64,000 nt of DNA from Synechococcus sp. UW69 (GTDB lineage: Bacteria; Cyanobacteriota; Cyanobacteriia; PCC-6307; Cyanobiaceae), in assembly GCF_900474185.1 (NCBI RefSeq), contig NZ_UCNW01000008.1, positions 124,001 to 188,000 on the forward strand, given 5' to 3'. A program made the position numbers and the translations under genes. Shown piece by piece: positions 1-64,000 of the stretch. Each line of letters starts with the position of its first letter. The first letter of the stretch is position 1. Below the pieces are notes generated by a model. It did not search any database and had not been told where the DNA came from. It worked only from the letters and a program-made list of their open reading frames with translations.

Positions 1-158
1 CATCAAGTTCCAGTGCATCAGCAGCTCCATAGGCAAGGTCGATAACCGTGCCCTTCTTGAAGGGTTAACGGTCGTTGATCACGACAATCACACTTTCATT
101 GGTGTCTCCTCGCTTCACTTTGACCTTTGCTCCCAAAGGCAACTGGAAGTGGGCTGAT
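1..158 (-). pseudogene. RlpA-like double-psi beta-barrel protein, interrupted, cut by window edge
   Basis: On the minus strand the peptide AHFQLPLGAKVKVKRGD leads into ESVIVVINDR, then a TAA at 65-67, and the same frame continues PFKKGTVIDLAYGAADALEL to the window edge. This matches the core of RlpA/septal lytic transglycosylase-type double-psi barrels, where NDRGPF is the conserved signature. The stop codon sits exactly where the Gly would be, so the reading frame is intact but nonsense-interrupted. Upstream of about 158 no recognisable RlpA N-terminal region was found in the same frame, so the 5' part also seems lost or diverged. The family remodels peptidoglycan outside the inner membrane; this copy is probably inactive. 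A sequencing error at the stop is the main alternative. Confidence 0.55.
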
Positions 159-170
159 AAGAAGAGTGTG

Positions 171-236
171 GGGGAGAGTCCACGTGGGCCTCGATCCCCC
201 TCAGAGGTGGGGAGAGTCCGTTAGGCCTCGATCCCC
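171..236. repeat. Imperfect tandem direct repeat, two copies of about 28 bp
   Basis: Copy 1 is 171-199 and copy 2 is 209-236. Both begin GGGGAGAGTCC and end GGCCTCGATCCCC, differing only in a few bases between these blocks. They are separated by 9 bases. The repeat lies just upstream of the broken rlpA-like gene and could mark a past local duplication; no function is evident. Confidence 0.6.
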
Positions 237-613
237 TTGTGGCGGCCGCTTTCGCTGCCAGACCCACAAGTCCACCATGGTGAACATCGGCAGGAGCTAG
301 CCCACACCACAGGTTTTCTTCAGACTGACGACATGCAAGGTTGATCGCGCCTGTCGCAGACAGCAATCCACCGCTCTGGAGGGAAGATGTACACCATCCA
401 TCTCACCCCCTAGAAAAAATATCGTTAGCAATCGCGTCTTTTTGACACAGGCTTACTTGAAAGAGATGTTGGCCGTTTTGGAGAAGCCATGAATATCTCC
501 CTTGAGAGCAATTAAGTAACTCAAAGTTGGTATTAAGTGGATAACTCCATGCACCGCAGTGGGTTTACAAAACTCATCAGAGAAATACACCAACCGCAAC
601 GTTGGGCCTTCTG
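237..613. other. Gene-poor intergenic stretch
   Basis: No convincing coding region is seen. A very short reading frame at 387-413 encodes MYTIHLTP before a TAG. The sequence is AT-richer than the rest of the window. No tRNA-like cloverleaf or strong terminator hairpin was recognised. Confidence 0.4.
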
Positions 614-760
614 ATGGTCTTTAGGTTTCTTCTGTTGGCATTCGCCGGAGCAACCGTCGTCTCTGTGGCTAACTCAAAAAAAGACTTCGCCCTTCTCGCA
701 GGCACGTTCCTCGTTGGCCTTGGTGCCCTAGAAGCAGTGATGCATGTCTTTGGCGGCTGA
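614..760 (+). CDS. Small hydrophobic protein, 48 aa, unknown
   Basis: The ATG at 614 opens a 48-codon frame with two hydrophobic stretches, RFLLLAFAGATVVSV (about residues 4-18) and FALLAGTFLVGLGALEAVM (about 25-43), separated by a charged NSKKD turn. This resembles a two-helix membrane hairpin. The frame is open upstream to 545, with TTG at 602 as an alternative start; no good Shine-Dalgarno sequence precedes either. No family is recognised. It may be a genuine small membrane protein of the kind often missed in picocyanobacteria, or a chance ORF in a decayed region. Confidence 0.4.
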   Translation: MVFRFLLLAFAGATVVSVANSKKDFALLAGTFLVGLGALEAVMHVFGG

Positions 761-1074
761 CTGAGGGATAGAAGGGGCCGGGGTCCGGCCACATCGGGAG
801 TGGATTGCCCACTTTCCACTCGACAACAGACATTGTCTATTCCGTTACGGAACCGGATGTTTTTAGAGAAGAGCGGAAATAACCCCAGTTAGCACTGAGC
901 CCAAATCACATCCTCGTTAAACATCGCTCTGGATGGGATCCGAATTGAATAAGTACCCGTTAATCACCATGATGAGCGCGATTACCTGTGTGCATCGTGA
1001 ATGTCAAAAGAGCTCATCGACATCAAAATCCACTGCGACATCTGGCATTACTGGTGACGGGATCCGAGGTGTAT
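761..1074. other. Intergenic stretch without recognised genes
   Basis: Nothing with coding character longer than a few dozen codons was found on either strand that looks like a protein. Base composition is less GC-rich than the core genes downstream. Confidence 0.4.
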
Positions 1075-1320
1075 TCAGGCCCGTTCAGATAGATCACCTG
1101 CCATAGCGCGGTTCAGGATGACCTGCTTGATCATGGCGCGGTCTCGTTCCACGTAGATCCTCGCCATGTGATCTGGATTCGACTTGGAGCGCAGGTTATC
1201 CAGAGATTTCTCAAGCTTGCCAACAACCTCTTCAACGTGAGCGCCAGGGTTGTCTCCAAAGCTGTCGTAGTTGGCCAAGACCTTGTCGAGTTTTTTGATC
1301 AAGCGTGTGGCGGCAGTCAT
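1075..1320 (-). CDS. Hypothetical protein, 81 aa
   Basis: The protein starts MTAATRLIKKLDKVLANY and is charged, soluble and mostly helical in appearance (LIKKLDKVLANY, VEEVVGKLEKSLDNLRSK). No signal peptide, membrane segment or known motif is seen. The amphipathic heptad-like spacing around residues 28-44 suggests a short coiled coil. No family is recognised. It is isolated, with gene-free DNA on both sides. Confidence 0.45.
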   Translation of the reverse strand: MTAATRLIKKLDKVLANYDSFGDNPGAHVEEVVGKLEKSLDNLRSKSNPDHMARIYVERDRAMIKQVILNRAMAGDLSERA

Positions 1321-1744
1321 TGATGGAAAAAAATTCTCGACAATTTTGGTCGTAGAAAGCTCTGTTCAACAACCTCGTCAGGCCCTCCACATCTTCCATA
1401 AGGCAGTGGTGTGTCATTGATTACACCCTCGTCCTCGGATCCCCCATCAGATTCCTCCTTTCCATGGGGGCTATCTCTCTAGCTCTCGCACCGGGAGCAG
1501 ACCCACAGGAGAAATGGGAGAAGAAGGGGGCTAAACAACCTGATCACAAGGGGGAACGAAAGACACCAAGAAGCATGTCTTCGTCAGGAAGGCGAAAGCC
1601 AATGAGCATCGGATAGCACTGGGAACACTTCTCCCCATTGCCAGCACAATCAACAACGCTGTCAAAACAGAGCAAACCGGATCACCCGCATCAAAGAATC
1701 AGCTAATCATTTAACGCGGACAGACAAGACCTTGCAAGAAGATA
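1321..1744. other. Intergenic stretch without recognised genes
   Basis: This 424-base interval holds only weak short frames (for example 1464-1616 plus, low complexity and Lys-rich, without a ribosome-binding site). No RNA gene or mobile element was recognised. Confidence 0.4.
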
Positions 1745-1960
1745 ATGGCCACTAAAGCAAAACAGCGAAGATCAATATTCGACCCAGAAAACACCTATAA
1801 ATCATCAAAATCCAAGAAAAAGATTACTCGCGCCGATCACGCATCGCCAAAAGTTCACCCCAAGGTAATTCATATTCAGTCATTACTTGACCGTGAATAC
1901 ACAAGAACGAAACAGAGCATGCGGAAGAAATATTTTCAAGACGGGTATCCCGAAAATTGA
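1745..1960 (+). CDS. Hypothetical basic protein, 71 aa
   Basis: The ATG at 1745 follows a purine-rich AAGAAGATA, a plausible ribosome-binding site. The product begins MATKAKQRRSIFDPENTY and is strongly basic (many Lys/Arg in the first 30 residues) and hydrophilic, with no membrane segment. No family is recognised. Codon use is AT-richer than neighbours, like the rest of the first 2 kb. It could be a small nucleic-acid-associated protein, but nothing in the sequence proves this. Confidence 0.4.
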   Translation: MATKAKQRRSIFDPENTYKSSKSKKKITRADHASPKVHPKVIHIQSLLDREYTRTKQSMRKKYFQDGYPEN

Positions 1961-2011
1961 AATCTCTATCGGAAAGATAATCCGTGTCAAACAACACCAT
2001 CATTGGCGTGA

Positions 2012-2932
2012 CTACGCGCCAAAAAACCAGCCATAACTATGCAAACCGATGCCTAGAAGATTGACGCCGATGTAGCAAACAGCAATCACGACCAGCCCCA
2101 CCACAGCCACAAAAGCTGGACGCCGGCCCTGCCAGCCGCGGCTCAGACGCGTGTGCAGATAAGCCGCATAGACCAACCAGCAGATCAAGGCCCAGGTCTC
2201 TTTCGGATCCCAGCTCCAGTAGCTTCCCCAGGCTTCGTTCGCCCATACCGCGCCACTGACAATGCCAACGGTGAGCATCAGGAAACCAACCGTGATGGTG
2301 CGGTAGCTGAGACTGTCGAGTTGCTCATTGGTGCTCAGCTGCACCGATTGCAGCTGAACAGCACCGCCATTCCCTATCGAGGCCGCCTGCCGAAAGCCAC
2401 CACTGCCGATCGAACTGCTGCGCAGCTCCAAAGCCTGGTCGCGATCCGTGATCAGCACCGCAAGGGACAGAAGCGATCCCACCAGCAAGGCGGCGTAACT
2501 CACCATGATCACGCTCACATGCATCACCAGCCAGCTCGAGCGCAGCGCAGGCACCAGAGGAGCCGCTGACTGCAATTGATCTGGTAGAGCAAAGCTGGCA
2601 AAGGCAATGCAGCCGAGCCCCATCGGTGTGGCCGCTGCCGCAACGATCGGGGAAGGCCAGGCACGCTCCACCAGCAACTGGGTGAGTGTGCAAGCCCAGG
2701 CCAAAAAGCAGAGCGATTCGTAGAGGTTGCTGATGGGAAAGTGCCCGGATTGCCACCAGCGCAGAATCAACTGGGCCGTGAACAGAAGGTTGGCCATCGC
2801 AACCAGCAGGCGCACCAGACCTCCACGGGACTGGCTCGACACCGCCCAGAAAGCCAAAGGCATGGCCACCAGCAGCAATACGAAGCCGGCAAAACCAAGG
2901 CTGGTCACCAGCTCAAAAGGCGTGTTCAGCAC
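2012..2932 (-). CDS. ccsA: Cytochrome c biogenesis protein CcsA (system II)
   Basis: The 306-residue polytopic membrane protein carries the tryptophan-rich haem-handling signature [15 protein letters not shown] near residue 235, characteristic of CcsA/ResC. With CcsB it delivers haem to apocytochromes c on the lumenal/periplasmic side (family knowledge), for example cytochrome c6 and cytochrome f. About eight hydrophobic segments are visible, and the length matches cyanobacterial CcsA. It ends near the gene-poor left region and lies 37 bases downstream of the LptF/G-type permease on the same strand, so co-transcription with lpt genes is possible. The start [13 protein letters not shown] is the natural ATG. 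Confidence 0.93.
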
Positions 2933-2969
2933 ACCATTTCACGAAGAAATGCCATTCTGACTCGGCAGA

Positions 2970-4133
2970 TCAACGACTGGCCTGTTTCAGCATCAGACCA
3001 CCCGCACCCAGAAACAAAACCACAGGAAGCCATGCCGCCAGGAGGGGGGGAAGGGTGCCCTTCACTCCCAGCGAACTGAAGCTGAAGCCGATCACGTAAT
3101 AAACGGCGATGATCCCAAGCGTGAGCACGAACGAAAAGCTGCGGCTGCTGCGGTAACTGGGCTGAGCACCGAGGGTGGCTCCAAACAGGCCGAACACCAG
3201 ACAAGCCATCGGAACCGTGAACTTCTCCTGGATCCGAACACGGATCTTGCGAGCTTCTTTGATACTTCCGGCCTCCTCATAGACCCTCTGAGCCTGCAAG
3301 GCTTCGCCCACGGTCATGTTGACGGCATCTTGCTCAATCCCAGCCAGACGTACGGGTCCGGAGCCAAGGGGATAGACATAACGATCAAAGTCGGCCTTGG
3401 TCGAACTGCCATTGGCCGCCAAGGTCAGAATCTGCCCATCGAGGAAATCCCAGCTGGCCTGATCCTCATTCCAGATAGCTCTGTCCGCACGCAACATCTG
3501 CGTGAAACCAGATCGAGAGAAATCCAGAACCGTCACATCCACCATTTCGCCGTCCTGAAACTTGCGGGAATAGAAGAGTTGGTTCAGGCCCTTGCCGTCT
3601 TCCTCACCCTGCGAATCGATGCGGGTGCCGAAACGGGGATAAATGATGTCGCGACCTGTCTCACTAGCGAGTGAGCGGCCCAACGCCCGCTTCAGGGTGA
3701 CCTCTGCATAGCGTTGGCTTCGGGGAACCACCACGTCGTTGAGAACGAAGGTGAACAGGGTCATCACCATCGAAAGAACGAGGGCAGCACTGATCATCCG
3801 CACCGTGGTGACACCGAGGCTGCGCAGGGCGGTGAGTTCACTGTTCGCCGAAAGGCGGGTGAATACAAACAGCGATGCCATCAGGGTTCCGATCGGAACG
3901 GAGAAGGCAAGCCAACGCGGGATGCTGAACAGCAGAACCTGCACCGCGATCGTGATCGGCAGGTTCTTGTCGACCATCTGCCGCACCAGCTCAAACATCA
4001 CCCCGCCGGTAAGCAGCAGAAGGGTGAACAGCGCGATAAAGAACAGCAGAGGCCCCAGGAGTTCCTTGAGCAACCAGCGGTCAAGGAGAGCCAGCCGCAT
4101 CCAGGTGGCCCGTTTAAAACGTTCCAAAATCAC
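2970..4133 (-). CDS. lptF: LptF/LptG-family lipopolysaccharide export permease
   Basis: A 387-residue YjgP/YjgQ-type permease. It begins MILERFKRATWMRLALLDRW and has a hydrophobic N-terminal block (two to three helices, about residues 20-115), a central periplasmic beta-rich domain (about 130-285) and three C-terminal helices. In Gram-negative envelopes two such subunits work with LptB to extract LPS and pass it to LptC/LptA. Its start overlaps the lptB stop by 4 nt, implying translational coupling. Only one permease gene is present here; a homodimer or a second gene elsewhere are both possible. The choice between LptF and LptG is arbitrary from sequence alone. Confidence 0.88.
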   Translation of the reverse strand: MILERFKRATWMRLALLDRWLLKELLGPLLFFIALFTLLLLTGGVMFELVRQMVDKNLPITIAVQVLLFSIPRWLAFSVPIGTLMASLFVFTRLSANSELTALRSLGVTTVRMISAALVLSMVMTLFTFVLNDVVVPRSQRYAEVTLKRALGRSLASETGRDIIYPRFGTRIDSQGEEDGKGLNQLFYSRKFQDGEMVDVTVLDFSRSGFTQMLRADRAIWNEDQASWDFLDGQILTLAANGSSTKADFDRYVYPLGSGPVRLAGIEQDAVNMTVGEALQAQRVYEEAGSIKEARKIRVRIQEKFTVPMACLVFGLFGATLGAQPSYRSSRSFSFVLTLGIIAVYYVIGFSFSSLGVKGTLPPLLAAWLPVVLFLGAGGLMLKQASR

Positions 4134-4858
4134 AGCTGGAATCCCTCCCCGAGGTAGTAACGCCGCACCTGGGGATCGGCTGCGACCTCATCGGAGCGTC
4201 CTGCAGCCAACACCGCTCCATCGTTAAGGATGTAGGCACGATCGGTGGTGGCCAGCGTTTCGCGCACGTTGTGATCGGTGATCAGGATGCCCATGCCCCG
4301 TGACCGCAATCCCTCAATCAGCAGTTGAAGGTCGGCGACAGCCAGGGGATCGACACCAGCGAAGGGTTCATCCAGGAGGAGATAAAGCGGTCCATTGACA
4401 CCGGAGGCCAGCGCTCGGGCAACCTCACAGCGACGACGTTCCCCACCGGAGAGTTGGAAGCCACGGCGGTTCATGAACGCCGTGAGATGGAAGTCTTCAA
4501 TCAACTGCTGGCGCCGGTCCCGCCGTCGTTCAGGGCTGAGATCGGTCTGCTCAAGAGCAATATCCAGATTTTCGCGCACGGTGAGATTGCGAAAGACACT
4601 GGCTTCCTGGGGCAGATAGCCCACACCGAGACGGGCCCGTTGCGGCATGGGAAGGTCTGTGACACGCCGACCATCAATAACCACATCACCCTGATCAGGG
4701 CATAGCAGACCAATCACCAGGTTGAAGGTGGTGGTTTTGCCGGCTCCGTTGGGGCCGAGCAACCCGACCACCTCGCCAGGAGACAGCGCCAGATCCAGAT
4801 CCTTCACCAGCTGACGCCCCCCCAATGTGATGGAGACGTTTGACAGTTCCAGGGTCAT
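4130..4858 (-). CDS. lptB: LPS export ABC transporter ATPase LptB
   Basis: The 242-residue ATPase has Walker A GPNGAGKT (35-42), signature LSGGE (136-140), Walker B ending LLLDEP (Asp163-Glu164) and switch His196. The EAL-rich C-terminus with RRYYLGEGF is typical of LptB. The ATG at 4858 (MTLELSNVS) is preferred over a longer frame to 4921 because it overlaps the lptA stop by 4 nt (ATGA) and aligns with the family start. It powers LPS extraction from the inner membrane together with the downstream permease. It sits between lptA and lptF in a coupled operon. Confidence 0.93.
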   Translation of the reverse strand: MTLELSNVSITLGGRQLVKDLDLALSPGEVVGLLGPNGAGKTTTFNLVIGLLCPDQGDVVIDGRRVTDLPMPQRARLGVGYLPQEASVFRNLTVRENLDIALEQTDLSPERRRDRRQQLIEDFHLTAFMNRRGFQLSGGERRRCEVARALASGVNGPLYLLLDEPFAGVDPLAVADLQLLIEGLRSRGMGILITDHNVRETLATTDRAYILNDGAVLAAGRSDEVAADPQVRRYYLGEGFQL

Positions 4859-5307
4859 GGCGCCACCGGTGTGGTCGCGGGGGCGCCATCCAGCACAGGC
4901 TGGCTGGGCTGAAGTGTCCATTGACTAAACACCTGCTGGCCAGGAAGGGGATTGGCAATCGCCCTTCCTTCCTCCAACAGGTAGGTGAACCGATCGGCAC
5001 GGAGAAGATTGCCGTCGGTCTGGATCACGTCGACATCACCACTCAGCACAATCCGATCTTCTTCAGTGAAGTACTGCGCCTGACGGCTTGTGGCCACCAG
5101 GCCCCGGTCGGCATGAACCAAGCGAACGTTGCCACTGGCAGTGATCACACCCGTGCTGTTGTCTGCCGATTGCAGGTCGGATTCGATCGTGATCACACCT
5201 GCTTCAGCAGCTTGCTGGGACTGCGCAGGGAACAGAGGGCAAAGTGCAGCCAGAAGAGGCAGAAAGAGAAGAAGGCCCCCGGAACGGAGCATCGCCTTGG
5301 CTGCCAC
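4855..5307 (-). CDS. lptA: LptA/OstA-like periplasmic LPS transport protein
   Basis: A 150-residue protein with an N-terminal signal peptide (hydrophobic GGLLLFLPLLAALCPLF, probable cleavage after AQS near residue 30). An OstA-type repeat follows: ITIESDLQSAD, VITASGNVRLVH, ARQAQYFTEEDRIVLSGDV. In E. coli LptA forms a beta-jellyroll bridge carrying LPS across the periplasm. This version is short, about one OstA domain, as in other cyanobacteria. It begins the lptA-lptB-lptF operon, and its stop overlaps the lptB ATG. An LptC-like role cannot be excluded because both share the fold. Confidence 0.82.
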   Translation of the reverse strand: MAAKAMLRSGGLLLFLPLLAALCPLFPAQSQQAAEAGVITIESDLQSADNSTGVITASGNVRLVHADRGLVATSRQAQYFTEEDRIVLSGDVDVIQTDGNLLRADRFTYLLEEGRAIANPLPGQQVFSQWTLQPSQPVLDGAPATTPVAP

Positions 5308-5343
5308 GCAATCAATCCACAGTTGGTTGAGGTTACCGGCGCT

Positions 5344-5700
5344 TCAGCTCTGCAACCGCAAAACAGGGACAGTGCATGACTCGGGATCCCCATCCAGCTG
5401 AAGTGCTTCAAGACGTTGCTGCGCCGCACCGCACAACGCCTCAAGATCAAGACCCAGATCGGGCGTACCTGGACGTTTCAGCCGTCCAAGCGCTTCGCCG
5501 TAAAGGATCGTTGCACCTCGCCGGTTGCCCCGTTGAAGATGCAACTGCGCGACAGCAACCTGCAGGATTCCCTGCAGGCTGCGCCGCTCTGGATCAGCCG
5601 TTTCATGCCACAGCTCCTCAAACACATCGTGGGCGGCGTACCACTCACCTGCGTTGAAGAGCTCCAGGGCCTGATGAAAGCGGGGATCCGCTTGGGGCAT
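5344..5700 (-). CDS. DUF309 domain protein
   Basis: The 118-residue protein has the DUF309 hallmark FNAGEWYAAHDVFEELWHE near residues 15-33, followed by the helical LQGILQVAVAQLHLQRGN. Members are small all-helical proteins of unknown biochemical function, widespread in cyanobacteria and plastid lineages. Its ATG shares one base with the typA TGA, so it is likely translated from the typA mRNA. A 36-base gap separates it from lptA downstream. Confidence 0.85.
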   Translation of the reverse strand: MPQADPRFHQALELFNAGEWYAAHDVFEELWHETADPERRSLQGILQVAVAQLHLQRGNRRGATILYGEALGRLKRPGTPDLGLDLEALCGAAQQRLEALQLDGDPESCTVPVLRLQS

Positions 5701-7508
5701 CAGCGCTTGGCCTTCGCCGGCTTCTTGCCAGGAAGCTTGCGCAGACGAATCGACTCCGGCGTCACTTCGAGCATCTCATCAGGTCCGATGTATTCCAGGG
5801 CCCGTTCCAGGGTCATCTGAACCGGTGCTTGCAGCGTGTCCAGTTCCTCCGCACCGGCGGAGCGCATGTTGGTGAGCTGCTTGGTCTTGCAGACGTTGAT
5901 CTCAAGATCCTGGGGTCGGTTGTATTCACCGATGATCATTCCTTTGTAGACCTTGGTTCCCGGGCTGATGAAGAACTGGCCACGATCCTCGGCATTCTTC
6001 AGCGCATAGAAGGTTGCCGTTCCTTCTTCGAAGGCGATCAAAACACCGTTCCGACGGGTGTCGAAGTCACCCATCATCGGGCGGTATTCATAGAAGGAAT
6101 GGCTCATAATTCCTTCGCCGCGGGTGGCCCGGATGAATTCACCCCGGAAACCAATCAGACCGCGGGATGGAACGATGAATTCCAGCTGGGTGCGGCCGTC
6201 AGCACTGGTTTCCATGTTCTGCATTTCGCCCTTGCGGGTGCCCAGTTTTTCGATGCAGCTTCCAACCGCTGGTTCAGGAACATCCATCACCAGGGTTTCA
6301 ACGGGCTCGCATGGGGTGCCATCGATGGTGCGGTAGATCACCTGAGGCTGAGACACCTGGAACTCATAGCCCTCACGACGCATGGTCTCGATCAGGATGC
6401 CGAGGTGGAGCTCGCCGCGACCACTCACGGAGAAACGGTCCGGTGAATCGGTGTCTTCGACACGCAGGGCCACGTTGGTGAGCAACTCACGCTGCAAGCG
6501 GTCACGCACCTGACGACTGGTGACGAACTTGCCTTCCTTACCTGCAAACGGGGAATCGTTGACGACGAAGGTCATCTGCAAGGTGGGCTCATCCACCTTG
6601 ATCAGCGGCAGAGCCGTGGGTTCATCCGGGCAGGCGATCGTTTCGCCGATATTGACGTCGTCAAAACCAGCCACGGCCACCAGGTCTCCGGCGAACGCCT
6701 CTTCGATCTCGATGCGTTGAAGGCCTTCGAAGCCCAGCAGCTTGCTGATGCGACCCTTCTTAACGGAGCCGTCGTCCTTAATCAGAGCAGCATTCTGGCC
6801 CTGTTTGATTTTTCCGTTGTGAACGCGACCAATGATGATCCGGCCGAGGAAGTCGGAATAATCAAGGGTGGTGATTTGAAGCTGGAGGGGCTTCTCGGGG
6901 TCACCAACCGGCGGCGGAACGTGGCGAAGGATGGCATCGAACAGCGGACGCATGTTGTCGCTGTCGGTCTTCATGTCGGGCTTGGCGAAGCCTCCGAGAC
7001 CACTGCCGAACAGATAGGGGAAATCACACTGATCGTCGTCGGCCCCCAGTTCGATGAATAGATCGAGAACCTTGTCGACGGCGGTCTCGGGATCCACACG
7101 GGCACGGTCGATCTTGTTGACGAACACGATCGGACGGAGCCCTTGCTCAAGGGCCTTCTTCAGCACGAAGCGGGTCTGGGGCATTGGCCCTTCATTGGCG
7201 TCCACGATCAGCAGACAGCCGTCCACCATGCCCAGCACGCGCTCCACTTCGCCACCGAAGTCGGCGTGACCCGGGGTGTCAACGATGTTGATCCGCGTGT
7301 CGTTGTATGTGACCGCAGTGTTCTTCGACAGGATCGTGATGCCCCGCTCACGCTCCAGATCGTTGGAGTCCAATACACAGGTGGGCACCGCTTCGTTGTC
7401 GCGGAAAATCCCTGACTGCGCCAACAGCGAGTCGACCAGAGTCGTCTTGCCGTGGTCAACGTGGGCGATGATCGCGATGTTGCGGATCGCCTTGTTGTTG
7501 GCGCTCAT
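5700..7508 (-). CDS. typA: Ribosome-associated translational GTPase TypA/BipA
   Basis: The 602-residue protein starts [21 protein letters not shown]1 AHVDHGKT lies at 15-22, G3 DTPGHADF near 77 and G4 NKID near 131, followed by EF-G-like domains II, III and V and the BipA C-terminal domain ([16 protein letters not shown]). TypA is an EF-G-like GTPase that assists 50S maturation and stress growth (established in E. coli). Length is standard. The gene shares one base with the downstream DUF309 gene. The C-terminus is basic (KKPAKAKR). Confidence 0.97.
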
Positions 7509-7565
7509 GCGGGCTGACCGTAAGAATTTGTGAAGAACGCCAAAGGCGCAGTGCGACAGGTTATC

Positions 7566-10097
7566 TCAACGTGAGAATCGACTGGTGCGCTCAGGACCCC
7601 TGATCCGCAGACTGCCGCGGGTGACCCCGAGCTGGTGGTGGATCCGCTCCTGAGACCACACGTCCTGGGTGGCCATTCGACCCGCCATAGCCTCGGCATA
7701 AAGGCTGATCCGACGGCGTGTGGCGGCAGCATCCTCATCGAGGAGTTCAAGCCGAATCCTGCGCACGCCTGCCCGCAGCAGCGACGGAAGCGCTTCCACC
7801 CCGGATTGCGCAGTCCCATTGAAGAGCGTGTTGCGACAGCCCAAATCGGCACGCAGGGGATGGTCAACGCCACTGCGATCCCTCAGCGTTACGTGGTGCT
7901 TCTCGCAGGGACGACCGCAGTCGGTGTGGTCTTTTCCGTCGGACAAAAAGGCACAGAACAGGCAATGCTCCATGTGGAACAGAGGCATGTGCTGATGCAG
8001 GGTGACCTCCAGCAAAGCTGGATCAACAGCAGCCGCCAAATCCAGCAACTGCTGAAGGTTGAGGTCGTAACTGGCGGTAATGCGCTGCAGCTTCCAATGG
8101 TCGCGATACCAGTGAAAACTCAGAGGATTGGCAGTGTTGAGGGAAAAGTCGCCGATGCAGGGGGCCAAAGGGGTCAACACCTCCAGCTGATCGGCATTGC
8201 GCACCAGAAAACCGTCGGGGCGAGCGCGAATGAGTGGCTCAAGGCTCCAGCGTTCGTCGGGTCGTGTGATCCGTGCCCCGGCCAGCCAGAGTCCATCCGG
8301 CCAGCAGCCTCGCCCCATTGCCACCGCTTCCCGTAGCTCTCGGGGCTGTTCAAGGTCCGCAACCACCGACTGGACCGGCAGGCCCTCGTCGGAGAGATTC
8401 ACCAGTGTCTGCAACTGCTCAAGACTGCGCACCAGAACAACCAGACCCGGCGCCGTCTCGCTCTGCGGGGCGAGAGATTGGGGACACATCCTGGCCAGCA
8501 GCTGCTTGGCATCCGCCCGTTCGTAAGCAGCCGGGATAGAAGCTGAGCCTGTTGTGTCGTCCAGCGAGGCCTCCAAAAGCTCAAGCAAAGCCCTGCGCAT
8601 GCGGTTCAGCTCAGCCACAGGCAGGAAAAGATCTCCCTGCAGCTGTATTTCCAGAGACTGAAGCGACCAGCCTGTACCCCCCAGCCGTCCCAGTTGCTCC
8701 TGGAGCCGTTCACGATCGAGGGGGCGCTGGGAGGCTTGCTGCAGCGGCATCATGCTGCTGAGCTTGAGATCCAAGCCCTGCGGGGCCAGCAATTGCAGTT
8801 CGAGCGGTGCATCCAGCCGACCGGACACCCGCAGTGCCAGATCCCGGGACCGGGCCTCCACCGTTCTGCGCGCAGCACGCTGCCAACGGGACTGCCAGTC
8901 GGGGTCGCTGGTGAGCCACACCGACGCTCCAGGGCTCAAGCCAGAGAGATCCGCACGATCCGGACCCAGCCGCAGCTTCCAGCGTTCGGCACCCATCCGC
9001 TCACACACCATGATCCGGCCACCGATTTCCCGTGGTGGTTGCAAGGGATCAGACGAATGTTGTTCCAACACGAGCCCCTGACCAGGATGCAGCTGCTCTC
9101 GACTGCGAAGGTGCAACCAACCGCCCCGCTCAACCCGAAGCAGCTGCCCCAGCAGGGGACCACGCTTTTTGCTCCAGCGGCCATGCACAAGGCGACGGTG
9201 GTTCACCCCCTCCAGCCAACCGGTGGAGAGCCCCCTGGAAAACGCCAGCTCCAGCTGGCGTTGAACCTGCGGAGCCGAGACGGGGATCTGATCCAAGCGT
9301 TGCCGGTAGGCATCGGTTACAGCAGCCACATAGGCCGCATCCTTTAACCGCCCCTCGATCTTCAGACTGGCCACGCCGATCCGCTGCAACTCCGGCAGGA
9401 GCTCCCAGGCAGCAAGATCCTGGGGTGACAGCAGATAGCGCTGATCTTCGAGAGCGTGGGGCTCACCATCCACCACCATTTCGTAGGGGAGACGGCAAGC
9501 CTGAGCACATTCGCCTCGGTTAGCACTGCGCTGGCCGAGGGATTCACTCGTCAGACACTGCCCGGAATAGGCGACGCAAAGGGCGCCATGCACGAAAACC
9601 TCCAACGGCATCACGAGGTTCCGCTGGGCTAGCTGCGCCTGCAGGCGCTCGAGATCACGAAGGGCAAGTTCACGGGCCAGCACAACCCGCTGACAACCAA
9701 GCGCTGCAGCCTGGGCAATCCCCGCTGAGCTCGTAATCGACATTTGGGTGGAGCCATGCACGCAGAGATTCGGCACCAGGCGCTGAGCCAACCGACAGAG
9801 CCCAACGTCCTGGACGATCACCGCATCAACAGCCGCCTCGTCGGCAGCAATCAGCAACTGCGCCGCTGCCGCAAGTTCATCACTGAACACCAGCACGTTG
9901 AAGGTGAGGAAGCCCTTTACATCGCGCTGATGCAGCCATTGCATCACCTCAGGGAGGTCATCAAGTCTGAAATTTTCCGCCCGCTGCCGAGCATTGAAGG
10001 CATCAACACCGAAGTACACCGCATCAGCGCCGGAGGCGACGGCCGCCTGCATCGCAGCCCAGTCGCCGGCAGGAGACAGCAGCTCAGGGACGGTCAA
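7566..10097 (-). CDS. Peptidase U32 family protein
   Basis: An 843-residue U32-family protein beginning TVPELLSPAGDWAAMQAA. The N-terminal barrel carries GADAVYFGVDAFNAR, and the core signature EVFVHGALCVAYSGQC is near residue 165, with the cysteine-rich SANRGECAQACRLPY following. Several U32 proteins (RlhA, TrhP, UbiU/V) are RNA- or quinone-modifying Fe-S enzymes rather than proteases, so the protease name is historical. The long C-terminal half, including a second cysteine cluster (EHCLFCAFLSDGKDHTDCGR), fits the RlhA-like long form. The start is TTG overlapping the TGA of the upstream VanY-like gene. Confidence 0.9.
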   Translation of the reverse strand: MTVPELLSPAGDWAAMQAAVASGADAVYFGVDAFNARQRAENFRLDDLPEVMQWLHQRDVKGFLTFNVLVFSDELAAAAQLLIAADEAAVDAVIVQDVGLCRLAQRLVPNLCVHGSTQMSITSSAGIAQAAALGCQRVVLARELALRDLERLQAQLAQRNLVMPLEVFVHGALCVAYSGQCLTSESLGQRSANRGECAQACRLPYEMVVDGEPHALEDQRYLLSPQDLAAWELLPELQRIGVASLKIEGRLKDAAYVAAVTDAYRQRLDQIPVSAPQVQRQLELAFSRGLSTGWLEGVNHRRLVHGRWSKKRGPLLGQLLRVERGGWLHLRSREQLHPGQGLVLEQHSSDPLQPPREIGGRIMVCERMGAERWKLRLGPDRADLSGLSPGASVWLTSDPDWQSRWQRAARRTVEARSRDLALRVSGRLDAPLELQLLAPQGLDLKLSSMMPLQQASQRPLDRERLQEQLGRLGGTGWSLQSLEIQLQGDLFLPVAELNRMRRALLELLEASLDDTTGSASIPAAYERADAKQLLARMCPQSLAPQSETAPGLVVLVRSLEQLQTLVNLSDEGLPVQSVVADLEQPRELREAVAMGRGCWPDGLWLAGARITRPDERWSLEPLIRARPDGFLVRNADQLEVLTPLAPCIGDFSLNTANPLSFHWYRDHWKLQRITASYDLNLQQLLDLAAAVDPALLEVTLHQHMPLFHMEHCLFCAFLSDGKDHTDCGRPCEKHHVTLRDRSGVDHPLRADLGCRNTLFNGTAQSGVEALPSLLRAGVRRIRLELLDEDAAATRRRISLYAEAMAGRMATQDVWSQERIHHQLGVTRGSLRIRGPERTSRFSR

Positions 10098-10927
10098 GGA
10101 TCGCGCCTAGAGAAGCGACGGGCCGCCTCAAAGTGACGCAATGCATCCGCATTGCCCTCATAGCGCCAATGCCAGGGTTCGTACATCACACCCTGCTGAT
10201 TTCCCTGAGGGAAGGACAGAACAAAGTGATATCGAGCGGCATGGTCCTGCAGCCAGCGAAAAGCGTTGGTGTCTTGAAAGCTCTGGGAAAGGTTGGTTTC
10301 AGGAACCCGGCCATCACCAAGATCAACGGCATAACCAGTGCTGTGCTCGGAGTAGCCCGGTGGAGCCGATACCTGGGCACGTTCCTCTGCAGTCTGATTA
10401 CGTTCCGAAGCCACATCAAAAAAAATGGACTCCTGCAGGGCCAACGAGCGAAACCCGCTGAGCAAGCGGAGATCGACACCGTCGGCCGCAGCGGAACGCA
10501 TCATCGTGTCGAGGGCATCGGCAGCCTCCAAATTCAGTTCAATCCCAGGTTGAAACACGATGAGTTGATCAGGTTGCGCTTCGCGATAAGGGAAGTGCCC
10601 CAATAGCCGTCCATCCGCATCGGGACGTTCACGAAATCCTGAAATCTCGAGGGTCTGCGTGGGTTGCCGTCGAGACAACAGGGTGGGAGCGACCAGCACC
10701 GCTACCAGGGTTCCAGCACAGACAAGTACAAGTCCAAAAAGCAGACCAGCAGCGCCATTTCCCTTTCGTTGACGCGGCGGTCTTGTCCGACGGGCGACCG
10801 GAATATCCTCCCGCTCGGTGCGTCGCGCAGAGGAGGCCCGAACCAAAGCGCTGATGCGTGTTGTTTCGATCGTAAAGGCACTGGCCAGTTCGACCCACAA
10901 AGGTCGTTGTGACAGTGATAGCTTCAA
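10094..10927 (-). CDS. VanY-family D-alanyl-D-alanine carboxypeptidase
   Basis: The 277-residue frame has one N-terminal membrane anchor (GLLFGLVLVCAGTLVAVLVA, about 61-80) and a VanY/LAS metallopeptidase domain. The zinc ligands appear as His195 and Asp202 in SEHSTGYAVDLG and His253 in EPWHWRY. It likely trims D-Ala from peptidoglycan stem peptides in the periplasm. The ATG at 10927 would place the start only 27 nt from the divergent chlP ATG. A start further in, giving a shorter cytoplasmic tail before the anchor, is quite possible. The stop overlaps the U32 start. Confidence 0.88.
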   Translation of the reverse strand: MKLSLSQRPLWVELASAFTIETTRISALVRASSARRTEREDIPVARRTRPPRQRKGNGAAGLLFGLVLVCAGTLVAVLVAPTLLSRRQPTQTLEISGFRERPDADGRLLGHFPYREAQPDQLIVFQPGIELNLEAADALDTMMRSAAADGVDLRLLSGFRSLALQESIFFDVASERNQTAEERAQVSAPPGYSEHSTGYAVDLGDGRVPETNLSQSFQDTNAFRWLQDHAARYHFVLSFPQGNQQGVMYEPWHWRYEGNADALRHFEAARRFSRRDP

Positions 10928-10954
10928 AAAACAATCCAGCGGAGACGGGCTGAG

Positions 10955-12337
10955 ATGTTGCGAGTTGCGGTGATCGGCGGTGGCCCCAGCGGCTCCTGTG
11001 CTGCAGAGATTCTGGCCAAAGCAGGAATTCAGACCTGGCTGTTTGAGCGCAAACTCGATAACGCCAAACCCTGTGGAGGTGCCATTCCTCTCTGCATGGT
11101 TGAGGAGTTCGAGCTTCCGGACGAGATCATCGACCGCAAAGTGCGCAACATGAAGATGATTTCCCCTTCCAACAGGGAAGTGGACATCAAACTTGATCCC
11201 CTCGGCTATGACGACAACGCCTACATCGGCATGTGCCGTCGCGAAGTCTTCGACGCCTTCCTCCGCAACAGAGCCGCTGATCTAGGAACGACCCTGATCA
11301 ATGGTCTGGTTCAGAAGATCGACACCGGTACCGACCGTCAGGGGCCATACACCATTCATTACGCCGACTACAGCGGCGGCGGCCCCACTGGCGAGCAGAA
11401 AACCCTCGGTGTCGATCTAATCATCGGTGCTGATGGCGCCAACTCACGGGTGGCGAAAGCCATGGATGCCGGTGATTACAACGTGGCCATTGCCTTCCAG
11501 GAGCGGATCAAGCTTCCGGCCGAGGAGATGACCTACTACGAGGATCTCGCCGAGATGTACGTCGGCACCGATGTGTCACCTGATTTCTATGCCTGGGTGT
11601 TCCCCAAGTACGACCACGTTGCTGTGGGAACCGGAACCATGCAACAGAACCAGAGCCTGATCAAGGGTCTGCAGAAGGGCATCCGTGAACGGGCCAACAA
11701 ACGTCTCTTCCAGGGAGAAGTGATCAAGGTGGAAGCCCATCCAATCCCTGAGCACCCTCGTCCGCGACGGGTTGTAGGCCGAATGGCGCTAGTGGGCGAT
11801 GCAGCTGGTTACGTCACCAAGAGTTCAGGAGAAGGGATTTATTTCGCTGCCAAGAGCGGCCGGATGTGCGCTGAAGCGATCGTGGAAATCTCCAACAGCG
11901 GTGCTTCCATCCCAACGGAAAAACAAATCAAGTCGACCTACATCAAGCGCTGGGATCGGAAGTACGGCGCCACCTATGCGGTTCTCGACATCCTTCAGCG
12001 CATCTTCTACCGCAACGACGCCGCCAGGGAGGCCTTCGTCGAGATGTGCGACGACAAGGACGTACAGAAGCTGACCTTCGACAGCTATTTGTACAAGCGG
12101 GTGGTGATGATGAACCCCTGGCAGCAGATCAAGCTCACCCTTCGCACTGTCGGCAGCTTGATCCGGGGCGAGGCCCTGGCTCCGTCCAAGTACAACCCTG
12201 TTCCCTCAGCAGTTGGTCGTTCAGACGGCGATTTTCTTGCCGAGGAAGCTTCACAGCAGATCAAGGCTCAGGCCACTGAGTCGAAAGGATCCAACTCCAA
12301 GGAAACGGAGTCGAAGGAAAAGGCCGGCGTCTCCTGA
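10955..12337 (+). CDS. chlP: Geranylgeranyl reductase ChlP
   Basis: A 460-residue flavoprotein starting MLRVAVIGGGPSGSCAAEIL, a dinucleotide-binding fold. The family motif KPCGGAIPLCMVEEF follows near residue 41 and GADGANSRVAKA near 160. It reduces geranylgeranyl groups to phytyl for chlorophyll a, phylloquinone and tocopherol. Length is slightly above plant ChlP without its transit peptide, because of a charged, low-complexity tail (SKGSNSKETESKEKAG). It is transcribed alone, divergent from the VanY-like gene. Confidence 0.96.
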   Translation: MLRVAVIGGGPSGSCAAEILAKAGIQTWLFERKLDNAKPCGGAIPLCMVEEFELPDEIIDRKVRNMKMISPSNREVDIKLDPLGYDDNAYIGMCRREVFDAFLRNRAADLGTTLINGLVQKIDTGTDRQGPYTIHYADYSGGGPTGEQKTLGVDLIIGADGANSRVAKAMDAGDYNVAIAFQERIKLPAEEMTYYEDLAEMYVGTDVSPDFYAWVFPKYDHVAVGTGTMQQNQSLIKGLQKGIRERANKRLFQGEVIKVEAHPIPEHPRPRRVVGRMALVGDAAGYVTKSSGEGIYFAAKSGRMCAEAIVEISNSGASIPTEKQIKSTYIKRWDRKYGATYAVLDILQRIFYRNDAAREAFVEMCDDKDVQKLTFDSYLYKRVVMMNPWQQIKLTLRTVGSLIRGEALAPSKYNPVPSAVGRSDGDFLAEEASQQIKAQATESKGSNSKETESKEKAGVS

Positions 12338-12371
12338 GGAGGCCGGCCCCAAACAACCCTGAAGCTGCTGG

Positions 12372-12599
12372 TTAGTTGCGCGGCTCCATCGCTTTGCCGG
12401 CAGCATCTTTGATCCGTTCAATCCCCTGCTCAATGTTTTTGGCGGGGGATGTTTCTTTCTTGGTCGTCGACCAGACGTTGACGGCGTAGATGGCTGCTGC
12501 CGCCACGATGATGGCCGCGATCACAGTTCCAAGGCCGTTACCTCCTTGGCGGATCACGACAGGCTGCTGCTGGGTGGTGTTGGTCTCTTGTTCAGGCAT
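12372..12599 (-). CDS. Small single-pass membrane protein, 75 aa
   Basis: The product begins MPEQETNTTQQQPVVIRQGG, then has one transmembrane helix (GLGTVIAAIIVAAAAIYAVNV, about 22-42) and a charged helical tail (KNIEQGIERIKDAAGKAME). It is conserved-looking but belongs to no family I can name. It sits 51 bases downstream of glyS on the same strand and converges with chlP. The tail after the membrane segment would be a short amphipathic helix. Confidence 0.7.
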   Translation of the reverse strand: MPEQETNTTQQQPVVIRQGGNGLGTVIAAIIVAAAAIYAVNVWSTTKKETSPAKNIEQGIERIKDAAGKAMEPRN

Positions 12600-12650
12600 T
12601 CCAAAGGAATGGACTGGCTCCTACTTAGCCACTGGGGCCGGAGCTGCCAT

Positions 12651-14816
12651 TTATTTGGATTGAATCGATTCAAATTCAGCCAACACAGAAGCCTGATTGC
12701 GCAGAACGGCCAGCAGGTTGAGGCGGTTGAGCCGCAAGTCGGGGTCTTCGACCATCACCATCACGCTGGTATCACCGTCGAAGAAGGCCTGAAGAATCGG
12801 GGTTGCGGCCACCAGCGCATCGGCTAGAGCTTGATACGACCGCTGCTGAGCCAAAGGTTGCAGCTGCTCCAGTGCGGCGAACAGATCCTGCTCACTGGCC
12901 GACTCGAAGCTTTCAGGCTGAACCACATCGCCAGCAACAAGCTGATCCCGTGCCAGTTCACCCTTTTCGGCCAGCTTGGCGGCCCGTTGAACAACCGCTT
13001 GCACGGCATCCAACTGGCCGCTATCCCGGAGAACACGCAACAGCTGAAGCCGCTGTTTCACGTCGAGAGGATCACTGAGCAAACGCTGGTTGGAAACGGC
13101 GTCTCCAGCAACAGCCTGCACCAGATCCGGAGCAAAGCCGTCGTCTTCCAGCTGGGAGACGATTCTCTGACGCATGAGCTGGCAAAGATCGTTGTGCAGC
13201 TGACTGGAGTCGACCGCAAAGGCCGGGAACAGGGCAGCCCACTCCGCCACTGCATTGGTCAAGAAGGCCATGAGGTCCAGGCGCCAACCCATCCCCCAGA
13301 GAATCTGCAAAACACCGTTTCCAGCACGGCGCAGGGCATACGGATCTGAGGATCCCGTCGGGCGCTCGCCTTTGGCAAAGATGCTGAGCAGCAGCTCCAG
13401 CCGTTCCGCCACGGCCACCACAGCCCCCGCAGGCGTTGCTGGCAGGTCATCACCGGCACCTCGGGGCAGATAGTGCTCCACCACAGCAAGGGCGACCTCG
13501 CGGGGCTCGCCCTCCTCCAGGAGGTACTTACCACCCATCAGGCCCTGGAGTTCCGGGAACTCGCCCACCATCTGACTCACCAGGTCGTTCTTGCAGAAAT
13601 GAGCTGCTCGCTGGGCCGCATCCGTAACGGCTTGATTAAGACCGAGTTGCTTCAACAGCAAGCCAGTGAGCCGCTCGATCCGCTCGGAGCGGTCGAGAAG
13701 ACTGCCCAGCCCTTCAGCGAAGGTGACTCGATCAAGGGCTTCACGCCGAGATGCGCTGGACTGACGTCGGTCAACGTCCAGGAAAAATTCGGCATCCGCA
13801 AGACGCGCTCCGAGAACGCGCTCATTGCCGCGGACAATCAGGGAGGCTGCCGGAGCCAAGCCGTTGCCCACCAGCAGGAACTGAGGACGAAGCACCGCAT
13901 CAGCGGTCAGTCGCAGCGGGTCAGCCTCCAGGCCAGGCACTTGCAGTGGCACATAACGCTGATGGGCCTGCATCACCGTGCTGATCACTTCGGGGGGGAG
14001 CTGCAGGAAACGCTCAGCGATGGTTCCCTCGAGGACCCTTGGATCCTCGACAAGGTCGACGAGTTCCTCGAACAGGGACTCTGGACAGTCGGGAGTTCCG
14101 TTAGCGGCTTGAGCCGACTGATCAAGACTGGTACGGATCCGTTTGGCTCGCTCCGTGCGGTCAACAACAACACCTGCAGCGTCGAGGGTCTCAGCGAACA
14201 CATCCGCCGATGCGATGGAGAGCGGCTCGTCACCATGAAGCCGGTGGGCACGGCTGAAGCGATCGCTGCGGACCTCAGGGTCAGCGCCATCCAGCACCAC
14301 AGGAATGACCTTGGAGCCCTGAAGGGCGAGCAGCCAGCGGATGGGGCGACTGAAGCGCTGGGCTCCCGTTCCCCAGCGCATGAACCGCCGCCCTTGGAGG
14401 GCATCGATCCATTGGGGGATCAGAGCCTGAAGGAGATCAGCACTGGCTTGACCAGGGGTCAATACCGTTGCAAAGACGCAGGGGCCCTTTGGCGTCTCTC
14501 GCTGTTCCAGCGCTGAGGGATCGACACCGCAACGCTTCGCGAAACCGATCGCCGCAGGGCCGGGAATGCCGTCCTTGAAGGCTTGAGCCACGGGGGGACC
14601 TTTGCGGTCTTCCTGAAGATCAGGTTGTCCGTCTTCCAGATCGGCGACGGAGACCACCAGACGCCGGGGGGTGCCGAACACCGACACAGCCCCGTGCCCA
14701 AGCCTTGCCTCACGCAAGTCGCGACTGACCCGCTGCTCAAGCTGGGTCAGCGCTTGCTTGACGAAATCAGCGGGAAGCTCCTCGGTGCCGATTTCCAGAA
14801 GAAAGGTTGCCGTCAC
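12651..14816 (-). CDS. glyS: Glycyl-tRNA synthetase beta subunit
   Basis: The 721-residue protein begins with the family signature TATFLLEIGTEELPADFVKQ. It contains the diagnostic stretch around MRWGTGAQRFSRPIRWLLAL (about 165-184) and a C-terminal DALR-type helical region. It forms the alpha2beta2 glycyl-tRNA synthetase with GlyQ, which is not in this window. The start codon is GTG at 14814-14816. It is divergent from sir, whose start lies about 90 bases away. Confidence 0.97.
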   Translation of the reverse strand: MTATFLLEIGTEELPADFVKQALTQLEQRVSRDLREARLGHGAVSVFGTPRRLVVSVADLEDGQPDLQEDRKGPPVAQAFKDGIPGPAAIGFAKRCGVDPSALEQRETPKGPCVFATVLTPGQASADLLQALIPQWIDALQGRRFMRWGTGAQRFSRPIRWLLALQGSKVIPVVLDGADPEVRSDRFSRAHRLHGDEPLSIASADVFAETLDAAGVVVDRTERAKRIRTSLDQSAQAANGTPDCPESLFEELVDLVEDPRVLEGTIAERFLQLPPEVISTVMQAHQRYVPLQVPGLEADPLRLTADAVLRPQFLLVGNGLAPAASLIVRGNERVLGARLADAEFFLDVDRRQSSASRREALDRVTFAEGLGSLLDRSERIERLTGLLLKQLGLNQAVTDAAQRAAHFCKNDLVSQMVGEFPELQGLMGGKYLLEEGEPREVALAVVEHYLPRGAGDDLPATPAGAVVAVAERLELLLSIFAKGERPTGSSDPYALRRAGNGVLQILWGMGWRLDLMAFLTNAVAEWAALFPAFAVDSSQLHNDLCQLMRQRIVSQLEDDGFAPDLVQAVAGDAVSNQRLLSDPLDVKQRLQLLRVLRDSGQLDAVQAVVQRAAKLAEKGELARDQLVAGDVVQPESFESASEQDLFAALEQLQPLAQQRSYQALADALVAATPILQAFFDGDTSVMVMVEDPDLRLNRLNLLAVLRNQASVLAEFESIQSK

Positions 14817-14904
14817 GCCAAGGTCAGAGCCGGAGGCGACTGTATTGGAAGCCGTTTCGCTACGTTCAAATCAAGAAGTCCTTTTCGGGGTGGGGGAAAG
14901 CTCC

Positions 14905-16647
14905 TTGACAGTGGCGGAAACCGGATCTCAATCCCTGTCTAAGGCGGAGCAGCGCAAGCTGGACAGCGACCATCTGCGCGACCCACTGCTGAGCGAGCTC
15001 AGCAACGATGAGGTTCGCTTCACAGAAGACGCCGTTCAACTGCTGAAGTTCCACGGCAGCTACCAGCAGCATCACCGCGAGCTGCGCAAAACCGACAAGG
15101 TCCGCAGCTGGCAGATGATGCTGCGGCTGCGCAGCCCAGGGGGACGCATCCCCGCCAGGCTCTTTCTGGCCCTGGATGAACTCTCCAATCGTCTGGGTGA
15201 TGGAACCCTGCGGGCAACCACCCGCCAGGCCTTCCAGATGCATGGCATCCCCAAGGCTGATCTGAAAGAGGTGATCGGCACCATCGTTCGCAACTTGGGC
15301 TCGACCTTGGCGGCCTGCGGAGATATCAACCGAAATGTGATGGCTCCTCCGGCTCCCTTTGAGAAGGGCGGGTATCCCGTTGCGCGCCGCCTGGCAGATG
15401 AGATTGCGGATCTACTCAGCCCTGAGGCTGCTGAGGGGGCTTATCTCGATCTCTGGGTGGATGGTGACCTGAGCTATCGCTTCAAGCCCAGCCGCGCCGT
15501 TCGGAATGCCAGGAAGCGCCAGAGCGAAGATGGTGTGTTTTCAGGCAGCTCTGAGGAGCCTCTGTACGGGGACACCTATCTCCCCCGGAAGTTCAAGGTG
15601 GCCGTCACCGTGCCGGGGGACAACTCCGTGGATCTGCTCACCCAGGACATCGGTCTGGTGGCCTTTACCGATCCTTCAGGCGAGCTTCGGGGCTGCAACG
15701 TCTATGTCGGCGGTGGTATGGGTCGCACCCACAACAAGGAGGAGACCTTCGCCCGCACCGCAGACCCCCTTGGCTACGTCGAAGCCGCTGACGTTCTCGA
15801 TGTGGTTCAGGCGATCCTGGCGTTGCAACGGGACCATGGTGACCGGGAAGTGCGTAAGCACGCCCGTATGAAGTACCTGATTCATGACAAGGGCATTCAA
15901 TGGTTCCGCGAAACCCTTTGCGCTACCTACTTCAAGGGAGCACTCAAAGGTCTGCGCAATGAACCAAAGGCCAAACTGCTCGACTACCTCGGCTGGCATC
16001 GGCAGAAGGCAGGGATGTGGTTCGTGGGGCTGCCCCTGCTATGTGGACGCCTGAACGGTGATCTGAAAGCGGGACTGCGGCAACTCGTCGAGACCTACCA
16101 GCTGGAGATTCGTCTCACAGCCAATCAAGACCTGCTCCTTTGCAACATCGGTACCTCCCAGCGCGCCAGCATTCGCACGCAGCTTGAGGCGATGGGCTTT
16201 GAGGTGCCTGAAGCACCAGCCCGCCTCGCCAGACATGCCATCGCCTGCCCAGCACTCCCCACCTGCGGCCTGGCGATCACCGAATCGGAGCGCATCCTTC
16301 CAGATGTTCTTGATCGCCTGGATGCCCAGCTGCGGCGGCTCGAGATCGAGAAGTCGCTTCTCGTGCGCATGACCGGCTGCCCCAATGGCTGTGCTCGGCC
16401 TTACATGGCGGAGCTGGGATTGGTGGGCAACGGAGTCAACCAGTACCAGCTATGGCTCGGTGGGACCCCCAACCTCCAACGTTTGGCGCGTCCCTACATG
16501 GAGAAACTGCCCCTCGACGATCTTGAAAAGACCCTCGAACCGTTGCTGCTGAGCTGGAAGGCCGCCGGTGGTCGACGCAGCTTCGGGGATCACATCGAAA
16601 AGCTGGGGGATCAGGAGGTGAGCGCACTGTTAGCGGCCTCGGCATAG
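14905..16647 (+). CDS. sir: Ferredoxin-sulfite reductase
   Basis: About 580 residues. Sirohaem/4Fe-4S cysteines are seen in CPALPTCGLAITESER and TGCPNGCARPY, and the substrate-binding stretch TTRQAFQMHGIPKADLKEV is in the N-terminal half. It reduces sulfite to sulfide with six electrons from ferredoxin in sulfur assimilation. An ATG at 14671 is in frame but would overlap divergent glyS by 146 nt, so TTG 14905 or GTG 14911, following a GGGGGAAAG purine run, is preferred. The 3' end overlaps the convergent vanX-like gene by 37 nt. Confidence 0.94.
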   Translation: MTVAETGSQSLSKAEQRKLDSDHLRDPLLSELSNDEVRFTEDAVQLLKFHGSYQQHHRELRKTDKVRSWQMMLRLRSPGGRIPARLFLALDELSNRLGDGTLRATTRQAFQMHGIPKADLKEVIGTIVRNLGSTLAACGDINRNVMAPPAPFEKGGYPVARRLADEIADLLSPEAAEGAYLDLWVDGDLSYRFKPSRAVRNARKRQSEDGVFSGSSEEPLYGDTYLPRKFKVAVTVPGDNSVDLLTQDIGLVAFTDPSGELRGCNVYVGGGMGRTHNKEETFARTADPLGYVEAADVLDVVQAILALQRDHGDREVRKHARMKYLIHDKGIQWFRETLCATYFKGALKGLRNEPKAKLLDYLGWHRQKAGMWFVGLPLLCGRLNGDLKAGLRQLVETYQLEIRLTANQDLLLCNIGTSQRASIRTQLEAMGFEVPEAPARLARHAIACPALPTCGLAITESERILPDVLDRLDAQLRRLEIEKSLLVRMTGCPNGCARPYMAELGLVGNGVNQYQLWLGGTPNLQRLARPYMEKLPLDDLEKTLEPLLLSWKAAGGRRSFGDHIEKLGDQEVSALLAASA

Positions 16648-17312
16648 ACCGCTACAGCAGCACCCTTGCGCCAGGCCCAGAGCTGATCACCGAACGAGTA
16701 GTGCCACCACTCGTTCGGGTGCTGGGCGAAGCCGGAAGCATCCATGACATCGGCCAGAAGCTGCCGACGTTGATGCCAGCAGCGGGCAGCGGGATCCTCC
16801 TGTCCGGCGTAATGCTCGGGCTCTGAAATCGCACCAATGGCATCGATCTCTCCACCCATCTCCAGCGGGATTCCCTCACGGCTACTGAGGGTGAGATCAA
16901 CAGCGGCACCGGTGCTGTGGGGTGGCGGTGTGGCTGGATCGCGGCTGGGGGCGGCCCAGAACCGCCCCACATCGGCAACCACCCGGTCGAAGGCGTCCCC
17001 CGACATCAGTTCAACCCCGCGTTCGCGGCAGAGGTCGGCAATGCTGTGCTCCACCATGAAGGCCTGCACCGCGATCGGGCGCCACGCATCGAAAATGCTC
17101 AGGCGAAGGCTGGGGTCGTGATCGCTCAGACGCTGCTGCGCCTTCAGCAGACGCTGAACCACCCCTTGGCGCAATTGGAAGGGATTCCCTGAGGCCCCAT
17201 AGGGTGCACCGAGCGCCATGTAGGGATGGGGTTCCATCCGCAAGAACTCCCGAGGGAGGTCTTGCAGCGGCTCACCGCACTCCTCGATCGGGATAGGGCT
17301 CCAGGGGCGCAT
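16611..17312 (-). CDS. VanX-type D-alanyl-D-alanine dipeptidase
   Basis: The 233-residue protein has the DdpX/VanX signature. Arg78 is in SIFDAWRPI, zinc ligands His132 and Asp139 are in HSTGAAVDLT, and Glu201 and His204 are in NEWWHY. It hydrolyses D-Ala-D-Ala dipeptide. Outside vancomycin resistance clusters such enzymes recycle cell-wall dipeptide; no VanA/VanH partner is present here. No signal peptide is visible, so it is probably cytoplasmic. It lies 22 bases downstream of recG in a minus-strand run and converges on sir. Confidence 0.92.
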   Translation of the reverse strand: MRPWSPIPIEECGEPLQDLPREFLRMEPHPYMALGAPYGASGNPFQLRQGVVQRLLKAQQRLSDHDPSLRLSIFDAWRPIAVQAFMVEHSIADLCRERGVELMSGDAFDRVVADVGRFWAAPSRDPATPPPHSTGAAVDLTLSSREGIPLEMGGEIDAIGAISEPEHYAGQEDPAARCWHQRRQLLADVMDASGFAQHPNEWWHYSFGDQLWAWRKGAAVAVYAEAANSALTS

Positions 17313-17334
17313 CGAATCGTTGAGAGGGGATGGG

Positions 17335-19866
17335 TCAGTTCAGGGGGGTGCCGCCGCTGAGGCGACGCTGCTGCTCATCCAGGGTCTTGCGCAGCAGCGG
17401 GAGCTGTTCAAGGTCTGGATCGTGTTTCAGCAGCTCCTGAGCCGCCGTTCGTGCATCCTCCAGAACAGCACCATCATCGGCAAGGCTGGCCAAGGCCAGA
17501 TCGGGCAGGCCCGACTGACGGGTCCCCAACACCTGTCCAGGACCGCGCAGACGCAGATCCATCTCAGCGATCTCAAAACCGTCGGTGGAGCGCACCAGCA
17601 CATCCAGACGCTGGCGTGCCAAGGGATTGGAACTGCCATTGATCAGCAGGCAGTGGGAGGCGGCGGCGCCCCGACCGACGCGACCCCGCAATTGATGCAA
17701 TTGCGCCAGTCCAAAGCGCTCGGCATGGTCGATCACCATCACGCTGGCCTCAGGTACATCCACGCCCACCTCCACCACCGTGGTCGACACCAGCACCTGG
17801 GTCTTGCCGGCAGCGAACGCGTTCAACACCGCCTGCTTGTCGACACTGGAAAGACGACCATGCAGGAGGCCGACAGCCAAGTCAGGGAAAACCTCCGAGG
17901 CCAACTCGGCATGGACTTCAACAGCCGAACGAAGCTCAAGTTTCTCCGACTCATCCACCAGCGGCAGGACCACATAGGCCCTCTGGCCAAGCTGCACCTC
18001 CTCACGGATCAGCTCATAGGCCTTCTCGCGCTTACCGGCCGTGAGCATGCTGGTGCGAATCGGTGTGCGACCTGGAGGTAATTCATCGATCTGGCTGACA
18101 TCCAGATCCCCATGCATCGACAACGCCAGGGTGCGTGGGATCGGCGTCGCCGTCATGGTGAGCAAGTGGGGCTGCAACCCCTTATTGAGCAGACGATCCC
18201 GTTGGTGAACCCCGAAGCGGTGTTGTTCATCAACCACCACTAGCCCCAGGCGATTGAAAACGACCGGATCCTCAAGAAGGGCATGGGTCCCCACAAGAAC
18301 CTTCAGAGAACCATTGGCCAAGTCATCCAATAGCTGACGGCGGCGTGGTCGTGGTGTGGATCCCGTCAACAAGGCGACGCTGACGTGAAGCTGAGGCAAC
18401 CACTGGCAGAGGTTGCGGTAATGCTGCTCGGCCAGCACCTCCGTGGGGGCCATCAGGGCCCCCTGCCAACCAGAGGCGATGGTGCTGAGCAACGCCGCAA
18501 TGGCGACCACCGTCTTTCCCGAACCGACATCCCCCTGCACCAGTCGGGCCATGGGTTCGGTGCGACCGAGATCGGCTTCAATTTCCTGAAACACGCGTTG
18601 TTGGGCTGCGGTGAAGCGGAAGGGAAGAAGGTCCATGAACTCCCCCACAAGCCCAGCGGCACTGGTCTGAAGATCGAGATCAGGCCCCGTCCGAGAGCGC
18701 AGCAGCTGACGTCGTCGCAACAGGCCCAACTGCAGCAGCAGAAACTCATCGAACACCAGCCGGCGGCGGCCCCGATCGAGGCTTTCACGATCCTTCGGCG
18801 CATGCAGCGCTTGCAGGGCATCCGCCAATGTCGCCAGCTCGAATCGCCGTTGCAGCTCAGCCGGAAGAGGATCGGGCCAGGTGGCCGCAAGGGGCAAGAC
18901 CTGATCAATCAAGCTGCGGAAACGGTCAGCACCAACTCCTTCGGTGAGGGGGTACACCGGCAGAAGACGACCGATGCTGGCGGACTTCACAGGAGAAGAG
19001 GGGCTCTCCAGCACCTCGATCAACGGATCCTGGAAGGTGATGCCGTAGGGGCCGTCCTTGACCAGACCACTAACGGCCACGGTGGCACCAACGGGGTAAA
19101 GGCGCTGCTGACCTTTGAGGTACGCCGGAGAACTGAAGCGTTTGCCAGCCAGGAAGCGACTCACCTTCAGGCGACCTGTCGGATCCTGGAGCTGGAGCTC
19201 AATGATGGCGAGATTGGTGTTTCTTGGGCTGACAAATCCGTTGCAGCGGCGGATCGTCGCAACAATCGTGGCGGTCTCCCCCGACACCAGCGCCTCAATA
19301 CGCCGCATCGCCGAGTAGTCGACATGATCACGGGGGTAGTAGCGCAGCAGGTCGCGCACCAGAAGCAGGCCGATCGATGCCAGCCGTGCGGCGAATTTCG
19401 GACCCACACCACGGATTTGCGTGATCGGACTATCGAGCTGCAACGGTGACGTTGGCCGTTCAGCGCCCTCTCCTGATTTCGAGGACGACTGAACCTTCAG
19501 CCTTGGCGCTGCCATGGGGGCCGAGGGTTCCAGGCGATGGCGCAGCTCATACAGCCACTGGCGAGCATCGGTGACCAGACGCCGGCGGGCAGGATCAGCC
19601 AACTCCGGATACTCGGCGAAACCAGCGCTGAGCCTGGTCATCCGATCGGTTACGCCCTGAGGGAAGGGCAGTGCCGGCGGTGCTGCAAGCTGCTGCTGCA
19701 GAAAGTCGTGAAAACGCTGCTGGCGACCCTGCAAATTGCAAAAGCCTCGGTCGGCCTCCAACCCCAGCGAACGCTGGATGGGAAGCATCCATGCCAGCAA
19801 CAGCGACAGTTGCTCGCCGGTCAGTCCCCGCTCAGCTGCTGCGTTGAATCGGACGGGGTCTGCCAA
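17335..19866 (-). CDS. recG: ATP-dependent DNA helicase RecG
   Basis: An 843-residue superfamily 2 helicase. It has an extra N-terminal region of about 130 residues typical of cyanobacterial/plant RecG, and a wedge/OB domain (SGETATIVATIRRC). Motif I is GDVGSGKTVVA, the DEQH box is VVVDEQHRFG, and motif VI is QLRGRVGRG with a C-terminal TRP region. It remodels stalled forks and Holliday junctions. The apparent ATG overlaps the upstream unknown gene by 46 nt; the true start could be slightly later (MLPIQRSLGLEAD). Confidence 0.97.
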   Translation of the reverse strand: MADPVRFNAAAERGLTGEQLSLLLAWMLPIQRSLGLEADRGFCNLQGRQQRFHDFLQQQLAAPPALPFPQGVTDRMTRLSAGFAEYPELADPARRRLVTDARQWLYELRHRLEPSAPMAAPRLKVQSSSKSGEGAERPTSPLQLDSPITQIRGVGPKFAARLASIGLLLVRDLLRYYPRDHVDYSAMRRIEALVSGETATIVATIRRCNGFVSPRNTNLAIIELQLQDPTGRLKVSRFLAGKRFSSPAYLKGQQRLYPVGATVAVSGLVKDGPYGITFQDPLIEVLESPSSPVKSASIGRLLPVYPLTEGVGADRFRSLIDQVLPLAATWPDPLPAELQRRFELATLADALQALHAPKDRESLDRGRRRLVFDEFLLLQLGLLRRRQLLRSRTGPDLDLQTSAAGLVGEFMDLLPFRFTAAQQRVFQEIEADLGRTEPMARLVQGDVGSGKTVVAIAALLSTIASGWQGALMAPTEVLAEQHYRNLCQWLPQLHVSVALLTGSTPRPRRRQLLDDLANGSLKVLVGTHALLEDPVVFNRLGLVVVDEQHRFGVHQRDRLLNKGLQPHLLTMTATPIPRTLALSMHGDLDVSQIDELPPGRTPIRTSMLTAGKREKAYELIREEVQLGQRAYVVLPLVDESEKLELRSAVEVHAELASEVFPDLAVGLLHGRLSSVDKQAVLNAFAAGKTQVLVSTTVVEVGVDVPEASVMVIDHAERFGLAQLHQLRGRVGRGAAASHCLLINGSSNPLARQRLDVLVRSTDGFEIAEMDLRLRGPGQVLGTRQSGLPDLALASLADDGAVLEDARTAAQELLKHDPDLEQLPLLRKTLDEQQRRLSGGTPLN

Positions 19867-20942
19867 TGGTTTCGGGCCTCACGATCGAGGGAGCGACGCT
19901 GCCAGTGGCGTTGCTGCTGAACCATTGTGAGCAGAGCATGGTGGTGAGTGCGCAAACGCTTGCGGCACTGACGCAGTCGTGGGCTGTCGAACTCCAGATC
20001 GTTGCTGCGCAGAAGCACACAAAGAACATCCATGCCTTGGTCGAGATCACCGACGGCCAGAGGCAGCCTCAACCGCAACACATTTGTGGCCGTTGGCTGC
20101 GTTTCCACCTGACCCTTCAGGGCGGCGTCGAGAAGGCTGATGGGAAGAAGCGTCTGGGCTAACCCTGACCGCAACATCTGCACATTCACAGCGTGGGACA
20201 GGTTGCGAAGCCGTCGCTCAAGGGCCTGATCCATGGCATGGATCCAGTGCAACAGCGCATCCGGCTCACGGGGAAGGAATTGATCGTCGCCTTCAACTGA
20301 TTGATCAAAACCGCCACTGGCCTCGACGGGCGTTTGTGCCTGCTGCATCGCATCACCGGCCAGCTCGAACAGCGAGCGGAGCACGTCGAGATCCCCTGAA
20401 GGTTGGCTGTCAGGTTGTTCAGGAAGAGGTTCAGCAACGGGGCCTGAACCTGTATCTCCCTGGGGGGAATCAAGGGGGGACGCCAGGCTCAAATGAATGG
20501 AGCCACTGGGTTCGTCCTGCTGCGGAGGAGACGATGGCGACTCGGATGCAGCGTCTCTGTTCAACGTCTGACGGCCGAGGTTCTGAAGCATGCTTCGACT
20601 GGCATGGGCCTGCTGCCGCCGCTGCTCTTGCTGCATCTGCTGAACAAGCTGCATCAGCTGCTCCACCGTGAGCAGGACGCTGCAGCGCTCAATCAGATTG
20701 TTGACCGACGCATGGAAGTTCTGGCGGGTCGAGTCTGGAAGCCGACTAAATCGGGAAGGATCAACCTCTCCGAGAAGATTAAACAGAGCCTGACGGGTGG
20801 CTCCTGGAAGCAGTTCACGCAGCACCTGCAGATAGAGAGCCTGCTCCCGGTAGAGGGCGATGGCCCGCAGCCGGCACAACCGTTGGAGGCGCGCCAGCTG
20901 ATCTGCCGGGTCGTAAGCAGGCCTGACGTCCGGGTCGGACAA
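19821..20942 (-). CDS. Hypothetical protein, 373 aa
   Basis: The protein begins MSDPDVRPAYDPADQLARLQ. It has a helical N-terminal half (ending with the Gln-rich MQLVQQMQQEQRRQQAHA), a low-complexity linker (Ser/Pro/Asp-rich, about 130-200) and a C-terminal helical domain (AMDQALERRLRNLSHAVNVQML). No catalytic motif, signal peptide or membrane segment is seen. It starts 5 bases after tsf and overlaps recG by 46 nt, so it belongs to the rpsB-tsf transcription unit. It looks like a picocyanobacterial protein of unknown role. Confidence 0.75.
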   Translation of the reverse strand: MSDPDVRPAYDPADQLARLQRLCRLRAIALYREQALYLQVLRELLPGATRQALFNLLGEVDPSRFSRLPDSTRQNFHASVNNLIERCSVLLTVEQLMQLVQQMQQEQRRQQAHASRSMLQNLGRQTLNRDAASESPSSPPQQDEPSGSIHLSLASPLDSPQGDTGSGPVAEPLPEQPDSQPSGDLDVLRSLFELAGDAMQQAQTPVEASGGFDQSVEGDDQFLPREPDALLHWIHAMDQALERRLRNLSHAVNVQMLRSGLAQTLLPISLLDAALKGQVETQPTATNVLRLRLPLAVGDLDQGMDVLCVLLRSNDLEFDSPRLRQCRKRLRTHHHALLTMVQQQRHWQRRSLDREARNHWQTPSDSTQQLSGD

Positions 20943-20947
20943 TGGAA

Positions 20948-21607
20948 TCAGCCGGCGTTCTGCATGGACGCCACTTCAGCGGCGAAATCGTTCTCCGCCA
21001 CCTCGATGCCCTCACCAAGGGTGTAGCGGGTGAAGCGACGAACCTTCACGTTCTCGCCGATCTTGCCGGCAGCCTGCTTGACGAGATCAGCGACGGTGAT
21101 TGAGCTGTCTTTGATGAAGGGTTGCTCCATCAGAGCGAGTTCCTTGAGGCGCTTGCCAATCCGACCTTCAACGATCTTTTCCTTCATCTGTTCAGGCTTT
21201 CCGTCGAGGTCGTCTCGGCCCATCTCAATCGCCTTCTCGCGCTCACGGATCTCGTCGGGGATCTCATCGGTGGTGACGTATTCCACGTTGGGGCATGCCG
21301 CCACTTGCATCGACACATCCCGAAGAAGTTCCTGGAACATGTCGCCACGAGCCACGAAGTCGGTTTCGCAGTTCACTTCGATCAACACACCCACCCGGGC
21401 ACCGGTGTGGATGTAACTGCCGATCGCACCCTCGGCAGCGGTGCGTCCAGATTTCTTTTCAGCGCTGGCGATGCCTTTCTGGCGAAGCCATTCAACGGCT
21501 TTATTGGTGTCCCCATCCGTTGCGGCCAGGGCCTTTTTGCAGTCCATCATTCCCGCGCCGGTCTTGTCGCGGAGTTCTTTGACAAGCTTGGCGGATACGG
21601 CAGCCAT
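20948..21607 (-). CDS. tsf: Elongation factor Ts
   Basis: The 219-residue protein begins [20 protein letters not shown], followed directly by [13 protein letters not shown], the UBA-like N-terminal signature. The core motif [14 protein letters not shown] is near residue 78. It is the guanine-nucleotide exchange factor for EF-Tu. It is the short form found in cyanobacteria. It follows rpsB after 78 bases that contain a strong inverted repeat, the conserved rpsB-tsf order. Confidence 0.98.
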
Positions 21608-21635
21608 CGGTCGGAAGGGAAGAAAAGGGTGGATG

Positions 21636-21663
21636 CGCCGTTCTCCGTCAACGGAGAACGGCG
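21636..21663 (-). other. Strong stem-loop between rpsB and tsf
   Basis: A 13-bp perfect inverted repeat (CGCCGTTCTCCGT and its complement) is separated by two bases. No T-run follows on the minus strand, so it does not look like a complete intrinsic terminator. It may set mRNA stability or reduce tsf relative to rpsB by processing or partial attenuation. Confidence 0.6.
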
Positions 21664-21685
21664 AGGTCGAGAAGGGAAAGGGTGA

Positions 21686-22402
21686 TCAGGCGTCGGCGTC
21701 GCCGCCACGCTGATCGTTGGAACCGTGGCGACCTTCATTGATCGCGTCGGCCAAACGACCCAGGACAAGCTGAACGGAACGGACAGCGTCGTCGTTGCAG
21801 GGAATCGGAACCTCGCAGAGGTCCGGATCGCAGTTGGTGTCGAGCATTGACACCAGGGGAATGTCGAGCTTGCGGGCTTCAAGCACCGCATTGGACTCAC
21901 GGCGTTGGTCCACCAGAACCACGACGTCGGGGAGACGACGCATGTTCTTCAGACCGCCCAGGTACTTCTGGAGACGCTCAAGTTCGCGACGAAGCACCGC
22001 ACCCTCTTTCTTGGGGCGCATGGCAATGGCGCCACTGGATTCCATCCGCTCCAAATCCTTGAGACGGTCGATCCGGGCCTTCATCGTGGTCCAGTTGGTG
22101 AGCATTCCGCCCAACCAGCGCTGGTTCACATAGGAGGCTCCGCAGCGGGCAGCTTCGAGAGCAACCACTTCAGAAGCTTGCTTCTTGGTGCCAACAAAAA
22201 GGAAGCGCTTGCCGCTGCGAGCAGCGGAACGGGTCCACTTGTAGGCGTTATTCATGCAGACAGCGGTCTGCACAAGATCAATGATGTGAACACCATTGCG
22301 CGCGCAATAGATGTAGCGCGACATCTTGGGGTTCCAACGACGGGTCTGGTGCCCAAAGTGGGCACCAGCCTCCATCATCTCGGCGAGGGTGACGACAGCC
22401 AT
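21686..22402 (-). CDS. rpsB: 30S ribosomal protein S2
   Basis: A 238-residue S2 beginning [20 protein letters not shown]. The signature [12 protein letters not shown] follows, and [20 protein letters not shown] and LDTNCDPD appear in the second half. It binds the 30S head and is needed for mRNA binding together with S1. It heads the rpsB-tsf unit. The leader upstream carries two crossing helices that could mask initiation (see leader entry). The tail is Gly/Asp-rich ([10 protein letters not shown]). Confidence 0.98.
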
Positions 22403-22500
22403 GGTTTGTGGGTTTCGGGTTCGCCTCCACCTGCCAGGGACCTGAACAACCAGCAGATGCTGGTGTCACGGTGCACCCGAAACGGGCAGGTGTGCGGAGT
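22403..22500 (-). promoter_or_regulatory. Structured rpsB 5' leader, predicted pseudoknot
   Basis: On the minus strand CACCTGCC (22492-22485) is complementary to GGCAGGTG (22435-22428), and GTTTCGGGT (22483-22475) to ACCCGAAAC (22420-22412). The order A-B-A'-B' makes the helices cross, as in an H-type pseudoknot. A third hairpin, ACCAGC-ATCT-GCTGGT (22464-22449), sits in the middle loop. The last strand ends 9 bases before the ATG, so folding should occlude initiation. S2 autoregulation of rpsB-tsf is established in E. coli; control here is inferred. Confidence 0.6.
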
Positions 22501-22507
22501 GAAAGGA

Positions 22508-22536
22508 CCTATAGAAGGTATCAAAACGTTGATCAA
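22508..22536 (-). promoter_or_regulatory. Probable rpsB promoter
   Basis: On the minus strand TTGATC (22536-22531) and TATAGG (22513-22508) are separated by exactly 17 bases. This is a sigma-70-like arrangement that would start transcription near 22500 and give a leader of about 98 bases. It overlaps the stop codon of the upstream glycosyltransferase gene. Confidence 0.55.
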
Positions 22537-23465
22537 CGCAGTCCAGCTGCTTTGGCTTCGCGGAACAGGGCACGCACACCGATGCGATTCAGAGGCAGAC
22601 GAAGCAGCTCCATCGCAGTCCCCTGGTAGCCATGACGAATTAACCAACGGAGCAGGGGGCGAAGGCTGGACGGATTAATCAGCCCCCCGAAAGTCAGAAG
22701 CTCCCAGAGGATCCGATGGAACCAGGTGAACTGGATGATCAGGCGCACCCGCCGGGTTGGATGTTTGCGGAAGAACACCAGCCCCATGCGGGCCCGTTCT
22801 CCCTCCACTTCCACAAGGCGAGGGATTTGATCCAGGCTCAAAGCAGGGTGCCAGTGATAGCCGACAGCGGCAGGACACTTCACCAACTCAACCCCCATCC
22901 GCCGCAGGCGCTCACCAAGTTCCAGATCCTCCCAGCCGTAGAGGCGGAAACCTGTGTCGAACAGGCCTGAGCGCTCCAACACCGCCCGATCGATGGCCAC
23001 GTTCCCCGTAGCGAAATAGGCCCAAGACAAGTCCCTCAACTTGTGACGTTCGGAGCAGGGCGCCTCGAAGTTGGCCGTGTTGATCACAGCGCCATAGGTG
23101 AAACAAAGGCGATCACCCCGTTTCTTCCAGCACTGCCTCAGGGCTAGTGCGTGGGTCGCCAGAAAGGTCTCTGTGACCACCAGGTCACTGTCGATAAAAA
23201 CAATGACGTCACCACGGGCATGATCGACGCCCCGGTTTCGCCCTTCCGCAGGACCACCATGCTCCTGCTCAATCAGACGCACATGGGGGAAACGATCCGA
23301 CTGGTGCCGCAGCCACGACGGCGTTCCATCGGTGGAGCCATCGTCGACCACGACAACCTCGTAATCATCCAGAGCACCGTCGAGCTGCTGATCTTCCAGT
23401 GCCGAGAGGCATTTCTCGAGAATCGGGCGTCGGTTGTAGGTCGGAATAACGACGCTGACGAACAT
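22533..23465 (-). CDS. Family 2 glycosyltransferase
   Basis: A 310-residue GT-A enzyme beginning MFVSVVIPTYNRRPILEKCL. It has DDGSTDGT near residue 38, the metal-binding DSD in FIDSDLVV near 90 and GWEDLELGERL near 175, a chondroitin-polymerase-like GT2 acceptor motif. The ATG at 23465 is preferred to an upstream one at 23507, which would lie in the terminator hairpin. The C-terminal part is amphipathic/basic and may touch the membrane. It probably transfers sugars to envelope polysaccharide. It is separated from rpsB by a promoter. Confidence 0.9.
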   Translation of the reverse strand: MFVSVVIPTYNRRPILEKCLSALEDQQLDGALDDYEVVVVDDGSTDGTPSWLRHQSDRFPHVRLIEQEHGGPAEGRNRGVDHARGDVIVFIDSDLVVTETFLATHALALRQCWKKRGDRLCFTYGAVINTANFEAPCSERHKLRDLSWAYFATGNVAIDRAVLERSGLFDTGFRLYGWEDLELGERLRRMGVELVKCPAAVGYHWHPALSLDQIPRLVEVEGERARMGLVFFRKHPTRRVRLIIQFTWFHRILWELLTFGGLINPSSLRPLLRWLIRHGYQGTAMELLRLPLNRIGVRALFREAKAAGLR

Positions 23466-23505
23466 CGCGACAGCCGATGCAGAAGGAACCCACCCTACGA
23501 ACAAC

Positions 23506-23533
23506 AAAAAAGGGGCCCGAAGGCCCCTTTTTT
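23506..23533 (-). terminator. Intrinsic terminator with TTCG tetraloop
   Basis: On the minus strand a perfect 12-bp stem AAAAAAGGGGCC / GGCCCCTTTTTT is closed by TTCG and ends in a T-run. It begins 19 bases after the stop of the small basic gene at 23553-23708. The symmetric A/T runs could also stop plus-strand transcripts. Confidence 0.9.
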
Positions 23534-23552
23534 CTGAACATTGCTTGGCAGA

Positions 23553-23708
23553 TCAGTCCGCCGCGCCACCGTTGTTGGCGGTACCGGTCACGCCATTGCC
23601 AGCGCCTTCACCACGGCCATCGTTCCGCATCTTGCGCTTCTTGAACTTGCGGGCGTAGGCGCGGTTCCGCTCCTGCTTCTCTTTCTTCAGGTTTCTGCGC
23701 TTGGCCAT
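23553..23708 (-). CDS. Small basic protein, 51 aa
   Basis: The product is MAKRRNLKKEKQERNRAYAR followed by KFKKRKMRNDGRGEGAGNG and a Gly/Asn/Ala-rich tail. Nearly half of the first 30 residues are Lys or Arg, as in ribosomal or RNA-binding peptides. It lies 33 bases after the devA-like gene and is followed by a perfect intrinsic terminator, which supports real expression. The protein resembles a short conserved picocyanobacterial hypothetical; function unknown. It is easily missed by length filters. Confidence 0.75.
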   Translation of the reverse strand: MAKRRNLKKEKQERNRAYARKFKKRKMRNDGRGEGAGNGVTGTANNGGAAD

Positions 23709-23741
23709 GCGGAACTGCGGGCTCTTGAATCAACGCTGAGT

Positions 23742-24422
23742 CTACTCAACGGCATTCAACAGACGCCCATCCTCCATCTGGAGCACGCGATCGGCGACAT
23801 CAACGATGCGTGGATCATGGGTCACCATCAGCACCGCACAGGACTGTTCGCGTGCAAGTCGGCGCAGCAGCTCCACCACCTCCCTGCCGGTGCGGCTGTC
23901 AAGGGCTGCTGTGGGCTCGTCCGCCAGGAGCAGCCTGGGATTAGCCGCAAGGGCACGGGCAATGGCGACCCGCTGCTTCTGGCCTCCTGACAAATCCTGA
24001 GGGACTTTGCCCATGTGGTCGTCCAATCCGACGGCACGCAGCCACTGACGGGCTTCATCCCGGCGGGCTCTGTAGCTGAGATCTGGCAGAAGATCAGATC
24101 CCATCTGCACGTTCTGTTCTGCGGTGAGGCAGCGCAAAAGGTTGTGCCCCTGAAAAATCATTCCAATGCGCCGGCGCACCTGCTGGCGTCGACGTCGGCC
24201 GGCCCCATGCAAGGGCTCACCGAGCACAGACACCTGACCGTGCTGAACCGTGCGTAGAGCGCCGATCAAGGTCAACAGCGTTGTCTTTCCACAGCCGGAG
24301 GGACCGGTCAGCAGCACCACTTCGCCCGGCTCAATCCTGAGACTGATGTTCTGAAGAACCTCACGGCGCATCGCCCCCTGGCCGAAAGCATGGGACAGCT
24401 GATCCACAACAACTGCGGTCAT
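23742..24422 (-). CDS. devA: DevA-type ABC transporter ATP-binding protein
   Basis: A 226-residue ATPase beginning [20 protein letters not shown]. Walker A is GPSGCGKT (40-47), the signature is [15 protein letters not shown], Walker B is [12 protein letters not shown], and VTHDPRI carries the switch His. The ATG at 24422 shares one base with the devC stop, so it is preferred to an upstream start. DevBCA systems with an HlyD-like adaptor and TolC export envelope components; in Anabaena they export heterocyst glycolipids. The substrate is unknown in a unicellular marine strain. Confidence 0.9.
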
Positions 24423-25591
24423 CAGAAGATCTCCGCCGGATCCGCATCGATGAGGCGACGCATGGCCAAAAGCGACGACAGCATGCACATCACCAGGATC
24501 ATCACCAAAACGGTGAGCGCCCGCGAGAGATCCATGCCGACGGGCAGTTTGGTCGCGTCACGAACGAACCAGTACAAACCCTGCCCGGCCAGATAGGCGG
24601 GGACGTAGCCGAGAGCGGCCAGATAAAACCCCTCACGAACCACCACACCAAGCAGGTGACTGAGCCGGTAGCCCATCGCCATCAGGGTGGCGTACTCCGG
24701 CAGGTGGTCACTGACATCGGTGTACAACACCTGGTACACGATGACGCAGCCAACAACGAACCCCATGGCAGCGCCGAGGGTGAAGATGAAACCGATGGAG
24801 GTGCTGCTCTTCCAGTAGTTCTGCTCGAAATCGATGAAGCCTTGTTTGGTTAACACCGAAACATCCTTGGGAAGGCGCTTGCTCAACCGAGACACAACCT
24901 GCTCAGGGTCCGCTCCTGGCTTCAAGCGCACCAGACCCACTTCGATCGCCCCAGGCGGCTTCTGAGGCATCAGATCCAGAAACGTCTCGGTGCTCGTAAG
25001 CAGATTGCCGTCGGCACCGAAGCTGGTGCCCAGGCTCACCAGACCCGCCACCCGGACGCGGTTGCCAGCGATCTCGGTTTCCACCACCCGGCCATCGCGA
25101 TACCAATCGGCAATAGGTCCGAATTCGGGGCGTGACAGCTGATCAAACAGGATCCGCCCTTTCTGTTTGAGAGCGTCAGTTTTCTCAGCAAGGGAGGGGT
25201 CGACGAAGAAGGGGTCATCGGGATTGAAGCCCAAGGCCAGGATCGACCGGTTGCGCCGCGTTTCGGGGTTGCGCCAGAGCATCAGCCCCCAGTGCACCGG
25301 GGTCACCCCCTCGACATCGGGATCAGCCAGGGTCTGAACCAGCCGCCGCCTGGGAAAGGCCTCCATGCTCACGGAGCTGGCGGAGCGGGGACTGATCAGG
25401 ACGACATCGGCATCGAACAGCCGGTGCGCCGTGACGCTCGCATCGAAGAGGCCATCGCGAAAACCAAGCTGCATGAACATCAGAATCCCCGCGAAGCTGA
25501 TGCCAGCAAGCGCCACCAGCAAGCGAACGGGCTGGCGCGTCAGCAACAGCCAGGAGAGAGGAATCCGACGCCCCCGCCAGAACCGGTTCAT
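24422..25591 (-). CDS. devC: DevC-type ABC transporter permease
   Basis: The 389-residue protein starts MNRFWRGRRIPLSWLLLTRQ. It has one N-terminal helix (LVALAGISFAGILMFMQLGF), a large periplasmic domain (about 50-260) and three C-terminal helices, the MacB/FtsX topology of DevC. The final DADPAEIF is typical. It overlaps devB by 4 nt (25588-25591) and shares one base with devA, so the three are almost certainly co-translated. It forms the membrane part of the exporter. Confidence 0.92.
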   Translation of the reverse strand: MNRFWRGRRIPLSWLLLTRQPVRLLVALAGISFAGILMFMQLGFRDGLFDASVTAHRLFDADVVLISPRSASSVSMEAFPRRRLVQTLADPDVEGVTPVHWGLMLWRNPETRRNRSILALGFNPDDPFFVDPSLAEKTDALKQKGRILFDQLSRPEFGPIADWYRDGRVVETEIAGNRVRVAGLVSLGTSFGADGNLLTSTETFLDLMPQKPPGAIEVGLVRLKPGADPEQVVSRLSKRLPKDVSVLTKQGFIDFEQNYWKSSTSIGFIFTLGAAMGFVVGCVIVYQVLYTDVSDHLPEYATLMAMGYRLSHLLGVVVREGFYLAALGYVPAYLAGQGLYWFVRDATKLPVGMDLSRALTVLVMILVMCMLSSLLAMRRLIDADPAEIF

Positions 25592-26484
25592 GGATCGAAG
25601 CGGGCAATCACCTTCAAGCCAGCCAAACGGCTGACTTTGGCTGCATCTTCAGGGTTGAGCACCACATCAACCACCACAACGCGGGCGTCGGCATCGCCGG
25701 TGGGATCGGTGGAGAGAACAGACCGTTGTTCCACCTGGGGACTGATGCGCAGCACGCGCCCGACAAGTTCACCGCGGAAGCCACCGTTCTCACTTATGAG
25801 GCGAACGGACTGGTCGGGGCTAATCCGAGCGATATCGGATTCATAGACCTCGATGCTGGCCTGCATGGCCTGGTTCGCACCCACGTCCATCACTCCCTCC
25901 ACGCCAGGGCGCTCGCCTTCACGGGCGTGCAACTTGAAGACGACACCATCAATGGGAGAGATCAGCTGGCTCAGCTCGAGATCGGCCATGAACCCTTTGC
26001 GTTCAGCCAGGGCCTGATCCCGCTGTCCCTGGAGGCGCACCAGCTCCTCCCGCTTGTTGTCCACCAAAGACAACTCAGCAGCTCCCCAGTCCGCGGCTTG
26101 CGTGAAACGCTCAACCTCAATGGCCTGAAGACGGATCTCCTGGTCCAGGCTTCTCAGCTCAGCGTCAACACGCTCTAGGTCTGCCAGGAGGCCAACACGG
26201 TGATCAAACACCGCCAACACCTGGCCGCGCTTGATCGCATCTCCCTCGTTCACCTGAAGTGAGGCAACCCTCGGGGTCCCCGCCATTCCCGCGGTGGGAG
26301 CCGCCAAATTGCGAATGTCCCCCGCAGGCTCAAGTTGCCCCAAAGCAGCAACGGCTTGTGGACGAACCGATCGTTCAGCAGGGGGGGCAACAGGTGTTGG
26401 GGCCGGCGTTGGTCGAAGCAACCAGCCGCCCACTGCAGCGATGACCAAACTTCCAGCCACAACAGACCAGCGCTTGGGACTCAT
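25588..26484 (-). CDS. devB: DevB-type HlyD-family membrane fusion protein
   Basis: A 298-residue adaptor with an N-terminal membrane anchor (WSVVAGSLVIAAVGGWLL), a biotinyl-lipoyl half (VNEGDAIKRGQVLAVFDHRV), an alpha-hairpin (LERVDAELRSLDQEIRLQAI onward) and a beta-barrel domain. The ATG at 26484 (MSPKRWSVV) is chosen because it abuts the pcyA stop; a longer frame reaches 26601 inside pcyA. The hairpin is short, about 70 residues. It links DevAC to an outer-membrane TolC protein, which is not in this window. Confidence 0.9.
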   Translation of the reverse strand: MSPKRWSVVAGSLVIAAVGGWLLRPTPAPTPVAPPAERSVRPQAVAALGQLEPAGDIRNLAAPTAGMAGTPRVASLQVNEGDAIKRGQVLAVFDHRVGLLADLERVDAELRSLDQEIRLQAIEVERFTQAADWGAAELSLVDNKREELVRLQGQRDQALAERKGFMADLELSQLISPIDGVVFKLHAREGERPGVEGVMDVGANQAMQASIEVYESDIARISPDQSVRLISENGGFRGELVGRVLRISPQVEQRSVLSTDPTGDADARVVVVDVVLNPEDAAKVSRLAGLKVIARFDP

Positions 26485-27260
26485 CACGGTTCGGGTGGAT
26501 TGTCGAAGAGCAGCAAATCGATGTAGCGATCGGCCCAAGCCGAATCGAAGGCCTTCTCGAGAACGCGTCGGGTCTTGTCGTTGCGTTTCTGCTGAAGGCA
26601 ATAGTTCAGCTGGCCCTCATATCGGCGAACTGTAGTGAGAGCAGTCGACGGATCGGGAGTCGCTTCGATCACGCTTGTTGCCATCACCTGCAGGTAGTGG
26701 CTCACCAGGTCATGAAAGGCCGTCTCCTCTTCCACACCATCCGGGCGAATGAAGCAGACCTTGCTGGAGAAGATGGCTGATCCCCACGCCGGTAGGTCCC
26801 GGACCTGCCGAAACGCAGGCCAGGGCTTGGCCTCGAGACGATTCAGCAACTGCTCCGGTAGGGCACCTGAGGTCGGAGAAAGATCGACGATGGCGGCGGA
26901 GATGCCAGCCGGGCCGGCCACGATGTCAGCCCCGAAAATCGGCAGGTCGTAGCAGGGATCCGGGAACCAAACGCAGTGGAGGATTTGAAGACCGTTCCCG
27001 AGTCGCGCGACCTCAAGATGCAATTTGCGAAGGCCAACACAGCGAAAGAGTTCATTCCCGATCGTCAGCCCTTCACCATCGAGCTTCCCCTTGATGAAGC
27101 GCAAATCATCATCACAGGGAAGGATCTCCAATCCGGGTAATCCTTGCCAGGCACTGCGAATCGACGCTGCCAAGGCATGCACAAGAGGATGCTGTCCTGG
27201 CGGTTGCGCCAGCGGCTTGGGCTGCATCGAAGAAGCAGGCACAGAATGGAACTTTGCCAC
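26484..27260 (-). CDS. pcyA: Phycocyanobilin:ferredoxin oxidoreductase PcyA
   Basis: The 258-residue protein aligns with PcyA through [20 protein letters not shown] and [12 protein letters not shown]. Residues known to be catalytic in Synechocystis PcyA (Glu76, His88, Asp105) appear with identical spacing as Glu83, His95 and Asp112. It reduces biliverdin IXalpha to phycocyanobilin, the phycobilisome chromophore, using ferredoxin. It is the first gene of a run into devBCA. The start ATG 27260 overlaps the divergent M16 gene by 15 nt; Met12 (27227) is an alternative start that avoids this. Confidence 0.96.
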
Positions 27261-28529
27261 GCAGTTCTGAACATTCCGTTCTCCGGCCCATCACTGGACC
27301 ATTGGACTCTCCCCAACGGAGTGCGCTGCGTGACGGCAGACATGCCGGATGCACCCTTGACCTGTCTCGATCTTTGGTGCCGCGCAGGCAGTGCCAGTGA
27401 GCATCCAGGGGAAGAGGGAATGGCCCATTTCCTTGAGCACATGGTTTTTAAAGGAAGTGAGCGGCTAGCCGCAGGGGCCTTCGATGAGGCGATCGAGGCC
27501 CTGGGTGGCAGCAGCAATGCAGCCACGGGGTTTGACGACGTCCACTTTCACGTGCTGACACCACCGGATCGGGCCCGCGAAGCGTTGGATCTGCTGCTGG
27601 AACTTGTTCTGCAACCGAGCCTCGATCCAGGCGGGTTCAGTACAGAACGGGGTGTGGTTCTGGAGGAGATCGCGCAATACGCCGATCAGCCGAATGAGCA
27701 GGTGCTGCAACTGCTGCTCAGCAAAGGCTGTGACCAACACCCATATGGCCGCCCCATTCTTGGAACCCCTCACAGTCTGGAGGCCATGACCCCCGGCGCG
27801 ATGGAGGCGTTTCACAAACGGCAGTACCGCGGTTCCAACTGCTGCCTGGCGGTGGCCGGCCCCGCATCCACTGAGCTGCGCTCCGCTATTGGCTCCTCGG
27901 CTCTGGCCGGACTCCGAAATGCCCCTGGCCCCTCAGCCATGTCAGCCCCTCTGAGCGTGCACCCCGGACGCCAGAACGTCGCGGTGGATCGCCTGGAATC
28001 AGCGCGACTGCTGATGCTCTGGGAGGCGCCCCAGGCCCAGGATCAGGGCGGCGTGATGGCGGCGGATCTCGCTACGACACTGCTGGGGGAGGGACGACGC
28101 AGTCGTCTCGTCAACCGCCTGAGAGAGGAGCTTCAGATCGTTGAAAGCGTGTCGATGGACCTCTCGGTTCTGGAGCAGGGGAGCCTGATCACCCTGGAAG
28201 TGATCTGCCCAAATGAGCATATGGACGCGGTTGAAGAGGAGGTCAACCGTGAGTTGCGCACCATGGCGCGCGAGCTTGTCACCGATCAGGAACTGAAACG
28301 GGGGCAACAGCTGGTGAGCAATGGGCTCCGATACGCGTTGGAATCGACGGGTCAGGTCTCAGGACTCTGCGCCAGTCAGACCCTCTGGGACCGTCAGCAG
28401 GACCTGCTGCACCCCCTTGCCTTCCTCCCAACGTGGACAGCGGAGCGGCTGCGCTCGGAGCTGTTTCCCAGGCTTCAACCCGAACAGGCCTTCGTCCTGA
28501 CGGCCCAAGCCAAGTCGGAGCACGAATGA
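27246..28529 (+). CDS. M16 zinc metalloprotease, catalytic type
   Basis: A 427-residue protein with the inverted zinc motif HFLEH at 61-65 and the downstream acidic stretch [16 protein letters not shown] that supplies the third ligand. Length fits the processing-peptidase/PqqF-like two-domain form. The ATG at 27246 gives a start just before the conserved [10 protein letters not shown]. It is translationally coupled (4-nt overlap) to a second M16 gene without the zinc site, so the two probably form a heterodimer like mitochondrial MPP beta/alpha. Substrates are unknown. It is divergent from pcyA. Confidence 0.93.
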
Positions 28530-29782
28530 GCAACCCCGAACTTCTGGTCGAACCGGTCGCAACCCCGGGGATATTGGCCGCAAAACTGCTTCTCCCTTTC
28601 GGCAGCGCAGAGGACCCTGCTGGGGCTCGGGGAGCCCATGACTTGCTGGCGTCCCTGCTCAGCAGAGGCTGCGGAAATCACAACAACCTTGAGCTGGCTG
28701 ACCTGGTGGAGGGATGCGGCGCCGGTCTGCGCTGTGATGCCCAGGAAGACGCCCTCATCCTGAGCCTGCGCTGCACGGTGGAAGATGCCGAGCATCTTTT
28801 GCCCCTACTGGCGCAAATGGTGCGAGCCCCCCACCTTGAGCCCGATCAGGTGGCCCTAGAACGTTCGCTCACGATTCAGGCCCTACAGCGGCAAAGGGAG
28901 GACCCCTTCCATTGCGCCACGACCGGCTGGAGGCAACTGACCTACGGCAGCGGTGGCTACGGCCATGACCCTATGGGCATCACCGAGGAGCTGATCGACC
29001 TAGATCGGAAGGTGCTGCTTCCCCTCGCCGAACGGCTGCCAGAGGCCTCCAGTGTTCTCGCCCTTGCGGGCAGCGTCCCGCAACACCTTGTCGATCAACT
29101 CCATTCGCTTGAGGACTTCCGCAACTGGCCCAAGGGCAGAGCCAAGGATTCCGCCAACCGACTGCCCTACGCCGAAGGAGTCGGCACCGAAACAATCCAC
29201 CTTGAACCGATGGACTCCGAACAGGTGGTGCTGATGCTGGGTCAGGCAACGTTGGGACATGGCCAGCCGGATGAGCTGGCCTTAAGGCTGTTGCAGTGCC
29301 ATCTAGGGGTGGGGATGTCGAGCGTGCTGTTCCAGCGCCTGCGTGAAGACCATGGAGTGGCCTACGACGTGGCAGCTCACTTCCCTGCCTTGGCCGGCCC
29401 CGCACCCTTTGTGCTGATGGCGTCAAGCGTGGAGGAACGGGCCAACCTCGCCCTGGACTTGCTGCTGACGATCTGGGAGGAGCTGCGCGAGCAACCCCTC
29501 AGCGAGGCAGAGCTTGAGCTCGCAAGAGCGAAGTACATCGGCCAGCTCGCCCAAGGACTGCAGACCTGCTCCCAAAGGGCTGAGCGGCGCGTTCAGCTTA
29601 AGGCGCAGGGCCTCCCTGAAGATCATGACCAGAGATGTGTTGATGCCCTTTCGCAACTGACACCGTCTGATGTTCGCGATGCAGCAGCGCGCTGGCTCGG
29701 CGAACCACGGCTCAGCCTGTGCGGAACCTCCGGAGCACTGGAGCAGCTCGCACGACGCTGGCAGCGCCGTGTTGCTGGTTAG
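28526..29782 (+). CDS. M16 family protein, non-catalytic partner
   Basis: A 418-residue M16 protein. The expected HxxEH position reads AHDLLASLLSRG (from His38), so zinc-binding residues are missing. It keeps the C-terminal arrangement GVGMSSVLFQRLREDHGVAY with the Arg and Tyr that bind substrate in active heterodimers. The ATG at 28526 overlaps the stop of the catalytic subunit. By analogy with MPP-alpha and with bacterial paired M16 proteases it should complete the chamber and hold substrate. No signal peptide is apparent. Confidence 0.9.
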   Translation: MSNPELLVEPVATPGILAAKLLLPFGSAEDPAGARGAHDLLASLLSRGCGNHNNLELADLVEGCGAGLRCDAQEDALILSLRCTVEDAEHLLPLLAQMVRAPHLEPDQVALERSLTIQALQRQREDPFHCATTGWRQLTYGSGGYGHDPMGITEELIDLDRKVLLPLAERLPEASSVLALAGSVPQHLVDQLHSLEDFRNWPKGRAKDSANRLPYAEGVGTETIHLEPMDSEQVVLMLGQATLGHGQPDELALRLLQCHLGVGMSSVLFQRLREDHGVAYDVAAHFPALAGPAPFVLMASSVEERANLALDLLLTIWEELREQPLSEAELELARAKYIGQLAQGLQTCSQRAERRVQLKAQGLPEDHDQRCVDALSQLTPSDVRDAAARWLGEPRLSLCGTSGALEQLARRWQRRVAG

Positions 29783-30006
29783 TCCGCCTCAGCGGAATCC
29801 ACGGGATCCAGCCGGTCGAGCGCAATCAGGAACGTGCCCCGACGGAAGCGGACCGCCACCGTGTCCATTGGATGGAGCGCAACCACCTCACCCACTTCAC
29901 CGGCCGCCACCAGATCCGGGGGACGCAACATCGGCATCGGATCAGCGGATTTCAGGAAAGGAAGCTGCTGCTTCAGGAGCAGGCGATCACCAATCGATAC
30001 CGTCAT
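29779..30006 (-). CDS. sipA: SipA-like regulatory protein (DUF3148)
   Basis: The 75-residue protein contains the family core LKSADPMPMLRPPDLVAAGE (about 18-37) and VGEVVALHPMDTVAVRFRRG. SipA/Ssl3451 is a small SH3-like protein that binds the essential histidine kinase NblS in Synechococcus elongatus and controls photoprotection genes (family knowledge). Some databases call it an NAD(P)H dehydrogenase assembly protein. It converges on the M16 pair with a 4-nt overlap. Length is normal for the family. Confidence 0.85.
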   Translation of the reverse strand: MTVSIGDRLLLKQQLPFLKSADPMPMLRPPDLVAAGEVGEVVALHPMDTVAVRFRRGTFLIALDRLDPVDSAEAD

Positions 30007-30062
30007 CTGAACTGGGCAGGATCTGCATTGTCGAGCAGGATGGGCCGAGTTGACGGATTGAT

Positions 30063-30632
30063 GTGAGGGCTCTCGCCTCCTGGTGTGGTGCCCTGGCGGG
30101 TCTGCTGGCCATCCTCATTGGTGGTCTTGTGCCGGCAGCGATGTATCTGCCTGTGCCGGAACCAATTGTTGTTCCCCTGCCCGTGACCTGGCAGGTGCCA
30201 GCCCTCCTCCTCTGCGCCATGGTGAGCGGCCCGCGCGCCGGTGTGATGGCCGCCGTCGGGTATCTGAGCCTGGGACTGTTCAGCCTGCCGGTGTTCCATG
30301 GCGGTGGCGGGCTGAGCTACGTGCTGGAACCAGGTTTCGGCTATCTGGCGGGTTTTGTTCCGGCGGCCTGGCTCACCGGTCGCCTGGCGCAGCAGGACGG
30401 CATGAACGACCTGCCCAGACAGTCGCTGTCCGCCCTTGCAGGACTCCTGGTTCTTCAGATCTGCGGTCTCCTCAATCTCGCCATCGGGGCCATTTTGGGT
30501 CGATGGACGCTTGGATTTCTCGAGCTCCTGATGCAGTTTTCCATCGGCCCATTGCCTGCACAGATGCTGCTCTGCATCGGTGCAGGACTGCTCTCGGTTG
30601 TGTTGCGTCGGCTGTTGATCATTGAGTCATGA
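30063..30632 (+). CDS. bioY: BioY-family biotin transporter
   Basis: A 189-residue polytopic protein with about six hydrophobic segments and the BioY signature PVTWQVPALLLCAMVSGPRAG followed by GYLSLGLFSLPVFHGGGGLS and EPGFGYLAGFVPAAWLTG. BioY is the biotin-binding S component of ECF transporters and can work with shared ATPase modules. The start is GTG at 30063. The stop overlaps the lspA ATG by 4 nt, so the two are likely co-translated. No bioMN genes are adjacent. Confidence 0.9.
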   Translation: MRALASWCGALAGLLAILIGGLVPAAMYLPVPEPIVVPLPVTWQVPALLLCAMVSGPRAGVMAAVGYLSLGLFSLPVFHGGGGLSYVLEPGFGYLAGFVPAAWLTGRLAQQDGMNDLPRQSLSALAGLLVLQICGLLNLAIGAILGRWTLGFLELLMQFSIGPLPAQMLLCIGAGLLSVVLRRLLIIES

Positions 30633-31105
30633 ACAGAACCCTGCCGCGTCAATCCACCCTGCTCATTGCTCTTGTCATCGTTGTGGTGGACCAGGTCAGC
30701 AAGGGTTTGGCCTCCAGCGTTTTGCAGGATGGCAACACCCTTCCCCTGCTACCGCACCTGATCTCCCTGCAGTTGGTGCACAACACCGGAGCCGCCTTCA
30801 GCGTGCTGCGGGGATCCACTGCCCTCCTTGGACTTCTGAGCTTGGGGGTCGGCATCGGGCTGATTCTCTGGATCTGGCGACAAAGGGTTCTGCCGTTTTG
30901 GCAAGCACTTGCTTCAGCAGCGCTTCTTGGCGGCACCCTGGGCAACGGGCTCGATCGCTGGCGCCTGGGTTACGTGGTCGATTTTCTGGCACTCGAACCG
31001 ATCGACTTCCCGATCTTCAACGGAGCCGATGTCGCCATCAATCTCGCTGTGCTCTGCTTCGGCATCGATCTTTGGACCCGTCGTGGTGACACCAGCCGTG
31101 GCTGA
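30629..31105 (+). CDS. lspA: Lipoprotein signal peptidase
   Basis: A 158-residue LspA with four membrane helices. Signatures are VVVDQVSKG (18-26), HNTGAAFS (51-58), GNGLDRW (105-111), VVDF with catalytic Asp118, and FNGADVAIN with catalytic Asp134. It cleaves prolipoprotein signal peptides in the inner membrane after lipidation. It overlaps bioY by 4 nt and precedes the GTPase gene by 34 nt. A target is visible in the window: the lipobox protein at 61286. Confidence 0.97.
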   Translation: MNRTLPRQSTLLIALVIVVVDQVSKGLASSVLQDGNTLPLLPHLISLQLVHNTGAAFSVLRGSTALLGLLSLGVGIGLILWIWRQRVLPFWQALASAALLGGTLGNGLDRWRLGYVVDFLALEPIDFPIFNGADVAINLAVLCFGIDLWTRRGDTSRG

Positions 31106-31139
31106 CCCAAACTTGCCCTGAGGCTGGTGTGACGCAGGC

Positions 31140-32729
31140 ATGAAACGTCAAACCAGGTTGCTCATCGGTCTTGCAGTTGCCTTTGTGGCACTTGTGGTGA
31201 TCGGTGTTGCCGTTCAAACCATCCGCAGCCTGCTGTGGGATCTGAGTTACTTCCTGCCTCCCTGGCTGCTTACTCCGGTTCTGCTGCTGGGTCTTGTGCT
31301 GGTGGTGACTGTGGCAATGCAGGTGGGCTGGCCCATGTGGAAACGCTGGAAGTCACGCCCCCCTCAACACCCGCGGCAGCCAGCCGCCGCTCCCCAGAAC
31401 CGCCGGGACGCCGCAAACACAAGCCTGGGCCATGTCGATCGTTTGATCGAACGCATCCAGGACGACATCAGCCGCCGGAGTCTGCAAAACGAACGCGATC
31501 GCGTCGCGGACGAACTGAAGCGAGGGGATCTGGTGGTTGTTGTGTTCGGCACCGGATCCAGCGGCAAGACATCGCTCATCCGTGCGCTGCTCAATGAAAT
31601 GGTCGGCGATGTGGGTGCCCCCATGGGCATCACAAAAACCAGCCGTGCCTACCGCCTGCGTTTGAAAGGGTTAGAGCGTGGTCTGCAACTTGTCGACACC
31701 CCAGGGATCCTTGAAGCGGGAGAGGAAGGCCTCAGCCGCGAGGAGACGGCCCGTCGTCGGGCGGTACGCGCCGACCTGTTGATTGTGGTGGTGGACGGTG
31801 ATCTCAGAGCCTCGGAATTCGCCGTTGTGCAATCCCTTGCTGGCCTCGGCAAGCGGTTGCTCTTGGTGCTGAACAAGCGAGATTTACGAGGTGTGGATGA
31901 GGAAAAACGGCTCCTACAGGTGCTTCGATCGCGCTGCCAGGGACATCTCAACACTGCCGATGTGGTGGCCTGCAGTGCATCTCCTCAATCGATTCCTCAA
32001 CCCGGTCGTCGGCCCCTGCAGCCGATGCCTGACGTCAGCGATCTGCTGCAACGCCTCGCCGGCGTGCTTCATGCCGAGGGTGAGGAATTGATTGCCGACA
32101 ACATCCTTCTCCAGTGTCGGTCTCTCGACAGCCGCGGTCGTGACTTGTTGAACGACCAGCGCTCCCGGGAAGCCAGACGCTGCATTGACCGTTACAGCTG
32201 GATGGGCGCGGGGATCGTCGCTGCCAACCCACTGCCAGGTGTGGATCTGTTGAGTACCGCAGCAGTGAATGCCCAGATGATTCTGGAGATGGCGAAGATC
32301 TACGGGGTTGAGATGTCCCGGGATCGTGCCAAAGACCTGGCCATGTCCCTAGGGCAAACCCTGGGCAAGTTGGGCATCGTCAAAGGGGCCATGTCCTTGC
32401 TGGGCACCAGCCTCAGCCTGAGTTTGCCCACCCTGATTCTTGGTCAGGTGCTCCAGGGGGTGGTCACCGCATGGCTCACCCGAATTGCCGGCAGCAGCTT
32501 TATCCGTTACTTCGAACAAGACCAAGACTGGGGCGACGGCGGGATGCAGACCGTGGTGCAACAGGCCTTTGAACTCAATCGGAGGGAACTCTCGCTGCAG
32601 CGCTTTCTGGCCAGTGCCATGCGGCAAGTGGTGGAACCGCTTCAGCAGTCGGCAGCGGGGCGCCTTCCGCCCCGGCCAGAGCCTCAGCAGGAGGGGGGAG
32701 CATCGGCCCCCGGGCATCCAGCACCGTGA
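31140..32729 (+). CDS. Membrane-associated Era-like GTPase with DUF697
   Basis: A 529-residue protein with two N-terminal membrane helices (about 6-28 and 41-66) and a GTPase domain: G1 GTGSSGKT (137-144), G3 DTPGI near 190, G4 NKRD near 245. A DUF697-type C-terminal region follows (PLPGVDLLSTAAVNAQMILE onward) with further hydrophobic stretches. Homologous cyanobacterial proteins are uncharacterised; the YcjF family is a loose relative. The tail is Pro/Gln/Glu-rich. It overlaps a small convergent gene by 155 nt. Confidence 0.88.
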   Translation: MKRQTRLLIGLAVAFVALVVIGVAVQTIRSLLWDLSYFLPPWLLTPVLLLGLVLVVTVAMQVGWPMWKRWKSRPPQHPRQPAAAPQNRRDAANTSLGHVDRLIERIQDDISRRSLQNERDRVADELKRGDLVVVVFGTGSSGKTSLIRALLNEMVGDVGAPMGITKTSRAYRLRLKGLERGLQLVDTPGILEAGEEGLSREETARRRAVRADLLIVVVDGDLRASEFAVVQSLAGLGKRLLLVLNKRDLRGVDEEKRLLQVLRSRCQGHLNTADVVACSASPQSIPQPGRRPLQPMPDVSDLLQRLAGVLHAEGEELIADNILLQCRSLDSRGRDLLNDQRSREARRCIDRYSWMGAGIVAANPLPGVDLLSTAAVNAQMILEMAKIYGVEMSRDRAKDLAMSLGQTLGKLGIVKGAMSLLGTSLSLSLPTLILGQVLQGVVTAWLTRIAGSSFIRYFEQDQDWGDGGMQTVVQQAFELNRRELSLQRFLASAMRQVVEPLQQSAAGRLPPRPEPQQEGGASAPGHPAP

Positions 32730-32817
32730 TCAGCAGCAGATAGATCACACCAATCGCCACTGAAATCGCACCGGTGACGATCGCAACCCAGCGTGAACCC
32801 TGCTTCTGTTCCGGCAT
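32575..32817 (-). CDS. Small single-pass membrane protein, up to 80 aa
   Basis: Begins MPEQKQGSRWVAIVTGAISV and continues with one clear transmembrane helix (about 10-33), then an Ala/Pro-rich tail. The first 45 residues look like a real protein, while the tail is the antisense of the GTPase C-terminus. The long convergent overlap of 155 nt is unusual in this compact genome and suggests a recent loss of the original stop codon. No family is recognised. Confidence 0.6.
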   Translation of the reverse strand: MPEQKQGSRWVAIVTGAISVAIGVIYLLLITVLDARGPMLPPPAEALAGAEGAPLPTAEAVPPLAAWHWPESAAARVPSD

Positions 32818-32857
32818 GGGACCCCCTCAAACGAGGGCGATTGTGGACGATCAGGCT

Positions 32858-34312
32858 TCAGGCCAGCGATGCATTCAGCCGATCGGACAAGTCGCTGAGA
32901 TGCTGAGCTGTGGTGTGCGGGTTACCCAAGACCGCTTTAAGACAGAAACGGTCGCCGTAGAAGGGTCTCGAGAGCATGTAGCCGTGAGAGAGAAGCATCT
33001 GGCGGGTCTCTTCACTCCAACAAGCGGCAGCGTCAATTCCCCCCTCCCTGGCCTGGAACGCCAGAAGATGAAGGTCACCCGACAACAGCGTCAGCTTGTT
33101 GGGATCCAACATGGAGGCAAAGGCCTTTCGCCGTTGCAAGGCACCGCTGAGGGTCGCTTCAATCCCAGCCTCACCCAGCTGACGCAGGCCAAGCCAGAGC
33201 TTGAGGATCTCCGCGGGCCGGGTTCCCTGTAAGCCGATCTCCCCACCGTGGTCCACCCCATTGGGCGCCTGCATGTAGGGCAATCCTGTTGAAAAGGCCT
33301 GGCGGAGGTGGGTGCGATCCCTCAGCAACAGCAGCGATGAAGCTTTGGTGATGCCCAGCAGTTTCTGAGGATTCAGAGTGATCGAATCCGCCAACTCCAT
33401 GCCACGCATCAGAGATGCGTGGCTGGTGCTCAGGGCGAACACACCGCCGATGGCTGCATCCACATGCAACCAGACCCCTGCATCACGACAGAGAGCTGCA
33501 AGATCCGAGAGGGGATCAATGGCACCACGCACGGTTGTCCCAGCGGTGGCCACCACCGCCAGACAAGGCCGGCCCTGGGCTTGCAGTGTTGTCAAACGCT
33601 CGCCCAAAGCGTCAAGACAGAGGCCGCCGTCGGGGGCCACCGGAAGCATCTGGAGGGCATCCTCCGACAAACCCATCACCCTTGCCGCCTTGTTGATCGA
33701 GACGTGGGCGTCTTGGCTGCAAAGGAGCACGGGATCCCGCTGCATCGAGCCCAAAGCGGCCCGAGCCGAGACCAGTGCCATGAGATTGCTCAGGGTTCCA
33801 CCACTCGCCAGAACGCCTCCGGATCCTTCAGGCAACCCAATCCTGTGGCAGAACCAGCGGCACAGATCATGTTCCAGGCCAGTCAGCCCAGGAGACAGTT
33901 CCTCTGCCAGGAGATTGTTGTTCAAGCCCGCGCAAACCATCTCCGCCGCAATGGAGGCGGTGAGAGGGGGCGGATCAAGATGAGCCAAGGCACCGGGATG
34001 AGACGGCTGGTAAGCCCCATCCATCACTTGCTGCAGATCACTCAGGAGTGATTCGACACCAGCTCCTTCCAGCCCGGGAGCCACCTCAGGCAAAGGGCGC
34101 ATCAAGGGCACCGGGCCCGTTCGTTCAGCCGAGCCGATCCAACGGCAGAGCAGATCTGAACTGCGGTGCAAGAAGTCATTCAGTACCGGGTCTGCAGCCG
34201 AGGGGATGGCGAACGGAGCGAGCCGATCCGATGGGTGCTGAGACTCGGAACAGGCTTGCAACGGAGACCCGTGAACTTCAGTGATCTTCGCGTCTCGTGG
34301 GATGGTGCTCAA
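32858..34312 (-). CDS. PLP-dependent group II decarboxylase
   Basis: Up to 484 residues. The fold-type I decarboxylase pattern is clear: cofactor-stacking His203 in CSQDAHVSINKAA, Asp285 in HVDAAIGG and the Schiff-base Lys317 in NPQKLLGIT. Classical members have His before the lysine (xHK); here it is Gln, which departs from glutamate/aromatic decarboxylases. Closest roles are 2,4-diaminobutyrate or aspartate-type decarboxylation, but the substrate cannot be assigned. The ATG at 34312 overlaps divergent tadA; a later start is possible. Confidence 0.87.
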   Translation of the reverse strand: MSTIPRDAKITEVHGSPLQACSESQHPSDRLAPFAIPSAADPVLNDFLHRSSDLLCRWIGSAERTGPVPLMRPLPEVAPGLEGAGVESLLSDLQQVMDGAYQPSHPGALAHLDPPPLTASIAAEMVCAGLNNNLLAEELSPGLTGLEHDLCRWFCHRIGLPEGSGGVLASGGTLSNLMALVSARAALGSMQRDPVLLCSQDAHVSINKAARVMGLSEDALQMLPVAPDGGLCLDALGERLTTLQAQGRPCLAVVATAGTTVRGAIDPLSDLAALCRDAGVWLHVDAAIGGVFALSTSHASLMRGMELADSITLNPQKLLGITKASSLLLLRDRTHLRQAFSTGLPYMQAPNGVDHGGEIGLQGTRPAEILKLWLGLRQLGEAGIEATLSGALQRRKAFASMLDPNKLTLLSGDLHLLAFQAREGGIDAAACWSEETRQMLLSHGYMLSRPFYGDRFCLKAVLGNPHTTAQHLSDLSDRLNASLA

Positions 34313-34805
34313 AGGACAGCGTGTAACGACGGTGGATCAGCGGGATGACTTGACTCGCTGGATGGACGTTCTGCTCCAGCGGGCCGAGGCCACTGGCACG
34401 GAAGGAGAGGTACCAGTTGCCGCGGTGATCCTGGATGGAAACGGGAAGGCCATCGGACATGGACGCAACAGACGCCAGAACCATATGGACCCCCTTGGGC
34501 ATGCCGAACTGGTGGCGTTACGGCAGGCAGCGGTGGTGCAGGGCGATTGGAGATTCAACGACTGCACCTTGATCGTGACCCTCGAGCCCTGCCCCATGTG
34601 TGCGGGAGCCTTGGTGCAGGCCCGAATGGGAGCAGTGGTGTATGCCGCATCGGACCCTAAACGCGGTGGTTTGGGGGGCAGCCTTGACCTCTCCACCCAT
34701 GCCAGTGCGCACCATCACATGGAGGTGGTGCGCGGTGTGCGCGAGGCTGAGGCGAGAGGGCTGCTGGAGCGCTGGTTCAGGCAGCGGCGGCTTCAGAACC
34801 GCTAA
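34281..34805 (+). CDS. tadA: tRNA-adenosine (A34) deaminase TadA
   Basis: A zinc deaminase with catalytic His74-Ala-Glu76 in LGHAELVAL and Cys104/Cys107 in EPCPMC (numbered from 34281). The C-terminal FRQRR resembles TadA. It converts A34 to inosine in tRNA-Arg(ACG), an essential step. The ATG at 34281 overlaps the divergent decarboxylase by 32 nt; Met8 (34302) or Met28 (34362) would shorten this and bring the length closer to E. coli TadA. The 3' end overlaps the convergent aminotransferase by 29 nt. Confidence 0.94.
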   Translation: MIFASRGMVLKGQRVTTVDQRDDLTRWMDVLLQRAEATGTEGEVPVAAVILDGNGKAIGHGRNRRQNHMDPLGHAELVALRQAAVVQGDWRFNDCTLIVTLEPCPMCAGALVQARMGAVVYAASDPKRGGLGGSLDLSTHASAHHHMEVVRGVREAEARGLLERWFRQRRLQNR

Positions 34806-35973
34806 AGCGAGGTAGCTCTGTCTCAAACAGGTTGAGGAGACGGTTCACATTTTCTGGGTTGGAGTTGTACCCCATCAGCCCGATTCGCCAGATTTTTCCA
34901 GCAAGCGTGCCGAGACCACCGCCCACCTCGATCCCGTGGTTGTTCAGCAGGTGCTGACTGAAGGCCTTTCCATCCACACCTTCAGGGATGCGAACAGTGG
35001 TGAGCGTCGGCAGTCGACGGTCGGCCGGAACATGCATAGAAAGCCCGAGACTTTCGAGGCCGCTCCACAGCAATTCCGCATTGCTGCGGTGTCGAGCCCA
35101 GGCCTGATCTAGACCTTCTTCGGCCAACAGACGTAAGGCTTCGCGCATGCCGAAATTCATGTTGACCGGCGCCGTGTGGTGGTAGACGCGATCACTGCCC
35201 CAGTACTGATTAAGCAGGGACACATCGAGGTACCAATTGGGAACCTTGCCCTGACGGGCAGACATCTTGGCCTCGGCGCGAGGGCCCATCGTGAAGGGTC
35301 CAAGGCCCGGAGGGCAGCTCAATCCCTTCTGGCTGCAGCTGTAAGCGAGATCAACCTTCCACTCATCGATGTAAAGCGGAACTCCCCCCAAGGACGTGAC
35401 GGTATCGAGCAGCAGCAAGCAGTCGTGCTTGCGGCAGAGATCGCCAATGCCGTCCATGGGTTGGCAGACACCCGTGGAGGTTTCGGCATGAACCATCGCC
35501 AAGATCGCAGGCTTGTGCTCGATCAGGGCCGCTTCGAGTTCATCGAGAGAAAACCACTCTCCCCAAGGCTTCTCAATGGTTTTGACATCAGCGCGGTAAC
35601 GCCCCGCCATATCTGCCAGACGGAGGCCGAAATATCCCTTCACCGCAACAAGAACGGTGTCTCCAGGTTCCACGGTGTTGGCCAGGGTTGCCTCCATGGC
35701 GGCACTCCCGGTACCACTCATCGGAAGCGTGAGGCGGTTGTCCGTCTGCCAGGCGTAGCGCAGAAGTTCCTGCACCTCACCCATCAGCTCGACGTAAAGA
35801 GGATCAAGGTGACCGATGGGAGTTCGCGACAGCGCCTTCAGAACCGTCGGGTGCGCGTTCGAGGGGCCTGGTCCCAGAAGCAGTCGATCTGGAGTGCTGA
35901 TCGGTGCAAAAGCTTTGCGATGACGATCGTCAACAGGAAGAAGAGAGTTGGTCGTCGCCAAAGCCCTGATCAT
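34777..35973 (-). CDS. Alanine/serine-glyoxylate aminotransferase (class V)
   Basis: A 398-residue class V aminotransferase. The N-terminal signature LLLGPGPSNAHPTVLKAL precedes MSGTGSAAMEATLAN, VHAETSTGVCQPM and the PLP lysine in SCSQKGLSCPPGLG. It most likely removes glyoxylate produced by photorespiration, using alanine or serine as the amino donor; the family does not separate these substrates by simple motifs. It converges on tadA and is followed upstream by apcF on the same strand after 96 bases. Confidence 0.92.
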   Translation of the reverse strand: MIRALATTNSLLPVDDRHRKAFAPISTPDRLLLGPGPSNAHPTVLKALSRTPIGHLDPLYVELMGEVQELLRYAWQTDNRLTLPMSGTGSAAMEATLANTVEPGDTVLVAVKGYFGLRLADMAGRYRADVKTIEKPWGEWFSLDELEAALIEHKPAILAMVHAETSTGVCQPMDGIGDLCRKHDCLLLLDTVTSLGGVPLYIDEWKVDLAYSCSQKGLSCPPGLGPFTMGPRAEAKMSARQGKVPNWYLDVSLLNQYWGSDRVYHHTAPVNMNFGMREALRLLAEEGLDQAWARHRSNAELLWSGLESLGLSMHVPADRRLPTLTTVRIPEGVDGKAFSQHLLNNHGIEVGGGLGTLAGKIWRIGLMGYNSNPENVNRLLNLFETELPRFSGSEAAAA

Positions 35974-36069
35974 TGGTTCGTGATGGTGAGCCTACGCAGT
36001 CATGCCCCTCAGAAGAGATGAGAGCTGCACGATTGCAATCTGTTCAAATCTTGCGCTGAACTTTTGCGT

Positions 36070-36594
36070 TCAACGTTGGCGAACATTGGTTTCAGCAAGG
36101 CCTTTGGCCAGGTGATCGAACGGCTGCAGAACAGTGGCGAGCTGCTCGGATGCCGCACCATTGGCCAGAAGCATCTCGGCCACGACTTCCCCGAGCAAAA
36201 CAATGCTGCGAACAGTGGGGCCAGTAGGAACGCCAAGGCTCTTGTAGGTGTCGTCCAGCCCGTTGAGAACACGCTCATTGAGAATCGTGCTATCGCCGGC
36301 AACCAGGGCATAGCTGGCGTAGCGCAGGAAGTAATCCATGTCCCGCAGACAGGCAGCGAGCCGACGGGTCGTGTAGGCGTTTCCGCCAGGGAGGAGCAGG
36401 TCGGGCTCATCTCGGAACAGCCGCTGGCTGGCCTCACGCACAATTTCGGCGGCGGAACCGTTGATCAGCTCAACAGCCTGAATCCGCAGCGTGGATTCAT
36501 CCAGATACGCATTGATGCTGTCGATCGCTGGACGATCGAAATAACGACCCAGTTGGTCGTAGCGACCGATCAGACCGCTGATTGCATCGCGCAT
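36070..36594 (-). CDS. apcF: Allophycocyanin beta-18 subunit ApcF
   Basis: A 174-residue phycobiliprotein starting MRDAISGLIGRYDQLGRYFD. The chromophore-binding region reads TTRRLAACLRDMDYFLRYAS, with the bilin-attachment Cys in AACLRD, and NAYTTRR supports the beta-18 (ApcF) rather than ApcB identity. ApcF sits in the phycobilisome core trimer with the ApcE bilin domain and helps funnel energy to photosystem II. It is a solitary apc gene, divergent from glnA. Length is slightly above the usual 169, with a short polar tail. Confidence 0.94.
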   Translation of the reverse strand: MRDAISGLIGRYDQLGRYFDRPAIDSINAYLDESTLRIQAVELINGSAAEIVREASQRLFRDEPDLLLPGGNAYTTRRLAACLRDMDYFLRYASYALVAGDSTILNERVLNGLDDTYKSLGVPTGPTVRSIVLLGEVVAEMLLANGAASEQLATVLQPFDHLAKGLAETNVRQR

Positions 36595-36721
36595 TTCCCT
36601 GAATCTCCAGAGGATCCCCCGCGGACGCTAACACCGTTGAAGCGGGCAAATCCTTTGGCAGGCCTGCATTTCGGCCAAGTTGACAGAAACGGTTACGCAG
36701 TTGACTCCAGGCAGCTGGAAC

Positions 36722-36763
36722 GTACCTCTTGATACAAAATGGTGACTTGTGGCTCTATACGGT
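36722..36763 (+). promoter_or_regulatory. NtcA-activated glnA promoter
   Basis: A perfect NtcA site GTA-N8-TAC lies at 36722-36735 (GTACCTCTTGATAC). A TAN3T -10 element (TACGGT, 36758-36763) starts 22 bases after it, the standard class II spacing for NtcA-activated promoters, in which NtcA replaces the -35 box. Transcription would start about 30 bases before the glnA ATG. The site and spacing are seen directly; activation is inferred from known glnA regulation in cyanobacteria. Confidence 0.85.
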
Positions 36764-36800
36764 CACATCACTGCACAATTCAGTCGAGCAGTCCTTTCTT

Positions 36801-38222
36801 ATGTCGAAATCCCCCCAGGACGTCCTGCGCCAGATCAAGGACGAAGGCATCGAACTGATCGACCTCAAATTCACCGATCTGCACGGCAAGTGGCAGCACC
36901 TAACGGTCTGTACCGATCTGCTGGAGGAAGAATCCTTCACTGAAGGCCTGGCTTTTGACGGTTCATCCATCCGTGGATGGAAGGGCATCCAGGCCTCCGA
37001 CATGGCCATGGTTCCCGACGCCAACACGGCCTGGGTTGATCCGTTCTATCGGCACAAAACCCTGAGCATGATCTGCTCGATTCAGGAGCCGCGCACCGGT
37101 CAGCCCTATGAGCGCTGTCCCCGCGCCCTGGCCCAGCGTGCTTTGAATCACCTCGCCAGCACGGGGCTGGCCGACATGGCCTTCTTCGGTCCTGAGCCTG
37201 AATTCTTCCTCTTCGACGACGTCCGCTACAACTCGGCCGAAGGTGGCTCCTTCTACAGCGTCGACACGATCGAGGCGGGTTGGAACACGGGTCGCATCGA
37301 GGAAGGCGGCAACCTCGCCTACAAAATTCAGGTGAAAGAGGGCTACTTCCCCGTTGCTCCAAACGACACAGCCCAGGACATCCGCTCCGAGATGCTTTTG
37401 CTGATGGGGCAACTGGGTATCCCCACCGAGAAGCACCACCACGAAGTTGCCGGTGCAGGCCAGCACGAGCTCGGCATGAAATTCGCTGAGCTCATCCAGG
37501 CAGCCGACAACGTCATGACGTACAAGTACGTCGTGCGCAACGTGGCCAAGAAGTACGGCAAGACAGCCACCTTCATGCCCAAGCCGGTGTTCAACGACAA
37601 CGGCACAGGCATGCATGTGCACCAGAGCCTCTGGAAAGGTGGTCAGCCACTGTTCTTCGGCGAAGGCACCTACGCGAACCTGTCGCAGACCGCCCGCTGG
37701 TACATCGGCGGCATCCTCAAGCACGCTCCTGCCTTCCTGGCCTTCACCAACCCCACCACCAACAGCTACAAGCGTCTGGTGCCCGGCTTCGAAGCTCCAG
37801 TGAACCTGGTGTACTCGGAGGGCAACCGTTCCGCCGCTGTGCGGATTCCTCTCACCGGCCCAAGCCCCAAGGCCAAGCGCCTCGAATTCCGTTCCGGTGA
37901 TGCCCTGGCCAATCCATATCTGGCCTTCAGCGCCATGATGATGGCTGGCCTGGATGGCATCAAGAACCAGATCGATCCCGGCGACGGCGAAGACCGCGAT
38001 TTGTTCGAGCTTCCGGCTGAAGAGCTTTCGAAGATCGCAACGGTCCCGGCTTCCCTCAATGGTGCCTTGGAAGCTCTGAATGCCGATCGTGCCTTCCTCA
38101 CCGCTGGCGGAGTGTTCAGCGACGACTTCATCGACAACTGGATTGACCTCAAATACGAAGAGGTTCAGCAGCTGCGTCAGCGTCCTCACCCCCACGAATT
38201 CACCATGTACTACGACGCCTGA
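36801..38222 (+). CDS. glnA: Glutamine synthetase type I
   Basis: A 473-residue GSI beginning [20 protein letters not shown]. It has [11 protein letters not shown] near 54, EPEFFLFD near 135, [12 protein letters not shown] near 215 and the adenylylation-loop region near 385-400 (cyanobacterial GS is controlled by IF peptides and NtcA rather than adenylylation). It makes glutamine from ammonium and glutamate, the main nitrogen entry point. The ATG at 36801 gives the canonical length; an in-frame ATG at 36729 lies inside the promoter. A strong terminator follows. Confidence 0.98.
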
Positions 38223-38245
38223 TCCGCACTCGTTGAGACCCACGA

Positions 38246-38272
38246 CCCGCCTCGCAGGAGGCGGGTTTTTTT
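38246..38272 (+). terminator. glnA intrinsic terminator
   Basis: An 8-bp perfect stem CCCGCCTC / GAGGCGGG with a GCAG loop is followed by seven T residues, starting 24 bases after the glnA stop. It should end the glnA transcript. Confidence 0.93.
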
Positions 38273-38337
38273 GTGGACTGCTTGGCACGCGGTTGCGCGT
38301 CACATCCGCTGGAATGGGTCTGTTGTCTGAATCCGCG

Positions 38338-39411
38338 ATGGCGTCAACGCCCCTGAGCAAGCTTGCGTACCAAACGCTTCAGCAAGGCAAAAGCATCGCG
38401 GGCCTGGCTCACAAAGAGCTGAGCACCAAGCTGATGGAATGGGTGGCTCCCGATGCCGTTCCCAAAACTGAAGCAGTCTCCGCCGAGGTACTCGGAGCAC
38501 TTCGCCTGGATATGGACAAACTCCAGGAACAGGATTGGCAGGAGGCTCAACAGGGGATCTATCCGGAGCAACTGCTCTTCGATGCGCCCTGGCTCGACTG
38601 GGTCAGCCGTTATCCACAGGTGTGGATGGATCTCCCCTCCACCTGGGATCGACGCCGTGAGCGCAACGTTCGCGATCTGCCACGGGACACGGAAACAGCG
38701 CTTTACCCCGACTACTACCTTCAAAATTTTCACCATCAAACCGATGGATATCTGAGTGATCACTCCGCCGGTCTCTACGACTTACAGGTTGAGATCCTGT
38801 TCAACGGCACAGCCGATGCCATGCGTCGACGGGTCCTGGCTCCACTCAAACGCGGCTTGAAGCATTTCGCTGACCGGGCTCCGGGCTCCCTGAAGATCCT
38901 TGATGTGGCCACCGACACCGGTCGGACGCTGCACCAAATCCGAGCTGCTGTTCCTCACGCGCAACTCATCGGGACCGATCTCTCCGAGTCGTACCTCCGT
39001 CAGGCCAATCGCTGGTTGAATGCCGGGGATGCCTCGCTGGTTCAGCTGATCCGTGCCAATGGGGAATCACTCCCCTTGGCTGATGGCTCGGTTCAAGCCG
39101 TGACCTGTGTATTCCTGCTGCATGAACTGCCAGCAGAAGCCCGCCAAAACGTTCTCAACGAGGCTTGGAGGGTGCTCGAGCCCGGCGGTGTTTTGGTTCT
39201 TGCCGACTCTGTGCAGATGGCAGATTCAGCCAAATTTGCCGCAGTGATGGAGAACTTCCGGCGTGTCTTCCATGAGCCTTACTACCGGGATTACATCGGT
39301 GATGACATCGACAAACGCTTAACAGCTGCAGGCTTCGAGGGAATCACAGCTGAATCCCACTTCATGACGCGGGTCTGGTCAGCACGCAAACCCACCAATG
39401 AAGAGACCTGA
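38338..39411 (+). CDS. SAM-dependent methyltransferase
   Basis: A 357-residue protein starting MASTPLSKLAYQTLQQGKSI. A helical N-terminal region of about 180 residues precedes a class I methyltransferase domain: motif I ILDVATDTGRT (187-197), acidic loop LIGTDLSESYL, motif III-like VTCVFLLHELP and LEPGGVLVLADS. Motif I has DTG in place of the common GxG. The domain resembles ubiquinone/menaquinone- and phytol-type methyltransferases but the substrate is unknown. The ATG at 38338 follows the glnA terminator. Confidence 0.87.
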   Translation: MASTPLSKLAYQTLQQGKSIAGLAHKELSTKLMEWVAPDAVPKTEAVSAEVLGALRLDMDKLQEQDWQEAQQGIYPEQLLFDAPWLDWVSRYPQVWMDLPSTWDRRRERNVRDLPRDTETALYPDYYLQNFHHQTDGYLSDHSAGLYDLQVEILFNGTADAMRRRVLAPLKRGLKHFADRAPGSLKILDVATDTGRTLHQIRAAVPHAQLIGTDLSESYLRQANRWLNAGDASLVQLIRANGESLPLADGSVQAVTCVFLLHELPAEARQNVLNEAWRVLEPGGVLVLADSVQMADSAKFAAVMENFRRVFHEPYYRDYIGDDIDKRLTAAGFEGITAESHFMTRVWSARKPTNEET

Positions 39412-39488
39412 TAAGCGGATTCCCTGACAGCGTCCCTTGCACGAACGCTTGCGAGCCATAGGGTAAATGCGATTACGAAGGGAACTTC

Positions 39489-39779
39489 ATGACCAATCCC
39501 TTCCGGCTGCGTTGGCTTCAGGGCTGGACGTTTCAGGTCGTGCTGATGGAAGGTCACGTGCAAGTCGAAGCCCTTGGTTTCGGCATATGCCTGCGCACAG
39601 CTTTGCTGCCTGGGGAGAGCCCCCAAGCCGCGGCAGATCGTCTTGTTCTCTCTGAGGATCGCCGGCGGCGGGCCCTGCACAATGCATGGCTTCGCGGTCA
39701 GCACATGCCACAACCTTCAGGGGTTCATTCCACCGAGGAAGAAGCTCCCGCATCCAATTCTCTGGTGGTGGTTGCTTAG
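39489..39779 (+). CDS. Hypothetical protein, 96 aa
   Basis: The ATG is preceded by GAAGGGAAC, a good ribosome-binding site. The protein begins MTNPFRLRWLQGWTFQVVLM, with a beta-like hydrophobic start, then a charged helical part (LLPGESPQAAADRLVLSEDR) and a polar tail. No known domain is recognised. It looks like a small picocyanobacterial protein, and its close 77-base spacing after the methyltransferase might link the two. Confidence 0.6.
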   Translation: MTNPFRLRWLQGWTFQVVLMEGHVQVEALGFGICLRTALLPGESPQAAADRLVLSEDRRRRALHNAWLRGQHMPQPSGVHSTEEEAPASNSLVVVA

Positions 39780-39809
39780 GCCCATCGCCAACCGGTTGAG
39801 CTGATCGAT

Positions 39810-40079
39810 TTAGAGCTGAGACAGCAGCCAGGCCAGAGTGAAACCCGCTCCACCAAAGCGGAGTGCCTTCCAGAAACGCTGCCCCGATTCCGTTGGTACA
39901 TCCCACCCCGCAAGCGGGTGGCTGATCAGGTTTGTGGCAAGTTTGCGGCGCTGGATCCAGCGTCGAGCGGCAACACCCGACCCAACATTGGACTGCCTTT
40001 GCCCTTGCAGCAGCAAGCGTGAACCATGGTGCAACCAACGCAGTTCACTGCGACATCGTTTGCCTTTGCGCTCTTCCAA
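39810..40079 (-). CDS. Possible small protein with hydrophobic C-terminus
   Basis: A minus-strand frame whose last 45 residues look protein-like (RRKLATNLISHPLAGWDVP, then FWKALRFGGAGFTLAWLLSQ, ending in Leu), with a terminal membrane helix. The start is unclear: TTG at 40079 or TTG at 40016, no ATG in frame. It fills an otherwise 349-base gap between two plus-strand genes. No family is recognised. Confidence 0.35.
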   Translation of the reverse strand: MEERKGKRCRSELRWLHHGSRLLLQGQRQSNVGSGVAARRWIQRRKLATNLISHPLAGWDVPTESGQRFWKALRFGGAGFTLAWLLSQL

Positions 40080-40128
40080 GGCATTGAACCCACGTGCTCC
40101 GAAACTAGAGCGATCTGCTGATCAAGGG

Positions 40129-40383
40129 ATGACACCGCCCCCCGCCCCATGGCCCGACTCCGCCAAAGGAAAGGCAGAGGAGCTCCATCAGCTGCTCCGC
40201 ATTAGCGATCGCGAATGGCATCAACTGAAAAGCAACCGCAAGCGTCGTGGTGCCGAGTTATTGGCGGCAGCGTTGGTGCAATTACTCCGCCAGGGAGACC
40301 ACACGGATGTCGAGCAACTAACCCAGCAAGCGCTTGGCTGGATTAAAGGAGAACTGAAGGATCCGGGCTGTCCCCGTCACTGA
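40129..40383 (+). CDS. Small conserved-looking cyanobacterial protein, 84 aa
   Basis: Begins MTPPPAPWPDSAKGKAEELH and continues with a charged helical protein containing LLRISDREWHQLKSNRKRRG and LGWIKGELKDPG. The pattern resembles DUF6439-type cyanobacterial small proteins, though this naming is from memory. The ATG at 40129 follows CAAGGG. A longer frame from 39838 would overlap the opposite-strand ORF and is not favoured. It is convergent with the GHKL ATPase (41-nt overlap). Confidence 0.6.
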   Translation: MTPPPAPWPDSAKGKAEELHQLLRISDREWHQLKSNRKRRGAELLAAALVQLLRQGDHTDVEQLTQQALGWIKGELKDPGCPRH

Positions 40384-40780
40384 CCGGGCGCCGGCAGGCC
40401 AGTTGAAGTCGGTTTCCCCTCCGACTCCAGCGGACATCGTCAAAACATTGATGAATGAGGAACAGTCCGCGGCCACTGGCAGCATCAAGCGCCGTCGGCA
40501 GGCTCGCTGTGCGGGACTGCTGCGGCAAGCCGCAGCCTTCATCCTGAACCTGCCAGACCAACCAGTTGGGCGTCAGGATCCGACGAACGCGAAGCTTCTT
40601 GGCTGGATTTTCATCATTGCCGTGGCGGACGGCATTCACCAGAGCCTCATGTAAACCCAACTCGATGCGCTGACTGGTGAACACACAGCCCACCGGCTCG
40701 GTGAGCAGCTCCAGCAGAGGGGCCAGCTGCAACGTGGACGGCAGTGTGAACTCAGCCCAGCGAAACCTCTTGGACGGCAC
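40343..40780 (-). CDS. GHKL/anti-sigma-type ATP-binding protein
   Basis: About 145 residues with a Bergerat fold: N box GLHEALVNAVRHGN, G1-like VQDEGCGLP and G2-like ASGRGLFLIHQC. This matches HATPase_c_2 proteins of the RsbW/SpoIIAB type, serine kinases that bind sigma factors or anti-anti-sigma factors. The GTG at 40780 is the likely start because the frame further up runs into gun4. No STAS partner is adjacent. It lies 53 bases downstream of gun4 on the same strand. Confidence 0.82.
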   Translation of the reverse strand: MPSKRFRWAEFTLPSTLQLAPLLELLTEPVGCVFTSQRIELGLHEALVNAVRHGNDENPAKKLRVRRILTPNWLVWQVQDEGCGLPQQSRTASLPTALDAASGRGLFLIHQCFDDVRWSRRGNRLQLACRRPVSDGDSPDPSVLL

Positions 40781-40833
40781 AGTGGAGCACGTTGACGTCG
40801 GTCTTTTGAACTTACCGTTGTTAGATGTCCCCG

Positions 40834-41562
40834 TCAGGGTCTGCGGGCCACAAGCGCTGGATGATTCAGAACTGAATCCATCAACCGAACCCCCCTCAGC
40901 TGATTGATCAACGGCATGTGGCCCTCGGGAGCCTCGATCGACCAAGTGAATGCACCGGGATATCGGGTCCAGACCCCATCGCGTTTCCAGCCAATGCGGG
41001 GCCACAGGCGTTCGTAACGGCCATCGAGGGCGTCCAGTAGCTGGGACTGGACCGTAAAGCCAAAGCGGCCTTGGGAATAAACCGTCCAGAGCCGATCGAG
41101 ACTGACCAGATCAATGCCCGACATCGGAGCCACTTCAGTGAAGTAGACGTAGCCCCGCTTCACAGCAGCATCCCCGGCCAAATCGCGCAGACACTGACTT
41201 GTGATGCGATCAGCTTCCTCAAAGTTTTGGTTGAGCAGCTCCTGCTGCAACGGCCCGTAATTCAGGCCAACTGCGGATTCAGCTGCCAGCCAGCCGGCAT
41301 CTGGGGATTTGATCAGAGCGGCAATGGACTCAGGCTGGTGGCGCTGCAGCACCTGCAGAATCCAGCCTGCAGCCCAGTCATCACCGGCAGGATCGAAGCC
41401 AGAAAGAAGATCTGGCCCGACGGCAGCAAGGTCCTCAGATCGTGCTTCGACCTGCTTGATCAGAGGGCGTCGTTGGCGAGGTGTTCCCTTCGCGAAACGA
41501 TCCAGCAGCTGGTCAACGCTGAGTTTGGTGGCGGGTGTGGAACCGGAGAGCATGAGTCGCAA
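40834..41562 (-). CDS. gun4: GUN4-domain tetrapyrrole-binding protein
   Basis: A 242-residue protein. A helical N-terminal region (about 1-100) precedes the GUN4 domain: LNYGPLQQELLNQNFEEADR, then GYVYFTEVAPMSGIDLVSLD, YSQGRFGFTVQSQ and WTRYPGAFTWSIEAPEGHMP. GUN4 binds protoporphyrin IX and stimulates Mg-chelatase at the start of chlorophyll synthesis. The N-terminal domain matches full-length cyanobacterial Gun4. It is divergent from mnmH, with 30 bases between start codons. Confidence 0.94.
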   Translation of the reverse strand: MRLMLSGSTPATKLSVDQLLDRFAKGTPRQRRPLIKQVEARSEDLAAVGPDLLSGFDPAGDDWAAGWILQVLQRHQPESIAALIKSPDAGWLAAESAVGLNYGPLQQELLNQNFEEADRITSQCLRDLAGDAAVKRGYVYFTEVAPMSGIDLVSLDRLWTVYSQGRFGFTVQSQLLDALDGRYERLWPRIGWKRDGVWTRYPGAFTWSIEAPEGHMPLINQLRGVRLMDSVLNHPALVARRP

Positions 41563-41592
41563 CCGGCCCCAACTGGCTCGGTGTTGGCCACT

Positions 41593-42636
41593 ATGTCAGG
41601 CATGGGCGAGACAAGTTCAATCGAGATCCAGCAGCTTCGCGAGCTGAAAGGTCCGCTGGTGGATGTGCGCAGCCCCAGCGAATTTGCGAAGGGGCACTGG
41701 CCCGGGGCCATCAACCTGCCTTTGTTCAACGATGAGGAGCGGGCCGAAGTCGGCATCGCGTACAAGCAGCAAGGACGCAGACCAGCGATTCATCTGGGCC
41801 TTGAACTCACCGGACCCAAGCTCAGCAGCTTGGCCCATCAGCTGGAGACCCTTCGCGAGCTGGGCAATCCACGGATCTACTGCTGGCGTGGAGGAATGCG
41901 CTCGGCCAGCATGGCCTGGCTCGCGCAGCAGCTCGACCTCAAGCCAACACTTCTGCAAGGGGGTTACAAGAGCTACCGGCGCTGGGCCCAGAACCGATTT
42001 GAACGGAGATGGCCCCTGCGCGTCATGGGGGGGCGAACGGGAACTGGAAAAACTGATTTGCTGTTGGCCATGGCGGCTTGCGGAGTAGCCGTTGTTGATC
42101 TGGAAGGGCTGGCCCACCACCGCGGCAGCAGTTTCGGCGGCCTGGGCCTGCCGGATCAACCCAGTACCGAGCACTACGAGAACAAATTGGCTGAAGCGCT
42201 GGATCAGCACCAACGCCAGCGGGCAACGGCGATTTGGTTGGAAGCCGAAAGCATTCAAGTAGGGAGCTGCCGCATTCCCAAACCTCTCTTCGATCAGATG
42301 CAGCAGGCCCCTGTGCTGGAGATTCAGCGCGACCTGACCGAACGGGTCGAACAACTGGTGCAGGTGTACGGCCATCAAGGGGCGTCAGCTCTCGCTGAGG
42401 CGACCCAGCGGATCAGTCGACGACTCGGCCCGCAGCGCACCAAGGAAGCCCTCGAGGCGATTGCCAGGGAAGACTGGGCCAGCGCCTGCCGCGCCACACT
42501 CGACTATTACGACCGTTGCTACGACCACGAATTGGCGCGATCCCCCAAACGCGACAACATCGACCTATCGGGCCTCAGTGCTGATCAAGCCGCGCAGACG
42601 CTGATCAAGCACGGGTTTGTTGAAATCCCCGATTAA
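41593..42636 (+). CDS. mnmH: tRNA 2-selenouridine synthase
   Basis: A 347-residue protein with an N-terminal rhodanese domain carrying catalytic Cys97 in CWRGGMRS and a P-loop GRTGTGKT (147-154). This two-domain order is specific to MnmH/SelU, which geranylates 2-thiouridine and replaces sulfur with selenium at the tRNA wobble position. Selenophosphate synthetase (SelD) is not in the window. Length is close to E. coli MnmH. An in-frame upstream extension to 41071 is antisense to gun4 and rejected. Confidence 0.92.
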   Translation: MSGMGETSSIEIQQLRELKGPLVDVRSPSEFAKGHWPGAINLPLFNDEERAEVGIAYKQQGRRPAIHLGLELTGPKLSSLAHQLETLRELGNPRIYCWRGGMRSASMAWLAQQLDLKPTLLQGGYKSYRRWAQNRFERRWPLRVMGGRTGTGKTDLLLAMAACGVAVVDLEGLAHHRGSSFGGLGLPDQPSTEHYENKLAEALDQHQRQRATAIWLEAESIQVGSCRIPKPLFDQMQQAPVLEIQRDLTERVEQLVQVYGHQGASALAEATQRISRRLGPQRTKEALEAIAREDWASACRATLDYYDRCYDHELARSPKRDNIDLSGLSADQAAQTLIKHGFVEIPD

Positions 42637-42666
42637 GATCGCTTCTACCGATGGGTCTAGAACGAC

Positions 42667-43050
42667 GTGAGCGAAGCAGCGATTCAGTTCTTTCGGGGAA
42701 TCAATGAGCCGGTGGTTCCCGATATTCGTCTGACCCGCAGCCGCGACGGTCGTACTGGTCAAGCAACCTTCCGTTTCGAGAAGCCTGCTGCGATTGCTCC
42801 AGAAACGATGGGCGACATCACTGGCATGTGGATGGTCGATGAAGAAGGTGAGATGGTCACCCGAGAAGTGAACGGCAAGTTTGTGAACGGCACAGCGAGT
42901 GCTCTTGAAGCCGTTTACTCCTGGAAATCCGAAGAGGATTTCGAGCGATTCATGCGCTTTGCCCAGCGCTACGCCGAGGCCAACGGCTTGGGTTATTCAC
43001 AAAATCAGGATTCCAATCAGACTGACGCGGCCGACGATCAACAAGCTTGA
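42667..43050 (+). CDS. psb28: Photosystem II assembly protein Psb28
   Basis: The 127-residue protein starts (GTG) [20 protein letters not shown]. It has the Psb28 features [29 protein letters not shown] and [19 protein letters not shown]. Psb28 binds the cytoplasmic side of RC47/PSII intermediates and protects assembly at the Qb site. The C-terminus has an acidic extension ([11 protein letters not shown]). The TGA overlaps the TTG start of the first AI-2E-type transporter. Confidence 0.95.
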
Positions 43051-44126
43051 GACTGCCCCACTGGCTGTCGTTAACAGCCTTGATCGCAGCGATCATCTTG
43101 CTGTGGTCCCTGCGCGAGCTGGTTCTACTGCTCTTTGCTGCAGTTGTTCTGGCCATGGCCCTTTGCACCCTTGTGGGCATCCTTCGAGAACGGAGGCCGA
43201 TGCAACGGCCTCTGGCATTGATTCTCTGTATCGCCGGGTTGCTCTTGCTCGTCGCTGGGGCTGCAGGTGTTGTGGTGCCCCCATTCCTCGAGGAATTTGC
43301 CCTGCTGCTGCAGAAGCTGCCCGAAGCGGGTCAGACCCTCGTTCGGATGGGAGTCGATTGGATCGACACCATCAGCGAAGCCATCTATGGCGCCGATGCA
43401 TTCCCCGACATCGATGAACTGGAACTGAGCGGTCCGCGACAACTCGTGCCCGATGGTTCATCACTGGCAGCAGGCGTGGGCAGCGGATTGCTGGGCCTGC
43501 TCGGTGTTGCGGGAAACCTCGGCAACGGGGTGCTGCGTCTGTTGTTCGTGCTGGCAGTCGCTTTGATGATCAGCATTCAACCCCAGGCCTATCGGAGCGT
43601 GGGGCTTCAGCTGATTCCCTCCTTTTATCGACGCCGTGGACGGCGAATCCTTGATCAGTGCGGTGCCGCTTTGAGTAGCTGGATGGTCGGCGTGCTGATC
43701 AGCTCACTGGCGGTCTTTGTGCTGTGCAGCATCGCGCTGACACTCTTGGGCGTGAAACTCGTTCTGGCCAATGCACTGCTGGCAGGACTGTTGAACGTGA
43801 TCCCCAATGTGGGACCAACGATGAGCACCATCTTCCCGATGGCAGTCGCCCTGCTGGATGCCCCCTGGAAGGCAGCGGCGGTATTGGGGGTCTATGTGGT
43901 GATCCAAAACATCGAGAGTTACGTGATCACGCCTTCGGTGATGCACCACCAAGTGAAGCTGCTGCCTGGGTTGACCCTGGCCGCGCAGTTTTTGTTCACG
44001 CTGCTGTTCGGACCTCTCGGCCTGCTGATGGCTCTGCCTCTAGCGGTGGTGCTGCAGGTGATCATCCGAGAAGTCCTGATCCACGATGTTTTGGATCGCT
44101 GGAAACGTCTGGAGCCCGCAGGATGA
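43047..44126 (+). CDS. AI-2E-family (PerM/TqsA-like) membrane protein
   Basis: A 359-residue polytopic protein of the AI-2E transporter family. It has N-terminal helices ([20 protein letters not shown]), a central amphipathic/soluble portion (about 90-150) and C-terminal helices with the family signature [20 protein letters not shown]. Substrates range from autoinducer-2 to cations; none can be assigned. The TTG start overlaps the psb28 stop and its TGA overlaps the next paralogue by 4 nt. It is one of a tandem pair. Confidence 0.87.
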
Positions 44127-45112
44127 CAGCCGGCACGTTTCTTGTTGCTCTCACCCTGGTGGTGCTGGTGCTGCTGCTCTGGCACCTGCGCTGGGTGCTC
44201 CTGGTGCTGTTCGGCGCCGTGGTGGTTGCGGTGGCACTGGATGTGCTGATTGTTCAGGTTCAGAGGCGAACACGGCTGAAACGACCACAAGCCCTGGCTG
44301 CCGTGCTTGGGATTTTGCTGTTCGCAGGGGGGCTATTGGGACAGCTGCTGGTACCGGAACTCATCAGCCAGTTCCAGCAATTGGGTCGTGATCTGCCGCA
44401 GTTGTTCAGCAAGGTGTCTGATCTGCTGAGCAGCGAGCCACGCCTGGCGCAGCTGAATGAAGCGCTGGGTGAGGGCCTCAACTTGAAAGGGCTTCAACCA
44501 TTGCTGGGCTTTGCAGGCGGTGCGGCGAATTCGCTGATTCAGCTGTTCCTGATGGCCCTGCTCGCGATCTTGTTGGCCCTGGATCCAAGTTCCCATCGGC
44601 GCATGGTCGTCGCCGTGACGCCCCGCCCCGCCCGGCAGCAGATGGAACTGTTGCTGGATGAATGCCGTCAGGCGCTGGGGGGTTGGCTCAGCGGCATGAC
44701 CCTTTCCGCCACCAGCGTGTTTTTGCTCACCTGGGGTGGACTGTTGCTGCTCAAGGCACCCCTTGCTCTATTGAGCGCCCTGGTCTGCGGCCTGCTCACC
44801 TTCGTACCCACCATCGGCCCCACGGCGGCAACCCTTCTACCGACGGGATTAGCACTGCTGCAATCGCCGCAATTGATGGTCTCGGTGCTCGTTTTCCGGC
44901 TGGTGCTGCAGAACCTCGAGGCATTTCTGCTCACGCCATTGCTGCTGCGCAAAACCGTGAATCTGCTTCCCACCGTGGCCCTGACAGCCCAGCTCAGCCT
45001 TGGCGCCCTGCTGGGGCTTCCAGGCGTGCTACTCGCCCTTCCTCTGGTGGTGGTGATTCAGGTGCTGATGCAGCGCGTGGTGGTACAGCAGATCATGGAT
45101 CGCTGGGCCTAA
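44123..45112 (+). CDS. AI-2E-family membrane protein, second copy
   Basis: A 329-residue paralogue of the preceding gene with the same architecture: LVVLVLLLWHLRWVLLVLFG at the N-terminus, LLTFVPTIGPTAATLLPTGL as the family signature and helices to the end. Divergence between the two is substantial, so the duplication is old. Overlap by ATGA with the preceding gene suggests they act together, perhaps as a heteromer. A terminator follows about 110 bases downstream. Confidence 0.88.
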   Translation: MTAGTFLVALTLVVLVLLLWHLRWVLLVLFGAVVVAVALDVLIVQVQRRTRLKRPQALAAVLGILLFAGGLLGQLLVPELISQFQQLGRDLPQLFSKVSDLLSSEPRLAQLNEALGEGLNLKGLQPLLGFAGGAANSLIQLFLMALLAILLALDPSSHRRMVVAVTPRPARQQMELLLDECRQALGGWLSGMTLSATSVFLLTWGGLLLLKAPLALLSALVCGLLTFVPTIGPTAATLLPTGLALLQSPQLMVSVLVFRLVLQNLEAFLLTPLLLRKTVNLLPTVALTAQLSLGALLGLPGVLLALPLVVVIQVLMQRVVVQQIMDRWA

Positions 45113-45195
45113 GACCAGAATCCACCCATGTATCCAGATGAACACCTTGTAGCAAGGGTCACACCTGAGACCAGAGCTGGCTAGGTACTTTTACG

Positions 45196-45213
45196 GTGTC
45201 GTGAGAGCGACGC
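45196..45213 (+). other. Stem-loop upstream of the terminator
   Basis: GTGTCG / CGACGC with a TGAGAG loop (6 bp with one G-T pair). Together with the terminator at 45222 it could be the 3' region of the AI-2E mRNA or a short independent RNA; no recognised small-RNA family was matched. Confidence 0.4.
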
Positions 45214-45221
45214 GTCGAGCA

Positions 45222-45255
45222 TTGGGGCTCTTGGGAGAGGGTCCCAATTTTTTTT
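45222..45255 (+). terminator. Intrinsic terminator after the psb28-AI-2E operon
   Basis: TTGGG (45222-45226) pairs with CCCAA (45243-45247), with an inner CTCT/AGAG helix and a TGGG loop, followed by eight T residues. It points plus and is 110 bases after the last AI-2E-family stop. Confidence 0.75.
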
Positions 45256-45300
45256 GAACATGCACCAAGGGCAAGCGCATCAGGTCGAGCTTTCAACCCC

Positions 45301-45480
45301 CTAGAGCAGCTGACGTTTCTTCTTCTCACTTGAATCGCGTTCCCGTTCAACCGCTTGCCAATAGGCCGCAGACACCGCAACCTCTTGGCCGCGTTCAATT
45401 TTGTTCAGCCGTGATTTAAGAGCCTCAACCTCGGCGCGCAACCCGAACACCTCTTCATTGAGACCAGGATTCAATTCCAT
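45301..45480 (-). CDS. Small coiled-coil protein, 59 aa
   Basis: Starts MELNPGLNEEVFGLRAEVEA and continues LKSRLNKIERGQEV, with a clear leucine heptad pattern (residues 11-28), then a charged tail ending KKKRQLL. The ATG at 45480 is chosen because the upstream extension is Cys/Trp-rich and not protein-like. It is a short coiled-coil protein of unknown function, between two plus-strand units. Confidence 0.5.
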   Translation of the reverse strand: MELNPGLNEEVFGLRAEVEALKSRLNKIERGQEVAVSAAYWQAVERERDSSEKKKRQLL

Positions 45481-45602
45481 GAGACCTGAGCAACCAGTTG
45501 AGTCGTAGCTCAGGCGCAACAAGCAATGACGTTCACATTGATACCAACACCACCCCTTCCAGGCCAACGATCCAATAGCGTGTCCAACAGGTCTTGAGAC
45601 GA

Positions 45603-45827
45603 ATGGGATTGGACGTCATCTTCAATTTCTCTCGTTATGAGGAACTGAGGCAGGCCGTGAAGCAGCTGGTTCGAGAGAACCTCGATCCGGAATTACTGCA
45701 CGAAGAAGCGCACGACCTGTTCGAATCGTGGTGGTCCTCGACCCACAGCCAGGGGCGTTGGAACACTGATGTGAAGCAACGCACCTGGGATTCAATCTGG
45801 CGTGAATTCGGCAATGGCTCCAGCTAG
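45603..45827 (+). CDS. Hypothetical protein, 74 aa
   Basis: Starts MGLDVIFNFSRYEELRQAVK. The soluble helical protein is rich in Glu/Trp (HDLFESWWSSTHSQGRWNTD) and has no recognised domain. The ATG at 45603 is preferred over TTG at 45594. The sequence has the look of a conserved short cyanobacterial protein. It converges on the small membrane gene after secF with a 4-nt overlap. Confidence 0.55.
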   Translation: MGLDVIFNFSRYEELRQAVKQLVRENLDPELLHEEAHDLFESWWSSTHSQGRWNTDVKQRTWDSIWREFGNGSS

Positions 45828-46039
45828 CCGAAACGACGCCACAGGGACGGTGAACCCAGCAGCACCACCACAGCCAACTGGTGATGTCGAATCGCATAGC
45901 CCAAGCCTGTGAGTGTGAACTGATCACTCAGGAGCTGCACTTCGGTGCGCAGATCGCCCAGGGCCAAGAGGATCAGAAGAATCGGAAACCACCGAGCAGG
46001 ATGGCGTCGCCGTTGAGATTCGCCACTGCGATCAGTCAC
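45824..46039 (-). CDS. Small membrane protein downstream of secF, 71 aa
   Basis: A GTG at 46039 overlaps the secF stop and opens VTDRSGESQRRRHPARWFPI. A hydrophobic segment (WFPILLILLALGDLR) and a second weakly hydrophobic one (HHQLAVVVLLGSPSLW) follow. No family is recognised. Tight coupling to secDF suggests it is co-produced with the translocon accessory complex; a role there is only a guess. Confidence 0.65.
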   Translation of the reverse strand: MTDRSGESQRRRHPARWFPILLILLALGDLRTEVQLLSDQFTLTGLGYAIRHHQLAVVVLLGSPSLWRRFG

Positions 46040-47021
46040 GGGAACGGTCCCAGAGCGTGAGCAGCGAGGGTGCCAGGGCGATGCTCGACCAGGAGCCCAC
46101 CACAACCCCCAAGGCCAGAGCGATCGCAAACCAATAGAGCGTTGCTCCACCAAAGAACACCAGGGCCAACAGAGGAAGCAGGGTGGTTCCGCTTGTATAG
46201 AGGGTGCGGGTCAATGTGGCCGACACCGCTTGATCCACCTGTAAAGAGAGAGGCAGATCAGCTGCATCCTTGCTTCGTTCACGGATGCGATCAAACACAA
46301 CCACCGTGTCGTTCACCGAATATCCAGCAATCGTGAGCAGCGAGACGGCGAAGAGGCTGTCGACCTCCAGTTGCAGCACAACGCCAAGCCAAGCGAACAC
46401 ACCACAAACGATGGCGACGTCATGGGCAAGGGCCACCAGGGCCAGGAAGGCGTAGCGGCGGTCGTAGCGGAAGCTGATGTAGGCCGCGATGCCACTGAAG
46501 GCGACCAGCAGAGAAATCAGGCTGCTGCGCAACAGTTGCCGACCCAAGCTGGGACCAATGGTGTCGACCGATTGACCACCGGAGAGGAACGGACCCGCGA
46601 CCGGTTCAACCGCCTGGATCACCGCTTGGCCCTGGGCAGCCGACAGGGTTGGCAGCCGCAACAACAGTGACTGACCGCCATCCAACAGCTGAACCCGGGG
46701 CGCCCCCAGGTTGGGGAGAGGTTGCCCCTCCTCCACTGGCAGGTCCAGGCTGCGAATCACATCGGAGACCGCAATCGCCTTGAGCGCACCGCAGGAGTCA
46801 TCACAACGGCGCTCCAACTGAATCTGCGTGCCGCCGGTGAAGTCGAGGCCCGGACGCAGGGGGGCCCGAATGGCGGGATCCAGCCAGCTGAGCAGCAACC
46901 CCAACAGGCTCACAAACACCACAAGGCCAGAGATCAGCCAGACCCTGCGCCGCATGCTGCTGAGGGACCAGCGCAGATTGCGGACCTCGCCCGCTGTTGC
47001 CGATGACGAAGGTTCAGTCAT
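46032..47021 (-). CDS. secF: Protein translocase subunit SecF
   Basis: A 329-residue SecF with six membrane helices. The N-terminal signature LDFTGGTQIQLERRC follows the first helix, and GYSVNDTVVVFDRIRERSKD is the RND-type signature near residue 230. With SecD it uses the proton motive force to pull preproteins across the membrane. It starts 3 bases after the secD stop and overlaps the next small gene. Confidence 0.97.
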   Translation of the reverse strand: MTEPSSSATAGEVRNLRWSLSSMRRRVWLISGLVVFVSLLGLLLSWLDPAIRAPLRPGLDFTGGTQIQLERRCDDSCGALKAIAVSDVIRSLDLPVEEGQPLPNLGAPRVQLLDGGQSLLLRLPTLSAAQGQAVIQAVEPVAGPFLSGGQSVDTIGPSLGRQLLRSSLISLLVAFSGIAAYISFRYDRRYAFLALVALAHDVAIVCGVFAWLGVVLQLEVDSLFAVSLLTIAGYSVNDTVVVFDRIRERSKDAADLPLSLQVDQAVSATLTRTLYTSGTTLLPLLALVFFGGATLYWFAIALALGVVVGSWSSIALAPSLLTLWDRSRD

Positions 47022-47024
47022 GGT

Positions 47025-48509
47025 TCAGGCGGTAGGAGAAGGAAGCTGCCGGGCGGGCAGGAAATTACTGGCACGACGAAGACCGGCGTAACCCATCAGG
47101 AAACGCAACAAGGTGCGGGTGCAGGTGAGGGCTGTGAACAGGCTCAGCAACACGCCGATGCCCAAAGTCGCCGCGAAGCCCTTGACCAGTCCCGTGCCAA
47201 GGAAAAAGAGAGCTGCACAGCTGATCAACGTGGTCAGGTGACCATCAACGATTGATGAAAAGGCCTCCGAGAAACCGGTATCAATCGAGCGAATCAGGGT
47301 GTTGCCCCGCCGCAGTTCATCTTTGATGCGTTCAAAGATCAGAACGTTGGCGTCCACAGCCATACCAATCGAAAGGATGAATCCAGCGATTCCAGGCAGG
47401 GTGAGCGTGACGGGGATCAAGGCATACACCGCCAAGTTGAACAGGGCATACAGGCTGAGAGCCATCACAGCCACAGCCCCAGGCAGGCGATAGGCCACCA
47501 CCATGAACACGGCCACCAGAGCAAGGCCCGAGAGGGCGGCCACCAGGCTGCGGCGGATGTTCTCAGCCCCCAAAGTGGGGCCGATGGTGCGAACCTCGAT
47601 CACCTCAACGGGGAGGGGCAAAGAGCCGCCCCGCAGCTTCACCTCCAGTTCGCGCGCCGTTTCCGCACTGAAATTGCCGCTGATGGTGGCTGCACCACCT
47701 GAGATTCCAGCGCTCTTGAACTGGGGACCAACACTGGCGGCACTGATCAGCTGATCATCCAAGATGATCGCCAGCAATCGGTCGGTGCCCGCAATCGACT
47801 TGGTGAGATCAGCGAAAGCCTCAGCACCCTCCCCATCGAAGTTGAGGGTCACTTCCCAGCTGGTTGGGTTGTTCTGTAGCGGTTGACGACCGGCCGTCAC
47901 AAGCTGCTTACCCGTCAGGGCGGCTGGCTCAAGCATTGTGAGTAAATCGGCGTCGACCTTCTCGAGCAAGTCCCGAAGCTGCTCTTCCTCCGAGGTGGCC
48001 TCGCCCTCGAGCCCCAGAGTCTTCTGGGTTGTCTTGAGCTGATCCAGATCCAGCGGCGCCGGCGTTTCACCGCGGCGGATCTGATCCTCACGGAGCTTGA
48101 GAATGGCTTCCACCTGGGAGCGGAGCTGCCTCAGGCCACGGAATTCAGCTTCGGTATCGGGCTTCTGAGCACGAAACTCGAGCAGAGCCGTGTCGCCGAG
48201 AACCCTCGCAGCGGCAGTAGGGTCCTGTTCGCCAGGGAGCTGCAACACCAGCTGGGACTCACCCACCGTCTGGAGAGTCGACTCGGCCACACCGAGACCG
48301 TTGACCCGGCGATCGAGCACGGCTTTCACCGCTTCCATTTCCTCGGAGCCCACACGGGTGATCTCTCCGGCCGGCTTCACCTCAACAGTGAGCTGACTGC
48401 CGCCCCGCAGATCGAGGCCCAGTTCCAGCGGAGTACGAACTAAAAACATCCCGGCTGCGATCGCCAGGGCAAGAACAAGGGCAAACCAACCCTGAAAACG
48501 CGCCATCAA
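47025..48509 (-). CDS. secD: Protein translocase subunit SecD
   Basis: A 494-residue SecD: N-terminal helix, LDLRGGSQLTVEVKP, a large periplasmic P1 domain (about 40-310) and GFILSIGMAVDANVLIFERI as the RND motif. It pairs with SecF. Its ATG lies 2 bases after the pdhB stop, so it is translated with pdhB. The cyanobacterial form has an inserted charged segment (about 110-190) rich in Glu. Confidence 0.97.
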   Translation of the reverse strand: MMARFQGWFALVLALAIAAGMFLVRTPLELGLDLRGGSQLTVEVKPAGEITRVGSEEMEAVKAVLDRRVNGLGVAESTLQTVGESQLVLQLPGEQDPTAAARVLGDTALLEFRAQKPDTEAEFRGLRQLRSQVEAILKLREDQIRRGETPAPLDLDQLKTTQKTLGLEGEATSEEEQLRDLLEKVDADLLTMLEPAALTGKQLVTAGRQPLQNNPTSWEVTLNFDGEGAEAFADLTKSIAGTDRLLAIILDDQLISAASVGPQFKSAGISGGAATISGNFSAETARELEVKLRGGSLPLPVEVIEVRTIGPTLGAENIRRSLVAALSGLALVAVFMVVAYRLPGAVAVMALSLYALFNLAVYALIPVTLTLPGIAGFILSIGMAVDANVLIFERIKDELRRGNTLIRSIDTGFSEAFSSIVDGHLTTLISCAALFFLGTGLVKGFAATLGIGVLLSLFTALTCTRTLLRFLMGYAGLRRASNFLPARQLPSPTA

Positions 48510-48511
48510 TG

Positions 48512-49495
48512 TCAGATGTCCTTGTTGACCAACGCCTGAGCCGCCTCAACAATCTGATGCGGCTGAATGATCGTGAGATTCTCCAAGGATCCGTTGTAGG
48601 GGGTTGGAATGTCCTGACTGGACAGACGCATCGGACGGGCATCCAGATCGTCGAAGCACTGCTCGGTGATCAACGCGATCAGCTCGGCACCGATGCCGCC
48701 GGTCTTCATGCATTCCTCCACCACAATCACCTTGTGGGTCTTGCGAATGGAGCGGCTGATCGTCTCCATATCAAAGGGCTTGAGACTGATCAGATCGATC
48801 AGTTCAACGCTGACGCCGTCGGCTTCCAATTGCTCCACCGCTTTGAGGCAGTGGTGACGCATCCGGGAATAGGTCAGGATCGTGACGTCCGTACCTTCTT
48901 GCACCAGATCAGCCTGATCAAGGGCACAGGTGTAGTCGCCTTCGGGGAGCTCCTCGGTGAGGTTGTAGAGCAGAACATGCTCGAAGAAGAGCACGGGATT
49001 GTTGTCCCGAATCGCGGCCTTCATCAGGCCTTTGGCATTGGTTGGCGTGCTGCAGGCAACGATCTTGATGCCGGGCACGGCATGGAAATAGGCCTCAAGC
49101 CGCTGGCTGTGCTCAGCCCCAAGCTGACGACCCACGCCACCCGGCCCGCGCACCACCGTGGGGATGGTGAAGTTGCCGCCACTGGTGTAGCGGAGCATCC
49201 CCATGTTGTTGGAAATCTGGTTGAAGGCCAGGAGCAGGAAGCCCATGTTCATCCCTTCAACGATCGGGCGAAGACCGGTCATCGCCGCACCCACCGCCAT
49301 ACCGGTGAATCCGTTCTCGGCAATCGGCGTGTCCAGCACCCTGAGATCGCCGTATTTCTCCGCCAGATCCTTGGTGACCTTGTAACTGCCGCCGTAATGG
49401 CCGACGTCTTCACCCATCACACAGACGTGGGGGTCTCTGCCCATCTCCTCGTCGATGGCTTCCCGGAGGGCGTTGAAGAGAAGTGTTCCTGCCAC
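48512..49495 (-). CDS. pdhB: Pyruvate dehydrogenase E1 beta subunit
   Basis: A 327-residue transketolase-like E1 beta starting [20 protein letters not shown]. Features are [38 protein letters not shown] (catalytic Glu) and [18 protein letters not shown]. With E1 alpha it binds thiamine diphosphate and decarboxylates pyruvate in the PDH complex. E1 alpha is elsewhere. It is in a run with secD/secF, an arrangement that looks regular in picocyanobacteria. Confidence 0.96.
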
Positions 49496-49557
49496 GGCGT
49501 CCCTTTGATCCCGGCCAATCCGGGTGGTGACGCCAAGCTATCTCAGTCAGCGCAGGG

Positions 49558-49653
49558 TCAACCGCCGGCCGCAAAGGTGAACAGCAACAAAACTGAGAGA
49601 AGCATGGCTGGAGACAGAAGCAGCGCCAGCTGACCGAGGTCGTGGGGCGTCAT
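49558..49653 (-). CDS. 31-residue single-pass membrane peptide
   Basis: The peptide begins MTPHDLGQLALLLSPAMLLS and continues VLLLFTFAAGG to the stop. It is essentially one transmembrane helix, like the small photosystem and cytochrome complex subunits, though it matches none that I recognise. It lies 24 bases after the DUF3082 gene and 62 bases before pdhB, in the same direction, so it would be co-transcribed. Confidence 0.45.
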   Translation of the reverse strand: MTPHDLGQLALLLSPAMLLSVLLLFTFAAGG

Positions 49654-49677
49654 CCAAACCCTGGCAATGGGCGGAGG

Positions 49678-49995
49678 CTAGGCAGGGTTCTGATCGCGAG
49701 CCGTAAAGAGACTGCGAAGAAACACCAGGGTCAGACCGAGAGCCACAAACCCGGTGCTGAACGTGGCCAGAAAGGACAAGCCCACCAGCAAGGTCTTCAG
49801 GGTGACGGCAATGTTTTGGGCAATCGGCGAGCTGTAGTGAGGTGGGTGAACAGCGAAGTACACCACCATCCGCCGGCTCCAACCCAGAGCAAGCCAAGCC
49901 AAGAATCCAGCTGTGAGCGCCCCAGAAAGAAAACTCAGCGGACCTTTGCGGGGATCCCGTGGCTCGGGGCTCTCTGTGGTCTTGGCATCAGTCAT
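49678..49995 (-). CDS. DUF3082-like two-helix membrane protein
   Basis: A 105-residue protein starting [20 protein letters not shown]. Two to three hydrophobic segments follow ([51 protein letters not shown]). The topology and position after ispE fit the cyanobacterial DUF3082 family; function is unknown. The ATG at 49995 overlaps the ispE stop by 4 nt and is preferred to an upstream ATG inside ispE. Confidence 0.75.
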
Positions 49996-50915
49996 GACTC
50001 GATCCTCACGCCATCGCGGCGAAAGGCGCAAGACCACGCCCTTAATCCGGCACGTTCCAGCTGGGGAGCGAGATCGCCCTGGACCTGTTGACATGACTCC
50101 AGATCACGGAACAGCGCAAAGCAACTGGGACCTGATCCGCTCATCGCCACCGCCAGGCTGTGGGGAACGCTCTTCAACAGTTGAAGCGCCGAGCGCACAG
50201 CAGCTGTTTCGGGCGCCACCACCTCCTGCAGATCGTTGCGCAAAGACGGTGGACGATCGCTGCGCAAGGGGTTCAGCCAATCGTCCTGACGAAGGGCCTG
50301 CCGGCGGCGTTCAAACGCAGCCTCATCAGCGAGGTAGCGGGATTGGTTCAGCTCGCGGCAACGTTTGTAGGCCCATGGCGTTGAAACGCTCGCCCTGGGG
50401 TCTTTGACCAACAACACTGCCAGGGGTTCGTTGGTCGGCGGCACCGCCTCCAGCTGCTCCCCTCGGCCGAAACAGAGCTGACACCCTCCGGCGACACAGA
50501 AGGGCATATCAGAGCCGAGCTCAGCCGCCATCCGCTCCAAATCAGCGGGGCTATGGCCCAATCCCCAAAGGGCATTCAGACCCACCAGCGCCGCAGCGCC
50601 GTCGCTGGAACCTCCAGCCAGGCCAGCACCAATGGGGATGCGTTTCTCCAGATGAATCGACGCCCCCAATTCACTGAAGCCGGAACGATCCCGCAGCAGT
50701 TGAGCCGCACGGAGGATCAAGTTGTCGTCGCCAACACTGAGGCTGGCGTCATCGCAACTGAGGCTGACCCGCGCATCGGCGGTGTTCTCAAAGCTGAGAC
50801 GATCCGCCAATTCGATGCTCTGCATCACCATGGCCAGCTCATGGAAACCGTCCGACCGCAGCCCCAGTACCTCCAGGTGCAGATTGACTTTTGCCGGGGC
50901 CGTCACCGTAATCAT
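49992..50915 (-). CDS. ispE: 4-diphosphocytidyl-2-C-methyl-D-erythritol kinase
   Basis: A 307-residue GHMP kinase starting [20 protein letters not shown]. The ATP-binding motif is [18 protein letters not shown], and [14 protein letters not shown] is near the C-terminus. It performs the fourth step of the MEP isoprenoid pathway, supplying chlorophyll phytyl and carotenoids. The gene starts 9 bases after rsmA and overlaps the DUF3082 gene. Confidence 0.96.
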
Positions 50916-50924
50916 GGTGGTCGT

Positions 50925-51749
50925 TCAGTCGCCCCGATTCAAACCCCTGGCCAGGGCAACCCAGATGTCCGGAGCTAGTTCCTGGGGGCGCTGCTGAAGG
51001 CTGAAGCCAGCGGAGGCAGCCAAAGCCTGCAAGCGGTCGGGATCGGCCACGCCCGCCAGGGTGTTGCGCAGCATCTTGCGCCGCGCCAGAAATGCCTGCT
51101 TCAGCAGGGATTCCACCTGAGCAGCCAAGGCCGGCTCCACCCGCTTGGACGGCGGCAAAGGCTCCAGGCAGATCACTTCCGACTGCACCTTCGGAGGGGG
51201 CTGAAAACAGCGCGGCGGCACTGGACACACCGAACCACAGCGGGCAAGCAACTGCATTCGCACACTTAGGGCGCTGAAACTGCTATGGCCCGGACGGGCA
51301 CGGATCCGCTCCGCCACTTCCTTCTGCACCAGCAACACAAGCCGTTGGTACGGCGGATCCACAGGGCGATCCAACCGCCCCACCAGCCGCTCAAGCAGAG
51401 GCCCTGTGATGTTGTAAGGGATGTTGGCCACCACTTTGTCGGCGATGTGACCGTCACTCAATTCGAGGGGCGCCTCGAGAACATCCCCCTGATGGAGGCT
51501 GAACCCAGGGTGATCAGCGAAACGATCCTGCAGACCGGCCACCAGATCGCGATCAAGCTCGATCGCATGCACTGCCCCCACATCCGCAGCCAGAAGACGC
51601 TCGGTTAAAGCCCCCCGACCAGGCCCCACCTCCAGCACGCGATCGGTCGGCTGAAGATCGGCAGCCTCAACAATCCGCTGCAGAACGGAGTCGTCACGCA
51701 ACCAGTGCTGGCCGAAGCGTTTGCGGGCGTGATGTCCGGAGAAACCCAT
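50925..51749 (-). CDS. rsmA: 16S rRNA dimethyladenosine transferase
   Basis: A 274-residue KsgA/RsmA: KRFGQHWLRDDSVLQRIVEA, SAM motif I VLEVGPGRGALTERL, and the catalytic NIPYNITGPLLERL. It dimethylates two adjacent adenosines in the 3' hairpin of 16S rRNA and checkpoints 30S assembly. Length is standard. It lies 14 bases after yraN. Confidence 0.97.
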   Translation of the reverse strand: MGFSGHHARKRFGQHWLRDDSVLQRIVEAADLQPTDRVLEVGPGRGALTERLLAADVGAVHAIELDRDLVAGLQDRFADHPGFSLHQGDVLEAPLELSDGHIADKVVANIPYNITGPLLERLVGRLDRPVDPPYQRLVLLVQKEVAERIRARPGHSSFSALSVRMQLLARCGSVCPVPPRCFQPPPKVQSEVICLEPLPPSKRVEPALAAQVESLLKQAFLARRKMLRNTLAGVADPDRLQALAASAGFSLQQRPQELAPDIWVALARGLNRGD

Positions 51750-51763
51750 GGATCAACTGTGCA

Positions 51764-52132
51764 TCAGCACAGCCGCTCCACATCCATCCAGCAGATCGTT
51801 TCTTGGGATGGCATCAACGGCACAAGGGCCAGTTTGATCCGGAGCAGCTTCTCGGCGCAGGTTGGATGCGCAGCTCTCCAGCAACTGATCGCACGCGCCA
51901 TGCGGCGCCTTTTGGCGGGATGAAACGCATCCAGGCCGCGGCGGTCCCAATGACCGATGCGACGCCCTTTTACCTCCACCACCAACAGCTGCTGATGCTG
52001 TTCCAGCACCAGATCCAGTTCCCCCCAGCGGCAGCGCCAGTTGCGATCGAGCAACCGCCATCCCTTCGCTTCAAGCTGTTGCAAGGCCTGCTGTTCCGCC
52101 CAGCGACCGCTGCATTGAGACTCCACCGGCAT
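51764..52132 (-). CDS. YraN-family (UPF0102) nuclease-fold protein
   Basis: A 122-residue protein with the UPF0102 core: AEQQALQQLEAKGWRLLDRN, RWGELDLVLEQ and VVEVKGRR, a restriction-endonuclease-like fold with possible acidic active-site residues (Glu, Asp, Glu-x-Lys). Biochemical function is uncertain. It is the first gene of a nine-gene minus-strand run ending with the small gene after secF. Confidence 0.9.
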   Translation of the reverse strand: MPVESQCSGRWAEQQALQQLEAKGWRLLDRNWRCRWGELDLVLEQHQQLLVVEVKGRRIGHWDRRGLDAFHPAKRRRMARAISCWRAAHPTCAEKLLRIKLALVPLMPSQETICWMDVERLC

Positions 52133-52204
52133 GAACCATCACTTTCTTGTTCAAACCATTCCCCCCAGGAACGGTTCTAGGGTTCAGTGGTGATTGTTCC
52201 GCTC

Positions 52205-52690
52205 ATGCGCAGACGCTTCGCGGCCCTTCTGGTCTCTTTTTTGGTCTTAACCGCTCAGTGGCTGGTGGTCGCTCCAGCCCATGCGGCCATGGATGTCGCC
52301 AAACAGGTCTTGATCGGTGCCGACTACTCCGACAAAGATCTGCGTGGGGCCACCTTCAACCTCAGCAACCTGCGCGAAGCCAATCTCTCTGGATCGGATC
52401 TACGCGGGGCAAGCCTGTACGGCGCGAAGCTGCAGGACGCCGACCTCAGCGGCACAGATCTGCGCGAAGCCACGCTGGATTCCGCCGTGATGACGGGAAC
52501 CAACCTCTCGGATGCCGTACTGGAAGGATCCTTCGCCTTCAACACTCGCTTCAAGGATGTGGTGATCACAGGAGCTGACTTCACCGATGTCCCCATGCGC
52601 GGTGACCAACTCAAAAGCCTTTGTGCAGTGGCCGACGGCGTTAATTCAGTCACTGGCCGAAGCACCCGCGAAAGTCTCGGTTGCGCTTGA
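52205..52690 (+). CDS. Exported pentapeptide-repeat protein
   Basis: A 161-residue protein with a signal peptide (RRRFAALLVSFLVLTAQWLV, cleavage near AHA-AM) and about ten pentapeptide repeats of A(D/N)LxX type from residue 41: DLRGATFNLSNLREANLSGS and the following 60 residues. Such right-handed quadrilateral helices are common in cyanobacteria and mostly uncharacterised. The ATG at 52205 places the signal peptide at the N-terminus; an earlier ATG at 52187 is possible. Probably lumenal or periplasmic. Confidence 0.87.
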   Translation: MRRRFAALLVSFLVLTAQWLVVAPAHAAMDVAKQVLIGADYSDKDLRGATFNLSNLREANLSGSDLRGASLYGAKLQDADLSGTDLREATLDSAVMTGTNLSDAVLEGSFAFNTRFKDVVITGADFTDVPMRGDQLKSLCAVADGVNSVTGRSTRESLGCA

Positions 52691-52693
52691 ACC

Positions 52694-53119
52694 ATGAGCT
52701 TTGATCCCCGCAGTCTGGAGCGCCTGCGTGAGTTGGGACGCCAGCTCCCCGAACGTTTGCCAGAACCCAAGCCCCCGGCGGCAGCCAAAGCAAGCCAGGC
52801 GAGCCACCGCGTCGAAACGGAAAAGGATCCCGAGGAACTTTTCCGGGAACTGATGAAGGCGAGCCAGGACGGCACGGTTCCTGAGCACCTCATGGCCCGC
52901 CTCAAACAGTTGGAAGCCCAACGCAAGCCGTCGGGGCAGTCTTCGTCCTTGAACAGCAGCAACGAGGTTCCAGGCCTGGCCGCCCCGACGCGTAGCCAGG
53001 CTGGACCGGGAAAAAACACCAAACCAAAACGGCCGAAGGTTGACCCGGGAAGCGAAGAGGAGAGCCTCTATGTGGCCTTCGGTCAGCTGCTTCTCGAGGA
53101 CGAAGGAGATGACGTTTGA
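52694..53119 (+). CDS. Hypothetical protein, 141 aa
   Basis: A hydrophilic, Pro/Lys-rich protein starting [21 protein letters not shown] short helical segment ([20 protein letters not shown]) lies between low-complexity linkers, and the C-terminal [19 protein letters not shown] may be a small conserved element. No domain is recognised. It overlaps rlmH by 4 nt and may be co-translated with it. Confidence 0.7.
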
Positions 53120-53550
53120 ACCCGGCTCGTTGCCGGATTCTAGCGGTGGGCAAAGTGCGTCGCGGTTGGATTCAGGAGGGCATTGAGCTTTACCTCAAAC
53201 GCCTGCCGGGATTGACCATCAGCGAGCTTCGGGACAGCACCCCGGACAAAGAGGCAGATGCGATCCGAGCGGCCCTAAGGCCAGACGAAACCCTGATCGC
53301 TCTCATGGAGCAGGGCGAGACCCTGGCGTCGGTTCCCTTCGCGCGACGACTCGAACAGTTCGGTTACGAGCGGCTGGTCTTTGTGATTGGTGGAGCCGAT
53401 GGTCTGACCCCTGAGCTCAAGGCACAGGCCCACTGGCGCCTGAGCCTCTCTCCAATGACTTTCCCCCATGAACTAGCGCGACTGATGCTTGTGGAACAAC
53501 TGTTCCGGGCCCAGGCGATTGTTCAAGGCAGCCCTTATCACCGCGCCTAA
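53116..53550 (+). CDS. rlmH: 23S rRNA pseudouridine-1915 N3-methyltransferase
   Basis: A 144-residue SPOUT methyltransferase: [34 protein letters not shown] and [20 protein letters not shown], ending GSPYHRA, the conserved C-terminus. It methylates pseudouridine 1915 in helix 69 of 23S rRNA as a homodimer. The start is TTG at 53116 overlapping the upstream stop. Confidence 0.97.
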
Positions 53551-53586
53551 GATTTCTCGGTCGCTGCAGCTCTTTCTCTCTCCACC

Positions 53587-54423
53587 ATGCGTCTGGCTCT
53601 GCTCTCCCCGATCCATGGCCAGTCAATTGATCACATTGCCCGACAACTGGAGAACTACAGGGTGTTTCTTACACCCTTTGAGTTGCGTCATTACTTCCAC
53701 GTTTCTTTGGAGAGTCATCCAGACCTCCAATCCGACCTCACCGCCCTCGCCGAACGGGAGGGTCACAGCATCCACTTCACAAAACGAAGGCAGCCCACCT
53801 GGCGGCCCTGCACCGTTTATGCCCTGTGCGAACTAATCAAGACCGTCCTGTCCGACCACCACTGTCCTGACAAGGTGCTTATTCACACCGATACTGACCT
53901 TCTTGTCTCCAGCCAGGCGAAGAATCAACTCTCCAACCACCGTATCGGCTGCGGCAACAAGCCATTTCGGATTGACAGAAAAACCAGTTGGAGATGGAGA
54001 TCAAAAGCTAAATCTGATCCTCACCTCAAACAATTTGTCAGGGAAATGTTGGACGACGACCCTTCAAAGCTCCGGGTTGGGCGGGTTTGTGGTACCTACA
54101 TGCCCTGGTCGACCTTCAAAACTTTCGGGGTGCTCTTCAATAACTATTTCAACAACAACTACTTCAAGAGAAGGCCCAAACGCCACTGGCCCGTAACTGA
54201 AATCGCTATACCCAGCATTCTTCATCTTTTAGAGGGCCCAAAAGCCAACTTTCAACCTCCTTTGATCGAAGTACCAGACGGCAAAAAAGTGTCCTGCAAA
54301 AAAATCGATCGGTTGCTCCAAAGCGATCACAGCTTTGGACTCAAAAAAATTGCCAGGGATACAGACAGCGAAGCGTTCCAGTACGTGATGCGCCTGCAAA
54401 AACAAGCCTCGCAACACGCCTAA
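53587..54423 (+). CDS. Glycosyltransferase-like protein, unknown, 278 aa
   Basis: No family can be named with confidence. The protein begins MRLALLSPIHGQSIDHIARQ, a Rossmann-like beta strand. A DxD-like IHTDTDLLVSS sits near residue 97, and a conserved-looking block VCGTYMPWSTFKTFGVLF lies around 167-184, which together suggest a GT-A glycosyltransferase. The C-terminal half is basic and Asn/Lys/Phe-rich (NNYFNNNYFKRRPKRHW). Codon use is AT-richer than adjacent genes, hinting at acquisition. It lies 3 bases before a 2OG-oxygenase-like gene. Confidence 0.6.
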   Translation: MRLALLSPIHGQSIDHIARQLENYRVFLTPFELRHYFHVSLESHPDLQSDLTALAEREGHSIHFTKRRQPTWRPCTVYALCELIKTVLSDHHCPDKVLIHTDTDLLVSSQAKNQLSNHRIGCGNKPFRIDRKTSWRWRSKAKSDPHLKQFVREMLDDDPSKLRVGRVCGTYMPWSTFKTFGVLFNNYFNNNYFKRRPKRHWPVTEIAIPSILHLLEGPKANFQPPLIEVPDGKKVSCKKIDRLLQSDHSFGLKKIARDTDSEAFQYVMRLQKQASQHA

Positions 54424-54426
54424 ACC

Positions 54427-55026
54427 ATGCTGCACGTGGTCGACAACCTGCTGCAACCCGAGGAGCTGCAACACCTGCGGGATCTTTGCGACATCCATGG
54501 CCGGCTCATGGAGCAGCATTCCGGCGATGCTCAGTTCAGCTGGCGACCCGAGAGCGGTGCCCCCCGCTCCATCCACGCGCCCGCCCAGCAAGCCATCGTC
54601 GATCGCTATCTCGACGAGGTTCTTCTCCCCCTAGCCACACCGTTCGCACCCCAGCGGGCCGGGATCGAGTGGTGGTGCAATACCAACAACGACCTCGATT
54701 GGCACATCGACAAGGACGAACTGGAAGGCCAACACAGCGGCCGCTATGTACTGCCGTTGCTGTCCACAGTGTTCTATCCCCACGTCAGCTGTGCTGGAGG
54801 TGAACTTCTGGTCGCCGACAACCCCCCGATCAGCAACGGCTATCAGGGTCCCCTGCCAACGTTCCGGTCTGTGATCTCGATCCCGCCTGTGGTGAACCGT
54901 TTGGTGCTCTTCTCACCCGGAATCCTGCATCGCATCAACCCATTCGAAGGCGAGCGCTACTCCGTGGCCGTGAACATCTGGGCTCAACCGCCCCTCACCA
55001 CAACTGCTGCAGAGCCACCGGCTTGA
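54427..55026 (+). CDS. 2-oxoglutarate/Fe(II) oxygenase-like protein
   Basis: A 199-residue protein with a cupin-like iron site: His93 and Asp95 in DWHIDKDE, His168 in LHRINPF and a candidate 2-oxoglutarate-binding Arg177 in GERYSVAVNIW. The spacing fits prolyl-hydroxylase-like enzymes. A Gly-rich loop (CAGGELLVADNPP) separates them. The substrate is unknown. It follows the glycosyltransferase-like gene by 3 bases, and its end overlaps the next opposite-strand gene by 32 nt. Confidence 0.75.
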   Translation: MLHVVDNLLQPEELQHLRDLCDIHGRLMEQHSGDAQFSWRPESGAPRSIHAPAQQAIVDRYLDEVLLPLATPFAPQRAGIEWWCNTNNDLDWHIDKDELEGQHSGRYVLPLLSTVFYPHVSCAGGELLVADNPPISNGYQGPLPTFRSVISIPPVVNRLVLFSPGILHRINPFEGERYSVAVNIWAQPPLTTTAAEPPA

Positions 55027-55441
55027 ATTTCTCAATCGATACGGTCCAGGCCCGCGGAGAAAAGGTCTGCAGCGCCGCTTTGAATGCAGCCGTATCACCC
55101 GTGTTCAGCCAGTCCGCCTTAAGCCTGGGCACATCCTCCGGCAGCCGCTCCATCGGCAGCTCCACCAGCAGCAGACTGTCTGCTCCAGCAGCACGCTGCA
55201 GAGAGCCCTGATCGCTGCGCTGGAAGACCCGCAGCAGCAGCTCCAGCACCAAGACATGACCCAACTCTTCCGGAGCCTCACCCTGCGGAGCCACCTCTTT
55301 CTGAGAGCGTCCCCCCAGAGGCAACGCCCGCTGCCCCTGCTGATCGATCAACGCCATGGCCACGAGATAAGGAGAGTCAGCCAATACCAGAACCCGAAGA
55401 CCACCATCCTCACCGGACCCTCCCCATACCGATAAGTACAT
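54995..55441 (-). CDS. Hypothetical protein, 148 aa
   Basis: The apparent product starts MYLSVWGGSGEDGGLRVLVL. The middle is rich in hydrophobic beta strands (VLVLADSPYLVAMALIDQQG), and the C-terminus is helical (DTAAFKAALQTFSPRAWTVS). No family is recognised. The ATG lies inside a LexA-like palindrome, so the true start may be further in (for example Met28, MALIDQQGQ); the gene would share SOS control with umuD. Confidence 0.6.
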   Translation of the reverse strand: MYLSVWGGSGEDGGLRVLVLADSPYLVAMALIDQQGQRALPLGGRSQKEVAPQGEAPEELGHVLVLELLLRVFQRSDQGSLQRAAGADSLLLVELPMERLPEDVPRLKADWLNTGDTAAFKAALQTFSPRAWTVSIEKFKPVALQQLW

Positions 55442-55448
55442 GTGTACT
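55435..55448. promoter_or_regulatory. LexA-like SOS box of umuDC
   Basis: AGTACATGTGTACT is a near-perfect palindrome that fits the cyanobacterial LexA motif (RGTAC-N3-DGTWCB). It lies 24 bases before the umuD start and includes the apparent start codon of the divergent gene. Binding is inferred from motif and context. Confidence 0.75.
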
Positions 55449-55472
55449 ATTTAGCCAGCTGTTGCTGTTGCC

Positions 55473-55904
55473 GTGGAGCTCCAACACAGTCCGCTGCCCC
55501 TGCAACCAAGGCGAACTCGGCTAACCCTGCCCCTAGCCAATGAATGCGTTGCCGCTGGGTTCCCATCCCCCGCCGATGACTACATCGATGTGGGGATCGA
55601 CCTCAATGAACAACTCATCCGGCATCCCACCAGCACCTTTTTCCTGCATGTCAGCGGCAACTCCATGACCGACGCCGGCATCCACGACGGTGATCTCCTG
55701 GTGGTCGATCGCAGCCTCGAACCGCGACCGGGGAAGGTGGTCGTGGCTGTGCTTGACGGTGGCTTCACCCTCAAGCGCCTGGTGCGCCATCGCGGCAGGT
55801 TGCGCCTGGAAGCCGCCCATCCGGACTATCCCCCGCTGGAGCTTCATCGCTGCGGCGAGGTTCAGATCTGGGGCGTCGCCATTCATGTGATCCATCCGCT
55901 CTGA
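55473..55904 (+). CDS. umuD: UmuD-like S24 self-cleaving subunit
   Basis: A 143-residue S24 protease-fold protein. Catalytic Ser64 is in GNSMTDAGIHDGD and Lys101 in FTLKRLVRH, and a putative self-cleavage bond follows Ala28 (ECVAAGFPSP). After RecA-stimulated cleavage, UmuD' binds UmuC to form DNA polymerase V. The start is GTG. It lies 12 bases before umuC and 24 bases after a LexA-like site. Confidence 0.94.
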   Translation: MELQHSPLPLQPRRTRLTLPLANECVAAGFPSPADDYIDVGIDLNEQLIRHPTSTFFLHVSGNSMTDAGIHDGDLLVVDRSLEPRPGKVVVAVLDGGFTLKRLVRHRGRLRLEAAHPDYPPLELHRCGEVQIWGVAIHVIHPL

Positions 55905-55916
55905 GGCGACATCGCC

Positions 55917-57191
55917 ATGTCTCAGGCCACGGCCCTGATCGATGGAAACAATTTCTATGCCTCCTGCGAGCAGAGCCTGGACCCGGCCCTGATCGGCCGG
56001 CCCGTGGTGGTGCTGTCCAATAACGACGGCTGCATCGTGGCGCGCAGCGCCGAAGCCCGTGCCCTGGGGATCCGCATGGGGACGCCGTACTTCAAGGCGC
56101 GTCGAGAGCTTGAACGGCACAACGTGGTGGTGCGCAGTTCGAACTACGCCCTTTATGCCGATATGAGCCAGCGGATGATGAGCCTGCTGGAGGCCCACTG
56201 TGAAGAGCTGGAGGTGTATTCGATCGACGAAGCCTTCGGTCGGATTCGTCGTCCCAGCAATGGTGATTTACAAGGTTGGGCCCGGCAGCTGCGGGCACGG
56301 GCCCGACAGAACCTCGGCATCCCAATCGCCATCGGCCTGGGGGCCAGCAAAGGACAGGCCAAGCTGGCCAATCGCCTGGCCAAACAGACCCCGAACCGTG
56401 CCGGGACGTTCGACCTCGGCCAGTGCGATAACCCTGATCACTGGCTGGAAACGATTGCGATCGAGGATGTCTGGGGGATCGGTCGTCAATTGGCCCATTG
56501 GTGTCGACTGCGGGGCATCAGCAACGCAAGACGCCTGCGGGACATGCCGAGCGGTGAGCTACGCGCCAAATGCGGCGTGGTGGGTCTGCGTCTGCAACGC
56601 GAACTGCGCGGCCATGCCTGCCTACCGCTGGAGCTTGCACCGGCACCGAAGCAGGAAACCTGCGTGAGCCGCAGTTTCAGCCGACCCATCACCAGCGAGG
56701 CTGAGCTGCACCAGGCGATCACGACCTATGTGGTGCGCGCCGCCGAGAAATTGCGCAAGCAACGGCAGCGGGCGGCAGCCCTCACCATCTACACCCGCAC
56801 AAGCCCGTTCGCTCCTGGCTTTTACAGCCAAGCGGCCAGCACGCAACTGGATCTACCGAGCAATGACACGGCCGTGCTGCTGCAAGCAGCGCGACCCTTG
56901 GTGGCACGAATCTTTCGCCCCCACCGTCAACTGGCCAAGGCCGGCGTGCTGATGCAGCACCTGCAGAGCCATGAGATCCTCCAGACCCATCTGATGGTGC
57001 CGATGAGTGAAGAGCAGCAGCAGAAACGGGAATGCCTGATGCAGACCATCGACCAGATCAATCGGCGTTACGGGCGTGGAACCCTGCAATGGGCAGGCTG
57101 CGGACTGCAGCCGAGCTGGTTGATGCGACGGGAGCAACTCAGCCGAGCCGCCACCACCCGTCTGCAGGATCTACCCGTGGTGAGGGCCTGA
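55917..57191 (+). CDS. umuC: DNA polymerase V catalytic subunit UmuC
   Basis: A 424-residue Y-family polymerase: ATALIDGNNFYASCEQSLDP with the first catalytic Asp, and VYSIDEAFGRI near residue 100 with the second and third. The little-finger and C-terminal UmuC-specific (DUF4113-like) region ends RLQDLPVVRA. It performs error-prone translesion synthesis with UmuD'2 and RecA. Length is normal. Confidence 0.97.
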   Translation: MSQATALIDGNNFYASCEQSLDPALIGRPVVVLSNNDGCIVARSAEARALGIRMGTPYFKARRELERHNVVVRSSNYALYADMSQRMMSLLEAHCEELEVYSIDEAFGRIRRPSNGDLQGWARQLRARARQNLGIPIAIGLGASKGQAKLANRLAKQTPNRAGTFDLGQCDNPDHWLETIAIEDVWGIGRQLAHWCRLRGISNARRLRDMPSGELRAKCGVVGLRLQRELRGHACLPLELAPAPKQETCVSRSFSRPITSEAELHQAITTYVVRAAEKLRKQRQRAAALTIYTRTSPFAPGFYSQAASTQLDLPSNDTAVLLQAARPLVARIFRPHRQLAKAGVLMQHLQSHEILQTHLMVPMSEEQQQKRECLMQTIDQINRRYGRGTLQWAGCGLQPSWLMRREQLSRAATTRLQDLPVVRA

Positions 57192-57200
57192 GCCCATCGA

Positions 57201-57590
57201 TCACGGCTCACCCAGAAAACGGCAGGCCGGGAGGCTGATCGCCACCTGATCCACACCGTCGAGGAAAGCTTCAGCGTCGACCGCCCGCGTGCGCACAAAA
57301 CTGGTTCGAATCTCTTCCAGCTGGGCCATGGCGTCGTCACGACTCAGGCCTGTGGAGGTGTGAGCAAGACTGCAAAGGGATGTCGCGACACCACGACCGA
57401 AGCCGCGTGAACTGGCCTGGCGCCGCACCGCCGACAGCAGCATGGGCACCACGAGACCACCCAGCACGAGAACAAACACAATCACGCCCCAGAGGCGACC
57501 GCCACGCACCCAGTAAGGAACCAGATAAAGACCGCTATTGGCAGGAGATGGGGTGGCAGAGGGAGGCTCAGAGGGAGGAGGGTTCATCAC
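57201..57590 (-). CDS. Hypothetical single-pass membrane protein, 129 aa
   Basis: A Pro-rich N-terminus (MMNPPPSEPPSATPSPANSG) precedes one transmembrane helix (LWGVIVFVLVLGGLVVPMLL, about 34-53), then a soluble C-terminal part with two Cys (LCSLAH, ACRFLG). No family is recognised. It starts immediately after the stop of the next gene upstream, so it is the last gene in a three-gene cassette downstream of dnaG and converges on umuC. Confidence 0.65.
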   Translation of the reverse strand: MMNPPPSEPPSATPSPANSGLYLVPYWVRGGRLWGVIVFVLVLGGLVVPMLLSAVRRQASSRGFGRGVATSLCSLAHTSTGLSRDDAMAQLEEIRTSFVRTRAVDAEAFLDGVDQVAISLPACRFLGEP

Positions 57591-57890
57591 TCAGGCCTCC
57601 TGCAGCAACTGAATGACCTGTTCACGTGTGCTGAGCAGCAACACCATCCGCTCACCATGGGCATTGAGGCCAGTCTGCTCCCGCACCAGATCGGTGCTAG
57701 CCAGCGCCAATCCTCCGGTTTCGGTGAATAACACCGGCAACGTGCCGTGGTGTCCCCGCATGCCCTGTAGATCCAACGCCTGACGCACGGCCCGCTGCGC
57801 TTTGTCAGAGCCCAAGCGCTCCACGAAGGCCGGCCAGAGGTGGTTCACCGGAGCGAGAGCCGCGAAATCAAGCTGCGTATCAGACATCAA
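57591..57890 (-). CDS. Hypothetical protein, 99 aa
   Basis: A soluble mixed alpha/beta protein: HLWPAFVERLGSDKAQRAVR, then TLPVLFTETGGLALASTDLV and HGERMVLLLSTREQVIQLLQ. No known domain is recognised. The ATG overlaps the stop of the upstream gene by 4 nt and the stop touches the start of the next, so all three small genes are co-translated. Confidence 0.65.
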   Translation of the reverse strand: MMSDTQLDFAALAPVNHLWPAFVERLGSDKAQRAVRQALDLQGMRGHHGTLPVLFTETGGLALASTDLVREQTGLNAHGERMVLLLSTREQVIQLLQEA

Positions 57891-58144
57891 GACGGCAACA
57901 ACGCGAGGGCTTCACTGATCATCTGCGGGGTGACAGCGATGCGCTCAAGCGGATCGGCATTGTCGAGGTAGGCGTCAAACGAAGCGAACCGCTCGATCAC
58001 CGGATCAGCTCCCTCGGCGGCACAAGCTTCGACCCAATCGCCCTCCTCCGGCTTCACCGCGATGTAGGCCTGCAGCGCTTCCTCGAGATCACCGCCGTCG
58101 CCGACGCCATCGCCATGCCAGATCGCTTCGAAGAATTCAGACAT
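57887..58144 (-). CDS. Hypothetical protein, 85 aa
   Basis: An acidic protein (MSEFFEAIWHGDGVGDGGDL, then VEACAAEGADPVIERFASFD), probably helical, with no recognised domain. It is the first of the three-gene cassette and lies 88 bases downstream of dnaG on the same strand. Acidic composition and small size resemble a binding or regulatory protein; no evidence for more. Confidence 0.65.
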   Translation of the reverse strand: MSEFFEAIWHGDGVGDGGDLEEALQAYIAVKPEEGDWVEACAAEGADPVIERFASFDAYLDNADPLERIAVTPQMISEALALLPS

Positions 58145-58232
58145 CTCAACGCGACGGACAGGTCTTGATGCAGTTTGCCGAGAACATTGGCAACCTCACC
58201 ACACATCGAAGCCAAGAACCATGGCCCATGGC

Positions 58233-60323
58233 TCAGGCGGCGGGAGGAACCGCATCCCCTGAGGTCTCCGCAGCAGGGGAATCGACCGCAATGGTGTAGC
58301 TCGCGCAACGCTGCTGATCCAGATGGCCGATGTGCTTTCTCTCGGTGTAATAAAGCTCCTGGTAACGCAGCGCATCACGGTTGAGGTCATCGAACAAGGC
58401 CTGAATCCGTAGCTCCATGTCCACGTTGCTCTCGTCTGACGAGGCTTCCTGATCAATCAATACGGCGATACAGGCCTCCAGGGTCTGCAGGCGCTGACCA
58501 CCCCAGGCCTCCAGCAGATGCCGGCAGCGCTTAAGGCTTTTCTGGCGCTCCAGCAGAGCAGCGATGCCTCGCAACTGCTCCAACGGCTCCGCCAAAGCAA
58601 CAAGCTGCAATTCACCGGGCTCCAGGAGAGGCGTCAGGCGGGAGACCAGCGCACTGCTCTCCAGCAACAGCTGATCGGTGAGCAGGCGTGGCAGATCCAT
58701 CACATCAAGACCCTCGCCGTCGTCGTCGCATCGGCTGATCGCCTCCAACCGCCCCTCACCCAGGTTGGTCTCCTCTAGATCCGTAATGGCCGCCCAGAGA
58801 TGGCGGTGATGGGGGATGGCGAAATCCTCCAGTTCCCGCGTGCGCAGTTCCTGGCGAATCGTGGCCCGATGCCGAGGGCAATGCAGATACAAACGCAGCA
58901 GGTCTGCCTCGCAACGCTCCCGCTGACCGGATTCACCCGGCTGCTCATGGCGACTGGAGCGCCCATGCCAACGCTGGCCCTTCACCTGCTGGCGCAGATC
59001 GTCCTCGAGCTGAAGCGCCAGCCGTCCCTGCCCACCACTGAGCCGCTCCGCCACCCGTTGGAGGTAGTGGGTTCGGACAGCGGACTGGGGCAGTTTGCCC
59101 AGCAGCCCCACCAGGGCCGTCACCGCCTGCTGAAACTGGTCAGCCCGGCTGAGGTCTCTCGCCTCAAGAACCTGCTCGATCTGCCAGTCGAGCCAGAGGG
59201 GGGCCTGATCCAGCAGAGCGCGGTAATCGCCGGCCCCGTTCTGTTTGAGGTATTCATCAGGGTCCTTACCGGACGGGAGGTGCAGAACCCGCAGCTCCAG
59301 CTGGCCCTGCATGGCCAGCTGCTCCACCTCGCCAATGGCCCGATTGGCCGCACGGACACCGGCGCCATCGGCATCAAAATTCAGAACGATCCGCTTGCTG
59401 TCGCTGACGCGGCACAACTGGGTGATCTGCTGACTGCTCAGAGCCGTGCCAAGGGAGGCAACGGCGTTGGTGATGCCGGCGGCATGCAGTGCAATCACAT
59501 CGAAGTAGCCCTCCACCACCACAGCCCTGTCGTCCTTACGGATGGCATTGGAGGCTTTGTCGAGGCCAAACAGATGCTTTCCCTTCTCAAACACCTCGGT
59601 CTCGGGAGAGTTGAGGTACTTCGGTTCGCTGCCATCAAGACTGCGCCCCCCGAAGCCGATCACCCGACCCTGACGGTCATGGATCGGAACCATGACCCGA
59701 TGGCGGAAGCGGTCATAAAAGCCATTGCCGCCCTTGCGAGGCACCACCAGACCAGCGGCCTCAAGGAGCTCGGGAGCCAGCCCCTCCACCTGTTGAAGAT
59801 GCTTCAGAAGGCCATCCCACTCATCCGGCGCATAGCCGAGCTGAAATGACTCCTGGGTGGCGAGGCTGAGACCTCTGGCGTCGATGAGGTATTTGAGGGC
59901 CTCTGCGCCCGTGGGAGCCAGCAACTGGCTGCGAAACCAGCCGGCGGCCAGAGCCAGGGCCCGTTGCAGCTTGTCCCTACGGGAGAGCTGCTGCCGCAGA
60001 CGCTCCTGCTGCGGACCATCCACCGTCTCGATCGGGAGCTGGTAACGCCGCGCCAGATCCAGCACGACATCACTGAAGCTCTGGCGTTGGAACTCCATCA
60101 GGAACTTGATGGAGTTGCCCCCGGCACCGCAGGAGAAGCAGTAGTAGAACTGCTTTGCGGGAGACACCGTCATCGACGGTTTGCTGTCGTCATGGAACGG
60201 ACAGATCCCGACGAATTCCCGTCCCTTCTTCTTGAGCACCACGTGCTCGCCCACCACATCAACGATGTCGGCCCGTTCCTTGACGGCCTCGATCGTTCTT
60301 GGGTGCAGGCGGGCATTCACCAT
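58233..60323 (-). CDS. dnaG: DNA primase DnaG
   Basis: A 696-residue primase. The CHC2 zinc finger (Cys41, His44, Cys62, Cys65) in ICPFHDDSKPSM and YYCFSCGAGG is followed by the TOPRIM domain (VVVEGYFDVIALHAAG, LNFDADGAGVRAA) and a helical C-terminal helicase-binding region of about 250 residues. It synthesises RNA primers with DnaB. The C-terminal region is longer than in E. coli, usual in cyanobacteria. Confidence 0.97.
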   Translation of the reverse strand: MVNARLHPRTIEAVKERADIVDVVGEHVVLKKKGREFVGICPFHDDSKPSMTVSPAKQFYYCFSCGAGGNSIKFLMEFQRQSFSDVVLDLARRYQLPIETVDGPQQERLRQQLSRRDKLQRALALAAGWFRSQLLAPTGAEALKYLIDARGLSLATQESFQLGYAPDEWDGLLKHLQQVEGLAPELLEAAGLVVPRKGGNGFYDRFRHRVMVPIHDRQGRVIGFGGRSLDGSEPKYLNSPETEVFEKGKHLFGLDKASNAIRKDDRAVVVEGYFDVIALHAAGITNAVASLGTALSSQQITQLCRVSDSKRIVLNFDADGAGVRAANRAIGEVEQLAMQGQLELRVLHLPSGKDPDEYLKQNGAGDYRALLDQAPLWLDWQIEQVLEARDLSRADQFQQAVTALVGLLGKLPQSAVRTHYLQRVAERLSGGQGRLALQLEDDLRQQVKGQRWHGRSSRHEQPGESGQRERCEADLLRLYLHCPRHRATIRQELRTRELEDFAIPHHRHLWAAITDLEETNLGEGRLEAISRCDDDGEGLDVMDLPRLLTDQLLLESSALVSRLTPLLEPGELQLVALAEPLEQLRGIAALLERQKSLKRCRHLLEAWGGQRLQTLEACIAVLIDQEASSDESNVDMELRIQALFDDLNRDALRYQELYYTERKHIGHLDQQRCASYTIAVDSPAAETSGDAVPPAA

Positions 60324-60376
60324 CAGTTCATTCTGCGAAGTCGCAGGGTTCCGTGCACCCCGTCATCAGAACACCC

Positions 60377-61267
60377 ATGGCCGAAACGCAGAACGAACAA
60401 GCCTGGTGGAACCGGGAATCGGTGCGGGGCAGTCGGGCTCTGATCCTCAGCTCTCTGGCCTTCAGTCTGATGACGGTCTGCGTCAAGCAGCTGAACAGTC
60501 GTCTTCCGGTGGTGGAAATCGTGCTGAGCCGAGCGCTGATCAGCATCGTTCTGACCGTAGTTGGGCTACGCCTCGCCGGGGTTTCTCCCTGGGGCCATCG
60601 ACGCGGGCTGTTGGTGGCCCGTGGGCTGCTGGGCAGCCTGGCCCTGCTGTGTTTCTTCGAGGCGATTGATCAGCTGCCACTCGCCTCGGCAACGGTGCTG
60701 CAGTACACGTACCCCACATTCACGGCCCTAGCGGCGCTGCTGCTGCTTGGCGAACCGCTCCGACGACGCATCAGTGGGGCGGTTCTGCTGGGCTGGATCG
60801 GCGTCACGCTGGTGGTGCAACCGCAGTGGCTGACGGGAACAGCACAGCCGGCTCAGCTCATCCCTGCCCTGATCGGCATTGCTGGCGCTCTGATGACCGC
60901 CCTGGCCTACGTCAGTGTGCGGCGGCTGTCGGAAACCGAACACCCGCTGGTGATCATCCTGTATTTCCCGATGATCTCGGTTCCCTTAACCCTGCCCTGG
61001 GTGCTGCATCAGGGGGTGTGGCCCAACGGCATCGAGTGGTTCTGGCTCCTGGGAGTCGGCGTGATGACTCAGCTTGGCCAGATTTGGGTCACCGAAGGCC
61101 TGCGCTGTCTGCCCGCCGCACGAGCGACGTCGATCAACTACGTGCAAGTGGTCTTCGCCGCTGGCTGGGGCTGGCTCTGGTTTGCTGAATCGGTGAATGC
61201 CTGGCAGGTGGGTGGGGGAATGCTTGTGCTGTCCGCCACCCTGATCAGCCTGTCGGCCCGGAGTTAG
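60377..61267 (+). CDS. EamA/DMT-superfamily transporter
   Basis: A 296-residue protein with ten hydrophobic helices in two EamA repeats: LSSLAFSLMTVCVKQLNS, ASATVLQYTYPTFTALAALL, then the second repeat with ALAYVSVRRLSETEHPLVI and INYVQVVFAAGWGWLWFAES. DMT members export amino acids, nucleotide sugars or metabolites; none can be assigned. The ATG at 60377 is chosen since the upstream extension is low-complexity and overlaps dnaG. Confidence 0.9.
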   Translation: MAETQNEQAWWNRESVRGSRALILSSLAFSLMTVCVKQLNSRLPVVEIVLSRALISIVLTVVGLRLAGVSPWGHRRGLLVARGLLGSLALLCFFEAIDQLPLASATVLQYTYPTFTALAALLLLGEPLRRRISGAVLLGWIGVTLVVQPQWLTGTAQPAQLIPALIGIAGALMTALAYVSVRRLSETEHPLVIILYFPMISVPLTLPWVLHQGVWPNGIEWFWLLGVGVMTQLGQIWVTEGLRCLPAARATSINYVQVVFAAGWGWLWFAESVNAWQVGGGMLVLSATLISLSARS

Positions 61268-61285
61268 CTCGACTCGAAGTAGACC

Positions 61286-61747
61286 TCAGGCCTTGTCCAA
61301 TCCCAAGGGATAGGTGAGCCAGGCCTGACGGTCATCCGTTCCACCCTTGGGGCGGACCAGGCGCCAGCTCTGCCCGCGGGAGCCCCGTTGCAGAAACAGC
61401 TCAAACGGGCTGTCCACCTGAACGCGGTCACCGGGCAGCTGCCAATCGAACCGACCCGAAACCCTCAAGCCCTGCTCATCGCCCAGGGCGAAGCTTTCCT
61501 GGTCTTCGACCCGCACACGACTAACGCTGGGGGCGATGGGCATCGGGGTGAGGTCCAGGGAGCTGGCGATAGCCGTCTGGGTGAGCTGAATCTGCAGGGC
61601 CAGCGCTTCATTCAATAGAGCGCGTGGCGGTTGGGATCCACTGCAGGCCGTGAGGGAAACCACGATCGACAAAACGCAAAGCGCCTGAAGAAACCTTTGC
61701 AAGACACGCTTCAAAAGAGACACAGGCAATGACAGCTGCGGCAACAT
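61286..61747 (-). CDS. Lipoprotein of unknown function
   Basis: A 153-residue protein with a type II signal peptide ([17 protein letters not shown]) whose lipobox LTAC places the modified Cys at 35. The mature part has beta-rich features ([39 protein letters not shown]). No family is recognised. It is divergent from ruvA, with 22 bases between the starts. LspA at 30629 would process it. Confidence 0.75.
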
Positions 61748-61769
61748 GACGCGGTTGGAACCTCTCCCC

Positions 61770-62414
61770 ATGATCGGCTGGCTGCAAGGACGACCGATGG
61801 AGTGCTGGACTCAAGGCAACCGTAGCGGCGTTCTGTTGCTTTGCGGTGGTGTCGGGTATGAGGTGCATCTGACGGAGCGGCATCAGCAGAACCTCTCTGC
61901 TGAAAGCGATCTAAACCTGTGGATTCATCAGGTGCAGCGGGAGGACGGCAGCAGCCTCTATGGCTTTCCTCTCCGTCAGGAGCGGGATCTGTTCAGGCTG
62001 CTGATCAGCGTCAGCGGTGTCGGTCCCCAGGCCGGTCTGGCCCTGATGCAGGAATGCAGGCCCCAAGAACTGGTGGAAGCGATCAGCAGCGGTGATCTGC
62101 GCCGACTTTGCAAGGCGCAGGGCATCGGCAAACGCACAGCAGAGCGCCTTGCGGTGGAACTCAGGGCCTCCATCGCGGCATTCGCGGGCGTTAATCCAGC
62201 TCCCTCCCTGGCTGAAGGAATCAGCTCAGAGCAGATGCCAGAGAGCGGGGCCGACGTCGAAGCAACCCTGGCAATGCTTGGTTACGACGATCTCGAAATC
62301 CGTCGCGCCATCCGTGCCATCGCCGAGGGTGCAGATGGCCCCCCGCCTGCCGGAGGCGACCAGGACGCTTGGCTGCGGGTCTGCCTCCAATGGCTAAGTC
62401 GCGAATCGGCCTGA
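61770..62414 (+). CDS. ruvA: Holliday junction DNA helicase subunit RuvA
   Basis: A 214-residue RuvA with an N-terminal OB-fold ([22 protein letters not shown]), two HhH motifs ([15 protein letters not shown] and [14 protein letters not shown]) and a C-terminal domain that binds RuvB. It holds four-way junctions for branch migration. The ATG at 61770 is the family start; one at 61746 is possible. Confidence 0.97.
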
Positions 62415-62470
62415 TCCGTCCCTCGCAAAGGTAAGCTGGTTGTTTGCACTGACAGGGCCGCCCCCCGCGC

Positions 62471-62740
62471 ATGTCGCTTGATACCACCGAGAAGCAGCAG
62501 CTGATCAACACCCACCAGACCCACGGCACCGACACCGGTTCGGCCGAGGTCCAGGTGGCCATGCTGAGTGAGCGGATCAACCGTCTCAGCAGCCACCTGC
62601 AGAACAACATCCACGACTTCTCCTCGCGTCAGGGGCTGCTCAAGATGATTGGCCGTCGCAAGCGTCTGCTGAGCTACATGCGCAGCAAGAGCGAGCAACG
62701 CTACGCCGATACGATCGCCAAACTGGGCATCCGCGGTTAA
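62471..62740 (+). CDS. rpsO: 30S ribosomal protein S15
   Basis: A standard 89-residue S15 starting [20 protein letters not shown]. It contains [20 protein letters not shown] and [20 protein letters not shown]. It binds 16S rRNA early in assembly of the platform. A short interval of 56 bases separates it from ruvA. An S15-type autoregulatory leader was looked for; the upstream sequence has only a weak inverted repeat (GCAAA/TTTGC). Confidence 0.98.
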
Positions 62741-62752
62741 TCGAACTGCCCC

Positions 62753-63166
62753 ATGGCTGAGCAACGCAATGCCCTTCCCTTCGAGCCCAAAGGGTCTGGG
62801 AAGGGAAGCAAGCCTGCCTCTGGGGCTCCCAGACAGGAAGCCATTCCTCGGTATGTGGCCGATCGAATGGCTCGTCGTGTCGCTGTGTTCACAGGACTCC
62901 CGTCTCTCGCAGGGATGGGAGTTTTTGTTGGCAGCTACGTCGTCGTCACCCGTGGCATCGCCGATATCGCTCCGGGGCTCACACTCGCAGGCTCCGGCTT
63001 GTTTTTCCTCCTAGGGCTGGTGGGACTCAGCATTGGCGTGTTGACAGCCAGCTGGGATCCCGAACCAGGTTCCCTTTTGGGCTTTGAGAACTTCAAACCC
63101 AATGTCCAGCGGATGCGTGAGTCGATCCGGGCCCAGAAGCAACAGCAAAGGGAATCAGAGCCCTGA
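62753..63166 (+). CDS. PAM68-like membrane protein
   Basis: A 137-residue protein with a basic N-terminus and two membrane helices: FTGLPSLAGMGVFVGSYVVV and LTLAGSGLFFLLGLVGLSIG, then SASWDPE-like sequence (TASWDPEPGSLLGFENFKPN). This motif is typical of PAM68/DUF3464 proteins, which assist photosystem II reaction-centre assembly in plants and cyanobacteria. It lies 12 bases after rpsO and converges on dnaE. Confidence 0.88.
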   Translation: MAEQRNALPFEPKGSGKGSKPASGAPRQEAIPRYVADRMARRVAVFTGLPSLAGMGVFVGSYVVVTRGIADIAPGLTLAGSGLFFLLGLVGLSIGVLTASWDPEPGSLLGFENFKPNVQRMRESIRAQKQQQRESEP

Positions 63167-63195
63167 ACAGTGCTCTTCTGATGACCTAATCAACA

Positions 63196-64000
63196 TCAAG
63201 TGAGAACCAGACGATCGCTGCTGCGGGCTTCAAAGGCTTGGTTGCGCAACGATTCGATCGCTGCATCGACATTTTTTACGCAGAACTGAGGGCCAAGTCG
63301 CACGTAGCGAACGGTCTCGCCATGACGCACCTCGGCGACCACAGGCACTTTGACGCCCAACTCATCCCGTTCGGGACGATGTTGGTTCAGGCATTCCCGC
63401 AACTTGTGCTGAATGGCGATGTCACTGGCCTGATCAGAAGGGAGCTGAACCAGAAGCAGATTGAGCTCATCAACGGCGCGGCAGTCGTCAATGATCAGCT
63501 GCACGCGCTCGTCACGCCGATCCACCCCAGCCCACACCAGCAAGCGGGCTTCGGCCATCAGATGATCCGCGAGGCGGGCGTAGCTCTTAGGGAAAACAAC
63601 GGCTTCGCAGCTTCCGGTGAGATCCTCGAGCTGAAGAATCGCCATGCGGTCGCCCTTACGGGTGGTGACCTGGCGCATCTCCGCCACCATCGCGATGGCA
63701 CTCACCTTTGTTTTATCCGGCTGCTCCTCAAGGGATCCCAGGCCGATGGGCGCCAGCAGTTTCGAGGAGGGCGTGAGCTGTTTGAGGGGGTGATCTGACA
63801 AGTAGAAGCCCACCAAATCTTTTTCAAGGCGCAGCTTTTCTGTCGGGGGGTAATCCGGCACCGGTGCAGCTTTGGGGGCATGGCTGAGATCAGCCGGGCC
63901 AGCGTCATCGGATGCAGGGGCCATCAAATCGAAGAGATTGCCCTGACCGCTGTCACGGTCCTTGGCCCGTGAGGAGGCCCAGTCGAGGAGCAGGTCCAGA
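63196..64000 (-). CDS. dnaE: DNA polymerase III alpha subunit, C-terminal part
   Basis: The C-terminal 268 residues lie in the window and the gene continues beyond 64000. Upstream residues include LLDWASSRAKD and GQGNLFDLMAP. A helix-hairpin/OB domain follows: EKDLVGFYLSDHPL, then MRQVTTRKGDRMAILQLEDL and EAVVFPKSYARL, the tRNA-anticodon OB fold. The replicative polymerase is split by an intein in some cyanobacteria; that junction would lie further upstream, so no conclusion can be drawn here. Confidence 0.96.
   Translation of the reverse strand, partial: LDLLLDWASSRAKDRDSGQGNLFDLMAPASDDAGPADLSHAPKAAPVPDYPPTEKLRLEKDLVGFYLSDHPLKQLTPSSKLLAPIGLGSLEEQPDKTKVSAIAMVAEMRQVTTRKGDRMAILQLEDLTGSCEAVVFPKSYARLADHLMAEARLLVWAGVDRRDERVQLIIDDCRAVDELNLLLVQLPSDQASDIAIQHKLRECLNQHRPERDELGVKVPVVAEVRHGETVRYVRLGPQFCVKNVDAAIESLRNQAFEARSSDRLVLT

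Follow-up and report, generated by a model that had tools for sequence, protein, structure and literature searches.

A patchily distributed, glycosyltransferase-like gene with divergent alleles between rlmH and a prolyl-hydroxylase-like oxygenase gene in marine Synechococcus

A candidate glycosyltransferase gene that adjoins the gene of a prolyl-hydroxylase-like enzyme raises the question of whether the bacteria that carry both join hydroxylation to glycosylation. Such a pair follows rlmH in the stretch of Synechococcus sp. UW69 DNA analyzed here (64,000 nucleotides of contig NZ_UCNW01000008.1, hereafter the window). An earlier note, made from the letters of the sequence, had described the two genes as an island of only about 1.4 kb, with a base composition in favour of transfer, that could form an acquired small modification system. 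Nothing on the pair was found in the open-licence literature searched, including excerpts of PMC7864055, PMC7522525 and PMC9602691. Here we describe the layout and composition of the locus, the state of both genes across the genus, and the history of the first gene, which we call the GT gene after the glycosyltransferase that it probably encodes.

Layout, composition and the oxygenase

The GT and oxygenase ORFs are both intact in the window and run in the same direction as rlmH (Table 1). The gap between rlmH and the GT gene is 36 bases and that between the GT gene and the oxygenase gene, whose ATG is at 54427, is 3 bases; the ORF coordinates, the 3-base gap and the position after rlmH given in the earlier note were all recovered. 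The 148-residue ORF is conserved in the genus and overlaps the end of the oxygenase gene tail to tail, and beyond it lie two genes that we take to be umuD- and umuC-like. Its product has no Pfam or NCBIfam match. This ORF was present in 28 of the 32 loci fetched, mostly near the oxygenase gene, and lies approximately 670–1240 bases from it in eight outer GT-free genomes (loci L092, L097, L098, L099, L100, L103, L104 and L105). A minus-strand ORF of 101–109 residues sits between the two genes in G020, G022 and G023, the three listings that were examined.

Table 1. Features of the rlmH–oxygenase region, in positions of the window
Feature	Position	Strand	Remarks
rlmH (23S rRNA pseudouridine-1915 N3-methyltransferase), conserved upstream anchor	53116..53550	+	PF02590, E 8e-40
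Leader, 36 nt, from rlmH to the GT start	53551..53586	+	
GT gene, 278 aa, predicted GT-A-like glycosyltransferase without family match, AT-rich, patchy	53587..54423	+	Stop codon TAA
GT N-terminal part, residues 1–107, conserved, ending just past D102xD104	53587..53907	+	
GT C-terminal part, residues 108–278, variable	53908..54423	+	Nucleotide divergence peak at ~53800–54400
2OG/Fe(II) oxygenase, 199 aa, prolyl-4-hydroxylase-like fold; H93, D95, H168, R177	54427..55026	+	PF13640
Conserved protein, 148 aa, without family match; neighbour, outside the pair	54995..55441	-	

The G+C content in the window is 0.51 for the GT gene (GC3 0.60), 0.62 for the oxygenase gene (GC3 0.74) and 0.61 for rlmH (GC3 0.66). 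A 1-kb profile has a local minimum at 53501–54500 (0.519), and the start of the window is equally low. In all 12 loci measured (11 genomes) the GT gene was AT-richer than its region by 3 to 13 points, and in the same survey the G+C content of the oxygenase gene was close to or higher than that of its region, falling short of it by no more than 3.3 points. The AT-rich composition ascribed to the pair thus holds for the GT gene and not for the oxygenase gene. AT-richness is confined to the GT gene, and therefore the island consists of one gene of approximately 0.84 kb, and not of the 1.4 kb previously claimed. Purifying selection acts on both genes, with a whole-gene dN/dS of 0.08–0.23 in 11 of 12 pairs of GT genes, the twelfth being saturated, and 0.08–0.14 in the 10 pairs of oxygenase genes.

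The earlier assignment of the second protein as a 2OG/Fe(II) oxygenase is supported, and by the similarity of its modelled fold the enzyme is prolyl-hydroxylase-like and may act on prolyl residues. Its match to PF13640 scores 32.8 bits against a curated cut-off of 27, and the same family was matched by all 17 oxygenase members at E ≤ 0.1. Residues H93, D95, H168 and R177, singled out in the earlier note, are invariant in the 17 aligned oxygenases of the genus, as well as in a further alignment, of 14 proteins, that draws 10 of them from viral contigs. We take the first three to be the HxD...H iron triad and R177 to be the 2OG-binding arginine. The structure model is good (pLDDT 84.5, pTM 0.83) and, in fold searches that included Foldseek, came closest to Pseudomonas putida P4H (Z 13.9) and PHD2 (Z 13.7). 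PolD and SnoN are among the fold matches as well; SnoN is a small-molecule pathway enzyme by its title, and PolD presumably is one too. When solved structures were searched by sequence, the oxygenase reached only 6iuq (E 0.28 and 0.026). The relatives found outside the genus are cyanophage or viral-contig proteins of approximately 23–37% identity. The phrog_274 label of the oxygenase, 'DNA endonuclease V', was judged a mis-label, the fold and the residues being those of a 2OG oxygenase.

Distribution and state of the two genes in the genus

The genus set comprised 34 genomes of marine Synechococcus. Retention of both genes beside rlmH in all relatives, combined with the lack of a structural match, had been named as what would tell against the earlier reading; what we found is a GT gene in 15 of the 34 genomes, directly behind rlmH in all 16 loci of those 15. 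No match to it was found in the 64 relatives outside the genus among the 98 scanned, and a scan of 386 genomes of the phylum returned a match in four, all within the genus. In a scan of 59 genomes, rlmH was found in 30 and the oxygenase in 27 of the 34 genus genomes, with a further oxygenase remnant in G004, and the oxygenase was absent from the 25 non-genus genomes. The oxygenase gene comes next after the GT gene, in the same direction, in 14 of the 16 GT loci, the exceptions being G025, where the contig ends inside the GT gene, and G004 with its remnant. It also follows rlmH in lineages of the genus that have no GT gene. The presence of the oxygenase beside rlmH with and without its neighbour contradicts the proposal that the pair was acquired together: only the GT gene has been gained or lost.

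The loss has left a precise trace. G033, G001 and G031 branch within the GT-bearing clade, and in each of them the 36-nt leader is joined directly to the oxygenase ATG, so that exactly the GT frame is gone. The distance from rlmH to the oxygenase gene is 36 bases in these three genomes and 4–5 bases in the outer GT-free clades; because the two genes lie only this far apart, there is no replacement gene at the GT site in the GT-free genomes compared. The starts of the GT and oxygenase genes share GACCATGC in G028 and G013 and ACCATGC in the window. This start-codon repeat is 7–8 bases long in three of the nine genomes compared and 0–5 bases long in the other six. Deletion between short direct repeats would be a simple mechanism where the repeats are present.

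The state of both genes was scored in 29 of the 34 genomes, leaving out G018, G024, G027 and G030, which are incomplete drafts with no rlmH match, and G025. Both genes are intact in 11 genomes (G000, G009, G021, G008, G028, G003, G029, G017, G014, G005 and G011); G011, a draft with 6% contamination, has two near-identical copies. An intact GT gene stands beside a broken oxygenase gene in two drafts, G013 and G004, and in G019 each gene has a stop. The GT gene is absent and the oxygenase broken in five genomes (G033, G001, G031, G032 and G016), whereas in nine the GT gene is absent and the oxygenase intact (G026, G002, G015, G012, G010, G006, G023, G022 and G020; that of G012 has no ATG at the expected start and was counted as intact). 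Neither gene was found in G007. The 29 scored genomes do not show the two genes always together and intact, as an obligate pair would be.

Within the window's clade (14 rows, G025 unscored) the oxygenase gene is broken in four of the four genomes whose GT gene is lost or broken versus one of the nine with an intact GT gene (Fisher 0.007); across all 29 genomes no significant association was seen (Fisher 0.13). Relatedness is not taken into account in these counts, and, with some lesions shared between lineages, the co-decay events are not all independent. Several lesions were located individually. In G004 (L090, after base 4295 of the reversed locus) the oxygenase gene is cut to an N-terminal remnant behind the intact GT gene. 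A stop at oxygenase codon 83 (W83) is common to G019 and G013 (L087, L086), and a one-base deletion at oxygenase base 351 is common to G001 and G031 (L079, L085). In the flank trees neither of these two pairs forms sisters to the exclusion of lesion-free genomes. Broken oxygenase alleles may have spread by recombination, or they may reflect recurrent or assembly events.

The co-decay could be a matter of chance in a dispensable stretch, the two genes being unrelated and a glycosyltransferase for a surface glycan having landed between rlmH and the oxygenase gene. We regard this as possible but unlikely. The nine outer-clade genomes that keep an oxygenase without a GT gene are consistent with it, and so is the lack of a significant association over the 29 genomes. 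The oxygenase is moreover broken in G032 and G016 and was not found in G007, all three GT-free, which suggests that it is dispensable anyway. What this account handles poorly is the GT-bearing clade, where loss of one gene accompanies loss of the other in all four genomes.

The same four genomes count in favour of a two-step modification of a protein or peptide, in which the oxygenase hydroxylates, for example, a proline, the glycosyltransferase caps the hydroxyl and the alleles differ in acceptor context. The constant order and direction of the genes in 14 of 16 loci, the 3-base gap in the window, the nearness of the oxygenase fold to P. putida P4H and PHD2, and the occurrence of LH3 and xylosyltransferase 1 among the Foldseek matches of the GT model all point the same way, and a precedent is found in Skp1, whose prolyl hydroxylation enables its glycosylation according to PMC7864055. 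This scheme nevertheless appears rather unlikely, given the nine genomes with an intact oxygenase and no GT gene and the two with an intact GT gene and a broken oxygenase; it also comes with no substrate candidate, and PolD and SnoN, among the fold matches of the oxygenase, are small-molecule enzymes. Its most specific form, in which the oxygenase hydroxylates a protein, at the cell surface or elsewhere, the new hydroxyl is glycosylated by an unclassified GT-A enzyme and acceptor specificity is reset between strains by C-terminal swaps at one chromosomal site, we consider quite doubtful.

A functional coupling of the two proteins is plausible but would be partial and not obligate, because the oxygenase is intact in nine genomes that have no GT gene and broken in two whose GT gene is intact. 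Of the small modification system suggested in the earlier note there remains the co-decay in one clade, which speaks for it; the intact oxygenases of GT-free genomes elsewhere speak against an obligate pair.

The GT protein and the divergence of its alleles

We assign the 278-residue protein to the GT-A-type glycosyltransferases, as a lineage-restricted member, an assignment supported by a weak model. As the earlier description of a protein without clear family implied, it has no Pfam or NCBIfam match. For 14 GT members nothing in Pfam scored better than E 0.06 and no glycosyltransferase appeared at E ≤ 10, with HMMER filters that drop most matches above E ~0.1. One of the 14 has a weak match to the phage family phrog_9504 (E 0.0055), and a sequence search of solved structures gave no convincing match. 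The DxD-like motif already noticed in the sequence is D102-T-D104 (HTDTDLL), and neither aspartate varies across an alignment of 14 homologues, which includes two near-copies from one draft genome. In the model the motif sits between predicted strands 96–99 and 104–107. GT-A enzymes carry their DxD at that place, after the strand that follows the nucleotide-binding part.

Structure prediction, proposed earlier as a check for a GT-A fold, gave a low-confidence model (mean pLDDT 55.6, pTM 0.56, from an alignment of six sequences) whose listed matches are glycosyltransferases. The best 50 Foldseek matches are glycosyltransferases or LH3, 25 of them at E ≤ 0.001. A VIA fold search returned 136 of 999 chains at Z ≥ 8, with a best Z of 9.9 and a Z of 8.5 at row 50, and the matches listed are all glycosyltransferases; the baseline quoted for models without a clear match is 7–8 at best and 4–5 at rank 50, below the values for the GT model. 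The longest alignments listed are those with C2GnT-L and xylosyltransferase 1 (207–222 residues, Z 8.6–9.2), while ArnC (Z 9.9) and GlfT2 (Z 9.5) score as high or higher with fewer residues aligned.

Placement in two known families is not supported at the sequence level. For GT14 (Pfam Branch, PF02485) no match to PF02485 was found among the 14 members at E ≤ 10, and an hhalign comparison with 11 cyanobacterial GT14 proteins gave E 0.14 over 47 columns. For GT8 (PF01501) there was likewise no Pfam match, and the comparison with 16 cyanobacterial GT8 proteins gave E 0.08 over 35 columns. A phage origin of the GT gene was rejected: neither a search of 50,697 phage records (E ≤ 1) nor a pattern-based scan of viral contigs turned up a match. 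The pattern-based scan of genome_contigs for distant bacterial homologues gave seven loci, all titled Synechococcus.

It is decidedly improbable that the protein is some other Rossmann-like nucleotide-binding protein and that its fold match is a product of the weak model. The lack of a sequence-level family match, the low mean pLDDT and the profile comparisons with GT14 and GT8 would allow for this, but not only are the listed Foldseek and VIA matches glycosyltransferases, aligned over as many as 222 residues, the D102xD104 motif is also invariant and follows a β-strand.

Divergence between alleles is concentrated in the GT gene. Over the 28 pairs of eight close genomes, mean nucleotide divergence is 20–32% in the four 150-base windows that span 53798–54397; in the flanking windows it is 8–13% in most and at most 18.6% in single ones, ignoring the alignment ends (before ~52150 and after ~55900), which are approximately 50% divergent or uncovered in several genomes and are non-homologous. 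In a set of eight close genomes that differs slightly from the former, the mean pairwise identity of the GT protein is 0.911 for residues 1–107, 0.665 for residues 108–235 and 0.681 for residues 236–278, and six oxygenases average 92% identity.

Two pairs of genomes served as controls, in windows of 450 bases. Between G028 (134-kb contig) and G003 (260 kb) the GT window is the most divergent of 2214, at 37.1%; the median is 6.9%, the 99th percentile 27.3%, and the GT flanks are at 5.2% and 2.8%. Two further peaks in this pair reach 35.8% and 34.7%, one without a clear gene and one in an ORF of 166 residues. Between G009 and G019 (~200 kb, 65% aligned) the GT window, at 18.9%, falls just below the 99th percentile of 19.2% (2460 windows) and is not the top window, the maximum being 31.1%. 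Circular shifts of the alignment columns, as a test against regional variability, reached the observed value in a fraction of 0.085; this weak test was not used.

The top window of the G009/G019 pair (31%, flanks 9%) is at G009:C1 ~220200–220650 (L195), in an open frame of 401 residues that, by eye, we take to resemble an LptF/LptG-type permease; it may be a further surface gene with exchanged alleles. Two ORFs of similar appearance, of 166 and 191 residues, lie under peaks at G028:C2 ~86350–86800 (L178) and G009:C1 ~218200–218650 (L195); by eye, they have a signal-peptide-like start and a glycine-rich end.

The trees of the GT gene and of its flanks disagree. The GT centre places G028 with G008 (99/98) and G021 with G003 and G029 (100/99), groups that the flanks reject (p-AU 7e-12 and 1e-4, respectively); the flanks in turn join G003, G029 and G028 (100/100), which the GT centre rejects (p-AU 5e-5), with the reservation that the groups for the AU tests were named after viewing the alignment and that several GT branches are long. 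At the protein level this last group is rejected by GT residues 108–278 (1e-10) and is not rejected by residues 1–107 (0.11); support for G008 with G028 on residues 108–278 is only 83/83. The GT protein also joins G005 with G011b (99/98, both on long branches) and rejects G005+G014+G004 (0.009), and the flank proteins reject G005+G011b (3e-44). The oxygenase alone places G005 with G014 (98/92) and rejects both G005+G011b (0.03) and G008+G028 (0.005). There is no conflict for G009+G019, which the GT centre does not reject (p-AU 0.39), and the flank shows some conflict of its own, as the oxygenase protein, taken by itself, rejects G003+G029+G028 too (0.007).

The conflict between allele trees and flank trees is best accounted for by recombination, through which divergent GT alleles have probably been exchanged, most strongly in the C-terminal part. 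That the alleles only evolved fast and clonally under relaxed constraint, with no recombination, is barely credible: the C-terminal part is indeed the least conserved in amino acids and some groupings are without conflict, but at synonymous sites the GT centre is more divergent than the oxygenase in all 10 pairs with both, the dN/dS of the centre is 0.06–0.26 in the nine of 12 pairs where it was computable, and the allele trees conflict with those of the flanks.

Proposed role and relation to known systems

Taking the evidence together, we lean towards an allele-swapped glycosyltransferase that modifies an acceptor, probably a surface structure, and that stands beside an older hydroxylase. The GT gene would be a variable site of one gene, set into a resident rlmH–oxygenase gene pair. 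From the anatomy of GT-A enzymes, its conserved N-terminal half, with the DxD, is probably the donor half that holds the nucleotide-sugar site, and its C-terminal half probably the acceptor half; the latter would be represented by old and divergent alleles, passed from strain to strain when the conserved flanks recombine homologously, and the whole frame could be deleted from start codon to start codon. The enzyme most likely transfers a sugar to an acceptor that is not the same in every strain. Its target, at present a guess, would probably be a cell-surface glycan or protein under selection by phages or grazers. The oxygenase would be an older, prolyl-hydroxylase-like hydroxylase of the genus, and in the GT-bearing clade the two proteins probably came to depend on each other in part.

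One gene of 0.84 kb in a housekeeping region thus combines presence and absence, precise loss, allele exchange and a divergence far above that of its surroundings. Such a pattern would be expected where ecological selection, for example by phages or grazing, favours diversity, and the site provides a compact and testable entry point to strain-specific glycosylation. According to PMC7522525, genomic islands often account for differences in gene content among marine Synechococcus, and the picocyanobacterial islands include one with a β-glycosyltransferase; islands are defined there as 10-kb windows with over half of the coding bases in gained genes. The GT site has patchy gene content in common with these islands of marine picocyanobacteria but is one gene in a housekeeping region, and a 10-kb criterion of that kind would miss a single gene.

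Among characterized enzymes, the GT14 members C2GnT-L and xylosyltransferase 1 resemble the GT model in fold over almost the whole chain and in the place of the DxD; C2GnT is metal-independent according to the title of 3otk. The GT protein differs in having no PF02485 match or convincing profile match, and other GT-A families tie with GT14 in Z. The oxygenase shares PF13640, the fold and the HxD...H plus arginine arrangement with prolyl-4-hydroxylase-like oxygenases, namely the P. putida P4H of EF-Tu and PHD2, although identity in the fold alignments is only 13–20%. The coupling of a 2OG hydroxylase to a glycosyltransferase is known from the Skp1 pathway and from LH3, a lysyl hydroxylase with a glycosyltransferase domain. 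Those systems are eukaryotic and LH3 is one polypeptide, whereas in marine Synechococcus the two proteins are encoded by separate genes and the oxygenase often occurs without the GT gene.
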